A stretch of 35,763 bases of DNA from positions 1-35,763 of IMG/VR virus record IMGVR_UViG_3300038701_000950; one strand, given 5' to 3'. Source of the stretch: a virus. A program made the position numbers and the translations under genes. A model generated the notes under the pieces. The model made no database searches, was not told the origin of the DNA, and was given only the letters and a program-made list of their open reading frames with translations. Positions 1-35,763 of the stretch are shown here, in pieces; position 1 is the first letter of the stretch, and each line of letters begins with the position of its first letter.

Positions 1-158
1 GAAAAGAGGGAAGGGAAGGGAGAAAAAGAGGGGCGCAGTTTGGCAGCACCAAAAAAAGCGAGGCACTTTTAACGGTTTTCGGCCTCGTCGCCCTCGGTCA
101 CGGCCCCGGCTTTAACCGTTAGAGCGTCTCACCTAGTCTAACCGATTAACCGTTAAAG
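1..158. other. Left-end non-coding leader, possible part of the cos/packaging region
   Basis: No gene is visible here. Bases 1-33 are an uninterrupted purine tract. Bases 34-45 (CGCAGTTTGGCA) are repeated exactly at 35736-35747 near the other end. Just before the small terminase start there is a TTAACCG-rich stretch (about 141-156) related to the leader repeats of the leftward gene block. Lying next to the terminase genes, and opposite an HNH gene at the other end, this region is a reasonable place for a cos site, but no cohesive-end sequence can be proven from the window. Confidence 0.45.
34..45. repeat. 12-bp end repeat, left copy
   Basis: CGCAGTTTGGCA occurs here and again at 35736-35747. 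If the ends join, the copies lie about 60 bp apart, with a 16-base pyrimidine tract followed by a 33-base purine tract between them. The repeat may belong to a terminase recognition site, or it may mark an assembly junction. Confidence 0.5.
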
Positions 159-701
159 ATGTCCGATAAAAACGTAACGCCTATTTCCCCCGCCGTGGAT
201 TCCCTCGGGCGCAAGCGCTCACCTAACCAAGATCTCGGAAGGGCCGGTCGCCCGCAACCCGGCGACGGAGCTTTAACCCTAAAGTGTCCGAGCTTTTTAG
301 ACGTCCGAGGAAAAGAGGCATGGAAGCAAGCCGCCGCCGCGCTCCGGCGTAAAGGGATTTTAGACACGGCGGACGGTCGGCTCTTGGAACTCTTCGCGAG
401 TAGCTATTCTATTTTTCGACGCGCCGAGGCACTCGTTAAGAAAAACGGGCTCTTGATTAACCAGCCCGGCCCGCGCGGGAAGACGGTTAAGGTTAAAAAT
501 CCGGCCCTCGATATTCGCGCTAAAGCATGGCGAGAAGTTACGGAGCTTTTTTCCTCGCTTGGTATCGGTCCGATTGCTCGTCGTAAATTGTTCTTAACCG
601 ATTCCGAAGACGACGCGGAGGAAGACGCTTTCGCGGTTCTCATGAGAATGAGAGCGGAGCGAAAGCAAGCGGCGATTGAAAAAGCGAAAGCGAACAAGTG
701 A
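159..701 (+). CDS. terS: Phage terminase small subunit (P27-like)
   Basis: The 180-residue protein should recognise packaging sites in the phage DNA and hand it to the large terminase. The sequence fits the P27-type small terminase family: a Gly/Pro-rich N-terminus (GRPQPGDGALTLKCPSFL) and then a helical core (about residues 55-135) with the pattern W..AA..L...GILD..DG..LE..A..Y..F. This family is known to lie directly before a Terminase_1-type large subunit, as it does here. The ATG at 159 follows a TTAACCGTTAAAG leader with no Shine-Dalgarno sequence. The stop overlaps the GTG start of the large subunit (GTGA), which indicates translational coupling. Family is supported by pattern and position; DNA specificity is unknown. 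Confidence 0.85.
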   Translation: MSDKNVTPISPAVDSLGRKRSPNQDLGRAGRPQPGDGALTLKCPSFLDVRGKEAWKQAAAALRRKGILDTADGRLLELFASSYSIFRRAEALVKKNGLLINQPGPRGKTVKVKNPALDIRAKAWREVTELFSSLGIGPIARRKLFLTDSEDDAEEDAFAVLMRMRAERKQAAIEKAKANK

Positions 702-2395
702 GTATCGTTAAGCAATACGCGCTCGACGTTATCGCCGATAACGTTGTCGCTAATCATTACGTTAAACAAGCGGCGGCTCGTCATTTGTCGGATCTTGAAC
801 GCGGCGACGTTTACTATTGCGAAGAAACCGAAGAGGAGGTCTTGGCGTTCGCCCGAATGTTTTACCATTATCAAGGGCCGCTTTCGGGAACTTCTTTCGA
901 GCCCGAGCCGTTTCAAGCGTTCATCATTTGCTCTTGTTTGTGTTGGTTCCGCACGCGTGACGGACTTCGTCGATTCCGTTACGCTTATTGCGAGCTTCCT
1001 CGTAAAAACGCGAAGACGTTTCTCGCGGCGGTTATCGCTGGTTATCTTTTAAGCTTGGACGGGGAGGGAGGCGCGGAGGTTTATTCATGCGCTACCCAAA
1101 AAGCCCAAGCGTCGAAAGTGTGGAACGATTTTTATAAAATGGTTAAGCGATCTCCCGCGCTTGCTAATAGATTTGTCAAGCATTGGAACCACGTAGCTTT
1201 TCCGCCTCTCGATTCTCTCTTTCAGCCGTTAACCGGTAACTCGGAAAATCTCGACGGTCTTAACCCTCACGGTTCGATCAATGATGAGCTTCACGCGTGG
1301 AAGTCTCGCGACCTTTACGACGTCGTCGAGGACGGGATGGGAGCGCGGGAGCAACCTCTTGTCTTTAATATTACGACGGCGGGCGACAACTTGGAGGGGA
1401 TTTGCTACGAAGTCCGAGCCCATGCGGTTAACATCGTCGAATCGATAGAGAGGCCGGACGATTATTCCGACGACACGTTTTTCGTTTTCATCGCCACGGT
1501 TGACGAGAAGGAAATGGACAATCCCGACTTTTGGAAAGATCCTCGAATTTGGGCGATGGCTAACCCGGCTCTTGGCTCGGCAAAGCGTCTCGATTATATG
1601 GCGGACCAAGTAAAAAAAGTCGAGCAGATGCCCGGCAAGTTAAACACGCTACTAAGAAAACAGTTTGACGTGTGGGTAACCGGGACGTCGAAAGGGATCG
1701 ACGTTAAGAAATGGACGGACGAAATTAATATTGAGAATGACGAGTCGAAGTTACTCGGCCTCCATTGTCACGGCGGACTTGATCTCGCGGCGACCGTCGA
1801 TATTGCCGGTTACTGTTGGCTCTTCCCGCCGCAAGAGGGACTCGAAAAAATGACGGTTCTTTTCCGTTTTTTCGTTCCCCGGAATACCATCGAGAAGCGT
1901 TACAAGCATGATCGAGTCCCCTATCCTAAATGGTTCGCCGCTGGTCATTTGATCGAATGCGGGGAAGACGTGATCGATAACGACGTTATGTTTAACCGAA
2001 TTTACGAAGACGCGAGCAAGTTCGATATTCGATGCTTCGGTTTTGATCCGTGGAACGCTAATGATCTCGTCCGAAAGCTCCTCGAAAATTCTTTCGATAT
2101 GGTCAGGATGCGCCAAGGGATTCCGACACTCGCAGCCCCGACGAAAGATCTTGAAACCCGCGTAACCGCCTCGACGATTCGTTGTTTGAATAATCCCGTT
2201 ATGACATGGATGATACGAAACGCGGTTTTTACCGAAGATGAGAACGGGAACAAGCGACCGAATAAAAAGAAGTCCCGCGAGAAAATCGACGGCGTGGTAA
2301 TGCTCGTTATGGCGCTAGGCCGGTATCTTTCAACGGTAGAGCCGGACGATGACGAGGAAGAAATCTACGGAGACGAGGACTTGCTTATTATTTAA
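698..2395 (+). CDS. terL: Phage terminase large subunit (ATPase and nuclease)
   Basis: The 565-residue protein is the packaging motor that pumps DNA into the prohead and cuts the concatemer. An N-terminal ATPase domain shows a Walker A-like motif PRKNAKT (residues 101-107; many relatives have RKNGKT) and a Walker B motif SINDELHAW with acidic residues 196-197. The C-terminal half carries nuclease-type acidic motifs (GGLDLAATVDIAG, later FGFDPWNAND). Length is normal for Terminase_1/HK97-type large subunits. The start is GTG at 698, overlapping the terS stop. The Gly-to-Ala change in Walker A is mild and probably tolerated. Confidence 0.95.
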   Translation: MSIVKQYALDVIADNVVANHYVKQAAARHLSDLERGDVYYCEETEEEVLAFARMFYHYQGPLSGTSFEPEPFQAFIICSCLCWFRTRDGLRRFRYAYCELPRKNAKTFLAAVIAGYLLSLDGEGGAEVYSCATQKAQASKVWNDFYKMVKRSPALANRFVKHWNHVAFPPLDSLFQPLTGNSENLDGLNPHGSINDELHAWKSRDLYDVVEDGMGAREQPLVFNITTAGDNLEGICYEVRAHAVNIVESIERPDDYSDDTFFVFIATVDEKEMDNPDFWKDPRIWAMANPALGSAKRLDYMADQVKKVEQMPGKLNTLLRKQFDVWVTGTSKGIDVKKWTDEINIENDESKLLGLHCHGGLDLAATVDIAGYCWLFPPQEGLEKMTVLFRFFVPRNTIEKRYKHDRVPYPKWFAAGHLIECGEDVIDNDVMFNRIYEDASKFDIRCFGFDPWNANDLVRKLLENSFDMVRMRQGIPTLAAPTKDLETRVTASTIRCLNNPVMTWMIRNAVFTEDENGNKRPNKKKSREKIDGVVMLVMALGRYLSTVEPDDDEEEIYGDEDLLII

Positions 2396-2419
2396 AAGTC
2401 GTTAAGATTTCGCTTGTCA

Positions 2420-3706
2420 ATGGGTTTACTCTCTAAAAAACGTCCTTCGAGCGCGGACTCGCCTTCGGTTGCTAGCCTTCCGATTAAGGCGTTACCGCCT
2501 CGTCGTGACGTTCAAAACTCGACTCTCGCAAACCCCGACGAAGATTTTCTCCGGGCGTTATGGCAAGGTGCGGAGAGTTCGTCCGGCGTTAAGGTCACTC
2601 CGCTAAAAGCGATGGGCGTTTCTACCGTCTTCGCTTGCGTTCGTATCCTGTGCCGCACGATTGCGACTATGCCCGTCGATGTTTTCGTTAAAGACGAGAC
2701 CGGCGCTCTCGTCGCCGCCGAGGACAAAGCGACGCTTCGCCGCCTTCTCACGTTAAAGCCTAACGAGGAGATGACCGCTTACAATTTCAAGACGTCGGTT
2801 CAATATCACCTCGGCTTGCGTAACCTCTCTTACGCTCAAATCCAACGGAACCGCCTCGGCGAGCCTATCGGTTTAATTCCGCTTCACCGCGACGACGTGG
2901 TTATGATGCGAACGCAACCGAAAGCGAAAAATCTTTCCGGCGAGTTACGTTACAAAGTCAAAGGCGAGACGCTCGGCCCTTCCGAAATTCTTCGCATTGT
3001 CGATTTTACTCGCGACGGTATTAGCGGCGTCGATGTCGCGACCGCCGCTAACGACGTTCTCGGTCTCGCGATTGCGCTCGATCAATCCGCCTCAAAGTCA
3101 TTCGCTAACGGATCGAGACTAGGCGGCGTGCTTCACACTGATAACAAACTCGACCCGACTCGACGCGATTCGTTAAAGGCGCAAATGGAAAACCAGTATT
3201 CTGGCGTCGGGAATGTCGGTAAGACTCTTGTTTTAGAGCAAGGTTTAAAGTGGATGCAAACGCAATCGACTAACCGCGACGCCGAGTTTAACGAATCTCG
3301 CAAAAGCCAAGCTTACGAGATTTGCCGCTTGTTCGGGGTCCAACCTCACCAAGTCGGAATCTTGCAAGACGCGACGCTTAATAACGTCGAGTCGATGTCG
3401 ATTGAATACTTGAAATATGGGGTTATGCCTATGGTTTCGATGTGGGAGCAGTCCCTCGCTTGTGCCCTCCTAACCGACGAAGAAATTGAAGCTGGATACT
3501 GTATTCGCTTTGACTTCTCGGATTTACTTCGCGCGGACATTAAGTCGCTAGCCGATTACTTCTCGAAAGGCCGTCAATGGGGATGGCTGACCGCCGACGA
3601 GGTCCGCGAAGCAATGAACAAAAACCCGCTTCCCGACGGAGAAGGAAAAGGCGTGCTTTCTCCGTTAAACATGATCGATTCAAACAACCCGCCGCCTTCC
3701 GAATAA
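2420..3706 (+). CDS. Portal protein (HK97 family)
   Basis: This 428-residue protein should form the dodecameric ring at the capsid vertex through which DNA enters and leaves. The sequence matches HK97-type portals: VSTVFACVRILCRTIATMPV near the N-terminus, the stem region LDQSASKSFANGSRLGGVL, and the conserved pattern ESRKSQAYEICRLFGVQPH followed by N(V)ESMSIEYLKYGV. ATG at 2420 is preferred over TTG at 2414; neither has a Shine-Dalgarno sequence. The stop overlaps the next gene by one base (TAATG). Its place between terminase and prohead protease is the standard HK97 order. Confidence 0.95.
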   Translation: MGLLSKKRPSSADSPSVASLPIKALPPRRDVQNSTLANPDEDFLRALWQGAESSSGVKVTPLKAMGVSTVFACVRILCRTIATMPVDVFVKDETGALVAAEDKATLRRLLTLKPNEEMTAYNFKTSVQYHLGLRNLSYAQIQRNRLGEPIGLIPLHRDDVVMMRTQPKAKNLSGELRYKVKGETLGPSEILRIVDFTRDGISGVDVATAANDVLGLAIALDQSASKSFANGSRLGGVLHTDNKLDPTRRDSLKAQMENQYSGVGNVGKTLVLEQGLKWMQTQSTNRDAEFNESRKSQAYEICRLFGVQPHQVGILQDATLNNVESMSIEYLKYGVMPMVSMWEQSLACALLTDEEIEAGYCIRFDFSDLLRADIKSLADYFSKGRQWGWLTADEVREAMNKNPLPDGEGKGVLSPLNMIDSNNPPPSE

Positions 3707-4596
3707 TGAAAACTAAATCACTGTCTCTAATCGCTTTGGCGGGTCTTTTATCGGACTCCGCCTTTCTCCGTTTTAACAAGAAGGACAAAAAGAAAGGGTC
3801 GGAGCCCGCCGTTGATATTATCGAGTTCGTAAAAGCGAGAAAGGTTAACAAGAAGCTCGCGAAGAACGCGTCGAAAGATTGGCTTCGTATCGTTAACCAA
3901 GAAGGGAGCCGAGAAGCGACGATTTATATTTACGACGAAATTTCGTGGTTTGGAATTTTAGCCGAAGACGTCATTTCTCAAATTCAAGACCTCGACGTCG
4001 ATACGATTCACGTCCGTATTAACTCACCCGGAGGAAGCGTCTTCGAGGGCGTTGCCATTGCGAATCTATTAAAAGCACACAAAGCGAAGATCGTTACGTA
4101 TAACGACTCTCTCGCGGCTTCCATCGCGACGATTATCTTCCTCGCCGGTGACGAGCGCCACGTCGCCGATAACTCGCTTTTCATGATGCACAAACCTTCC
4201 TCGATTGTTTGGGGGACGGCGGACGAAATGAGACAAGAAGCGGAAGTCCTCGACATGATCGAGGGAACGCTTTTGACGACTTACGAGAACGCTTCCAATC
4301 TGGAGCGCTCCGAACTAACGGATATGATCGACGCTGAGACTTGGCTTGACGCCGAGCAATGCGTCGAGCACGGCTTCGCCGACGAAGAGTTCGAGGCGTC
4401 ACAAATGGCGGCAAAAGCGGACCGCTCTAAGTTTGATTTTTCCGCGTTCCTTAACGCTCCCGAGACCGCTTCTCGGAAAAACAAATCTGCGACCAAAACT
4501 TCACCGCCGAAAGGTGACGAGGGGCCGGTTAACGAAACGCCGCCTCTTGCTCTCCTAGAATTGGAAGCGGAGGCTTTGCAACTAAACCAAAACTAA
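3706..4596 (+). CDS. ClpP/S49-type prohead protease
   Basis: This 296-residue serine protease should mature the capsid by cleaving scaffold regions of head proteins. The ClpP fold is clear: INSPGGSVFEG, then LAASIATIIFLAGDERH with the likely nucleophile Ser139, then MMHKPSS with the likely catalytic His162; the acidic partner is probably in DMIDAETWLDAE. The ATG at 3706 overlaps the portal stop (TAATG). The open frame extends upstream into the portal gene, but that part is out-of-frame shadow. The first 20 residues (SLSLIALAGLL) are hydrophobic, which is odd for a cytoplasmic protease; they could be a removable propeptide. The 80-residue tail after the protease domain may be a scaffold-like segment. 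Confidence 0.9.
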   Translation: MKTKSLSLIALAGLLSDSAFLRFNKKDKKKGSEPAVDIIEFVKARKVNKKLAKNASKDWLRIVNQEGSREATIYIYDEISWFGILAEDVISQIQDLDVDTIHVRINSPGGSVFEGVAIANLLKAHKAKIVTYNDSLAASIATIIFLAGDERHVADNSLFMMHKPSSIVWGTADEMRQEAEVLDMIEGTLLTTYENASNLERSELTDMIDAETWLDAEQCVEHGFADEEFEASQMAAKADRSKFDFSAFLNAPETASRKNKSATKTSPPKGDEGPVNETPPLALLELEAEALQLNQN

Positions 4597-4603
4597 AAAT
4601 ACA

Positions 4604-5968
4604 ATGAATCGAAAAGCATTGCTAAAGAAACGCAAGGCGGCACTCGCTAAACTGAATGGCCTCCTCGCAACCGCCCGCGACGAAAATCGCGAACTTACCG
4701 CCGACGAGCTTAACGACTATAACGCGGCAAAAGCCGACGTCGAAAGCGCGAATAACGCTCTCGACCTTTTGGACGAAAACGAGCGCATGAACGCCGACAC
4801 GGAAGCGCGAGAGCGAACCGCTAACGAGCCGACTCGTCGTCCTCTCGTCGGAGATCCCGCTAACTCGGGCAATTCAGAAAGCGAAGAGCGCGACCTTGAC
4901 CGCTTCTCTATGACGAGCTTCCTTCGCGGCGCTGTTAACCGCGCGACGGGCGACGGCGAGCCTCTCGAAGGTATCGAGCGCGAGATGGCGCAAGAGGCCC
5001 GTAACGAGGCACAAAATCACGGCGTCGATCTTAAAGGACTTGGCGTCCCGCAAATGATCCTTAATCATCGGAGCCGTAATAACGCAATGACCGTTACCGG
5101 AACCGGCGGAAACGCGGGCGGCGACTTGGTCCCAACCGAGCTTCGCTCTATGGTGGACATTCTTCGCGATAACATGGTCTTGTCTCAACTCGGCGCGACC
5201 TTTATCGGCGGACTGCAAGGAAACGTCGAATGGCCTCGTATCATCGACGGCACGGAGCCGACGGAGAAAGGCGAGAACGCCGAAGCGGACGTCCGCACCC
5301 TTGGGACGGGAATCATTCGCTCGACTCCTCACCGCTTGCCGGTCGTTTCGGAATACTCGACGCAACTTCTTTTGCAAGGGTCTCCCGACGTCGAGAGCTT
5401 CATTCGTCAAGACCTCATGACGTCGATTGCGCTTCGCATGGAACGTCAAGCAATTAACGGCGACGGAGCGGGCGACAATGTCCTCGGGCTTCTCAATACC
5501 GCCGGAATCGGCGCGGTCGCGGGCGGAGCTAACGGCGCGGCTCCTACCGAGGATCATTTGATTGATCTCGAAGGAGCGGTCGAGCTTCTTAACGCTCTCG
5601 ACGGAAACCTCGGGTATCTCACAAATACCAAGGTTAAAACCAAGCTCAAGAAAACCCGAATCGAGGCCGGTCAAACCGATAAAGTTTGGAGTCGTGAAAA
5701 CGAACTTAACGGTTACGGAAATGTCGCGGTTACTAACCTCGTCCCTTCTAACCTCACTAAAGGAAGCGCTAACGCCATCGCGTCGGCTATCATCTTCGGT
5801 AACTTCTCCGACATGCTTCTTAACCAGTGGGGAGGGCTCGACGTTCTCGTTAACCCTTACACTAAGGATTCTCAAGGACTTATTCGCGTAACCGTTTCGA
5901 CTTTCTTCGACATGGTTCTCCGTCGCGCCGCTTCTTTCGCGGCAATGAAAGACGCTCTTACTTCCTAA
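4604..5968 (+). CDS. Major capsid protein (HK97 fold)
   Basis: This 454-residue protein should build the icosahedral shell. Residues 1-100 form a charged helical region (KKRKAALAKLNGLL...ADVESANNALDLLDE) typical of the delta scaffolding domain that the neighbouring protease removes. The rest has HK97 signatures: GGDLVPTELRSMVDILRDN, WPRIIDGTEPTEKGENAE, SIALRMERQAINGDG and a C-terminal DMVLRRAASFAAMKDA. It follows the protease after only 7 bases (leader AAAAATACA, no Shine-Dalgarno). Cleavage probably lies between residues 95 and 160; the exact site cannot be read from the sequence. Confidence 0.95.
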   Translation: MNRKALLKKRKAALAKLNGLLATARDENRELTADELNDYNAAKADVESANNALDLLDENERMNADTEARERTANEPTRRPLVGDPANSGNSESEERDLDRFSMTSFLRGAVNRATGDGEPLEGIEREMAQEARNEAQNHGVDLKGLGVPQMILNHRSRNNAMTVTGTGGNAGGDLVPTELRSMVDILRDNMVLSQLGATFIGGLQGNVEWPRIIDGTEPTEKGENAEADVRTLGTGIIRSTPHRLPVVSEYSTQLLLQGSPDVESFIRQDLMTSIALRMERQAINGDGAGDNVLGLLNTAGIGAVAGGANGAAPTEDHLIDLEGAVELLNALDGNLGYLTNTKVKTKLKKTRIEAGQTDKVWSRENELNGYGNVAVTNLVPSNLTKGSANAIASAIIFGNFSDMLLNQWGGLDVLVNPYTKDSQGLIRVTVSTFFDMVLRRAASFAAMKDALTS

Positions 5969-6033
5969 GACGTTTCACTAAATCGGCTCGACGCTTCGGC
6001 GTCGGGCCTCAATCTTAACTAGACAAAAACATT

Positions 6034-6249
6034 ATGAAAAAAGGTGATAAAGTCGGCGTGATTTCCGACTTCCATACTAAGGACGGAATTTTCCATCGCG
6101 GGAAAAACGTCGAAATCGGCAAAGACCTCTCGCTCGAAGACGCTAAAGAAGCGGCTATCGCGGGACGCCTTGCCACGCCCGCTGCTGCGGAGAAGGTCGC
6201 GAAAGCTGACAAAGCCGCCGCTGATAAAGCGGACAAGGGTAGCAAGTAA
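6034..6249 (+). CDS. Small Ala/Lys-rich protein after the capsid gene
   Basis: This 71-residue protein is not recognised with certainty. The first 45 residues (KKGDKVGVISDFHTKDGIFHRGKNVEIG) look like a small beta-domain, and the tail is Ala/Lys/Asp-rich. A short gene between capsid and first connector often encodes a head decoration or head-completion protein, and that is the likeliest role here. The start ATG at 6034 sits in an A-rich leader (ACAAAAACATT). Function is inferred from position only. Confidence 0.6.
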   Translation: MKKGDKVGVISDFHTKDGIFHRGKNVEIGKDLSLEDAKEAAIAGRLATPAAAEKVAKADKAAADKADKGSK

Positions 6250-6261
6250 CCCTTTTTAACG

Positions 6262-6846
6262 ATGATTCTGGGATTTACGGTTAGATCGAGAACTTTTGAC
6301 GCAAGCGCGGACTCTGAGGAGTTGGCGCTCGTTAAGGACTTTTTGCGGGTGTCGCACTCGTTTGATGACCTAACCGTAATCCCGGCGTCTATCGAAGCCG
6401 CTCTCGAATACTGCGAAGCTTGCGGTAACGTCGCTTACGTCGATTGCGAAATCGAGGCGACTTTTTCTTCTATTGGTTCCGACGGGGTCGAACTTCCTTT
6501 AACCGCGCTCCGCGCTATTACCAGCGTTGAGCGTTTTACGGACGGCGCTTTTGTTACTCTTTCGGATTCTGCTTACTCGGTCGGCACGCTAGCGACGGAG
6601 ACAACACCGGCGCGACTTTATATCGAAGACGGGATCGACCCCGACTCGGGGGAAGGTCCACGTTACCGAGTCGTTTATCGGGCCGGTCTTAGCGCCACTC
6701 TTGGCGAGCTTTCTAACCGTTTGAAAATGGGGATTCTTCTTGCGGTTAATCATTTTTACGCTCATCGCAACGAGCAAAATCCCGATAAGACAATTCCGAG
6801 AAGCGTTTCGGATTTGGTAACGATTAACCGAAGTCCCGTTTTATGA
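6262..6846 (+). CDS. Head-tail connector (gp6/adaptor-like)
   Basis: The 194-residue protein fits the phage adaptor family (HK97 gp6, SPP1 gp15 type) that docks under the portal. An N-terminal helical part (LALVKDFLRVSHSFDDLTVIPASIEAALEYCEA) is followed by a beta insertion (LRAITSVERF, YRVVYRAGL) and a final helix (LKMGILLAVNHFYAHRNEQ), the usual order in this family. Its stop overlaps the next start (ATGA). The slot after the capsid gene supports the call. Confidence 0.8.
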   Translation: MILGFTVRSRTFDASADSEELALVKDFLRVSHSFDDLTVIPASIEAALEYCEACGNVAYVDCEIEATFSSIGSDGVELPLTALRAITSVERFTDGAFVTLSDSAYSVGTLATETTPARLYIEDGIDPDSGEGPRYRVVYRAGLSATLGELSNRLKMGILLAVNHFYAHRNEQNPDKTIPRSVSDLVTINRSPVL

Positions 6847-7205
6847 ATACCGGAAGAATGGATGGGAAAGTTTTTGTCGATTCTCCCGATTTCACTAGAG
6901 ACAACCTCGGCGAAGTTAGCGAAAACTTTTCCGAGGTCGCTTTCGTTTGGAGGGAGAAGCGTTTTTTGCGGGGAAGGGAAGCGGACGAAGCGCGTTCTCA
7001 GTTTCCCGAGGCTTCGGTTATTTTCGAGATTTGGTATTCCGACGAGGTCTCTTCTATTACGACCGATTGGAGGTTAAGGGAGGAGAACGGCGATAAGTTT
7101 TCCGTTATTGATTCGATCCCCGTTCCCAGAGGAAGACCCGAAAAACTGATGATTTATTGCAAGGGACGGCAAGCGCCCGAAACTCCTACGAGCGATGAAG
7201 AATGA
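6843..7205 (+). CDS. Head closure / head-tail joining protein
   Basis: The 120-residue protein fits the phage head-tail joining (stopper) family: a small beta barrel with the pattern FVWREKRFLRGREADEAR followed by VIFEIWYSDEVSSITTDWRL and FSVIDSIPVPRGRPEKLMIYC. Such proteins plug the connector after packaging. It overlaps both neighbours by a few bases, in the canonical adaptor-stopper-gp10 order. Confidence 0.8.
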   Translation: MNTGRMDGKVFVDSPDFTRDNLGEVSENFSEVAFVWREKRFLRGREADEARSQFPEASVIFEIWYSDEVSSITTDWRLREENGDKFSVIDSIPVPRGRPEKLMIYCKGRQAPETPTSDEE

Positions 7206-7665
7206 TTTTAAAATGGTCCTTAGAAAAAAGGATTATGACAAAGCGTTAAGAAAGCTCGAAGCGTTAGGCGAGTCGGCGATTCGTCGCGGGATGCGTGAGA
7301 GCCTTCGGGCGGCGGCGAAGCCCGGAATTAAATCGATGCGGACAAAAACCGCGACGGAATCGAAAGCGTTAAGAAGGTCAATCGGCGTTCGAGTCAAAGC
7401 GTATCCGGCATCGAAAAACGCTTACGCTATTGTCGGCCCTCGTCGTGGTGTTACTTCGGTTTGGAATGGAAAACGTCGAGCCCCGGTTTTCTATGCTCAT
7501 CTTATCAATAACGGCTTTAATCACGTTCGTTCCGGTCGCTCTATCGCGGGGACTCATTTTGTGGACCGGGCGTTAGCGGACAGCAAGGGGGCGATGCGAC
7601 GCGCCTATAACCAAGAAATTGGAAAGCGTATCATGAAACACGCGCACCGTTTAGCGAAGAAATGA
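7195..7665 (+). CDS. HK97 gp10-like tail completion / neck protein
   Basis: The 156-residue basic protein resembles HK97 gp10: an N-terminal helix (LRKLEALGESAIRRGMRESLRAAAKPGIKSMR), then IGVRVKAYPASKNAYAIVGPRRG, and a closing AHLINNGFNHVRSGRSIAGTHFVDRAL motif, a family hallmark. It should sit at the top of the tail or neck. The ATG at 7195 lies inside the end of the stopper gene, and the stop overlaps the next ATG (ATGA). Confidence 0.85.
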   Translation: MKNDFKMVLRKKDYDKALRKLEALGESAIRRGMRESLRAAAKPGIKSMRTKTATESKALRRSIGVRVKAYPASKNAYAIVGPRRGVTSVWNGKRRAPVFYAHLINNGFNHVRSGRSIAGTHFVDRALADSKGAMRRAYNQEIGKRIMKHAHRLAKK

Positions 7666-8102
7666 GCGACTTATTACTCCATACGAAAATCGTCGAAATC
7701 CTTAACGAAAACCCCGCTTTTACCGTTCTCGTCGGAAAGCGGCTTTTCCCTTCCGAGGCTTCCAATAATTCAAGCGAGGAAGTTTACGTCGTTTACGATC
7801 AAATCGCAGGGGAAGACGACAAAACGCACCAAGGAGACACCGAGACCCCGGTTTCGGTCTTTGAGTTTAAAATTTATTCCCCCTCGGCACGGGGACGACT
7901 GGAAGTTTCCGACGCGTTGAATAGTGCGCTAGTGACGTCGGAACTCACGGAAAGGGCCGGTTTCGCTTTGTCCAGCGTGGACCGTGAATACGTGTATGAC
8001 TCTAAGGAGTCGGTTACTCGCGAGAAAGCGGGTCGTCGAGTCCTTTATCGAAGGCTTGTCAACTATCGAGTTAGATGGCAAGATAAATCCGCAATCAGTT
8101 AA
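7662..8102 (+). CDS. Tail terminator-like protein (DUF3168 type)
   Basis: The 146-residue protein has the pattern of DUF3168/tail terminator proteins: LHTKIVEILNENPAFTVLVGKRLFP near the start, VYVVYDQIAGEDDKTHQGDT, then FEFKIYSPSARGRLEVSDAL and YRRLVNYRVRW. These proteins cap the tail tube and set the junction with the head. It lies between the gp10-like and tail tube genes, as expected. Confidence 0.8.
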   Translation: MSDLLLHTKIVEILNENPAFTVLVGKRLFPSEASNNSSEEVYVVYDQIAGEDDKTHQGDTETPVSVFEFKIYSPSARGRLEVSDALNSALVTSELTERAGFALSSVDREYVYDSKESVTREKAGRRVLYRRLVNYRVRWQDKSAIS

Positions 8103-8113
8103 CCGATTAAACT

Positions 8114-8539
8114 ATGAAATACCACGCTTACGGAGCTTTGCTCCAATACGAAGACCCTAATAACGCCGGGACGTTTATTAACGTCGCGGAGATCAAGGAC
8201 ATTTCCGGCCCCGGAGAGTCACTCGACATGGTCGATTCAACCACCCATACGAGCCCTAACGCAACCCGAGAATTTCTTCCCGGTCTTCTCGACCCCGGCG
8301 AAGTTTCGTTTGCCATTGCTTACGACCCCGAAGACTCCACTGGTCAAGCGTTTTTGAAATCTTCACTTCGTTCTCGCACGGAGCGGACTTTCCGAATCGT
8401 TAGCAAGACTACGAATAACGCTTATCGTCAATTTGACGGTTACGTTATGCAGTTCGAGCCGAAAGACCCGGTCGAGGGAATTATCGAAGCGGACTTCGCA
8501 ATCAAAGTCACCGGACAAGTTACCGAAGGCACGGTCTAA
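8114..8539 (+). CDS. Major tail tube protein
   Basis: This 141-residue protein should polymerise into the tail tube. The sequence fits small siphovirus tube proteins: MKYHAYGALLQYEDP, VAEIKDISGPGESLDMVDSTTH and a later FLPGLLDPGEVSFAIAYDP motif, ending in beta-strands with IIEADFAIKVTGQV. It is preceded by an AACCGATTAAACT leader with no Shine-Dalgarno. Its place before the chaperone frameshift pair and tape measure is canonical. Confidence 0.9.
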   Translation: MKYHAYGALLQYEDPNNAGTFINVAEIKDISGPGESLDMVDSTTHTSPNATREFLPGLLDPGEVSFAIAYDPEDSTGQAFLKSSLRSRTERTFRIVSKTTNNAYRQFDGYVMQFEPKDPVEGIIEADFAIKVTGQVTEGTV

Positions 8540-8567
8540 ATAATTTCAAGTCTCACAATCAATTATT

Positions 8568-8918
8568 ATGGCAAAGAAAAGTAAAGTTGCGTTAAAGGCT
8601 AGTATTTCGTTATTCGTTCCGACTGGAGAAGTTGACGAGGAAACCGGAGAGGAAATCCGCGAGGAAAAAAAGTTTCCTGTCCGGTGGAATCGTCGAGCTA
8701 TTTTCCGAATGTCGGAGGCGGGTTACGAGAAGCAAGTTGACGGAAAGGATTTCGCTTTCATGGTTACTCTTGTTTGGGCGTGTATTGACATTAGCAAGGG
8801 ACGCCCCGAGCGAGAAGACGTCGCGGATTATATCCCCGAAGATGAAGCGAAAGCCGAAAAAGTTTTTTCGACTGTTCTCGGTTTAATCAATGATTCTGAT
8901 ACGGGAAAAAAGGGTTAG
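8568..8918 (+). CDS. Tail assembly chaperone, zero-frame product (G-type)
   Basis: The 116-residue protein lies in the slot of lambda gpG-like chaperones, between tube protein and tape measure. Visible: FPVRWNRRAIFRMSEAGY and a helical C-terminal part. It ends with DTGKKG and a TAG stop directly after a perfect A AAA AAG slippery heptamer (8906-8912), so a minority of ribosomes should continue in the -1 frame and make a 219-residue G-T type fusion. Such chaperones coat the tape measure during tail assembly and are absent from the virion. Confidence 0.8.
   Translation: MAKKSKVALKASISLFVPTGEVDEETGEEIREEKKFPVRWNRRAIFRMSEAGYEKQVDGKDFAFMVTLVWACIDISKGRPEREDVADYIPEDEAKAEKVFSTVLGLINDSDTGKKG
8906..8912 (+). 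promoter_or_regulatory. Programmed -1 ribosomal frameshift site
   Basis: The heptamer A AAA AAG is in frame with the upstream chaperone gene (codons AAA 8907-8909 and AAG 8910-8912). It is the same slippery site as in E. coli dnaX. After a -1 slip the ribosome reads GGG TTA GAC CCC GGC TTG with no stop and enters the frame that stays open to 9226. Zero-frame reading stops two codons later (TAG 8916-8918). No clear downstream stimulatory hairpin was identified by eye. Confidence 0.85.
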
Positions 8919-9226
8919 ACCCCGGCTTGCGAGAGTGGGCTTTTTTCCGGCATCGGTTAAACCTTTCAACTGATGAATTTTTGAGTGCAACGCCTGATTC
9001 ACTTCGGGCGTTGTCTCATTCATTCCAAGAAGAAAAAGAGCTTCAAGACCGGCGGCAAGCTTCGCTTATGTGCCTCATCTTTAACTTACTTCGACCAGCG
9101 AAAGCGCGAGCTAGATCGGTCGAGGACTTTATGCCGCAAAAAGCGGAATCGGTTAAACCTAAAAAGACCGAAAATCAAATCTTCTCAATTTTCGACAAAC
9201 TCACGAAAGACGTAAAAAATGGCTAA
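8912..9226 (+). CDS. Tail assembly chaperone, -1 frame extension (T-type domain)
   Basis: This open frame has no convincing start of its own: the first start-like codon is a TTG at 8927 with no leader. It is entered by the -1 slip at 8906-8912 and adds about 104 residues to the 115 upstream ones. The domain is helical and basic (LREWAFFRHRLNLSTDEFLSATPDSLRALSHSF), resembling the T-type parts of other siphovirus chaperones. The stop overlaps the tape measure start at 9219. Confidence 0.8.
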   Translation, partial: GLDPGLREWAFFRHRLNLSTDEFLSATPDSLRALSHSFQEEKELQDRRQASLMCLIFNLLRPAKARARSVEDFMPQKAESVKPKKTENQIFSIFDKLTKDVKNG

Positions 9227-11879
9227 TGTTTCAATCGGCGGAATCGGTTTCGATCTCCGCGCCTATGGCGGAAAGTTCTCGAAGGACGTTCAGAAAGCTA
9301 TGGGCAAAGTCGGGAAACAAATCTCGGCTTTCGGTGGGAAGATGCGGAACGCGGGCGCGGGAATGACGGCGGGACTAACGCTTCCGCTTGTCGCTTTTGG
9401 AGTCCAAGCCACTAAGACCTTTGCCAGCTTCGAGCAAGAGATGGCGAAAGTTAAAGCAGTCTCGGGCGCGACCGGTGCGGAGTTCGCGAGTTTGGAGGCG
9501 GAGGCGAAACGTCTCGGCGGTTCTACTCGATTCGCGGCTTCGGAGGTCGCTAACTTGCAACTCGAATACTCTAAGCTCGGTTTTAAGCCCGCTGAGATTA
9601 ACGCGGCGACCGAGGCAACTCTCGCGCTTGCTCAAGCGTCCGGGTCGGATCTCGCGGAGAGCGCGGCGGTCGCGGGCGGAACGCTTCGAGGCTTTCAATT
9701 AGAAGCGTCGGAAATGGGACGTGTTACCGACGTCATGGCGAAAAGCTTTTCGTCGTCGGCACTCGATCTTTCCAAGTTTCGGGAGTCAATGAAGTTTGTC
9801 GCCCCGGTGGCGAAAGCGGCTAACGTGTCTCTCGAAGAGTCCTCGGCGCTCCTTTCGGTCCTCGGCGATAACATGGTCTCGGGTAGTCAGGCCGGAACCG
9901 CACTTCGCCGGATCATGTCCGAAATGGCGAAGACCGGGAAACCATTTTCGCAAGCGCTCGATGAGATCTCGCAAAAAGGAATCGGTCTTGTTGACGCGCA
10001 AGACGAGGTCGGTCGCTCGGCGCAAACCGCGCTTCTTATTCTCGCGGAAAACCGGGACAAGGTTAAAGCGCTAACGGATACTTATCGTGACGCCGGAGGT
10101 TCGGCAAAAGCGATGGCGGAGATTATGGACGCGACCACGGCGGGCGCGGGCAAGAGACTTTCTTCGGCGTTTGAATCTTTGCAAATTGCGGTCGGTGGCT
10201 TACTTGCGAAATACGTTACGCCGTTAATCGACAAGCTCGCGGTTTGGGTCGGAAAGTTTTCGCAGCTGGACGAAGGCACGCAAGGAATGATCGTAAAGGC
10301 CGGGTTATTTGCCGCCGCGCTCGGTCCTATTGTCGCCGGTATTGGAGCGGTTCTCGCGATTCTTCCCGCTTTTGTTTCCGGCGTTTCTATCGTCGGCGGT
10401 GTTATTTCGGCTCCGGTCCTTGCGGCGGTCGCGGCTGTTGGTGCGGCGATGTATCTCGTTATTCAACACAAAGACGCGATTGTCGCTACTATTACGAATC
10501 TTGTAAACACGGCTCGCGAGTGGTTTAACCAGTGGAAGGCGAACAACTCCGAAACACTGGCTCGGCTTTCGGAAGCTTGGAACACTTTCAAGACTACGTT
10601 TACCGCACTGTTTACAGCTATCGGCGGCGCGGTCGTCCGCACGACGCAAGCTATTGTCGGAAAGCTTAACGAATGGCTTGCCCCGATTGGAGGGCTCCAA
10701 GGGGCTTTTGAGATTTTCGCGACGGTCGTAACCGAAGTATTTACCGGCGTCTTTAACTTTTTGTCTGATATTTTCTCTCAGATTGCGGAAGTTCTCAACA
10801 GTGGCGGGACGGCTTGGGAGACGTTTAGCGGAATCGTTTTAGCTGTCGTTACGAAGATCGGAGAGGCTTTCGGAAAGCTAGTCGGCTTTGCTTGGGAAGG
10901 CATCAAAGCGATGAAAGACGCTTTCTTAGAGTTCGACTGGGGGAGTCTTGGAAAGGCGATTATCGACGGAATCGTCGCCGGTTTGAAAAATGGAGGTAAG
11001 CTCTTGAAAGACGCTACGGTCGGAATGGTTAAGGGGGCTTACGAGGGCGCGAAAGATTTTCTAGGTATTCGGTCTCCGTCTCGATTGTTCCGGGAGATGG
11101 GAGGTTTTACCGCGCAAGGACTGGCGCAAGGAATCGAAGGAGGCCGGGGAGACGCGGAAAAAGCGGCTTCACTTTTAGGACGTTCGGCGGTCGATGGGGC
11201 CGCTAAAGAGTTAAGCAAATTTGCCTCGATTGGCGGGCAAGCGGAAGGGACTTTTGATTCGCTTTTTGGGAAGCTCAAATCCGGCCTTCAAGACGGCAAG
11301 CTTGACTTCAAAGAATGGGCGTCTATCGCGGGAGATGCGGTCAAGGGATTGTCGAAAGCTTTCGGTGGCGCGGGCAATGGCAAGGGCGGTCTTTTAGGTT
11401 CCATCGGTCAAGTCCTCGGAGCGCTCGGAGGGAGCGGCGGAACGGGGCAAGGAACGGGAGGGATCGGGCAAGCGATTTCCTCGATTGCCGGGCTTTTTGG
11501 CGGTTCCGGCGCGGGGACGGGCAACTCGGGCGGGAGCGGCGGAGGTTCGACGCTCTCTTCTATTGTCGGTCTCGCATCTACGATTGGCGGCTTTTTCGCG
11601 GACGGCGGACGGCCTCCGCTCGGGCGCGTGTCGGTTGTCGGCGAGGAGGGGCCGGAGTTATTTGTCCCCGATACGGCGGGAACCGTGGTTCCTAATTCAG
11701 CGCTTCAAATGGCGGGCGGAGGTTCCGCTCCTAATGTGACCGTTAACAATAATTTCACGGCGGGCGTTACTCGCGCGGAATTGGCTAGCGTTCTTCCTCA
11801 ACTTCAAAAGAACGTAATGAAGGGTGTAGTGGAAGGTGTCCAAAGGGGAGGCGCTTTTAGGACGGCGATTCAAAGCTAG
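9219..11879 (+). CDS. Tape measure protein
   Basis: The 886-residue protein should set tail length and leave the tail with the DNA at infection. Residues about 60-260 match the TP901-type tape measure core (FASFEQEMAKVKAVSGAT, LGGSTRFAASEVANLQ, LLSVLGDNMVSGSQAGTALRR). Hydrophobic stretches follow in about 370-420 and 500-560, which may act at the host membrane. A Gly/Ser-rich region precedes the common tail signature VSVVGEEGPELFVPDTAG. The start ATG overlaps the end of the chaperone frame. At 886 codons it predicts a tail of roughly 130 nm at the usual 1.5 angstrom per residue (inference). Confidence 0.95.
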   Translation: MANVSIGGIGFDLRAYGGKFSKDVQKAMGKVGKQISAFGGKMRNAGAGMTAGLTLPLVAFGVQATKTFASFEQEMAKVKAVSGATGAEFASLEAEAKRLGGSTRFAASEVANLQLEYSKLGFKPAEINAATEATLALAQASGSDLAESAAVAGGTLRGFQLEASEMGRVTDVMAKSFSSSALDLSKFRESMKFVAPVAKAANVSLEESSALLSVLGDNMVSGSQAGTALRRIMSEMAKTGKPFSQALDEISQKGIGLVDAQDEVGRSAQTALLILAENRDKVKALTDTYRDAGGSAKAMAEIMDATTAGAGKRLSSAFESLQIAVGGLLAKYVTPLIDKLAVWVGKFSQLDEGTQGMIVKAGLFAAALGPIVAGIGAVLAILPAFVSGVSIVGGVISAPVLAAVAAVGAAMYLVIQHKDAIVATITNLVNTAREWFNQWKANNSETLARLSEAWNTFKTTFTALFTAIGGAVVRTTQAIVGKLNEWLAPIGGLQGAFEIFATVVTEVFTGVFNFLSDIFSQIAEVLNSGGTAWETFSGIVLAVVTKIGEAFGKLVGFAWEGIKAMKDAFLEFDWGSLGKAIIDGIVAGLKNGGKLLKDATVGMVKGAYEGAKDFLGIRSPSRLFREMGGFTAQGLAQGIEGGRGDAEKAASLLGRSAVDGAAKELSKFASIGGQAEGTFDSLFGKLKSGLQDGKLDFKEWASIAGDAVKGLSKAFGGAGNGKGGLLGSIGQVLGALGGSGGTGQGTGGIGQAISSIAGLFGGSGAGTGNSGGSGGGSTLSSIVGLASTIGGFFADGGRPPLGRVSVVGEEGPELFVPDTAGTVVPNSALQMAGGGSAPNVTVNNNFTAGVTRAELASVLPQLQKNVMKGVVEGVQRGGAFRTAIQS

Positions 11880-11910
11880 ACTTTCCTTTAACTTTAACCT
11901 ATAAAAAATC

Positions 11911-14900
11911 ATGACTCACTTTGTAAGACTCCTTTGCGACTCTCGCGACAGTTCTTCTATTGTAACCGACGCTCTTTCGAGACAACTTCCTTTTTTCTGG
12001 AGCGGTAACGCTTTTAATCTTCAAATTGCTCTTGCTGTCGGTTCTACTTTTTTGACTGCCTCCGACGTTACGACAATCGCGATTGAAATTAAGCCCATCT
12101 CGGCGGACCCGACTTCGGCCCCTTTGGTTCGCAAAGTTTATGCCGCTTCCGATTGTAACGCGTCTTTTGCTGGCTCGCAGTGGGACGGAGGGGCCGAGTC
12201 GCTTTTAGTCGCACCTTTTACAGCGGCGGAAGCTTCTTTGGGACGAGGACGTTACAGGCTTATCGTAATTCATACGGACTCGACGGGAAGGGAAACTCCG
12301 CACCTTTCGACGGCTTTGGAAGTCGGCGAGGATTATTATGCAGGGCCGTCTACGATCTCACCGCCTACGCCCGCCGCGCAATTCTACGACCGAACTGAAA
12401 GCGATACTCGTTACCCGAGTCGCCCCGAGATCTATGACCGAACAACTTCGGACGACCGTTTTCTTTCGACGGTTGGGTCGAGTCCGTTAACGACCGCGAA
12501 GCGAGAGTCCCTTGCGGCGCAATGGCCCGAGGCGGTTAAACAACCGAGAGTCCCCTCTTTACTTTCGTTAGAACAAGCAAAAACTTTGCCGGGAGTTCCG
12601 TTAGATTTAACAGTCCCGAGGACAGCGGACGGCGAGGATTACGACTTGACGCAACTCGTTCCGCTTTGGGGGTGGTGGAAAGTGAGGGCCGGGGCGTCTA
12701 CTACCGCCGGAAATTTGAATCAAACTACCGGAAACGGCCAAGCGGTTTTGGCGGTTTTCGATAGTTCTGGAAATGATAATAAAGTTTTCGCCCAAGGCGG
12801 GAACGCTTCTTACTGGATTAGCACTAATACGGTTTCAACCGGTAAGCCTTCTATGTCTTTTGGCCCCGGTCGCTTGTATTCTGCGGACGGAAACGGGGCC
12901 ATTACGGCGGCAGGTGCTTCGGTTTACCTCGTCGCGGATTCCGACGTTTTAGACGCGACGACGCCTCAAGTTCTTTTTTCAATCCGAAGCGCGAGCGGGG
13001 TTATTTTGAGCTTAGAGCAAAGGGGGACTATTTTGGTCGTTACTTACAAAGACGGAGGCGGAGCGCTTCAAGTGTTGAACACGTCTTACACGATCCAGAC
13101 GCCCCTTGCTTTTTCCGTTGCTATGAGTTTCGACCGAGCGTTAGGGACGTGTAAAGTTGTCGTTAATAACCAGACTGTCGGCGATTTCTCGGGACTTACT
13201 TTTACGAGCGATGCGGCGAATAGGGTTAGCGTTTTTGGAGACTACGACGGAACGACGGTCGCTAATACTTTTGACGGACAACTTGTTGAGTTTGGCTTAA
13301 TTGAGCGCCCGGTGAGTTCTTCGGAAATGGAGTCGCTTATGCATTATCTTATTTCTGTTAGTGGACTCCCCTATGTAGTTCCGGCGGAAGAACCGTATAA
13401 GCTGCTTGAAGTTGACGAAGCCGCGATCCAAGCGCAAGACGCGGATCAGGAAAGTTATGACGTAGCTCTTGATTTACCAGCGGGATTAGTTTCGGTCGGA
13501 GTCGTTTTTAACCGACTCATCGCGAGCGGGACGATTGGAGAGACTTTATCCGTAACGCACCCTACGGGAGGCGGAAGCACGGCGTTAGCAAACGGATTAG
13601 ACAACCTAAGCGGGAACATCATCGAAGACGGACTTGTGTTTGAATCGACAGGAGGGGCCGGGACACTTTCTATCTCGGTGACGGGAGGAGAGATTAAAGG
13701 GATTATTGTTCGAGCGGCGGACGACGTTTCTAATACCGTAGAGGACCAAGGAACGGGGACGCACTGCTTTCCTTTGGCGATTCGGCACTCTAATAAAAAG
13801 CTCTATCGCGTTCATTGTCAGATTTACGATGCCGACGTTTACTTGTCCAATGGTGAAGGGCAAAGCGTTAAAGTTTTTGACGGCATTAACCGAAATGACC
13901 ACTACCACAATGGCGCGGCTTGCATCGAGTTAGATAATGGTTCTATTCTCGTTTTCGCGGTCGGGCATAACACGGGAGCGATTTTCGCGAGAACGGTTTC
14001 CGCTGATTTGCAAACCCTTTCGGGAATAAAGTCTTGGGGCGGTTTCGGTTTTACTTACCTTCATGCGGTTAAACGTAAGTCGGACGGTTCGGTCTATCTG
14101 TTAACTCGGACCCAAGGGTCGCTACCTTACGGGGCCGGTCTTCTTCGTATCGACGACCCGGAGAACATCACGACTACGACGAGCCTTCTTGAAAAGTTCG
14201 CCGAGACGAATCTTCGACTCTATCCGAGAAAACTCGTCTTTTATGAGCGCGATGACGTCGAGTATCTTGTCGCGGTATGGTCCACGCGGTCGGGTGCGGA
14301 ATGGCAAGGGCTCGCGGCGGTTTATTTTGATCTTAACGCCGGTCAATGGAAGACGCCCGAAGGGACGTCGGCTCCTAACGCAACGGCTCCTTACTTTAGA
14401 GACGCCTCTTTTACCGGCTCGATTGAAGATACGAAAGGGACCGGCCGTTGCGTGATTAAGCGAAACGGAGGGGAGGTCGATCAATGGTATGTTTTGAATG
14501 ACGTAGCGGTTAGCATCGATTCTCAAGGATTGAGCCTTGCGACTTTGGTTTCTACTTCGTTGACGGATTCGGCTGTATTTAGTGCGACTACGGTAAACCT
14601 CTTAACGTATGTCAACGGCGGCGACCCCAAGTTGCGAGCCATCTCGGAAATCTCCGGTAACACGTATCGAGTCGATTGTCAGTTTTTGGAAACCGACCAA
14701 GACGTCGGAATTTTGGTCGTGAGTGAACGCGGGGCGCGGACTCCGCAAACGGACCCTTACGGCGATTCAGTTCCGCTTTATTATGATTGGTATGGCGAAG
14801 ATTTTAGAGCATTCTCTTATGTCTTCGAGGAAGGCGAAATGGTGTTAGGTAGTTCTCGCGTTATTACGACGCAAGAGAAATCAGGCTTAACGCACGGATG

Positions 14901-15003
14901 GCTTGTTAAGATCGACGGCGAGCTTTCGTTAGACGTTCAAGTCGGTCGCAACTGGTATCATCACACTCACGCGCAAGCGACGCGTCAACTTTTAGAGTTT
15001 TAA
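11911..15003 (+). CDS. Large multidomain tail protein (LamG-like and BNR-like propeller), probable receptor binding
   Basis: A 1030-residue protein. Residues 1-150 form a beta-rich tail-attachment-like module (FVRLLCDSRDSSSIVTDAL...GRGRYRLIVIHTDSTG). About 240-490 look like a concanavalin/LamG-type sandwich (LVPLWGWWKV, FDSSGNDNKVF, FDGQLVEFGLIERPVSSSEM). About 620-1000 resemble BNR/sialidase-like propellers, especially HNGAACIELDNGSILVFAVGHNTG and the following blade-like repeats. Glycan binding or cleavage at the host surface is plausible; no catalytic set can be assigned. It lies between tape measure and distal tail genes, where tail tip proteins are encoded. The leader is CCTATAAAAAATC, with no Shine-Dalgarno. 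Confidence 0.7.
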   Translation: MTHFVRLLCDSRDSSSIVTDALSRQLPFFWSGNAFNLQIALAVGSTFLTASDVTTIAIEIKPISADPTSAPLVRKVYAASDCNASFAGSQWDGGAESLLVAPFTAAEASLGRGRYRLIVIHTDSTGRETPHLSTALEVGEDYYAGPSTISPPTPAAQFYDRTESDTRYPSRPEIYDRTTSDDRFLSTVGSSPLTTAKRESLAAQWPEAVKQPRVPSLLSLEQAKTLPGVPLDLTVPRTADGEDYDLTQLVPLWGWWKVRAGASTTAGNLNQTTGNGQAVLAVFDSSGNDNKVFAQGGNASYWISTNTVSTGKPSMSFGPGRLYSADGNGAITAAGASVYLVADSDVLDATTPQVLFSIRSASGVILSLEQRGTILVVTYKDGGGALQVLNTSYTIQTPLAFSVAMSFDRALGTCKVVVNNQTVGDFSGLTFTSDAANRVSVFGDYDGTTVANTFDGQLVEFGLIERPVSSSEMESLMHYLISVSGLPYVVPAEEPYKLLEVDEAAIQAQDADQESYDVALDLPAGLVSVGVVFNRLIASGTIGETLSVTHPTGGGSTALANGLDNLSGNIIEDGLVFESTGGAGTLSISVTGGEIKGIIVRAADDVSNTVEDQGTGTHCFPLAIRHSNKKLYRVHCQIYDADVYLSNGEGQSVKVFDGINRNDHYHNGAACIELDNGSILVFAVGHNTGAIFARTVSADLQTLSGIKSWGGFGFTYLHAVKRKSDGSVYLLTRTQGSLPYGAGLLRIDDPENITTTTSLLEKFAETNLRLYPRKLVFYERDDVEYLVAVWSTRSGAEWQGLAAVYFDLNAGQWKTPEGTSAPNATAPYFRDASFTGSIEDTKGTGRCVIKRNGGEVDQWYVLNDVAVSIDSQGLSLATLVSTSLTDSAVFSATTVNLLTYVNGGDPKLRAISEISGNTYRVDCQFLETDQDVGILVVSERGARTPQTDPYGDSVPLYYDWYGEDFRAFSYVFEEGEMVLGSSRVITTQEKSGLTHGWLVKIDGELSLDVQVGRNWYHHTHAQATRQLLEF

Positions 15004-15004
15004 C

Positions 15005-15595
15005 GTGATTTTGAGTCCTCCAGATTCGCCCGGCTTTGTGGCGATGGCTATTAAGCCCGAAAGCGTCGTCGCTTCCTCGGAGTCGGGTTTCTCGAAGAAA
15101 GTTCAAGTCTATGACTGGGGCGGCAAGCGGTGGACGCTTACCGCTTCGCTCGGAGTTATGAACGAGCGGGACGCTAAAGCGTGGCGGGCTTTCTTTCTGC
15201 AACTGAATGGAAGGGCCGGAACTTTCTATCTCGGCGATTCCGCACACGGAGAGCCACTCGGCGCGGCTTTGGGATCTCCCGTTCTCTCGTCTTTTACGAC
15301 GGAGTCCGCTATTTTGACCGGCCTTGCTCCTTCGGTCGTCGAGCAATTCGCTCCGGGGGATTGGCTCCAGATTGGCGACCGGCTTTACGCGGTCACGGAG
15401 AAAGCGGATTCGGACGCGACCGGCGCTTGCGTGGTCAAGCTTTGGCCTTCGATCCCGGTCGGGACGGGAACCGGGAGCGCGGTCGTCACGCGGGGCGCGG
15501 TCGGAGAGTTCCGCTTAACGGACTTCCCGGAGCAAGCGAGCCGTCTCGATAAACTGCAATCGGGTTTTGAGTTTTCAGCCACTAGCGAAGTATGA
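15005..15595 (+). CDS. Distal/minor tail protein
   Basis: The 196-residue protein has a pattern common to distal tail and DUF2460-like proteins: KVQVYDWGGKRWTLTASLGVMNERDAKAWRAFFLQLNGRAGTFYLGDSAHGEPLG, then a beta-rich domain (WLQIGDRLYAVTE) and GEFRLTDFPEQASRLDKLQSGFEFSATSEV. It probably forms part of the ring joining tube and tip. The start is GTG at 15005, one base after the previous stop; ATG at 15044 is an alternative. The stop overlaps the next ATG. Confidence 0.65.
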   Translation: MILSPPDSPGFVAMAIKPESVVASSESGFSKKVQVYDWGGKRWTLTASLGVMNERDAKAWRAFFLQLNGRAGTFYLGDSAHGEPLGAALGSPVLSSFTTESAILTGLAPSVVEQFAPGDWLQIGDRLYAVTEKADSDATGACVVKLWPSIPVGTGTGSAVVTRGAVGEFRLTDFPEQASRLDKLQSGFEFSATSEV

Positions 15596-16161
15596 GCGAA
15601 AGAGAGTTAACGGAAGGAATGAAAAGCGAAATCGCGAAGCCCGTGGTCTCGCCCCTTTTGTTACTGAAAGCTGACTTCGACGACGGGCCGGTCAGGGTGT
15701 GGACCGGAGTAGGAGACATAGAGTGGAACGGGGAGACGTGGAACGGACTAGGAAACCTTCTCTCGGTCGATCCCGTTCAAGAGCAGTTAGACGGCTCCGC
15801 TCAAGGATTAAAGATCGTCCTTTCCGGCCTCGATTCGAGTTTCTTTTCTCCGGTTATGCTGGGCGATTATCAGGGGCGACGCGGAGAAATTTATTTCGGA
15901 GCGATTCGCGAAGATGGCTCGATCATCGACGATCCTTATTTGCTTTTCGCTGGCAAGCTAGACAGTGACGAAACCGAAGACGACGGAACGACTTCGACGT
16001 TAACGCTAAACGTCGAGAGTCGGCTCGCTGACCTTTTGAGAAAGCGCGAATACCGTTACACTCATCAAGACCAGCAAGCCCTCTACCCGGACGCTAACGA
16101 CGACGGGTTAAAGTTCGTTCCAGCCCTTCAAAACTTGGGGCTCAAATGGGGACGCGCGTAG
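15592..16161 (+). CDS. Tail assembly protein, DUF2163-like
   Basis: The 189-residue protein fits the N-terminal part of the DUF2163 (phage BR0599-type) minor tail family: VSPLLLLKADFDDGPVRVWTGVGDIEWNGETWNGLGNLLSV, then LKIVLSGLDSSFFSP and SRLADLLRKREYRYTHQDQQALYPDA. The last element is the characteristic turn where related proteins bind the tail hub. It overlaps the next gene by 16 bases. In related phages this gene is followed by a peptidase-like protein and a J-like tip, as here. Confidence 0.75.
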   Translation: MSERELTEGMKSEIAKPVVSPLLLLKADFDDGPVRVWTGVGDIEWNGETWNGLGNLLSVDPVQEQLDGSAQGLKIVLSGLDSSFFSPVMLGDYQGRRGEIYFGAIREDGSIIDDPYLLFAGKLDSDETEDDGTTSTLTLNVESRLADLLRKREYRYTHQDQQALYPDANDDGLKFVPALQNLGLKWGRA

Positions 16162-16565
16162 AGGACTGGCAAGAGCGCCTCGCGGCTTTCGTGGAATCAG
16201 TTCGCGACGTTCCTTTCGAGTGGAGCGTTAACGATTGCGTGACGCTAGCGGCGGGAGCCGTGGAAGCGGTAGCGGGCTTCGACCCTATGGCGCATCATCG
16301 GGGTTCATACCGAGACGCGCGGACCGCTCGTTTACTTATCGCCCGTTCGGGAGGTCTCGAAGCGCTCGTCCTCGGTTGCGGTTGTTTCCGCGAAGCTACC
16401 CCCGCCTTTGCTTCTCGCGGCGACGTCGTTCTCGTAGAAGATGAGAGCGGAGAAGACTCGCTCCGCGTATGCCTCGGCGTCGAGTTAATCGGGCCGGGAG
16501 AGTTCGGATTGTCTTTCGATAAAAACTCAAGTATAAAAAAAGTCTTCAAGCTATGGCTTCCGTAA
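16146..16565 (+). CDS. NlpC/P60-like tail protein (DUF6950 type)
   Basis: The 139-residue protein fits small tail-associated proteins related to NlpC/P60 peptidases: FEWSVNDCVTLAAGAVEAVAGFDPM has the Cys where the NlpC nucleophile would be, and RGDVVLVED is the second conserved segment. The usual catalytic His is not obvious, because the segment that normally has it reads LRVCLGVELIGPG, so activity is uncertain. Such proteins sit in the tail tip and may trim peptidoglycan during DNA entry. Confidence 0.65.
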   Translation: MGTRVEDWQERLAAFVESVRDVPFEWSVNDCVTLAAGAVEAVAGFDPMAHHRGSYRDARTARLLIARSGGLEALVLGCGCFREATPAFASRGDVVLVEDESGEDSLRVCLGVELIGPGEFGLSFDKNSSIKKVFKLWLP

Positions 16566-18526
16566 TTTCAGCAATTATCTATGTCGTCGAGGTGGTCGTC
16601 GCTATCGCGCAAGTCGTCGCCGTCGTCGCGCAAGTCGCGAGTTTTTTCATTAAACCCAAGCAACCGAAAAAGAGGGGGAACCGAGGACTTGCGTTAATGG
16701 TTCGAGAGTCGGATTACCCGCGCCGTCTTCTTTATGGAAAAGGACGGCTTGGCGGAATTTGGTTTTATACGGAAACCGTCGGTCCTTCTAACGAGGATCT
16801 TTGGTTAGTCCTTGGTGTTTGCGAAGGCGTCACTCGCGGCCCGAAGTTCGTTTATTTCAGCGACGAAAAAATCGAGCTTGAAGTTACGGGGCAAGATTCC
16901 AACGGACGCGACATTTACGAGCCCATCGGACCCGCGACCGGCGAAGAGCCCGAAGGCGGTCAAAAGTATCGAGGGACTGCGAGTTTCACTTTTTATCATG
17001 GAGACCAGACGACCGCCGACGCGCGGCTCGTCGAAGCGTCTTCGGGAAACTGGACCGAGCGTTGTCTTCTTTTGGGGATTTCTTATTGCGTGGTCCGACT
17101 CGAATTTGATTCCGACCTTTACGGCGGCGGAGTCCCGGAGATTTCTTTCTTGTGGGAGGGGCAAGCGGAGATCTTCGACCCGAGGAACGACTCGACCGGT
17201 TATACGGATAACGCGGCGCTTTGCCTTGCTCATTATATGACGCTCTCTCGTATCGGCCCTAACGCGGATTTCGCCACGGAGATCGACGCGCCGAGTCTCA
17301 TCGCGGCGGCGAACGCTTGCGACGAAGACGTCCCGACTATCGCCGGGAGCGAGAAGCGTTACACCTGCGACGGCGTTATCTCAGTCGGTAACGGGCCGGA
17401 GGCGAATATCGCGGCGATGCTTACCGCGATGTCCGGCTTTACGTCTTACGCGGGAGGGCGCTTCACTTTTGGCGCGGCGGTATGGAGACCCCCTTCTTTT
17501 GAATTAACCGAAGACCATATTATCCGAGTTGAGCGCTTTCAAAACAAGATTCCGAAACGGTCTCGCGTTAACACGGTTAAAGGGCTTTTCGTGTCCGAGG
17601 CGAATCTCTTTCAGTCTTCGGACTTTCCGACGCGCACAAAGCAAAGCTATATCGACGCCGACGGAGAAGAGTTAGTCCTCGATCTTGATTTGCAATTTAC
17701 GGAGAGTCCGTCGAGAGCGCAACGGCTCGCAAATATCGAACTCGAAGACCGTCGCTTACAAAGGACGTTACAAGTCGATTGCACGCTCGAAGCTTTTCGC
17801 GCCCAAGCCGGGAAAAATATCATGGTGACAATCGACCGTTACGGATTGAATCGAGCGCCCTTCCTTGTCGAAGGATTTTCTTTTGCAGTCAACACCGACG
17901 GAACATTAATGATTCAATTAACGCTTAACGAAACTTCTTCTAGCATTTACGATTGGACGACCGCTGACGAGTTGCCTGTCCCCGTGGTTCCGGTTTTGGA
18001 GAATGAAGGAGTTAAAGTTTCTTCGATTGTCGCGACTCCGGCCCCTGGAACATTCTTAACGACTGATTTTCCGCTTTTGGTTACGCTTCAGTCTTTGACG
18101 CCCGAGGCGGGGATTCGATGGAGCAAGACGCTTGTTCCCGAGAACGTCGGGAGCGGAAGTGAATATGTCGGGGCAATTACTCTTGATGCAAACGACCCAC
18201 TTTTCGCGCGAGGTTTCAAAACTGATTACGCGGACTCGGACACGTTTGTCGGCGTCTACGCGGTCGAGCAAGTCGAGCGTCCGACGCTCGCCCCAGAGGG
18301 AGGGACGTTTCCCGTCGGGGACTTCCCGCTCGACGTCACGGCTTCGACGGTTACGCCCGGCGCTTCTATTCGCTGGAAGCTCGGAAGCGAGCCGACGGGC
18401 GATACGGACGGCAACGCTTATTCTGGCCCGGTCTCCGTGGCGGACGGCGACGTCTTGTTCGTCCGGGCGTTCAAGACGGGGCTTTTACCCTCGACGTCTT
18501 CGAGCGGAACTTATGCGAGTTCCTAA
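16553..18526 (+). CDS. Tail tip / host-specificity protein (J-like) with chitobiase-C-type repeats
   Basis: The 657-residue protein should form the central tail tip. A hydrophobic helix (VISAIIYVVEVVVAIAQVVAVVAQVASFFI, residues 4-34) is followed by the tip hub fold typical of lambda J and relatives (YPRRLLYGKGRLGGIWFYTETVG, LWLVLGVCEGVT, later YTCDGVISVGNGPEANIAAMLTAMSGFTSYAGGRFTF). At about 487-570 and 572-657 there are two related repeats (APGTFLTTDFPLLVTL / PEGGTFPVGDFPLDVT, each with a GIRW/SIRW core and an FARGFKT/FVRAFKT motif), which resemble chitobiase/hexosaminidase C-terminal domains used for surface glycan contacts. It overlaps the previous gene by 13 bases. Confidence 0.85.
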   Translation: MASVISAIIYVVEVVVAIAQVVAVVAQVASFFIKPKQPKKRGNRGLALMVRESDYPRRLLYGKGRLGGIWFYTETVGPSNEDLWLVLGVCEGVTRGPKFVYFSDEKIELEVTGQDSNGRDIYEPIGPATGEEPEGGQKYRGTASFTFYHGDQTTADARLVEASSGNWTERCLLLGISYCVVRLEFDSDLYGGGVPEISFLWEGQAEIFDPRNDSTGYTDNAALCLAHYMTLSRIGPNADFATEIDAPSLIAAANACDEDVPTIAGSEKRYTCDGVISVGNGPEANIAAMLTAMSGFTSYAGGRFTFGAAVWRPPSFELTEDHIIRVERFQNKIPKRSRVNTVKGLFVSEANLFQSSDFPTRTKQSYIDADGEELVLDLDLQFTESPSRAQRLANIELEDRRLQRTLQVDCTLEAFRAQAGKNIMVTIDRYGLNRAPFLVEGFSFAVNTDGTLMIQLTLNETSSSIYDWTTADELPVPVVPVLENEGVKVSSIVATPAPGTFLTTDFPLLVTLQSLTPEAGIRWSKTLVPENVGSGSEYVGAITLDANDPLFARGFKTDYADSDTFVGVYAVEQVERPTLAPEGGTFPVGDFPLDVTASTVTPGASIRWKLGSEPTGDTDGNAYSGPVSVADGDVLFVRAFKTGLLPSTSSSGTYASS

Positions 18527-18579
18527 CCGTCAAGGTAATTCTTGTCGATTCGTTCATTTTGTGGGACAGTTCCCGCGTT

Positions 18580-18909
18580 ATGAAAGGCGTAACCAATACA
18601 CTCGAAGTAATCGCGCTCGGCGCGGCTCTCACCTCCGCTATTGTTAACTCCCGCGAAGACGGCGAAGTTAACGCGGCGGATCTTGTTAACCTTATCGGCG
18701 TCGTCCCTCACGTTCAACCGGCGCTAGAGGACATTTCCGAAGTTCCCGAGGAATTGAAAGACCTCGACGAAGCGGAACTCGGCTTGATCCTTGACCGCGT
18801 TAAGGAAGTCGTCGGACAAGTCGGAGACGAGAAAGCCCTCGCTTACGCGGAGGCCGCGTTAAAGATCGGTCTTGCCGTCTTTGAAGCGGTCCAAGTTGCC
18901 CGCGCTTAA
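18580..18909 (+). CDS. Hypothetical helical protein before the lysis genes
   Basis: The 109-residue protein is not recognised. The N-terminus (VTNTLEVIALGAALTSAIVNS) is mildly hydrophobic and the rest is acidic and helical (EVPEELKDLDEAELGLILDRVKEVVGQVGDEKALAYAEAAL). ATG at 18580 is preferred over TTG at 18559. It is the first gene after the tail tip and may be a virion-associated or lysis-related accessory protein. It is not a convincing holin, because only one weak hydrophobic helix is present. Confidence 0.55.
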   Translation: MKGVTNTLEVIALGAALTSAIVNSREDGEVNAADLVNLIGVVPHVQPALEDISEVPEELKDLDEAELGLILDRVKEVVGQVGDEKALAYAEAALKIGLAVFEAVQVARA

Positions 18910-18926
18910 CCTTCGCTAAACATAAT

Positions 18927-19163
18927 ATGGCGGGATCACTGAAAGCTTTTTTCGTAGCAATCGCGAAGCTGGCCGAAGTGGTCCCGCTTTTCATCCTTAA
19001 CCGTGTTGAAAATGAAATTGATCGAATCGACGATAAAATTCTCGCTCTTAGCGTTGACGCAACTCCTCACGACCTCTTGCGGATCGAGCAACTTGGAGTC
19101 CGAAAAGAAAGAAAGGCTAAACTCGTCCGCGCTTTACGATCCTCCGTCGGTCAAACTGATTGA
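18927..19163 (+). CDS. Possible inner-membrane spanin (Rz-like)
   Basis: The 78-residue protein has one N-terminal hydrophobic segment (about 6-24, LKAFFVAIAKLAEVVPLFIL) and a charged helical tail (NEIDRIDDKIL...LRIEQLGVRKERKAKLVRAL). A second gene, with a lipoprotein-type signal peptide, starts inside it in the +1 frame and runs past its end. This is the Rz/Rz1 arrangement known from lambda-like lysis cassettes. The predicted periplasmic part is short for an i-spanin (about 50 residues), so the role is inferred from topology, overlap and its place directly before the endolysin. Confidence 0.5.
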   Translation: MAGSLKAFFVAIAKLAEVVPLFILNRVENEIDRIDDKILALSVDATPHDLLRIEQLGVRKERKAKLVRALRSSVGQTD

Positions 19164-19266
19164 GGGCCGGTCTTACCAATTCGAGGAAGGCGTTCTCGTC
19201 GGTCGCGGTCAAAAGTTTTACTCTCAATATACTTTCTCCCGAGCTTTGATTAAAAAGAATCCGTGA
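19012..19266 (+). CDS. Possible outer-membrane lipoprotein spanin (Rz1-like), nested start
   Basis: The 84-residue product starts inside the previous gene in the +1 frame (ATG 19012; GTG 19003 also possible). It begins with a positive, hydrophobic signal peptide (MKLIESTIKFSLLALTQLLTTSC) ending at a Cys. The residues before Cys (LTTS) are a loose lipobox, since position -3 is Thr rather than Leu. The mature part is about 60 residues and is not proline-rich, unlike lambda Rz1. Its own evidence is moderate, but a signal peptide plus Cys in a nested frame beside an amidase is unlikely by chance. Confidence 0.55.
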   Translation: MKLIESTIKFSLLALTQLLTTSCGSSNLESEKKERLNSSALYDPPSVKLIEGRSYQFEEGVLVGRGQKFYSQYTFSRALIKKNP

Positions 19267-19308
19267 GCTCGCGCAAATTCTCCAAACAAATTCTAAATAA
19301 AATTCACC

Positions 19309-20109
19309 ATGAAAATGAACGTCTCGCAATTAACCTCGGCTCGATACGAGCTTCTCACTTCTAAAACCGTCGGGCTATCGGGTCCGACTTTCGGCGCTCT
19401 TGCGGAGACGCTCGACCGCGCTATCGGTTATCCCGCGCCTCCGGCCCTTTACTCTAATCTCGAAGAGATCCCACTTAACCCGAAACCTATCGCCGAGCTT
19501 CCCCCGGTTAAAGCTTCTAAGAAGGGTTTCAAAATCGCGCTTTGTGTCGGTCACTCTCGCCCCGGAGATAGCGGGGCCGCTTCGACGAGCGGCGTCAGTG
19601 AACACTCCTTTTACTCTAGATTCATCGTTAACGAGGTTGCGGCGGAACTCGGCTCAATCGGTTACGAGGTAATCATTATCGACGTTTACGAAGGCTCCAG
19701 CTATGGCCGCGCGATGCGTTGGCTTGCGAAAGAGCTAAAGCGGCTCGACGTCGATCTCGCCTATGAGTTCCATTTTAACGCCGCGTCTCCGAAGGCTCGC
19801 GGTTTCGAGACCCTCTTTTGGCACAAGTCCACGGTCTCGGAGAAAGTCGCGGTCGCCATGCAATCGACACAAGCGGAGCGTTACTCCGAGATGAGCGACC
19901 GAGGCGTCGAGCCTCTTGGAGATCAAGCGCATGAACGCGGGACGCTCTTTTGTTCTCTTCCTCATTGTCCTTCCCTCATTCTGGAGCCTTTCTTCGGGAC
20001 TAACGCTTCCGAGGTCGCCGAGTATATGAGCGAAGAAGGCCGCCCGCGATTTGTCTCGATGCTCGCCGCCGGTATTGACGCGGGAGCTTTAACCTTAGTC
20101 GAGGCGTAA
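19309..20109 (+). CDS. Endolysin: N-acetylmuramoyl-L-alanine amidase (Amidase_3)
   Basis: This 266-residue zinc amidase should cut peptidoglycan between MurNAc and the stem peptide at lysis. The catalytic domain (about 74-262) shows the Amidase_3 ligand set: His82 in VGHSRPGDSGA, Glu98 in SEHSF, His155 in YEFHFNAA, and the catalytic Glu226 in LEPFFG. Residues 1-70 form a separate N-terminal segment of unknown role, perhaps wall binding. No signal peptide is seen, so export through the neighbouring holin is expected. The leader is A/T-rich (AATTCACC). Confidence 0.92.
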   Translation: MKMNVSQLTSARYELLTSKTVGLSGPTFGALAETLDRAIGYPAPPALYSNLEEIPLNPKPIAELPPVKASKKGFKIALCVGHSRPGDSGAASTSGVSEHSFYSRFIVNEVAAELGSIGYEVIIIDVYEGSSYGRAMRWLAKELKRLDVDLAYEFHFNAASPKARGFETLFWHKSTVSEKVAVAMQSTQAERYSEMSDRGVEPLGDQAHERGTLFCSLPHCPSLILEPFFGTNASEVAEYMSEEGRPRFVSMLAAGIDAGALTLVEA

Positions 20110-20111
20110 GC

Positions 20112-20456
20112 ATGGTCGTCAATAAATACGCTCTCGCTTTTTTCGCTCCGCTCGTCGCGACTTCTTTTCTCTCGACGTTTAGCGAGTTATCGCCCGTTTT
20201 GATCGCGGCGATTTCGGTCGCTCTCGTCGTCGTTCTCTCGCTCTTCTCGGTCGTCGGGAAGCTCGTTCGCAACGATCCTAACGAGCGCGTCTCCGTGGCG
20301 GTAGCGGTCGGCCTAGCGTCCGGCCTCTTAGCCGTGGCGAGCGCGTTCGCTATCGAAGTCGCTAACCCCTTCATCGTCCTAACCGGGGCGATGGGAGCCG
20401 CGTATAAGGGGCCGGAATATCTCAAATCGAAAACCGAAGACAAAAAAGACAAATGA
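20112..20456 (+). CDS. Holin candidate
   Basis: The 114-residue protein has three hydrophobic stretches (about 6-24, 28-50 and 60-85, with a further weak one to 98) and a charged tail (KGPEYLKSKTEDKKDK). A small multi-span protein directly after the endolysin is most simply a holin that opens the inner membrane. It does not match a holin family I can name. It overlaps the next gene (ATGA), so the two are probably made together. Confidence 0.7.
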   Translation: MVVNKYALAFFAPLVATSFLSTFSELSPVLIAAISVALVVVLSLFSVVGKLVRNDPNERVSVAVAVGLASGLLAVASAFAIEVANPFIVLTGAMGAAYKGPEYLKSKTEDKKDK

Positions 20457-20992
20457 AACCTTTAGCAAAATACTCTTCGATTGCGCTTCTCTCGTTCTTC
20501 GTGATGGCGCTCGCGACTGTCATCGAGAACAACGTCGAGCGGCGCGACGCACGCGTCGAGGAGGCCACGGAGGAAGCCGAGAAAGCGGAAACGAAAGTCA
20601 TGGCCTTAGAGGACGCGCTCGCGATGAAAGAGCGGCAACGTCTCCAGACTCAAAAGGTGATTGACTTCATGCTCGATAATCCTCGCTTCGCGGTCATCGA
20701 GGCGGATCGAGCGCAAACTATTCTGTCCGTTCGCGGAGACGTGGACGTTATCGGATGGGACCGCGAGACGCTCGAAGGGAGGCTCGTTTCTGATATGGTC
20801 GAGCTTGACGACCGAGACGAGCATTCTCGCGCTTACGTGCGCCGTGTGAGCGCGGGGAAGTCCGGGGAGGTTCATCTCTTCGAGGATGAAATCGGACTCA
20901 CTGAGAGCGGCGAGGGGATCGCTTTACGCGGTCTCGTTTTGTGGCATCACGACCGGGGCTTGTCCGTGGCTTTCATCGCTCCGATTGAATAG
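20453..20992 (+). CDS. Membrane-anchored coiled-coil protein with probable PAS domain
   Basis: A 179-residue protein with three parts: a single membrane span (about 7-25), a coiled coil rich in Glu/Ala/Lys (28-66), and a C-terminal domain (68-178) that reads like a PAS fold: KVIDFMLDNPRFAVIEADRAQTILSVRGDVDVIGWDRETLEGRLVSDMVELDDRDEH, then beta-strands ending LRGLVLWHHDRGLSVAFIAPIE. It is the last gene of the rightward block, next to the holin. It could be a lysis-timing sensor, a holin partner or an atypical i-spanin. The PAS call is by eye and needs profile support. No kinase or cyclase domain is attached. Confidence 0.55.
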   Translation: MKPLAKYSSIALLSFFVMALATVIENNVERRDARVEEATEEAEKAETKVMALEDALAMKERQRLQTQKVIDFMLDNPRFAVIEADRAQTILSVRGDVDVIGWDRETLEGRLVSDMVELDDRDEHSRAYVRRVSAGKSGEVHLFEDEIGLTESGEGIALRGLVLWHHDRGLSVAFIAPIE

Positions 20993-21034
20993 AGTTTGTC
21001 GTAACGTGTGATTGTGAGACGTCCTAACGCGACG

Positions 21035-21067
21035 ACGCCCCGCTCGATCTCTCGGGCGGGGCGTTTT
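21035..21067 (+). terminator. Rho-independent terminator ending the structural/lysis block
   Basis: A 9-bp perfect stem ACGCCCCGC / GCGGGGCGT (21035-21043 with 21056-21064) is extended by CGA/TCG in the loop and followed by TTTTAGTTTT. It lies 43 bases after the last rightward gene and before the convergent leftward block. Confidence 0.9.
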
Positions 21068-21080
21068 AGTTTTGGCGCGG

Positions 21081-21275
21081 TTAGTTCTTCTTTTTGCGAG
21101 CGTATCGTTTTCTTGCGTGGAAGCGGTTCTTGCATCGAGACGAGCAGAAAACGCGGCCCGTGCAATTTTGATTGCCGCTAAATGATTTCCAATCGTCGCG
21201 GAATGCCGTTCCGCATTCTTTGCAAGTCGGGTGACGGTCCAAGTCTTTTCTACTCCGGTCCAGGTCTCTTTTCAT
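21081..21275 (-). CDS. Small basic zinc-finger protein
   Basis: The 64-residue protein is very basic and has two Cys pairs: CKECG near residue 18 and FCSSRC near 43, with QNCTG in between. The end is RFHARKRYARKKKN. The pattern suggests a treble-clef or zinc-ribbon nucleic-acid-binding protein. It is the last gene of the leftward block and meets the rightward block head-on at the terminator. Confidence 0.65.
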   Translation of the reverse strand: MKRDLDRSRKDLDRHPTCKECGTAFRDDWKSFSGNQNCTGRVFCSSRCKNRFHARKRYARKKKN

Positions 21276-21286
21276 TTTACGATCAC

Positions 21287-21733
21287 TTAGAATTTCTCTT
21301 CCCTCGCTCCCGATTGTTTCGTTACGCGCTTCGCTTCTTCGGCATCCAGCAAGAACAAATGGAGCCCGTCAGTTTTCTCTTTGCACGCGATAACGCGTCC
21401 GCTCTTTTGGAAGTCCTCGAAAGCTTTCATATCGAATTTGAAATAACCGTTATCGCTCAAATGATGGAGCAAGACCGGCAAGAGCTTAGGCGCGATTTCG
21501 ACGTAAGTATTGATCGTCTGTTTACCTGATACCGGTTTGCCCGCTCTTCGCGGTATGTCGCCCGCTCTTTCTAGTTCGGCGAGCAATGCCTCCGCCTCGA
21601 TCAGCTTCTTTCGAGTTACCTCGAACTCGCGGTCGTAATTACAAAGGAACGATTGTAACTCGTCGGTCGCGGGTGAACAAAGGCACACTTCGCGGAGGAC
21701 TATCGTTAAGAGTTCTCTTAATTGTGTATTCAT
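21287..21733 (-). CDS. Hypothetical protein
   Basis: This 148-residue protein is not recognised. The N-terminal half is helical with heptad-like spacing (YDREFEVTRKKLIEAEALLAELERAGDIP), and the second half is mixed (KLLPVLLHHLSDNGYFKFDMKAFEDFQKSGRVIACKEKTDGLHLFLL). Its start overlaps the stop of the preceding gene (ATGA), so it is part of a tightly coupled trio, 21287-22601. Confidence 0.6.
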   Translation of the reverse strand: MNTQLRELLTIVLREVCLCSPATDELQSFLCNYDREFEVTRKKLIEAEALLAELERAGDIPRRAGKPVSGKQTINTYVEIAPKLLPVLLHHLSDNGYFKFDMKAFEDFQKSGRVIACKEKTDGLHLFLLDAEEAKRVTKQSGAREEKF

Positions 21734-22047
21734 AGATTATCGATTTCGTTAAAGAGTTCGGTTATTGCTTCCGGGATCTCGGACGGAGACAAGTTTAACC
21801 GGTGAGCAAGCCGCTTCAATTCGTAATGAGCTTTTCCCGCCTTGCCGATAATCCCTCCGTAGAGTTCGGCGCGGATTAGCTGGCAAGCTTGCGTCTTGAT
21901 TCGATCTTCCGAGACGTGCGCTTCTTTTGGAAACGACACGCGTCCCGCGACTCTAAGCTCTCCAGCTTTGGCGACGTGGCCGCGTTTGGATTCCCACGGG
22001 CAAGCCGCGACGTCGATTACTTCGATCAGCTCGGGAGTTATCTTCAT
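21730..22047 (-). CDS. Hypothetical protein
   Basis: The 105-residue protein is not recognised. It reads as a short beta segment (LIEVIDVAACPWESKRGHVAKAGELRVAGRVSFP) followed by helices (RIKTQACQLIRAELYGGIIGKAGKAHYELKRLAHRL). It overlaps both neighbours by ATGA junctions, which supports a real gene and coupled translation. Confidence 0.6.
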   Translation of the reverse strand: MKITPELIEVIDVAACPWESKRGHVAKAGELRVAGRVSFPKEAHVSEDRIKTQACQLIRAELYGGIIGKAGKAHYELKRLAHRLNLSPSEIPEAITELFNEIDNL

Positions 22048-22601
22048 GACTTCAAGCGCAAGACTTGGTCTTCGGTAGGGACGGAGCCCGCTCTCGCGAA
22101 AGCTTCGACGATTTTACGCGTCCGGTCTCGATCTCGGTCGCAAACGCGAAAGACCATTTCGACGGTCGAGGGGGCGAACGGAACGCGGCAAGTCATCGCC
22201 GCTAGCCAATGCTCATCAGGCCAGTCTTTCAAGAAAGCTTCGTCATCCTCGGGCCGGTAAGCCGGTCCCGGTTCGAAGCCGGAATCCATAACGACGTCGC
22301 ACTTGCGAGCGGTCTCTTTCCAGTTGCCGCCGGTGAACTCATGAATCGCGCGAACGACCTCGAAATCGAGCCCGTGGCGCTTGGCAAGTCCTCCGAGTCT
22401 CTGATTCGTCGCTCGACGCTTCATCCGTTCCAGTTTGCGACGCTTGGCCGCGAGCCATACCGAAAGTCGAAACGCGAGCTTGGAGGCCGCGAGACGTCGT
22501 TTCGTGCGTTTGCCGATACCGGCCTTTGACTGTTTGGCTTCGATTCGAGCGCGGAACTCATCGAGCGCGGCGATTATTTTAGGATCGTCTTTTGTTTTCA
22601 T
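22044..22601 (-). CDS. Hypothetical basic protein
   Basis: The 185-residue protein has a very basic helical first half (GIGKRTKRRLAASKLAFRLSVWLAAKRRKLERMKRRATNQRLGG) and a mixed second half with two Cys (ARKCDVVMD, VFRVCDRDRDRT). The composition suggests nucleic acid binding, but no family is recognised. Its ATG lies 4 bases after a terminator-like 28-bp element that is duplicated at 26467-26494, so its expression may be attenuated. Confidence 0.6.
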   Translation of the reverse strand: MKTKDDPKIIAALDEFRARIEAKQSKAGIGKRTKRRLAASKLAFRLSVWLAAKRRKLERMKRRATNQRLGGLAKRHGLDFEVVRAIHEFTGGNWKETARKCDVVMDSGFEPGPAYRPEDDEAFLKDWPDEHWLAAMTCRVPFAPSTVEMVFRVCDRDRDRTRKIVEAFARAGSVPTEDQVLRLKS

Positions 22602-22605
22602 GATT

Positions 22606-22633
22606 CGCCCAAAAAGCCCGCGCGAGGCGGGCG
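22606..22633 (-). promoter_or_regulatory. Terminator/attenuator-like leader element, copy 1
   Basis: On the minus strand a stem GCCCGC / GCGGGC (22616-22632, loop of 5) is followed by TTTTT and then GGGCG, ending 4 bases before the ATG of the 22601 gene. The same 28 bases recur exactly at 26467-26494, again at a start codon. The 5' CGCCC could instead pair with the 3' GGGCG, giving an alternative, mutually exclusive fold. Confidence 0.7.
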
Positions 22634-22656
22634 AAGAGGATGGAGGGCCGGTCGAG

Positions 22657-22953
22657 CTAGGCCGCTTTAAAATCGACCTCGATTACGTTGTCCGGTGTCT
22701 CGTCTTTCTCGATGCCTTCGGCGGAGATTGTAGGGGCCATCGAGTAAGAGCCAAGTGGGGAGCAAGTCTCGCTGTCTTGGTGGTAGTCGGTAATTTTGAC
22801 GCGATAAACGCCTTTCTTGATTCCGCTAAGATCTTTGAGCCAAACGCTTTTCTCGGAGCGGCGAACAACCTCGAAGCGAAAAACGCAATCGGAATCACAA
22901 ATTGAAGTCGTGGAGTAGATTTGACCGGCGACGAATTGGTTTTGCTTAGACAT
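22657..22953 (-). CDS. Conserved hypothetical phage/plasmid protein
   Basis: The 98-residue protein resembles a small conserved type with the pattern YSTTSICDSDCVFRFEVVRRSEKSVWLK...YSMAPTISAE, which I have seen in phage and plasmid gene sets without a known function. The SICDSDC segment has two Cys that could bind metal. It follows one of the TTAAC leader repeats (22963-22998). Confidence 0.65.
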   Translation of the reverse strand: MSKQNQFVAGQIYSTTSICDSDCVFRFEVVRRSEKSVWLKDLSGIKKGVYRVKITDYHQDSETCSPLGSYSMAPTISAEGIEKDETPDNVIEVDFKAA

Positions 22954-22962
22954 GGAAATAGC

Positions 22963-22998
22963 TTTAACCGATTAACGGATTAACGCAATACCTTTTTT
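22963..22998 (-). repeat. TTAAC leader repeat
   Basis: On the minus strand this reads GGTATTGCGTTAATCCGTTAATCGG and then TTAAA, three GTTAA units spaced 8 bp apart. It lies 10 bases upstream of the ATG of the 22953 gene. Near-identical copies lie at 26873-26919, 33617-33660 and 34632-34657, with a variant at 33395-33440, all directly upstream of leftward genes. It may be an operator or promoter. Confidence 0.8.
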
Positions 22999-23018
22999 AA
23001 GAAAAAGAGAAAAAAAAT

Positions 23019-23058
23019 ACGCCGCTCCCCGCAAAAGCCACTAAAAGGGGAACGGCGT
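23019..23058 (-). terminator. Terminator after the helicase gene
   Basis: Reading leftward, ACGCCGTTCCCC (23058-23047) pairs with GGGGAGCGGCGT (23030-23019) with one mismatch and a 16-base loop. A TATTTTTTTT run follows. It lies 22 bases after the helicase stop and separates it from the small-gene group to the left. Confidence 0.85.
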
Positions 23059-23080
23059 TAATCCTCGTCGCGAGGAAAAG

Positions 23081-24376
23081 TTATTGCGGCAACGGTGGCG
23101 GCGGGTCTTGCGCTCGCGCGACTTGCACGGGGCGCGGTTGCGGCTTCGGTATTGTCTCCGTTTCGAGCCTCATATTAGCGGGATAGTATTTCGCGCCTTG
23201 CTTAACGACCTTACCGGAGTTTATGAGGTCCATTTTAAGCGCGTAGTAATGTTTACCCGCGCGTCCCCAAGTCGCGGAGCAAGCTTCCTTCCATGCGCTG
23301 TCCTGCAATCCTTGGACCGGCAAGAGGTCGAAGAGGTCCGGCGCTCCGAATTCAGATTTAGACTTGCTCTTGTCTTGCGTGACCGCGCCGAAGATGTCCT
23401 CGGGGTCTTTGGAATCGTCCGGCCTCATAACCGGGAAGTCCCAAGAGACCACGAAGTCGGGAATGTCTGGAAGATAGCGAAGCTCGGACTCGACAACGAA
23501 AGAGCCCTTAGCTTCGTGCCGCGTCATCGTTAAGATAACGTCGGGGTCGCGAGCGAAAACGCCCGAGCCCGCCATACGGTCAATCGCTTCTTTGCCTGAC
23601 TGGACGCCCTTCGAGAAGTGAGCGCCGAAGATAACCGCCGCGTCGAGGTCTTTGCCGAGCTTCTCGATGTTCTCCATGAGCAATCCCATATCGCCCGCGT
23701 CGTTCTCTGAGAGGCCACCGAGAGCCTTGTAAATCGGATCGACGATAATCATATCGATATTTAACTCTTGCGCCTTGGCGCGTGTCGTGAGGACGCGGGA
23801 AATTACTTCGAGATCGTAGCAATGATTACGGAGAGTCCAAAAAAGAAAGTTATCCGGGAGGTCCATCGACCGAGCCTTGCAAACGCTGTCTAAGCGTTGC
23901 TCGAAAAATCCGTTAATCAGTTCAAAGTTTAAGTAAAGAACTCGACCGCGTCTCGTCGGGAGCCCCCACCATTCGAGACCGTTAGCGACGGACAAGCCGA
24001 GATCGATTAACGACCAAGACTTAAACGACTTCGAGCCGCCCGCTAGGACCATCTTACACCCGCGATGCAAGAGGCCATCGACGATCATCTCCGGGAGAAT
24101 GATCTCTTGTGGCGTGACGTCGCTTGCACGCTTGAAACCGGGGAGAGCGTCGTCGGTCGGCACGAAAGCCGCCGAGAGTAGCTTTTGAGCGTCGGAGCCC
24201 GCGAGAGGGGCGGGAGCGGCCCCCATTAGTGGGATTCCATCGCCTTCGACTGGTAAGACGGGAGGAAGGGCCGGAGGCGGAGAACTCGCGCGAGGTGGTA
24301 ACGCTGGAGCTTGCCCCGCGTTGTCCGGCCCGTCGTAATTCTCCGCGAGGTATTGGCGGAAATTTTCTCGGGACAT
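23081..24376 (-). CDS. RepA-like/RecA-fold replicative helicase ATPase
   Basis: The 431-residue protein fits RepA/AAA_25 hexameric helicase ATPases that unwind phage DNA at the fork. After a Pro/Ala-rich N-terminus (20-60) the RecA core shows Walker A GGSKSFKSW (113-121), a glutamate-bearing strand VLYLNFEL (147-153), Walker B DMIIVDPIYKALGG with Asp213, and the sensor FGAHFSKG. In Walker A, Phe replaces the usual second Gly of GxxxxGKS; related phage sequences share this. A winged-helix-like segment and a Pro-rich tail follow. It lies beside the primase and in the same block as the polymerase. A terminator follows it. Confidence 0.85.
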   Translation of the reverse strand: MSRENFRQYLAENYDGPDNAGQAPALPPRASSPPPALPPVLPVEGDGIPLMGAAPAPLAGSDAQKLLSAAFVPTDDALPGFKRASDVTPQEIILPEMIVDGLLHRGCKMVLAGGSKSFKSWSLIDLGLSVANGLEWWGLPTRRGRVLYLNFELINGFFEQRLDSVCKARSMDLPDNFLFWTLRNHCYDLEVISRVLTTRAKAQELNIDMIIVDPIYKALGGLSENDAGDMGLLMENIEKLGKDLDAAVIFGAHFSKGVQSGKEAIDRMAGSGVFARDPDVILTMTRHEAKGSFVVESELRYLPDIPDFVVSWDFPVMRPDDSKDPEDIFGAVTQDKSKSKSEFGAPDLFDLLPVQGLQDSAWKEACSATWGRAGKHYYALKMDLINSGKVVKQGAKYYPANMRLETETIPKPQPRPVQVARAQDPPPPLPQ

Positions 24377-24377
24377 T

Positions 24378-24590
24378 TTATTTTGCGCGTTCCTGTCCGT
24401 AAGCTACGCCGACCGCGAGAGCGAGGCACCAAGCGAGCGAGAAGTAAAAAGTTTCCCGGTGATACTCGGGCAAGAGTCCGAGAAAGTAAGAGCAACCGAA
24501 GCAAATCGGAATTATCAGAATCGCCGTGAAAACGGCGGTTAATAAAGTCGCTAAGATAATAACGACTAGAGGCGTTTTTGGCTTTTGCAT
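24378..24590 (-). CDS. Small two-span membrane protein
   Basis: The 70-residue protein has two hydrophobic helices (about 8-38 and 48-65, the first with PICFGC) and short polar ends. It is packed between primase and helicase genes with 1-base spacing to the next start. It might anchor replication proteins to the membrane or act in superinfection control, but this is a guess. Not recognised. Confidence 0.6.
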   Translation of the reverse strand: MQKPKTPLVVIILATLLTAVFTAILIIPICFGCSYFLGLLPEYHRETFYFSLAWCLALAVGVAYGQERAK

Positions 24591-24620
24591 AGTGTCAGTG
24601 AGTTAGGTTAAAGGGTTATA

Positions 24621-25502
24621 TTACTTTCCGTTAAGAGTAAACTCCGAATTGTAATAAAGCACGGCTTGGTGCTTTTGGGTCTTTGCGTTAATCATGCCCG
24701 GCATTCTGGAGAACTGAGATTTAGACCATAGCGTCGGGTCCGCGCCTAACGCGCAAGCGTCGGAAAAGAAATCGGTTAAGAACTCGGGAGGGGCGTCTTT
24801 ACAATAAAACCAGCCATGAATTGATTTTCCTCCCGAATAGACCATTAACGCGAGCGGGAGCTTTTTTGAGAGGTGCGCTAAAATCGCCGCGTGTTCTTGA
24901 ATCGCTCCGGTGTCAAACTCGACGACTTGGTAAACTTTCGGTCCGGTGTTGTTCTCGGTGTGATCGGATACCGCGCCGTCTTTATTCGTGCCGACGAAAG
25001 CCGACATAGGAGACGGGTTGATGTATTCAAAATTGACGCCGTTAAGCGCGTAATCTCGAATCTCGTTTCTCATTCGAGTGACGAACTCAAAAGCGGAGTA
25101 ACCACCACAAACGAGATTAGAAGGCCGGTAAAGTGCTTCGAGGTAGAAAGCGGGGTCTTGCGCGAGCGTTGCTTCTTGCGAAGTCATCTCCCGGCCCTTG
25201 TCGAAGTAGGCCGCGACGATCTCCGCGCGATAGCTCTCCCCGAGCTTGGGCCATCTCTGAGTAACTTCTCCGCCTTCGGCTTTGCGCCGAGCGTAACGGA
25301 TAGCCCCTCGGATTTCACGGTCCGGGACTTGGCGCTCGTCCACGGTATTAGCGGCGGCGCGTATGAGGTCGAAGACTCGCTCGTCGGAGTTACCGTCTTC
25401 GATTAAGAAAGCGGCGGCGGCAAAGATTTCTTGATGAAGTCCTTTCGCTCGAATGTCCGCGCGTCTCGCCCATTTGCGAAGCTCTGATTTGAAAGAAGCC
25501 AT
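24621..25502 (-). CDS. Primase of the archaeo-eukaryotic (AEP) type
   Basis: The 293-residue protein fits AEP-superfamily primases, which start DNA synthesis by making a primer. A helical N-terminal domain (1-85, AAAFLIEDGNSDERVFDLIRAAANTVDE...IRGAIRYARRK) resembles accessory primase domains. The catalytic part shows metal-binding VVEFDTG (Glu195/Asp197), the nucleotide motif SGGKSIHGW (223-231, His229), and SRMPG with Arg266. It lies with helicase and polymerase genes in one leftward block. Relaxed assignment: it could also be a primase-polymerase. Its start lies 4 bases after the small 25507-25623 gene. Confidence 0.75.
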   Translation of the reverse strand: MASFKSELRKWARRADIRAKGLHQEIFAAAAFLIEDGNSDERVFDLIRAAANTVDERQVPDREIRGAIRYARRKAEGGEVTQRWPKLGESYRAEIVAAYFDKGREMTSQEATLAQDPAFYLEALYRPSNLVCGGYSAFEFVTRMRNEIRDYALNGVNFEYINPSPMSAFVGTNKDGAVSDHTENNTGPKVYQVVEFDTGAIQEHAAILAHLSKKLPLALMVYSGGKSIHGWFYCKDAPPEFLTDFFSDACALGADPTLWSKSQFSRMPGMINAKTQKHQAVLYYNSEFTLNGK

Positions 25503-25506
25503 TAGG

Positions 25507-25623
25507 TTAAAGATTGAATAATCGTAAAAAGTTAGCGAGAAGCTTTCTTAGTTTTGCTTTTACGGGCCTTCCGCAAAATTCCTCGATAACGGAAAGAGTT
25601 TCTAAATTTTCGCTTTTCTTCAT
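25507..25623 (-). CDS. 38-residue hypothetical protein
   Basis: A very short frame, MKKSENLETLSVIEEFCGRP and then a basic helix (KAKLRKLLANFLRLF). It starts 5 bases after the J-domain gene stop and ends 4 bases before the primase start, so it fits exactly into the only gap there. That packing and its even composition support a real gene. Function unknown. Confidence 0.45.
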   Translation of the reverse strand: MKKSENLETLSVIEEFCGRPVKAKLRKLLANFLRLFNL

Positions 25624-25628
25624 AACGG

Positions 25629-26273
25629 TTAAAGTTCGTCATCATAGTTAACGCTTCTCTTCATCATGCTCTTAAAGGAGTCCATGTCGAACGGAGAGAA
25701 GCTTCCGGGCATTCCATATACCGGCTCGATTGTCCTCTCGGTCTTCTCGAACTCGAAGTCCCCCTCGATTCTCGCTTTGACATAGTCGAGAGCCTCGCGA
25801 CCTTGCTCGATTCGTGAACGCTCCGAAGCAATAGCGGAGAGCTTGGCGTTAATTCTGGAAGTGATGGGGTCGGAGCCTCGCTTGCATTTGACGCGCTTAA
25901 CCGACTTCTTTAGCTTGGCTTCCCGCTTTTCGAGCTGTCGCTCTTTGCGGTTCATCTCAGCGACGCCTTGACGTATTTCGTCGAGGACGTGTTTTGCCAC
26001 GTCCGAAGCTTCCGCGTTAAGGGCGTCTTCGATCATGGCTCCGAGAACTTCGTCGAGTCGGTTTTGCTTGGCCTCGTCAATGTCTCCGTGCAAATCGTAA
26101 AACTCGCGTTTCTCGGAATCAGATAGAACGACGTAAGCGCGGTTAAGCGCCTTGAATTGTTCCTCGTCCCCGCCTTTATCGGGATGGAGTTCTTTCGCGA
26201 AAGCGCGATACGCTTTTTTGATTTCGTCGAGCGTGGCGTCGCTATCGACTCCGAGAGTTTCGTAATGATTCAT
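25629..26273 (-). CDS. J-domain protein (DnaJ-like co-chaperone)
   Basis: The 214-residue protein starts directly with a J domain (1-65): YETLGVDSDATLDEIKKAYRAFAKELHPDKGG, with the HPD motif at 30-32, which stimulates host DnaK. The remainder is a long charged helical region (MNRKERQLEKREAKLKKSVKRVK) with no zinc or substrate-binding DnaJ domain, then an acidic tail. It could recruit host Hsp70 to replication complexes or virion assembly. ATG at 26273 is preferred; the open frame upstream overlaps the zinc-ribbon gene and has no J-domain content. Confidence 0.85.
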   Translation of the reverse strand: MNHYETLGVDSDATLDEIKKAYRAFAKELHPDKGGDEEQFKALNRAYVVLSDSEKREFYDLHGDIDEAKQNRLDEVLGAMIEDALNAEASDVAKHVLDEIRQGVAEMNRKERQLEKREAKLKKSVKRVKCKRGSDPITSRINAKLSAIASERSRIEQGREALDYVKARIEGDFEFEKTERTIEPVYGMPGSFSPFDMDSFKSMMKRSVNYDDEL

Positions 26274-26277
26274 CGTC

Positions 26278-26466
26278 TTAAATTTCTTCGGCTTCCTCTT
26301 GGCAGATAGGGCAGTAAACCGCATCGGCGCGATGGCGCTTGCCGTTCTTGCTGATTCTAACGCGGAGCATCCCGTAAGAGTATTCCTCGTCGCATGACTC
26401 GCAGTAAACCGGGGAGCCGCTTTGCTCGAACTCAATTCGAGTTTGTTTCTTGTTGCCGTCTTCCAT
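26278..26466 (-). CDS. Small zinc-ribbon protein
   Basis: The 62-residue protein has two Cys pairs, YCESC (residues 21-25) and YCPICQ (51-56), about 27 residues apart, as in rubredoxin-like zinc ribbons. It precedes the J-domain gene by only 4 bases and may work with it; separate zinc parts are a known feature of DnaJ proteins, but the link is inference. The ATG directly abuts the second copy of the 28-bp attenuator-like element. Confidence 0.65.
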   Translation of the reverse strand: MEDGNKKQTRIEFEQSGSPVYCESCDEEYSYGMLRVRISKNGKRHRADAVYCPICQEEAEEI

Positions 26467-26494
26467 CGCCCAAAAAGCCCGCGCGAGGCGGGCG
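26467..26494 (-). promoter_or_regulatory. Terminator/attenuator-like leader element, copy 2
   Basis: Exact 28-bp copy of 22606-22633. Stem GCCCGC / GCGGGC at 26477-26493, then TTTTT and GGGCG on the minus strand, with the next base starting the ATG of the zinc-ribbon gene. A terminator so close to a start, with a conserved 3' GGGCG able to pair with the 5' CGCCC, suggests regulated readthrough or translation. Confidence 0.7.
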
Positions 26495-26509
26495 TTAGGT
26501 TAATAAATG

Positions 26510-26824
26510 TTAAAAGCGACTTTCGGCTTCGACGATCTCGGAAAGGTCGGCGGGGTTAGCCTCACCGGAAAGCAAAAACGGAAAGCCCTCTTCGTCGTCG
26601 TATCCTACCCACTCGCAATCGTAAATTTCTCCGTCACACCACTCGAAACGATCAATGAAGGACTGAGACGAGAAGGTCTTAGCGATGAGGTTGAGAGCGT
26701 CGGCCCGGTCTTCAAATTCGTAATACTCGTTAAAAGGAGATGAACCGGAAGTCGCGGAAACGTAGATTTTGGAATCGTCGGAATCGAACCAAGAAGGGGC
26801 GGAAGAATTTTGAACGTATTGCAT
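26510..26824 (-). CDS. Acidic hypothetical protein
   Basis: The 104-residue protein is acidic and aromatic (SWFDSDDSKIYVS, NEYYEFEDRADALNLIAKTF, FEWCDGEIYDCEWVGYDDEEGFPFLL). No family is recognised. The composition resembles small DNA-mimic or inhibitor proteins, but this is weak. It follows the DNA polymerase gene after a TTAAC leader repeat. Confidence 0.55.
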   Translation of the reverse strand: MQYVQNSSAPSWFDSDDSKIYVSATSGSSPFNEYYEFEDRADALNLIAKTFSSQSFIDRFEWCDGEIYDCEWVGYDDEEGFPFLLSGEANPADLSEIVEAESRF

Positions 26825-26872
26825 TTTATTGGCTTTTGGTTTTGAAGCGTTTCTTGCTTCGTTGAAAATAGC

Positions 26873-26919
26873 TTTAACCGATTAACGGATTAACGCAATA
26901 CCTTTTTTCGATTTATTTT
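26873..26919 (-). repeat. TTAAC leader repeat
   Basis: Same element as 22963-22998, including the AT-rich flank AAATCGAAAAAAGGTATTGC on the minus strand. It overlaps the last codons of the DNA polymerase gene and lies about 50 bases upstream of the 26824 start. Confidence 0.8.
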
Positions 26920-28982
26920 TTGAAGCGGTCCGAAAGTTCCACTTTATCGCAAGCGATAGGGAGGCCGGTCGCCCATTCCGGCGCTTGGTTCATGATGTCT
27001 TTAAGCTCCGCCGCGCGTTCATGCGCTACTGCTTCGGGAACGACGACGACGGCTTCGTCATGGACGGTCCAGTTAACGCGAATGTCTGGAATCTTTAGGA
27101 TCTCGATTAGGCGAGTCGCGAAGACTTCCCGCGCGACGTGCTGGACGACGTTCTCGACCAAGAGCCCGCCGTAAATGTTTTTGTGATCGGTCGGAAAGCG
27201 AGAGTCTTTATTTAACCAAGCGTCAATCTTTCGCTTTTTGTATTTCTTCCCGTTCCGGCCCTCCTCTTCCCATCGGTAGACCTCGACGTCGAAGTAACGA
27301 ATCTGCGAGCCGCTCGGAGACGTGTAAAAGAAATGTCCGCCCTCGCATTTGTCCGCCGCGTTTTCCATCTGATGCCAGAAATTAACGACGAGCCCGTTAG
27401 AGCTTCGATAATCTTTAACGCTTGAAATAGCGCTCGGCATCTCTTGGATTTCGTGACGAATAAACGCTTCTTGAATTTCTGGATTTTTAGCGGGATTCTC
27501 TAACGCGCTAAAGAGTTGTTTCTCGGTCAAGATGCGCTCTCCGAATACATACGTTTTACGGTCCCGGTCGATTCTAAGACCGGCCATCGTCCGGGCGACG
27601 GTTACGAACGTATCAGCCCAAGCGCCGTATCCGAGACCGAGAAGACGCGCTTTCGCTAGTGAGTATTGAAGCGGGTTGACTTCTTTAAGCGGTCGAGGAT
27701 CGACGTAACCCATCGAGGCGCGAGCGTGCGACTCGTAAGGCGAGATCCCCTCTCGGCACGCTTGCAAGAAGGCGTGGTCTCCAATGAGCCAATGAAGGAC
27801 GCGCGGCTCGATCTGGTTTAGGTCGGCAATCGCGAAGACGTAACCCGGAGGCGGGCGAAGATGCCCACGAAGCGAGACTCCCTCGACTTCTTGTCGATTG
27901 AGGTTGAGAAGACGAAGTCCTTTTTGAGACTGCCAGCGTTTAGTGTGAGGCGACCCGCAATACTTCATCTCGAAAGGGACGCGCCCGTCTTCCTTTCGTC
28001 GGCGCTCTGATAGAACGGTTAGCGCTTGTGTGATCTGGTTCGCTTGCGTGTATTTGCGGACAAGCTCAATCCAAGGGTATTTATCACCGTGCTTTAAGTG
28101 CCAGTCGTCGGCGTCCTCCGAGGCTTTAGCGATGGACTCGGGCGGAATGATACCTACCTCGTAACAAGCCTTATTGAAAGCCGTTTGAGAGGCCGGAGAA
28201 TACTTATGCCCCCACGGGATTTGATACTGTAAATCTAATTTGTGCTTTTCGAGTTTGGCCATGCTCTCGGCGATTTGCTCGTCGTCTACATAGATTCCAT
28301 CCCATCCTTGATAGCGCGTCATTCGCGAGAGCGTGCGCTCTTGCTCGCTCCACTGGTTAGAGACCTTTAACCATATCCAAAGACAACCGCGCCCGTCCTC
28401 CCCGGCGTAGTCGCGCATCTCTTCGGGAGTCGCGTCGCCGGTCTTCATCTTGTCGCGGACGGTCTTGTCCATCTTCTCGCCGAGTATCGCGTTAGCCGCC
28501 CTTTCGAGCGACCGGCCCGCTTGCAAGAAAGCCGTCATGTCCGCCGTGCATTCCCACGTAGAAGCGCGAGCCGTGGTAACGACTCTTTCGAGTTCGAGAA
28601 GGCGCTTCCATACCAATTCATCGAAAGCCGCGTTATGGGAAAGCCATTTAATCCCGTTAATCGAATCCCACGGAGCCGCGCTCGGGTTTCCGACCCATCG
28701 CCAATAATTGACCCCGTCGAAGTATTCCAGCGCGACGAGGTAGGCGTCGAAAGCGATATTGTAAACGTAGCTCCACGCGGGCATTTTCGCGAGCGAGTAG
28801 GTCGAAGAGTAATACGTCTCGAAGTCAACTGCGACGACGGGCTCGTTACTGACTGGAGGGAAAGAAGGGCCGGGGACTTGACGCCACGCGGTATCATCTT
28901 CGATCTTGCTTCCGCTCGTTTCGTGAGTTGCGAAAAGGAGATTCTGTCCTTGCTCGTCGCATGGCGTGAACGTCTTGCTCAT
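26913..28982 (-). CDS. DNA polymerase, family A (Pol I-like, with 3'-5' exonuclease)
   Basis: The 689-residue protein should replicate the phage genome. Exonuclease motifs: VAVDFETYYS (Asp53/Glu55), HNAAFDELVW (Asp121) and YAGEDGRGC (Asp196 region). Polymerase motifs: A, IADLNQIEPRVL (Asp387); B, SLAKARLLGLGYG (Lys444 region); C, VHDEAVVVV (641-643). No 5'-3' exonuclease domain is present, as in most phage enzymes. Motif B follows motif A closely, as in many short phage polymerases. It starts 6 bases after the 58-residue gene and shares the block with primase and helicase. Confidence 0.95.
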   Translation of the reverse strand: MSKTFTPCDEQGQNLLFATHETSGSKIEDDTAWRQVPGPSFPPVSNEPVVAVDFETYYSSTYSLAKMPAWSYVYNIAFDAYLVALEYFDGVNYWRWVGNPSAAPWDSINGIKWLSHNAAFDELVWKRLLELERVVTTARASTWECTADMTAFLQAGRSLERAANAILGEKMDKTVRDKMKTGDATPEEMRDYAGEDGRGCLWIWLKVSNQWSEQERTLSRMTRYQGWDGIYVDDEQIAESMAKLEKHKLDLQYQIPWGHKYSPASQTAFNKACYEVGIIPPESIAKASEDADDWHLKHGDKYPWIELVRKYTQANQITQALTVLSERRRKEDGRVPFEMKYCGSPHTKRWQSQKGLRLLNLNRQEVEGVSLRGHLRPPPGYVFAIADLNQIEPRVLHWLIGDHAFLQACREGISPYESHARASMGYVDPRPLKEVNPLQYSLAKARLLGLGYGAWADTFVTVARTMAGLRIDRDRKTYVFGERILTEKQLFSALENPAKNPEIQEAFIRHEIQEMPSAISSVKDYRSSNGLVVNFWHQMENAADKCEGGHFFYTSPSGSQIRYFDVEVYRWEEEGRNGKKYKKRKIDAWLNKDSRFPTDHKNIYGGLLVENVVQHVAREVFATRLIEILKIPDIRVNWTVHDEAVVVVPEAVAHERAAELKDIMNQAPEWATGLPIACDKVELSDRFKK

Positions 28983-28988
28983 AACGAA

Positions 28989-29165
28989 TTATTTTTCGCT
29001 CTTAATAATAGAAAGCTTTGTCTCGGCGGACAAGACGAGGACGTCGTTATCGGGAAACGCGCTCCCAAGCGACCCTTTAACGGATTCGATTCGCTCCATA
29101 CTCGAATCGCCTACGACCTCGACGACTATAACGTCTTTTTCTTTTAACTTAATTACGGTTATCAT
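28989..29165 (-). CDS. 58-residue hypothetical protein
   Basis: The frame reads MITVIKLKEKDVIVVEVVGD and then SSMERIESVKGSLGSAFPDNDVLVLSAETKLSIIKSEK, a small alternating beta/alpha pattern. It starts 4 bases after the resolvase stop and ends 6 bases before the polymerase start, filling the gap exactly. The tight packing makes it a likely real gene. No function can be assigned. Confidence 0.6.
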   Translation of the reverse strand: MITVIKLKEKDVIVVEVVGDSSMERIESVKGSLGSAFPDNDVLVLSAETKLSIIKSEK

Positions 29166-29169
29166 TCTA

Positions 29170-29751
29170 TTAAATAAGGTTATCGCTAACGAGCCCGCAG
29201 TCGAGGACGTGGAGCGCGTCGGCTTGGTTATCGTCGAGCGTCCAAGGCGCTCTCTTTGTCGGCTTGTGTGAAACCCATTCTTGACCGGGAAAGCGTTCGA
29301 GCGCGGCGTCGATCATCGCTTGCTTGTCCGAGTTGAGCTTTCCGCATCCGGTGGCGTGCTTCTTAACGGTAGCAATGTGAAACCCTTTAACCGGTATGTC
29401 GTAAATCGAAGCGACTTCGAGCGTCACGACTTTAAAACCGACGGCGACTTGCAGCGTGTTCCCTCCGCTCTTGTTCGACCCGGCGGGCTCCTCGTAATAA
29501 ATCGAGCGTATTCCGTGCGTCTCGATGAGATCGATTAAAAATTGCCTATACTTGTTAAAGCGCAATCCGGGATGGTCGGCGGGCTTGTTCTTGGTCGCGG
29601 CGCTTGGCGTTACGACTTTCATTTCAGCGACTCCAGAGAATAAACTAAAATGACGTCCAGCAATACACCGGTTAGACTTGTTCGTCCTTACCGCGAATCC
29701 GGCCCTCGTAGCGAGATCGAGACCAAGGGCCGGGAGATTTGGCTCGCTCAT
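29170..29751 (-). CDS. RuvC-like Holliday junction resolvase
   Basis: The 193-residue protein fits RuvC/RNase H-fold resolvases that cut branched DNA before packaging. Likely active-site acids: Asp12 in GLDLATRAG, Glu87/88 in SIYYEEPAG, and the Asp173/174/178 cluster in TLDDNQADAL. The segment KGFHIATVKKHATGCGKLNSDKQAM matches the RuvC DNA-binding helix region. It overlaps the preceding nuclease stop by 4 bases. Confidence 0.85.
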   Translation of the reverse strand: MSEPNLPALGLDLATRAGFAVRTNKSNRCIAGRHFSLFSGVAEMKVVTPSAATKNKPADHPGLRFNKYRQFLIDLIETHGIRSIYYEEPAGSNKSGGNTLQVAVGFKVVTLEVASIYDIPVKGFHIATVKKHATGCGKLNSDKQAMIDAALERFPGQEWVSHKPTKRAPWTLDDNQADALHVLDCGLVSDNLI

Positions 29752-31349
29752 TTCTTTTTTGCTGCGGATTTACGAGCGGTCTTCTTAGCGGCTTTTTTCG
29801 CCGGTGCCTTCTTAGCTGCTTTTTTCGCGGCTTTCTTTGCAACCGTCTTCTTTTTAGGTGGTGCCTTTTTCGCGGCTTCATCCCGTTCTTTGACGAGACG
29901 CGCTTCGCGTTGGCGGTAAGTGTTCGGCTTGCGTATCTCGATTCCATTGTGGAGCTTCTTGTTTAAAACCTCCGCTTTGATTTTGAAGGGAACGTCGTTA
30001 TCGGCACGCGACAAAATAAACGCGTCTTCCTCTTCAGTCCACGCGCGGCGCTTACTCGGCGTCTTCGCGGCTTTTGGCTGGACCGCTTCGGCTTGCTCGA
30101 TCTCTTCCGAGAGTCCAGCGACAACCGCTTCTTTCTCGTCCGCGATTCCAGCTTTAACCGGGTCGCTCTCGACGGTTACGTCTTCCGCGTCATCGTTTTC
30201 AAGTTGCGTCGCGAGTTCCGCTTTCTTGGCGTCGCGCTTCGCCTTGGCCTTCTCTTTCTTTTGCTCGTTCTTAGACTCGAAAAGTCTATCGACGTCGATA
30301 AGGTCGTTATTTCCGGCGGGCGTGGTTACGTCATAAGCGAGCTTTAACGGATCGGTCGAAGCAATGTCGGTTATACCGCGAACAAGCGAACGCGTCGGGA
30401 CGTGATCTTGCAAGAGGAGAGGAAACTCGACTCGATGCGGCGCGTAATCGTTTTGAAGCCTCCAGATAGCAGAAACGAAAATGAGCTTATGCCATTCGAT
30501 TTCAAAGTTAACCGGCGTATAAGCTTCGACGTGATAACGGCCCTTTTCCGTCGAGGAGATAAAGACGTTAGCGCCATAAAGACGCTTAACGACCTCGGTT
30601 TCGGTCACGCCGAAGAGCGTCGCGAAATAGGTCGCGCCGTAAGCGACGATTTGCGTCGCTTGGTTGTCGTAGGCTTTAACCTCGACGCCCGCACTCGTCT
30701 TGCGTGTCTTGTAGTCGAGGATACCGATTCCGACGCCCGCTTCCCATAACCTACGAAGTCCGTCGAAATCTCGCGACTTCGCAAGCTCCGGCATTCTTTC
30801 CGCGCCGGGTCCATAGGCGAAGGCGACGTCAAGCGTCCCGGCGAAGCCGTAACGCTGGTTAACGATAATCGTCTCCGTTTCGATGAAGACAAAACCCTTG
30901 CTCTCGATCCATTCGATTACCGGGTTACAATACGCTAAGAGATCGGTCGGGATTAAGGGCCGGACGCCTTGCTCGCTTCGTTGCGCGGCGGGTTTAAAAT
31001 AATGCTCCATTGCGTCGTGGAGTTTTGTTCCGAAATCGGCGGCGGCTTTGACCTCAGAGTTTGCCTCTTCAAGAATTCGGTTAACGAAATACTCGTCGCT
31101 TTCCCCGGCCTTCCTTTGCAGGGTGAGCGCGGCGTTAATGGCTTTCTTGATCTGCCATTTAATCAAACCCGGTTTCGAGAAACTTCCGAGCAACTCGGAG
31201 ACCGAGCAATAAAGCCCGAGCCTTCGAGCGTCCCTTAACGAGGTCGGTCTTTTCCCGTCGCCGTCGGCGCGTGCGATTTCATGAAACGGGACACCGTCGG
31301 CGGTATACCAGTGTTGAGAGCTTATCTGTGGAGCGGTTAAAATAGCCAT
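29748..31349 (-). CDS. PD-(D/E)XK (RecB-type) nuclease fused to SANT/Myb-like domain and H1-like tail
   Basis: A 533-residue protein of three parts. Residues 45-330: a RecB/Cas4-like nuclease with GTKLHDAMEHYF (His111), GTLDVAF (Asp174), ILDYKTRK (Asp212, Lys214) and DNQATQIVAYG (Gln230, Tyr237). Residues about 433-485: RRAWTEEEDAFILSRADNDVPFKIKAEVLNKKL, which reads like a SANT/Myb-type DNA-binding helix bundle. Residues 493-533: Lys/Ala repeats (AKKAAKKAPAKKAAKKT) as in histone H1-like tails, shared with the 33362 gene. Likely a recombination or end-processing exonuclease; the fusion is unusual. Confidence 0.8.
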   Translation of the reverse strand: MAILTAPQISSQHWYTADGVPFHEIARADGDGKRPTSLRDARRLGLYCSVSELLGSFSKPGLIKWQIKKAINAALTLQRKAGESDEYFVNRILEEANSEVKAAADFGTKLHDAMEHYFKPAAQRSEQGVRPLIPTDLLAYCNPVIEWIESKGFVFIETETIIVNQRYGFAGTLDVAFAYGPGAERMPELAKSRDFDGLRRLWEAGVGIGILDYKTRKTSAGVEVKAYDNQATQIVAYGATYFATLFGVTETEVVKRLYGANVFISSTEKGRYHVEAYTPVNFEIEWHKLIFVSAIWRLQNDYAPHRVEFPLLLQDHVPTRSLVRGITDIASTDPLKLAYDVTTPAGNNDLIDVDRLFESKNEQKKEKAKAKRDAKKAELATQLENDDAEDVTVESDPVKAGIADEKEAVVAGLSEEIEQAEAVQPKAAKTPSKRRAWTEEEDAFILSRADNDVPFKIKAEVLNKKLHNGIEIRKPNTYRQREARLVKERDEAAKKAPPKKKTVAKKAAKKAAKKAPAKKAAKKTARKSAAKKK

Positions 31350-31379
31350 TTTGTCAATGAGTGGTTAATTTTTGCACCT

Positions 31380-31414
31380 AAAAACCCGCCGCTCGCTCGG
31401 AAGCAAGGGCGGGT
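31380..31414 (-). terminator. Terminator between the Pro/Ala-tailed protein and the nuclease
   Basis: On the minus strand ACCCGCC / GGCGGGT (31414-31408 with 31390-31384) forms a 7-bp stem with a small inner AGC/GCT-type extension, followed by TTTTTAGG. It lies between the 31438 stop and the nuclease start, so nuclease expression needs readthrough or its own promoter. Confidence 0.75.
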
Positions 31415-31437
31415 GAGTCGCGGCTATGTGAGACGGC

Positions 31438-32412
31438 CTAGAATGGGTTACCGGCGGGCGGTCCTGCTTGGAGCGGCGGAGTTTGCGCTTGCGCGGGTGG
31501 ATCGCTAGAAGGGGATGTCGCAACCGTCGGGGCAATACCAGTCTCCGCAACTGGCAACGTATTCGCTGGCGGCTCCGCAGTCGGGGCAGGTGCGTTTCCC
31601 ACCGGGACGCCCGGCGCTACTTCGGCGGTCTGTGGAACGCTAGAGACAGCGGCGGCTTGTGGCGCTCCTACCGGCGCGGGTGCCGCTTGAGGAGCGGGAG
31701 GCGCGGCTTGCGGCTCAAATCGAGCGCGGAGGTTGGCTTCCGTCAATACCTCTTGACCTTGGTAGTATTGCCCCGGCGCTTGTGGGTGTGGCGTCCACCC
31801 GTAAGGGAAGGCCGGTCCAGCGGTCGCAACCGGCGCGGGTGCCGCTTGAGGAGCGGGAGGCGCGGCTTGCGGTGCCACTTGTGGAACCCCTCCCGCGACG
31901 GGAGCGGCTCCCGTTTGAGGCGCGGAAACGTCATCCGGCGCGGCGGCGGCTACGAGTGCCGCGAATTCGCTCGGGTGTGGGACTTGGTTCGCGAGTTGAG
32001 CCATTACCGGGGCAATGGACATGATCTTAGCGTAAACCTTGCCCGGCGTGTTCGCCGCTTCCTTGTGCGCGATGGTGAGCATACACCCAGCGCTTTCGAG
32101 TTCGCAGTAATCCCAGCCGATTTGCGGTTGAGCCCCGAGCCACTGAGTCAGGAACTTCATGAGGTTAGAGTTGGGAAGACCGGAAATCGTGTATTCGTAA
32201 GTCTGGACGAGATAGAGCGCTCCGGTGGAGAGGTCTTTCAATCCGAAGAGAAACCGAGTAACGTCTCGGCTCTCTTCCTCTTGCGACTGATACTTCGTGC
32301 GAGTGACTCCGAATTGATCTTCGATTTTCAAACATACCGCGAGATATTGACCTTGCGGGGCGAGTGCTTCGATGTCGTAGCCTGTCTTTTGGGTAATGGT
32401 TAATTGTGCCAT
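31438..32412 (-). CDS. Conserved phage replication-block protein with Pro/Ala-rich tail
   Basis: The 324-residue protein has a globular N-terminal part (1-170): YDIEALAPQGQYLAVCLKIEDQFGVTR, TRFLFGLKDL, LYLVQTYEYTISGLPNSNLMKFLTQWLG, GWDYCELESAGCMLTIAHKE. I know this pattern from phage replication regions without a firm function; single-strand DNA binding is possible. Residues 170-324 are low-complexity Pro/Ala/Gln repeats, interrupted by FPYGWTPHPQAPGQYYQGQE at about 205-225, which is more ordered. Two exact 44-bp DNA repeats (31670-31713, 31829-31872) lie in the tail. Confidence 0.6.
   Translation of the reverse strand: MAQLTITQKTGYDIEALAPQGQYLAVCLKIEDQFGVTRTKYQSQEEESRDVTRFLFGLKDLSTGALYLVQTYEYTISGLPNSNLMKFLTQWLGAQPQIGWDYCELESAGCMLTIAHKEAANTPGKVYAKIMSIAPVMAQLANQVPHPSEFAALVAAAAPDDVSAPQTGAAPVAGGVPQVAPQAAPPAPQAAPAPVATAGPAFPYGWTPHPQAPGQYYQGQEVLTEANLRARFEPQAAPPAPQAAPAPVGAPQAAAVSSVPQTAEVAPGVPVGNAPAPTAEPPANTLPVAETGIAPTVATSPSSDPPAQAQTPPLQAGPPAGNPF
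31670..31713 (-). repeat. 44-bp direct repeat, copy 1
   Basis: Exact match to 31829-31872, starting ACCGGCGCGGGTGCCGCTTG on the plus strand. Both copies encode the same Pro/Ala/Gln segment in the tail of the 31438-32412 gene. Spacing is 159 bp, so recombination could remove or add one unit. Confidence 0.85.
31829..31872 (-). repeat. 44-bp direct repeat, copy 2
   Basis: Second exact copy of the 31670-31713 repeat. The encoded segments flank the ordered YGWTPHPQAPGQYYQ stretch, so the repeats could have arisen by in-frame duplication. Confidence 0.85.
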
Positions 32413-32435
32413 CTGATTTATTATTTAGAGATTTT

Positions 32436-32460
32436 CGTTAATTGGTTAATGAGTTAATCG
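32436..32460. repeat. Variant TTAAC element, inverted orientation
   Basis: The plus strand reads CGTTAATTGGTTAATGAGTT and then AATCG, three GTTAAT units spaced 8 bp apart. The same unit appears on the minus strand in the other leader repeats, so this copy is inverted relative to them. It lies between the Nmad1-like gene and the 32412 start. Confidence 0.6.
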
Positions 32461-32882
32461 AGTTCGACTCCCGTTTCTAGAGCGGCCCCGATGAGACCGT
32501 AGTTAGAAGCATCGAGCCAAGAGTCAAGTCGAGACTCGAAATTAGGCGTTTCCGCTTCGGAGCGTTCGAGAAAGCTTTCCGTTCCTTGCGCGTTCCGCTC
32601 TTGTTCGAGTAGTGTTCCGAGTCGAGCCGCTTTGTCGTCGAGACGGATAAGGACACCTTGCTTGCCGTGACGTCGAATCGCGTCTGGCCCGTAGTCCTTT
32701 TGTTTCGCATCGAGTTTGCGGACGTTAGCGATTGCGAGCTTTAAGCAGTGACGCCCGAGCGGGGTCTCGATGTCGAGTAAGTCGGCGAGTTCGTCCGCAA
32801 CTTGCGCGTCCGAGAAATCGCCTTCGCCTCGGAAATCGACGCTAGGCTCGACCGGTCTGGCTTGTGATGGGAGATCGTCCAT
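32454..32882 (-). CDS. Nmad1/DUF1599-like protein (nucleotide-modification-associated)
   Basis: The 142-residue protein has the DUF1599/Nmad1 pattern: KQKDYGPDAIRRHGKQGVLIRLDDKAARLGTLLEQ near the middle and a later LDSWLDASNYGLIGAALE. Family members occur in phages and have been linked by context to modified nucleotides; the reaction is not established. Residues 1-45 are an acidic N-terminal extension. No thymidylate synthase or other clear base-modifying enzyme accompanies it here. Confidence 0.7.
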   Translation of the reverse strand: MDDLPSQARPVEPSVDFRGEGDFSDAQVADELADLLDIETPLGRHCLKLAIANVRKLDAKQKDYGPDAIRRHGKQGVLIRLDDKAARLGTLLEQERNAQGTESFLERSEAETPNFESRLDSWLDASNYGLIGAALETGVELD

Positions 32883-32885
32883 AGC

Positions 32886-33362
32886 TTACTTTTTGGCGGG
32901 TCCACGTTGCGACGGCTTCCAAAGGACGGCTTTGTCTCCCTTGGAATGCCGCTCGGAATGCGCGATAACCCAGCAAACGCGCTTTAGCTGCCCTTCACTA
33001 GAGGCCGGGTAATCAGGAGCGAGGAGCTTAACCGCTTCGGAAACTGAATACTTGCCTTCGGACATGAGCTTCCGGGCGTCGGCACAAACGCCGGTTGTCG
33101 CGAGACGTGTCTTAGGTTCGTTTTTCTTGGTAGCGGTTGCTTTTTTAGCCGGAACTTTTTTCGCGGCTTTCTTTGCTACCTTTTTAACCGCTTTTTTAGC
33201 TGGAGTCTTTTTAGCTACTTTCTTCGCGGCTTTTTTGGCTGGAGCTTTCTTAGCGGTCTTCTTAACCGCTTTTTTAGCGGCCTTTTTTGCGGGCGCTTTT
33301 TTGCGGACTGTCTTTTTTGCGGGAGCGGGCTTAACCGCTTTCCCTGTCGTCTTTGTGGACAT
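32886..33362 (-). CDS. Histone H1-like Lys/Ala repeat protein with C-terminal domain
   Basis: The 158-residue protein has an N-terminal region (about 10-80) of repeated PAKKAAKK-type units, like the C-terminal tails of histone H1 and the bacterial H1-like proteins, which bind DNA non-specifically. A separate C-terminal domain follows (ARKLMSEGKYSVSEAVKLLAPDYPASSEGQLKRVCWVIAHSERHSKGD), perhaps a small helical specificity domain. The same tail type ends the nearby nuclease. A role in compacting or protecting phage or host DNA is inferred from composition. Confidence 0.7.
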   Translation of the reverse strand: MSTKTTGKAVKPAPAKKTVRKKAPAKKAAKKAVKKTAKKAPAKKAAKKVAKKTPAKKAVKKVAKKAAKKVPAKKATATKKNEPKTRLATTGVCADARKLMSEGKYSVSEAVKLLAPDYPASSEGQLKRVCWVIAHSERHSKGDKAVLWKPSQRGPAKK

Positions 33363-33394
33363 AGTTACTTTAATGATGGTTTTAAGTGGCTCGC

Positions 33395-33440
33395 GTTAAC
33401 CGCTAACGGATTAACGAATTAACGCAAGCTCTTTTTCGAT
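33395..33440 (-). repeat. TTAAC leader repeat, expanded variant
   Basis: The plus strand reads GTTAACCGCTAACGGATTAA then CGAATTAACGC, with four TAAC units, followed by the shared CTTTTTCGATTTATTTT flank. It lies about 33 bases upstream of the H1-like gene start. Confidence 0.75.
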
Positions 33441-33608
33441 TTATTTTAAAAGGCGCTTAATCTGATGATTAGAAAGGAAGCGCTCTTCTCCTTTTTCGTT
33501 ACTAAAGCGAACGCCGGAGATTTTTTCGCCTTCATGCGTGATCGAATCATTTTTAATTGCGGTTAAGGTTTCTCTGGTGAGCTTGTGAGAGTATTTCGTC
33601 GCGGTCAT
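33441..33608 (-). CDS. 55-residue basic hypothetical protein
   Basis: A short frame starting MTATKYSHKLTRETLTAIKN and ending GEERFLSNHQIKRLLK. Start and stop both abut the conserved leader repeats: one repeat ends 8 bases before the ATG, and the stop overlaps the AT-rich flank of the next repeat. That spacing is the same as for the flanking genes and supports a real gene. Function unknown; it is basic and might bind nucleic acid. Confidence 0.6.
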   Translation of the reverse strand: MTATKYSHKLTRETLTAIKNDSITHEGEKISGVRFSNEKGEERFLSNHQIKRLLK

Positions 33609-33616
33609 GAATTACG

Positions 33617-33660
33617 TTTAACCGATTAACGGATTAACGCAATACCTTTTTTCGATTTAT
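33617..33660 (-). repeat. TTAAC leader repeat
   Basis: Full copy including the AT-rich flank, upstream of the 55-residue gene and overlapping the stop of the 33657 gene. The first 30 bases match 26873-26902 exactly. Confidence 0.85.
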
Positions 33661-33959
33661 TTTTCCGGCCCTTCTGGAAGCGCCGAGATTTTCTCCCAAG
33701 CTTCCGCGCCTTGCTTTGTTCCGTAGTAAAAGAAACCCATTTTATGAAGCTCGCCTCGGTCGAGGAGTTTTTGGCTTACGTTAACGATCTCCTCGCGGGT
33801 CGCTCCTGATATTGTTTTTAATTCCTCGATACCAAAGCCGACTCGGTCCGCGATAACGAAGTCGAAAGATGACGCGGCGAGAATGAGGGTTTCGACCGGG
33901 CAACGCCCTTCGAGCGCCGCGTTACGGGTCGTCATAATATATGGGCTCGCGTCGGTCAT
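33657..33959 (-). CDS. Small winged-helix-like protein, possible regulator
   Basis: The 100-residue protein reads as a compact helical domain with a likely winged-helix segment: FGIEELKTISGATREEIVNVSQKLLDRGELHKMGFFYYGTKQGAEAWEKI. This spacing of helices followed by a beta-wing (KMGFFYYGTKQG) is typical of small DNA-binding regulators. It is the second gene of the leftward block. It might control early genes through the TTAAC elements (inference). Confidence 0.55.
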   Translation of the reverse strand: MTDASPYIMTTRNAALEGRCPVETLILAASSFDFVIADRVGFGIEELKTISGATREEIVNVSQKLLDRGELHKMGFFYYGTKQGAEAWEKISALPEGPEK

Positions 33960-33965
33960 GGTGCT

Positions 33966-34619
33966 TTAGTTAGGAATTACAGAGAAACAAGGGCTCGCGT
34001 CTCCGTGAGACGTTACCTCTACCAATCGGAGCAAACCCGCACTTTCGAGTTCCCTTAACGCTTCGAGGATCGGATTAGGTTCTTCACCTCTAGGCTCGTA
34101 ATATTTGCCGTTGTCGGATCGACCCTCCGAGAGTCGCTCGACGTGGCCTCGATAGTAATCGACGGCTAACTTAGAAAGGGCCGGTAACGGAACACGCACC
34201 CGGAGCCCGGCGCGGATATGGTCGCCCGTGTTACCGGGGCAAGCTTCCTCCATCTCGAAAATATGGTCGTGGACTGGATGCCACGCGCCGCCCTCTTCAA
34301 GGTCTTTGAACTCCGCTTCAACCGGCAACGCGGAGAGCGTTAGTTTTGCCTCGGGGTCTAACTGGTTAAGTTCTCTCCACTCCATTTTAACGGCGGTTTC
34401 CTCGGGCTCGCTCGGGGTGAACTCACCGCACCAATCTGACGCGGTAACGTGCGGGAGCGGGTCTTCTGATTGCGGGATGCCTCGGGCGCGGGAGGTAAGA
34501 GGAGGGAAACGGCGGCAACGGTAGCCGTCGAAAGCAGCGAGCCCGCCTTTGAATTGAGGGCCGGTAAAAGCTTCCGCGAAAGCGCACTCGGCGCAAGTTG
34601 GATTAGTTTGATTGCTCAT
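33966..34619 (-). CDS. Cys-rich N-terminal protein, first gene of the leftward block
   Basis: The 217-residue protein begins with a Cys pattern: CAECAFAEAF, YRCRRFPP and DWCGEF (first 65 residues). That CxxC...CRR.PP...DWCGE order recurs in many small phage and plasmid proteins and probably binds zinc or iron-sulfur. The rest is mixed, ending in a possible winged-helix-like segment (PILEALRELESAGLLRLVEV). It lies right after the origin-like region, so it is likely expressed first. Confidence 0.55.
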   Translation of the reverse strand: MSNQTNPTCAECAFAEAFTGPQFKGGLAAFDGYRCRRFPPLTSRARGIPQSEDPLPHVTASDWCGEFTPSEPEETAVKMEWRELNQLDPEAKLTLSALPVEAEFKDLEEGGAWHPVHDHIFEMEEACPGNTGDHIRAGLRVRVPLPALSKLAVDYYRGHVERLSEGRSDNGKYYEPRGEEPNPILEALRELESAGLLRLVEVTSHGDASPCFSVIPN

Positions 34620-34631
34620 GGCGAAAGCACG

Positions 34632-34657
34632 TTTAACCGATTAACGGATTAACGCAA
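34632..34657 (-). repeat. TTAAC leader repeat
   Basis: Core matches the other copies (TTTAACCGATTAACGGATTA then ACGCAA on the plus strand). The flank differs (GAGAGAAAGATTTATTTC). It sits 12 bases upstream of the ATG of the first leftward gene. Confidence 0.8.
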
Positions 34658-34787
34658 GAGAGAAAGATTTATTTCTTTTAGGCTTGACGGGCGGTCTCCG
34701 GCCTCTCAATTAAGAAGCGTGCAGTCGGTCCCGCTTAAACGCGTTTCGCGCAATGCGTCGAGCTTTAACGCTCTATCCCGCTTCATC

Positions 34788-34865
34788 GTCGGACTCTGAG
34801 GAATCGCGGACAGCGACGGGCTCCGCCCTTGGGCGGTGGGTGCCTGTCGCGTTTAGTCCGTTACT
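34788..34865 (+). ncRNA. Structured inverted-repeat element, left copy
   Basis: 78 nt that can fold as three stacked helices: CGGAC/GTCCG (34807-34811 with 34856-34860), GCGACGGGC/GCCTGTCGC (34813-34821 with 34842-34850, one G-U), and CCGCC/GGCGG (34823-34827 with 34832-34836) closed by CTTG, with a TGGGT strand in the inner asymmetric loop. The inverted partner at 35017-35096 keeps flanks and loops but changes paired bases together. Whether it acts as RNA or as DNA (origin, packaging) is not known. Confidence 0.6.
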
Positions 34866-35016
34866 CAAATCAGAAGCGTAAAGCTTAAACGCGCAACGCT
34901 TCAAAGCAGAAGCAAACCGGCCTTCTAATAGAGAGGAGCCTTTTCGCTTAAATTTTAAGCTCTTAAATTATTACGCTCTTGCGCGCTTAAATTATTTAGA
35001 GACCGACGGAAAGGGA

Positions 35017-35096
35017 AGTAACGGACTAAACGCGAGGGGCACCCACCTCCTTATCAGGAGGAGCCCCTCGCTGTCCGCGATTCCTTAGAGTCCGAC
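35017..35096 (-). ncRNA. Structured inverted-repeat element, right copy
   Basis: On the minus strand this matches the left copy: the first 25 bases differ at one position, and the last 15 are identical. Middle stem GCGAGGGGC/GCCCCTCGC (35071-35063 with 35040-35032 as read on the minus strand) replaces a C-G pair of the left copy by G-C and a G-U by G-C. Inner stem CCTCC/GGAGG replaces a G-C by T-A. The T / TGGGT internal loop is retained. Confidence 0.6.
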
Positions 35097-35127
35097 GTAA
35101 GAGAGGGATTGACCGTTGCGCTATACT

Positions 35128-35517
35128 ATGGACATGAAAGCAAGAGGACATTCGAGTAAACGATTCAAAGGAGGACGCGACCACGCACCAAGGAAATATA
35201 AAGCGACAAGCGAAGAGCAAATCTTGGCGAGGAAGTTTCGTAGCTCGGGGGCGTGGCAAAAGAAGACCCGGTCTATGCTTATGCGCTATCCCATTTGTTT
35301 CGATCCATTAAGGAGGCATGAGAAGACCGGAAGACCGGAGGAAGCGGAAGCGACTCACCATATTGAGAGCGTGGCGACTGCTTATCATTTGAGATTAGAA
35401 GACCGGAATCTAGTAACGCTCTGTCGAGATTGTCACGACGCAATCGAGCAACTCGTTAGCGTCGGAGAAGATACCATGCTTTTATTTAAGACCCCTGTCC
35501 ATGATTGGAATGAGTGA
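35128..35517 (+). CDS. HNH endonuclease (packaging-associated)
   Basis: The 129-residue protein has an HNH core: THHIESVATAYHLRLEDRNLVTLCRDCHDAIEQL, with the His pair, central Asn and the CRDCH knuckle. The first knuckle is reduced to one Cys (YPICFDPLRRH), so zinc binding may be altered. In HK97-like phages an HNH protein encoded beside the terminase genes aids cohesive-end cutting; if the window ends join, this gene lies directly before terS. ATG at 35128 or 35134 is likely; a TATACT box at 35122-35127 would place the transcript start at about 35134, which would fit a leaderless message from the second ATG. Confidence 0.85.
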   Translation: MDMKARGHSSKRFKGGRDHAPRKYKATSEEQILARKFRSSGAWQKKTRSMLMRYPICFDPLRRHEKTGRPEEAEATHHIESVATAYHLRLEDRNLVTLCRDCHDAIEQLVSVGEDTMLLFKTPVHDWNE

Positions 35518-35586
35518 GCGTTAAGGTTAAGAAAGAAATCTCTTGCATTAACTGAATAACGAATCATATTCAAAACACAAAGCGAA

Positions 35587-35603
35587 GGAGCGTCGAGCGC
35601 TCC
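35587..35603. other. Small hairpin without T-run
   Basis: GGAGCG and CGCTCC form a 6-bp stem with a TCGAG loop, 70 bases after the HNH stop. No T-tract follows on the plus strand, so it is not a standard terminator. It may belong to the packaging region. Confidence 0.35.
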
Positions 35604-35624
35604 AAGGTCAAGGTTAAATATAAT

Positions 35625-35656
35625 TTGACAGCTTACGCGCTCTTGGAGTAAGGATA
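35625..35656 (+). promoter_or_regulatory. Weak candidate promoter for the packaging genes
   Basis: A consensus TTGACA (35625-35630) is followed after 18 bases by TAAGGA, a poor -10 match. It would read towards the end of the window and, in a circular or concatemeric form, into terS. The host sigma-factor consensus is unknown, so this is tentative. Confidence 0.3.
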
Positions 35657-35735
35657 GAAACGAGAGCGAGACCCGGTAAAAGCGGCTCGCGGACCGGGGG
35701 CGGGGGTTAAACGAAATTAACTCTTTTTCCTAGAC

Positions 35736-35747
35736 CGCAGTTTGGCA
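35736..35747. repeat. 12-bp end repeat, right copy
   Basis: Exact copy of CGCAGTTTGGCA at 34-45. A 16-base pyrimidine run follows to the end of the window and would join the 33-base purine run at its beginning. Confidence 0.5.
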
Positions 35748-35763
35748 TCTCTCTCTCTTCTTT

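Follow-up and report, generated by a model that had tools for sequence, protein, structure and literature searches.

Genes and features around the inverted repeat

The window, by which we mean the whole 35,763-nt stretch of viral DNA analyzed here (IMG/VR record IMGVR_UViG_3300038701_000950), carries an inverted repeat of two facing copies and a spacer at 34767-35117. It is intergenic and lies between divergent leftward replication genes and a rightward HNH-TerS-TerL module. The leftward module encodes a helicase, a primase, a DnaJ-domain protein (25629-26435, minus strand, PF00226), a family A DNA polymerase (26913-28982, minus strand, PF00476, phrog_17), a RuvC-like resolvase, and an exonuclease. 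The left neighbor of the pair, which is the first leftward gene (33966-34619, minus strand), has weak relatives and belongs to no known family. On the right, the HNH endonuclease gene (35116-35517, plus strand, phrog_144, PF01844) likely starts at 35131 or 35137; joining the contig ends would place TerS, TerL, and structural genes after it.

When the genome was aligned to its own reverse complement, 34767-35117 was recovered as a single 351-bp inverted repeat (E 2e-22). It scored 64, compared with 19 for the second-best inverted repeat, and is the sole significant one in the genome. The repeat is thus far beyond chance. The sequence-only reading had placed the first copy at 34788-34865 (plus strand) and the second at 35096-35017 (minus strand), and these coordinates are right. 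Copies of about 80 nt are also correct as far as they go, but the limits were drawn too narrowly, as homology extends out to 34767 and 35117. No further copy is present in the whole record. Similar DNA was not found in phages or viral contigs, and scans of viral contigs with the element pattern gave chance matches only.

The spacer has an AT-rich core at 34935-34999 with about 28-30% GC, compared with 53% for the genome, which makes it a candidate unwinding region. 40-nt stretches of similar AT-richness also occur elsewhere in the genome. Three TTAAATT motifs lie in the core (34948, 34963, and 34987), and a 14-nt repeat pair is present in the spacer, but there is no clear iteron array. GC skew does not turn at 35 kb.

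Two of the replication proteins were analyzed further. The primase (24621-25502, minus strand) carries the motifs VEFD, SGGKSxH, and RMPG, which are common to annotated archaeo-eukaryotic primase (AEP) primase-helicases of phages. It remained below the cut-off of the Pfam RepB_primase profile (13.7 bits vs 24.3; 12.9 bits on a second run), and a profile search against PDB sequences returned nothing relevant. Hence, the fold was needed to place it. With the AlphaFold2 model (pLDDT 88.9), the first-ranked Foldseek match was 3h20, the RepB' primase of RSF1010 (E 2.5e-3). VIA-align Z scores were 11.7 for 6zp9 (cyanophage S-2L PrimPol), 11.4 for 3h20, and 11.2 for 3h25 (RepB' with initiator DNA), and eukaryotic and archaeal primases came about 1 Z unit below these top structures. 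The model firmly supports an AEP fold and places the protein closest to RepB' by a small margin. The helicase (23081-24376, minus strand) is a RecA-type replicative helicase of the AAA_25 family (PF13481, E 9e-27). IncQ RepA also matches PF13481 and thus belongs to the same Pfam family.

Some further repeats were seen in the genome. Four exact copies of a 26-bp motif (minus-strand sequence TTGCGTTAATCCGTTAATCGGTTAAA) are present (22963-22988, 26873-26898, 33617-33642, and 34632-34657), and each is followed at a short distance by the start of a leftward gene. Another copy, which is degenerate, lies ahead of TerS (136-157, plus strand). The motif is built of period-8 GTTAATC units and is possibly a promoter, operator, or translation signal. 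No exact match to the 22-nt core was present in other viral contigs, and no relatives were found by that marker. Near both contig ends, CGCAGTTTGGCA is present (35-46 and 35736-35747), and these copies would be about 60 bp apart if the ends were joined; it is possibly a terminase or cos-related repeat. A search with TerL found only relatives of 28-37% identity in viral contigs and none in genome contigs. Lys/Ala/Pro-rich, histone-H1-like repeats (AAKKAPAKK) are encoded on the minus strand in a small protein and in the C-terminus of the exonuclease (32886-33362 and 29748-30000).

Fold of the two copies and paired substitutions

Read toward the spacer, each copy consists of a 25-nt flank, a 9-bp stem, an asymmetric T/TGGGT internal loop, a 6-bp stem, a short terminal loop, and a 15-nt flank. 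In copy 1, the 5' flank (34788-34812) and the 3' flank (34851-34865) enclose stem arms at 34813-34821/34842-34850 and 34823-34828/34831-34836, with the internal loop formed by T34822 and TGGGT at 34837-34841. In copy 2, the flanks are at 35096-35072 and 35031-35017, the stem arms at 35071-35063/35040-35032 and 35061-35056/35051-35046, and the internal loop comprises T35062 and TGGGT at 35045-35041. The 5' flanks of the copies differ at one position and the 3' flanks are identical, in agreement with the sequence-only reading, and the T/TGGGT loop is kept in both copies, as had been stated there. The terminal loop differs; it is TT or CTTG in copy 1 and GATA (35055-35052) in copy 2.

The predicted RNA fold of 34780-34870 (copy 1) has -39.1 kcal/mol (z -2.4) and that of 35012-35104 (copy 2) has -40.3 kcal/mol (z -3.1). 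In these predictions, each copy forms a single long hairpin to which an outer helix may be added. Good folding was likewise predicted for the outward strands, with z values of -2.5 and -4.5.

With the terminal loop excluded, seven of the eight substitutions between the copies are located in the stems, where three pairs are altered on both sides, one on one side, and none is broken. In the 9-bp stem, the changes are C-G to G-C and G.T to G-C. In the 6-bp stem, they are G-C to T-A and C-G to T-A. The first three had been listed before and were verified as pairing-preserving (the G.T pair was then written as G-U), while the C-G to T-A change was missing from that list. With seven substitutions scattered randomly over the stem, none of the 15 pairs would be broken with P ~2e-4, and sliding the pairing register destroys the signal. 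A shuffle control, which is a weak one with two sequences only, gave the observed pairing in 62 of 500 shuffles.

The earlier claim of selection on a fold therefore stands in that all seven stem substitutions keep pairing, but it is unproven with two copies and no outside homologue. We regard the pairing-preserving divergence of the two sequences as suggestive of such selection, not as proof. Compensatory pairs can also come from hairpin-templated repair, and two copies alone cannot tell selection from such correction. The internal loop and the flanks, which were kept as well, would argue for selection.

As had been suspected, the element belongs to no named RNA family; Rfam gave no match at the gathering score or at E up to 10. 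Neither tRNA nor tmRNA was found in the sequence. We also considered an RNA anti-CRISPR, as Racr RNAs mimic CRISPR repeats (PMC10651486), and judged this unlikely for 80-nt paired copies. The covariance-model check suggested in the sequence-only reading was run with the two copies against about 1.9 Mb of relatives and did not extend the element. Beyond the copies in the window, it returned one weak match in L133 (E 0.32), on a hairpin after the helicase of that phage, which was taken as chance-level.

Two features bear on which strand is active. The G.T pair is a wobble in the inward sense only, as it becomes A.C on the opposite strand. Stable DNA tetraloops include cCNNGg and GNNA. The loops of copy 1 (CTTG) and copy 2 (GATA) presumably fit these types in the inward sense, which weakly favors that sense.

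Known origins and inverted repeats beside related primases

The RepB' primase of RSF1010 initiates at ssiA and ssiB, with one hairpin per strand (PMC4434180; PMC6925257). These sites are 40 nt long, with the hairpin at nt 7-27 and GTG at 31-33 (PMC4434180). The IncQ1 plasmid pSTMDT12_S was used as a positive control. It contains an inverted pair (5820-5869/5922-5971) with CCTTTC-CCCCTACCCGAAGGGTGGGGG-CGCGTG and, on the opposite strand, CCTTTCCCCCTGCCGCGCAGCGGTGGGGCGGTGTG. The pair is unannotated in the record, and we identify it as the probable ssi sites from the published description. The two sites agree in their flanks and outer stem, and where the inner stems diverge, they do so by paired changes. 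The phage element resembles ssiA/ssiB in that each strand carries one hairpin site, the flanks are conserved, and the stems are compensated. Its replicon likewise has a RepB'-fold primase and an AAA_25 helicase. There are also differences. An ssi site has about 40 nt, whereas the phage element spans about 80 nt and includes an asymmetric internal loop, and the GTG found 3' of the hairpin in ssi is lacking from the phage 3' flanks GTTTAGTCCGTTACT (inward) and TGTCCGCGATTCC (outward). IncQ sites are oriented outward and have iterons nearby, while the phage genome has no clear iterons and gave no match to RepC, although the positive control for RepC also gave none. Unlike the IncQ system, the phage encodes its own polymerase.

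The origin of pRN1, which is served by an AEP, offers a second comparison. It is a stem-loop of low sequence conservation inside conserved flanks; it remains functional at a new position, and stem-loops resembling it are found after such genes in phages as well (PMC4234260). As in origins of this type (e.g., phage BIP-1), the window combines a structured element, with a variable stem and conserved flanks, with an AEP replication protein. The pRN1 type, however, has one stem-loop of about 100 nt directly after the replication gene and an SF3 helicase, whereas the phage has two facing hairpins about 10 kb away.

Inverted repeats were scored beside related primases. A scan by primase alignment yielded 80 phage loci, 75 of which were scored together with five named phages (n = 80). 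A locus was counted as positive when an inverted repeat with E<0.01 lay between -30 and +450 nt relative to the primase(-helicase) gene end. Positives numbered 44 of 80; when the other ORFs of these loci (200 aa or longer) were scored as controls, 6 of 278 were positive. The repeat after the primase gene was the best of its locus in 41 cases, with 2.6 expected. At 60% identity, 19 of 27 clusters had a positive; clustering at 40% collapses the loci to eight, two of them positive, so deeply independent cases are few.

A second scan, by polymerase, covered 21 loci in which a separate primase gene is followed by a helicase ORF of about 420 aa. An inverted repeat directly after this ORF was present in 13 and was top-ranked in 12. 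Many of these repeats are facing arms around an AT-rich core, and the 40-nt minimum GC is 0.12-0.35 in most. Six loci (L141, L145, L150, L153, L157, and L160) have facing arms and an AT-rich core after the helicase with a 40-nt minimum GC of 0.12-0.20; the arms of L141 and L150, the two read, contain GGGTGCTGC units. These arms look like textbook origins of uncultured phages. In the related phages L133 (7600-7700) and L140 (4610-4710), the helicase is followed by an array of three repeats. All three repeats differ between the two phages by a change of GGGAACCAGTC to GGGAACAGCAG, with the same loop CCCCTATAG and surroundings in both. Such a concerted change in sequence would fit protein-bound iterons better than hairpin pairing. 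Hence, the family association backs an inverted repeat as origin more than a hairpin as primase site.

The repeats of the relatives are thus tied to related primases and often consist of facing arms around an AT-rich core, as in the window. They differ from the window element in being often iteron-like and beside the gene, and the covariance search revealed no sequence similarity to it. In the window's own sub-branch, no repeat follows the helicase. Among relatives with a near-complete contig, G005 is the closest (polymerase 44%, primase 42%, helicase 57%). Neither it nor the more distant AAA_25 relatives G006 and G007 showed a facing pair on the contigs read. The next closest relative, G001, is a fragment without the equivalent region.

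Candidate functions of the pair

The main rival to an origin, which we rate as unlikely overall, is that the copies are 5' leader RNAs of divergent transcripts starting in the AT-rich spacer, which would serve the early and late operons as a cis antiterminator or a different kind of leader switch. In HK022, two related put RNAs of about 70 nt lie downstream of PL and PR (PMC9378689), and the phage locus is similar to putL/putR in having two related folded elements of about 70-80 nt in a divergent early region. Facing copies in such an intergenic region would give both outgoing transcripts the same (outward) sense, and the good folding of the outward strands agrees with this. In HK022, however, promoters are known upstream of each put element, whereas a consensus scan of the spacer found no sigma-70 site; with looser spacing, the best promoter matched 9/12 positions and was matched or beaten in 41 of 236 genome windows. 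The first leftward gene has its own copy of the 26-bp motif (34632-34657), and its transcript may therefore start downstream of copy 1. The outward sense is also opposite to the one favored by the G.T pair, which it turns into an A.C mismatch, and a put RNA comprises two stem-loops while the phage element is one long hairpin.

Paired regulator binding sites at an early/late switch, read as double-stranded DNA, are an improbable explanation. The position between divergent modules would suit operators and the near-identical flanks could be bound DNA, but 80-nt copies are long for this purpose, and a double-stranded site needs no paired stem changes, yet all seven substitutions keep pairing. HNH-terminase neighbors are typical of cos phages, and the order HNH, TerS, TerL to the right of the pair, if the contig ends are joined, would suit a cos or pac recognition site for the terminase. 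We nevertheless find a packaging signal very doubtful. The pair flanks HNH on its early side and, with the contig ends joined, would be about 0.8 kb away from TerS; the CGCAGTTTGGCA repeat near both contig termini is a likelier cos region, and the element is absent from terminase relatives. There is only a slight chance that the pair is a MITE-like insertion, or a functionless inverted duplication whose hairpins were kept by template-switch correction. Terminal inverted arms with no gene inside have this appearance, but a single pair is present in the genome, no similar DNA occurs in phages or viral contigs, and template correction would tend to erase the T/TGGGT loop, which both copies keep.

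We tentatively consider an origin, or the core of one, with twin primase or initiator hairpins at the early/late junction to be the most likely function of the inverted pair. Of the three possibilities offered by the sequence-only reading, replication-origin hairpins have gained from the RepB'-fold primase, the RepA-family helicase, the signature shared with the IncQ ssi pair, and the association of inverted repeats with the primase family, whereas twin small RNAs and a packaging signal are left without positive evidence. The uniqueness of the repeat in the genome, its AT-rich core between divergent early and late modules, the compensated stems with their conserved flanks and internal loop, and the experimental precedent of pRN1 also speak for an origin. 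Against an origin stand the nearest relatives without a detectable pair, the distance of about 10 kb between the pair and the helicase gene, the iteron-like look of many repeats in relatives, the missing GTG and iteron array, the primase score below the Pfam cut-off, and the flat GC skew.

We infer binding, priming, strand choice, and origin activity at the pair as follows. An initiator or the helicase would open the AT-rich spacer, and each hairpin would extrude on its own strand. The RepB'-like primase may then recognize the conserved flanks, the stem base, and the internal loop and make one primer beside each hairpin, and the family A polymerase would extend both primers. In RSF1010, the primer is made 3' of the hairpin (PMC4234260). 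If the same holds on the inward strand of the phage, synthesis would proceed outward in both directions. If activity is on the strands whose copies read 5' to 3' toward the spacer, the two leading strands would diverge, one moving left across the early genes and the other right across the late genes.

A more specific proposal, which is possible but which we would not expect to hold, is a tailed-phage origin built like the plasmid ssi pair, in which two primase-read hairpins on opposite strands at the early/late junction start two leading strands without a lagging-strand primosome. If this is true, the structure would act at the DNA level, and only the pairing, the flanks, and the asymmetric internal loop would be under selection. 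The origins of most environmental phages are unknown. If the origin assignment is right, an inverted hairpin pair with compensated stems together with an AEP primase would be a sequence-level signature for primase-read origins in uncultured phages, and IncQ plasmids, the archaeal plasmid pRN1, and phage replication would be tied to one way of strand start. The strong link between AEP primase genes and inverted repeats (44/80 vs 6/278) can be tested on its own.
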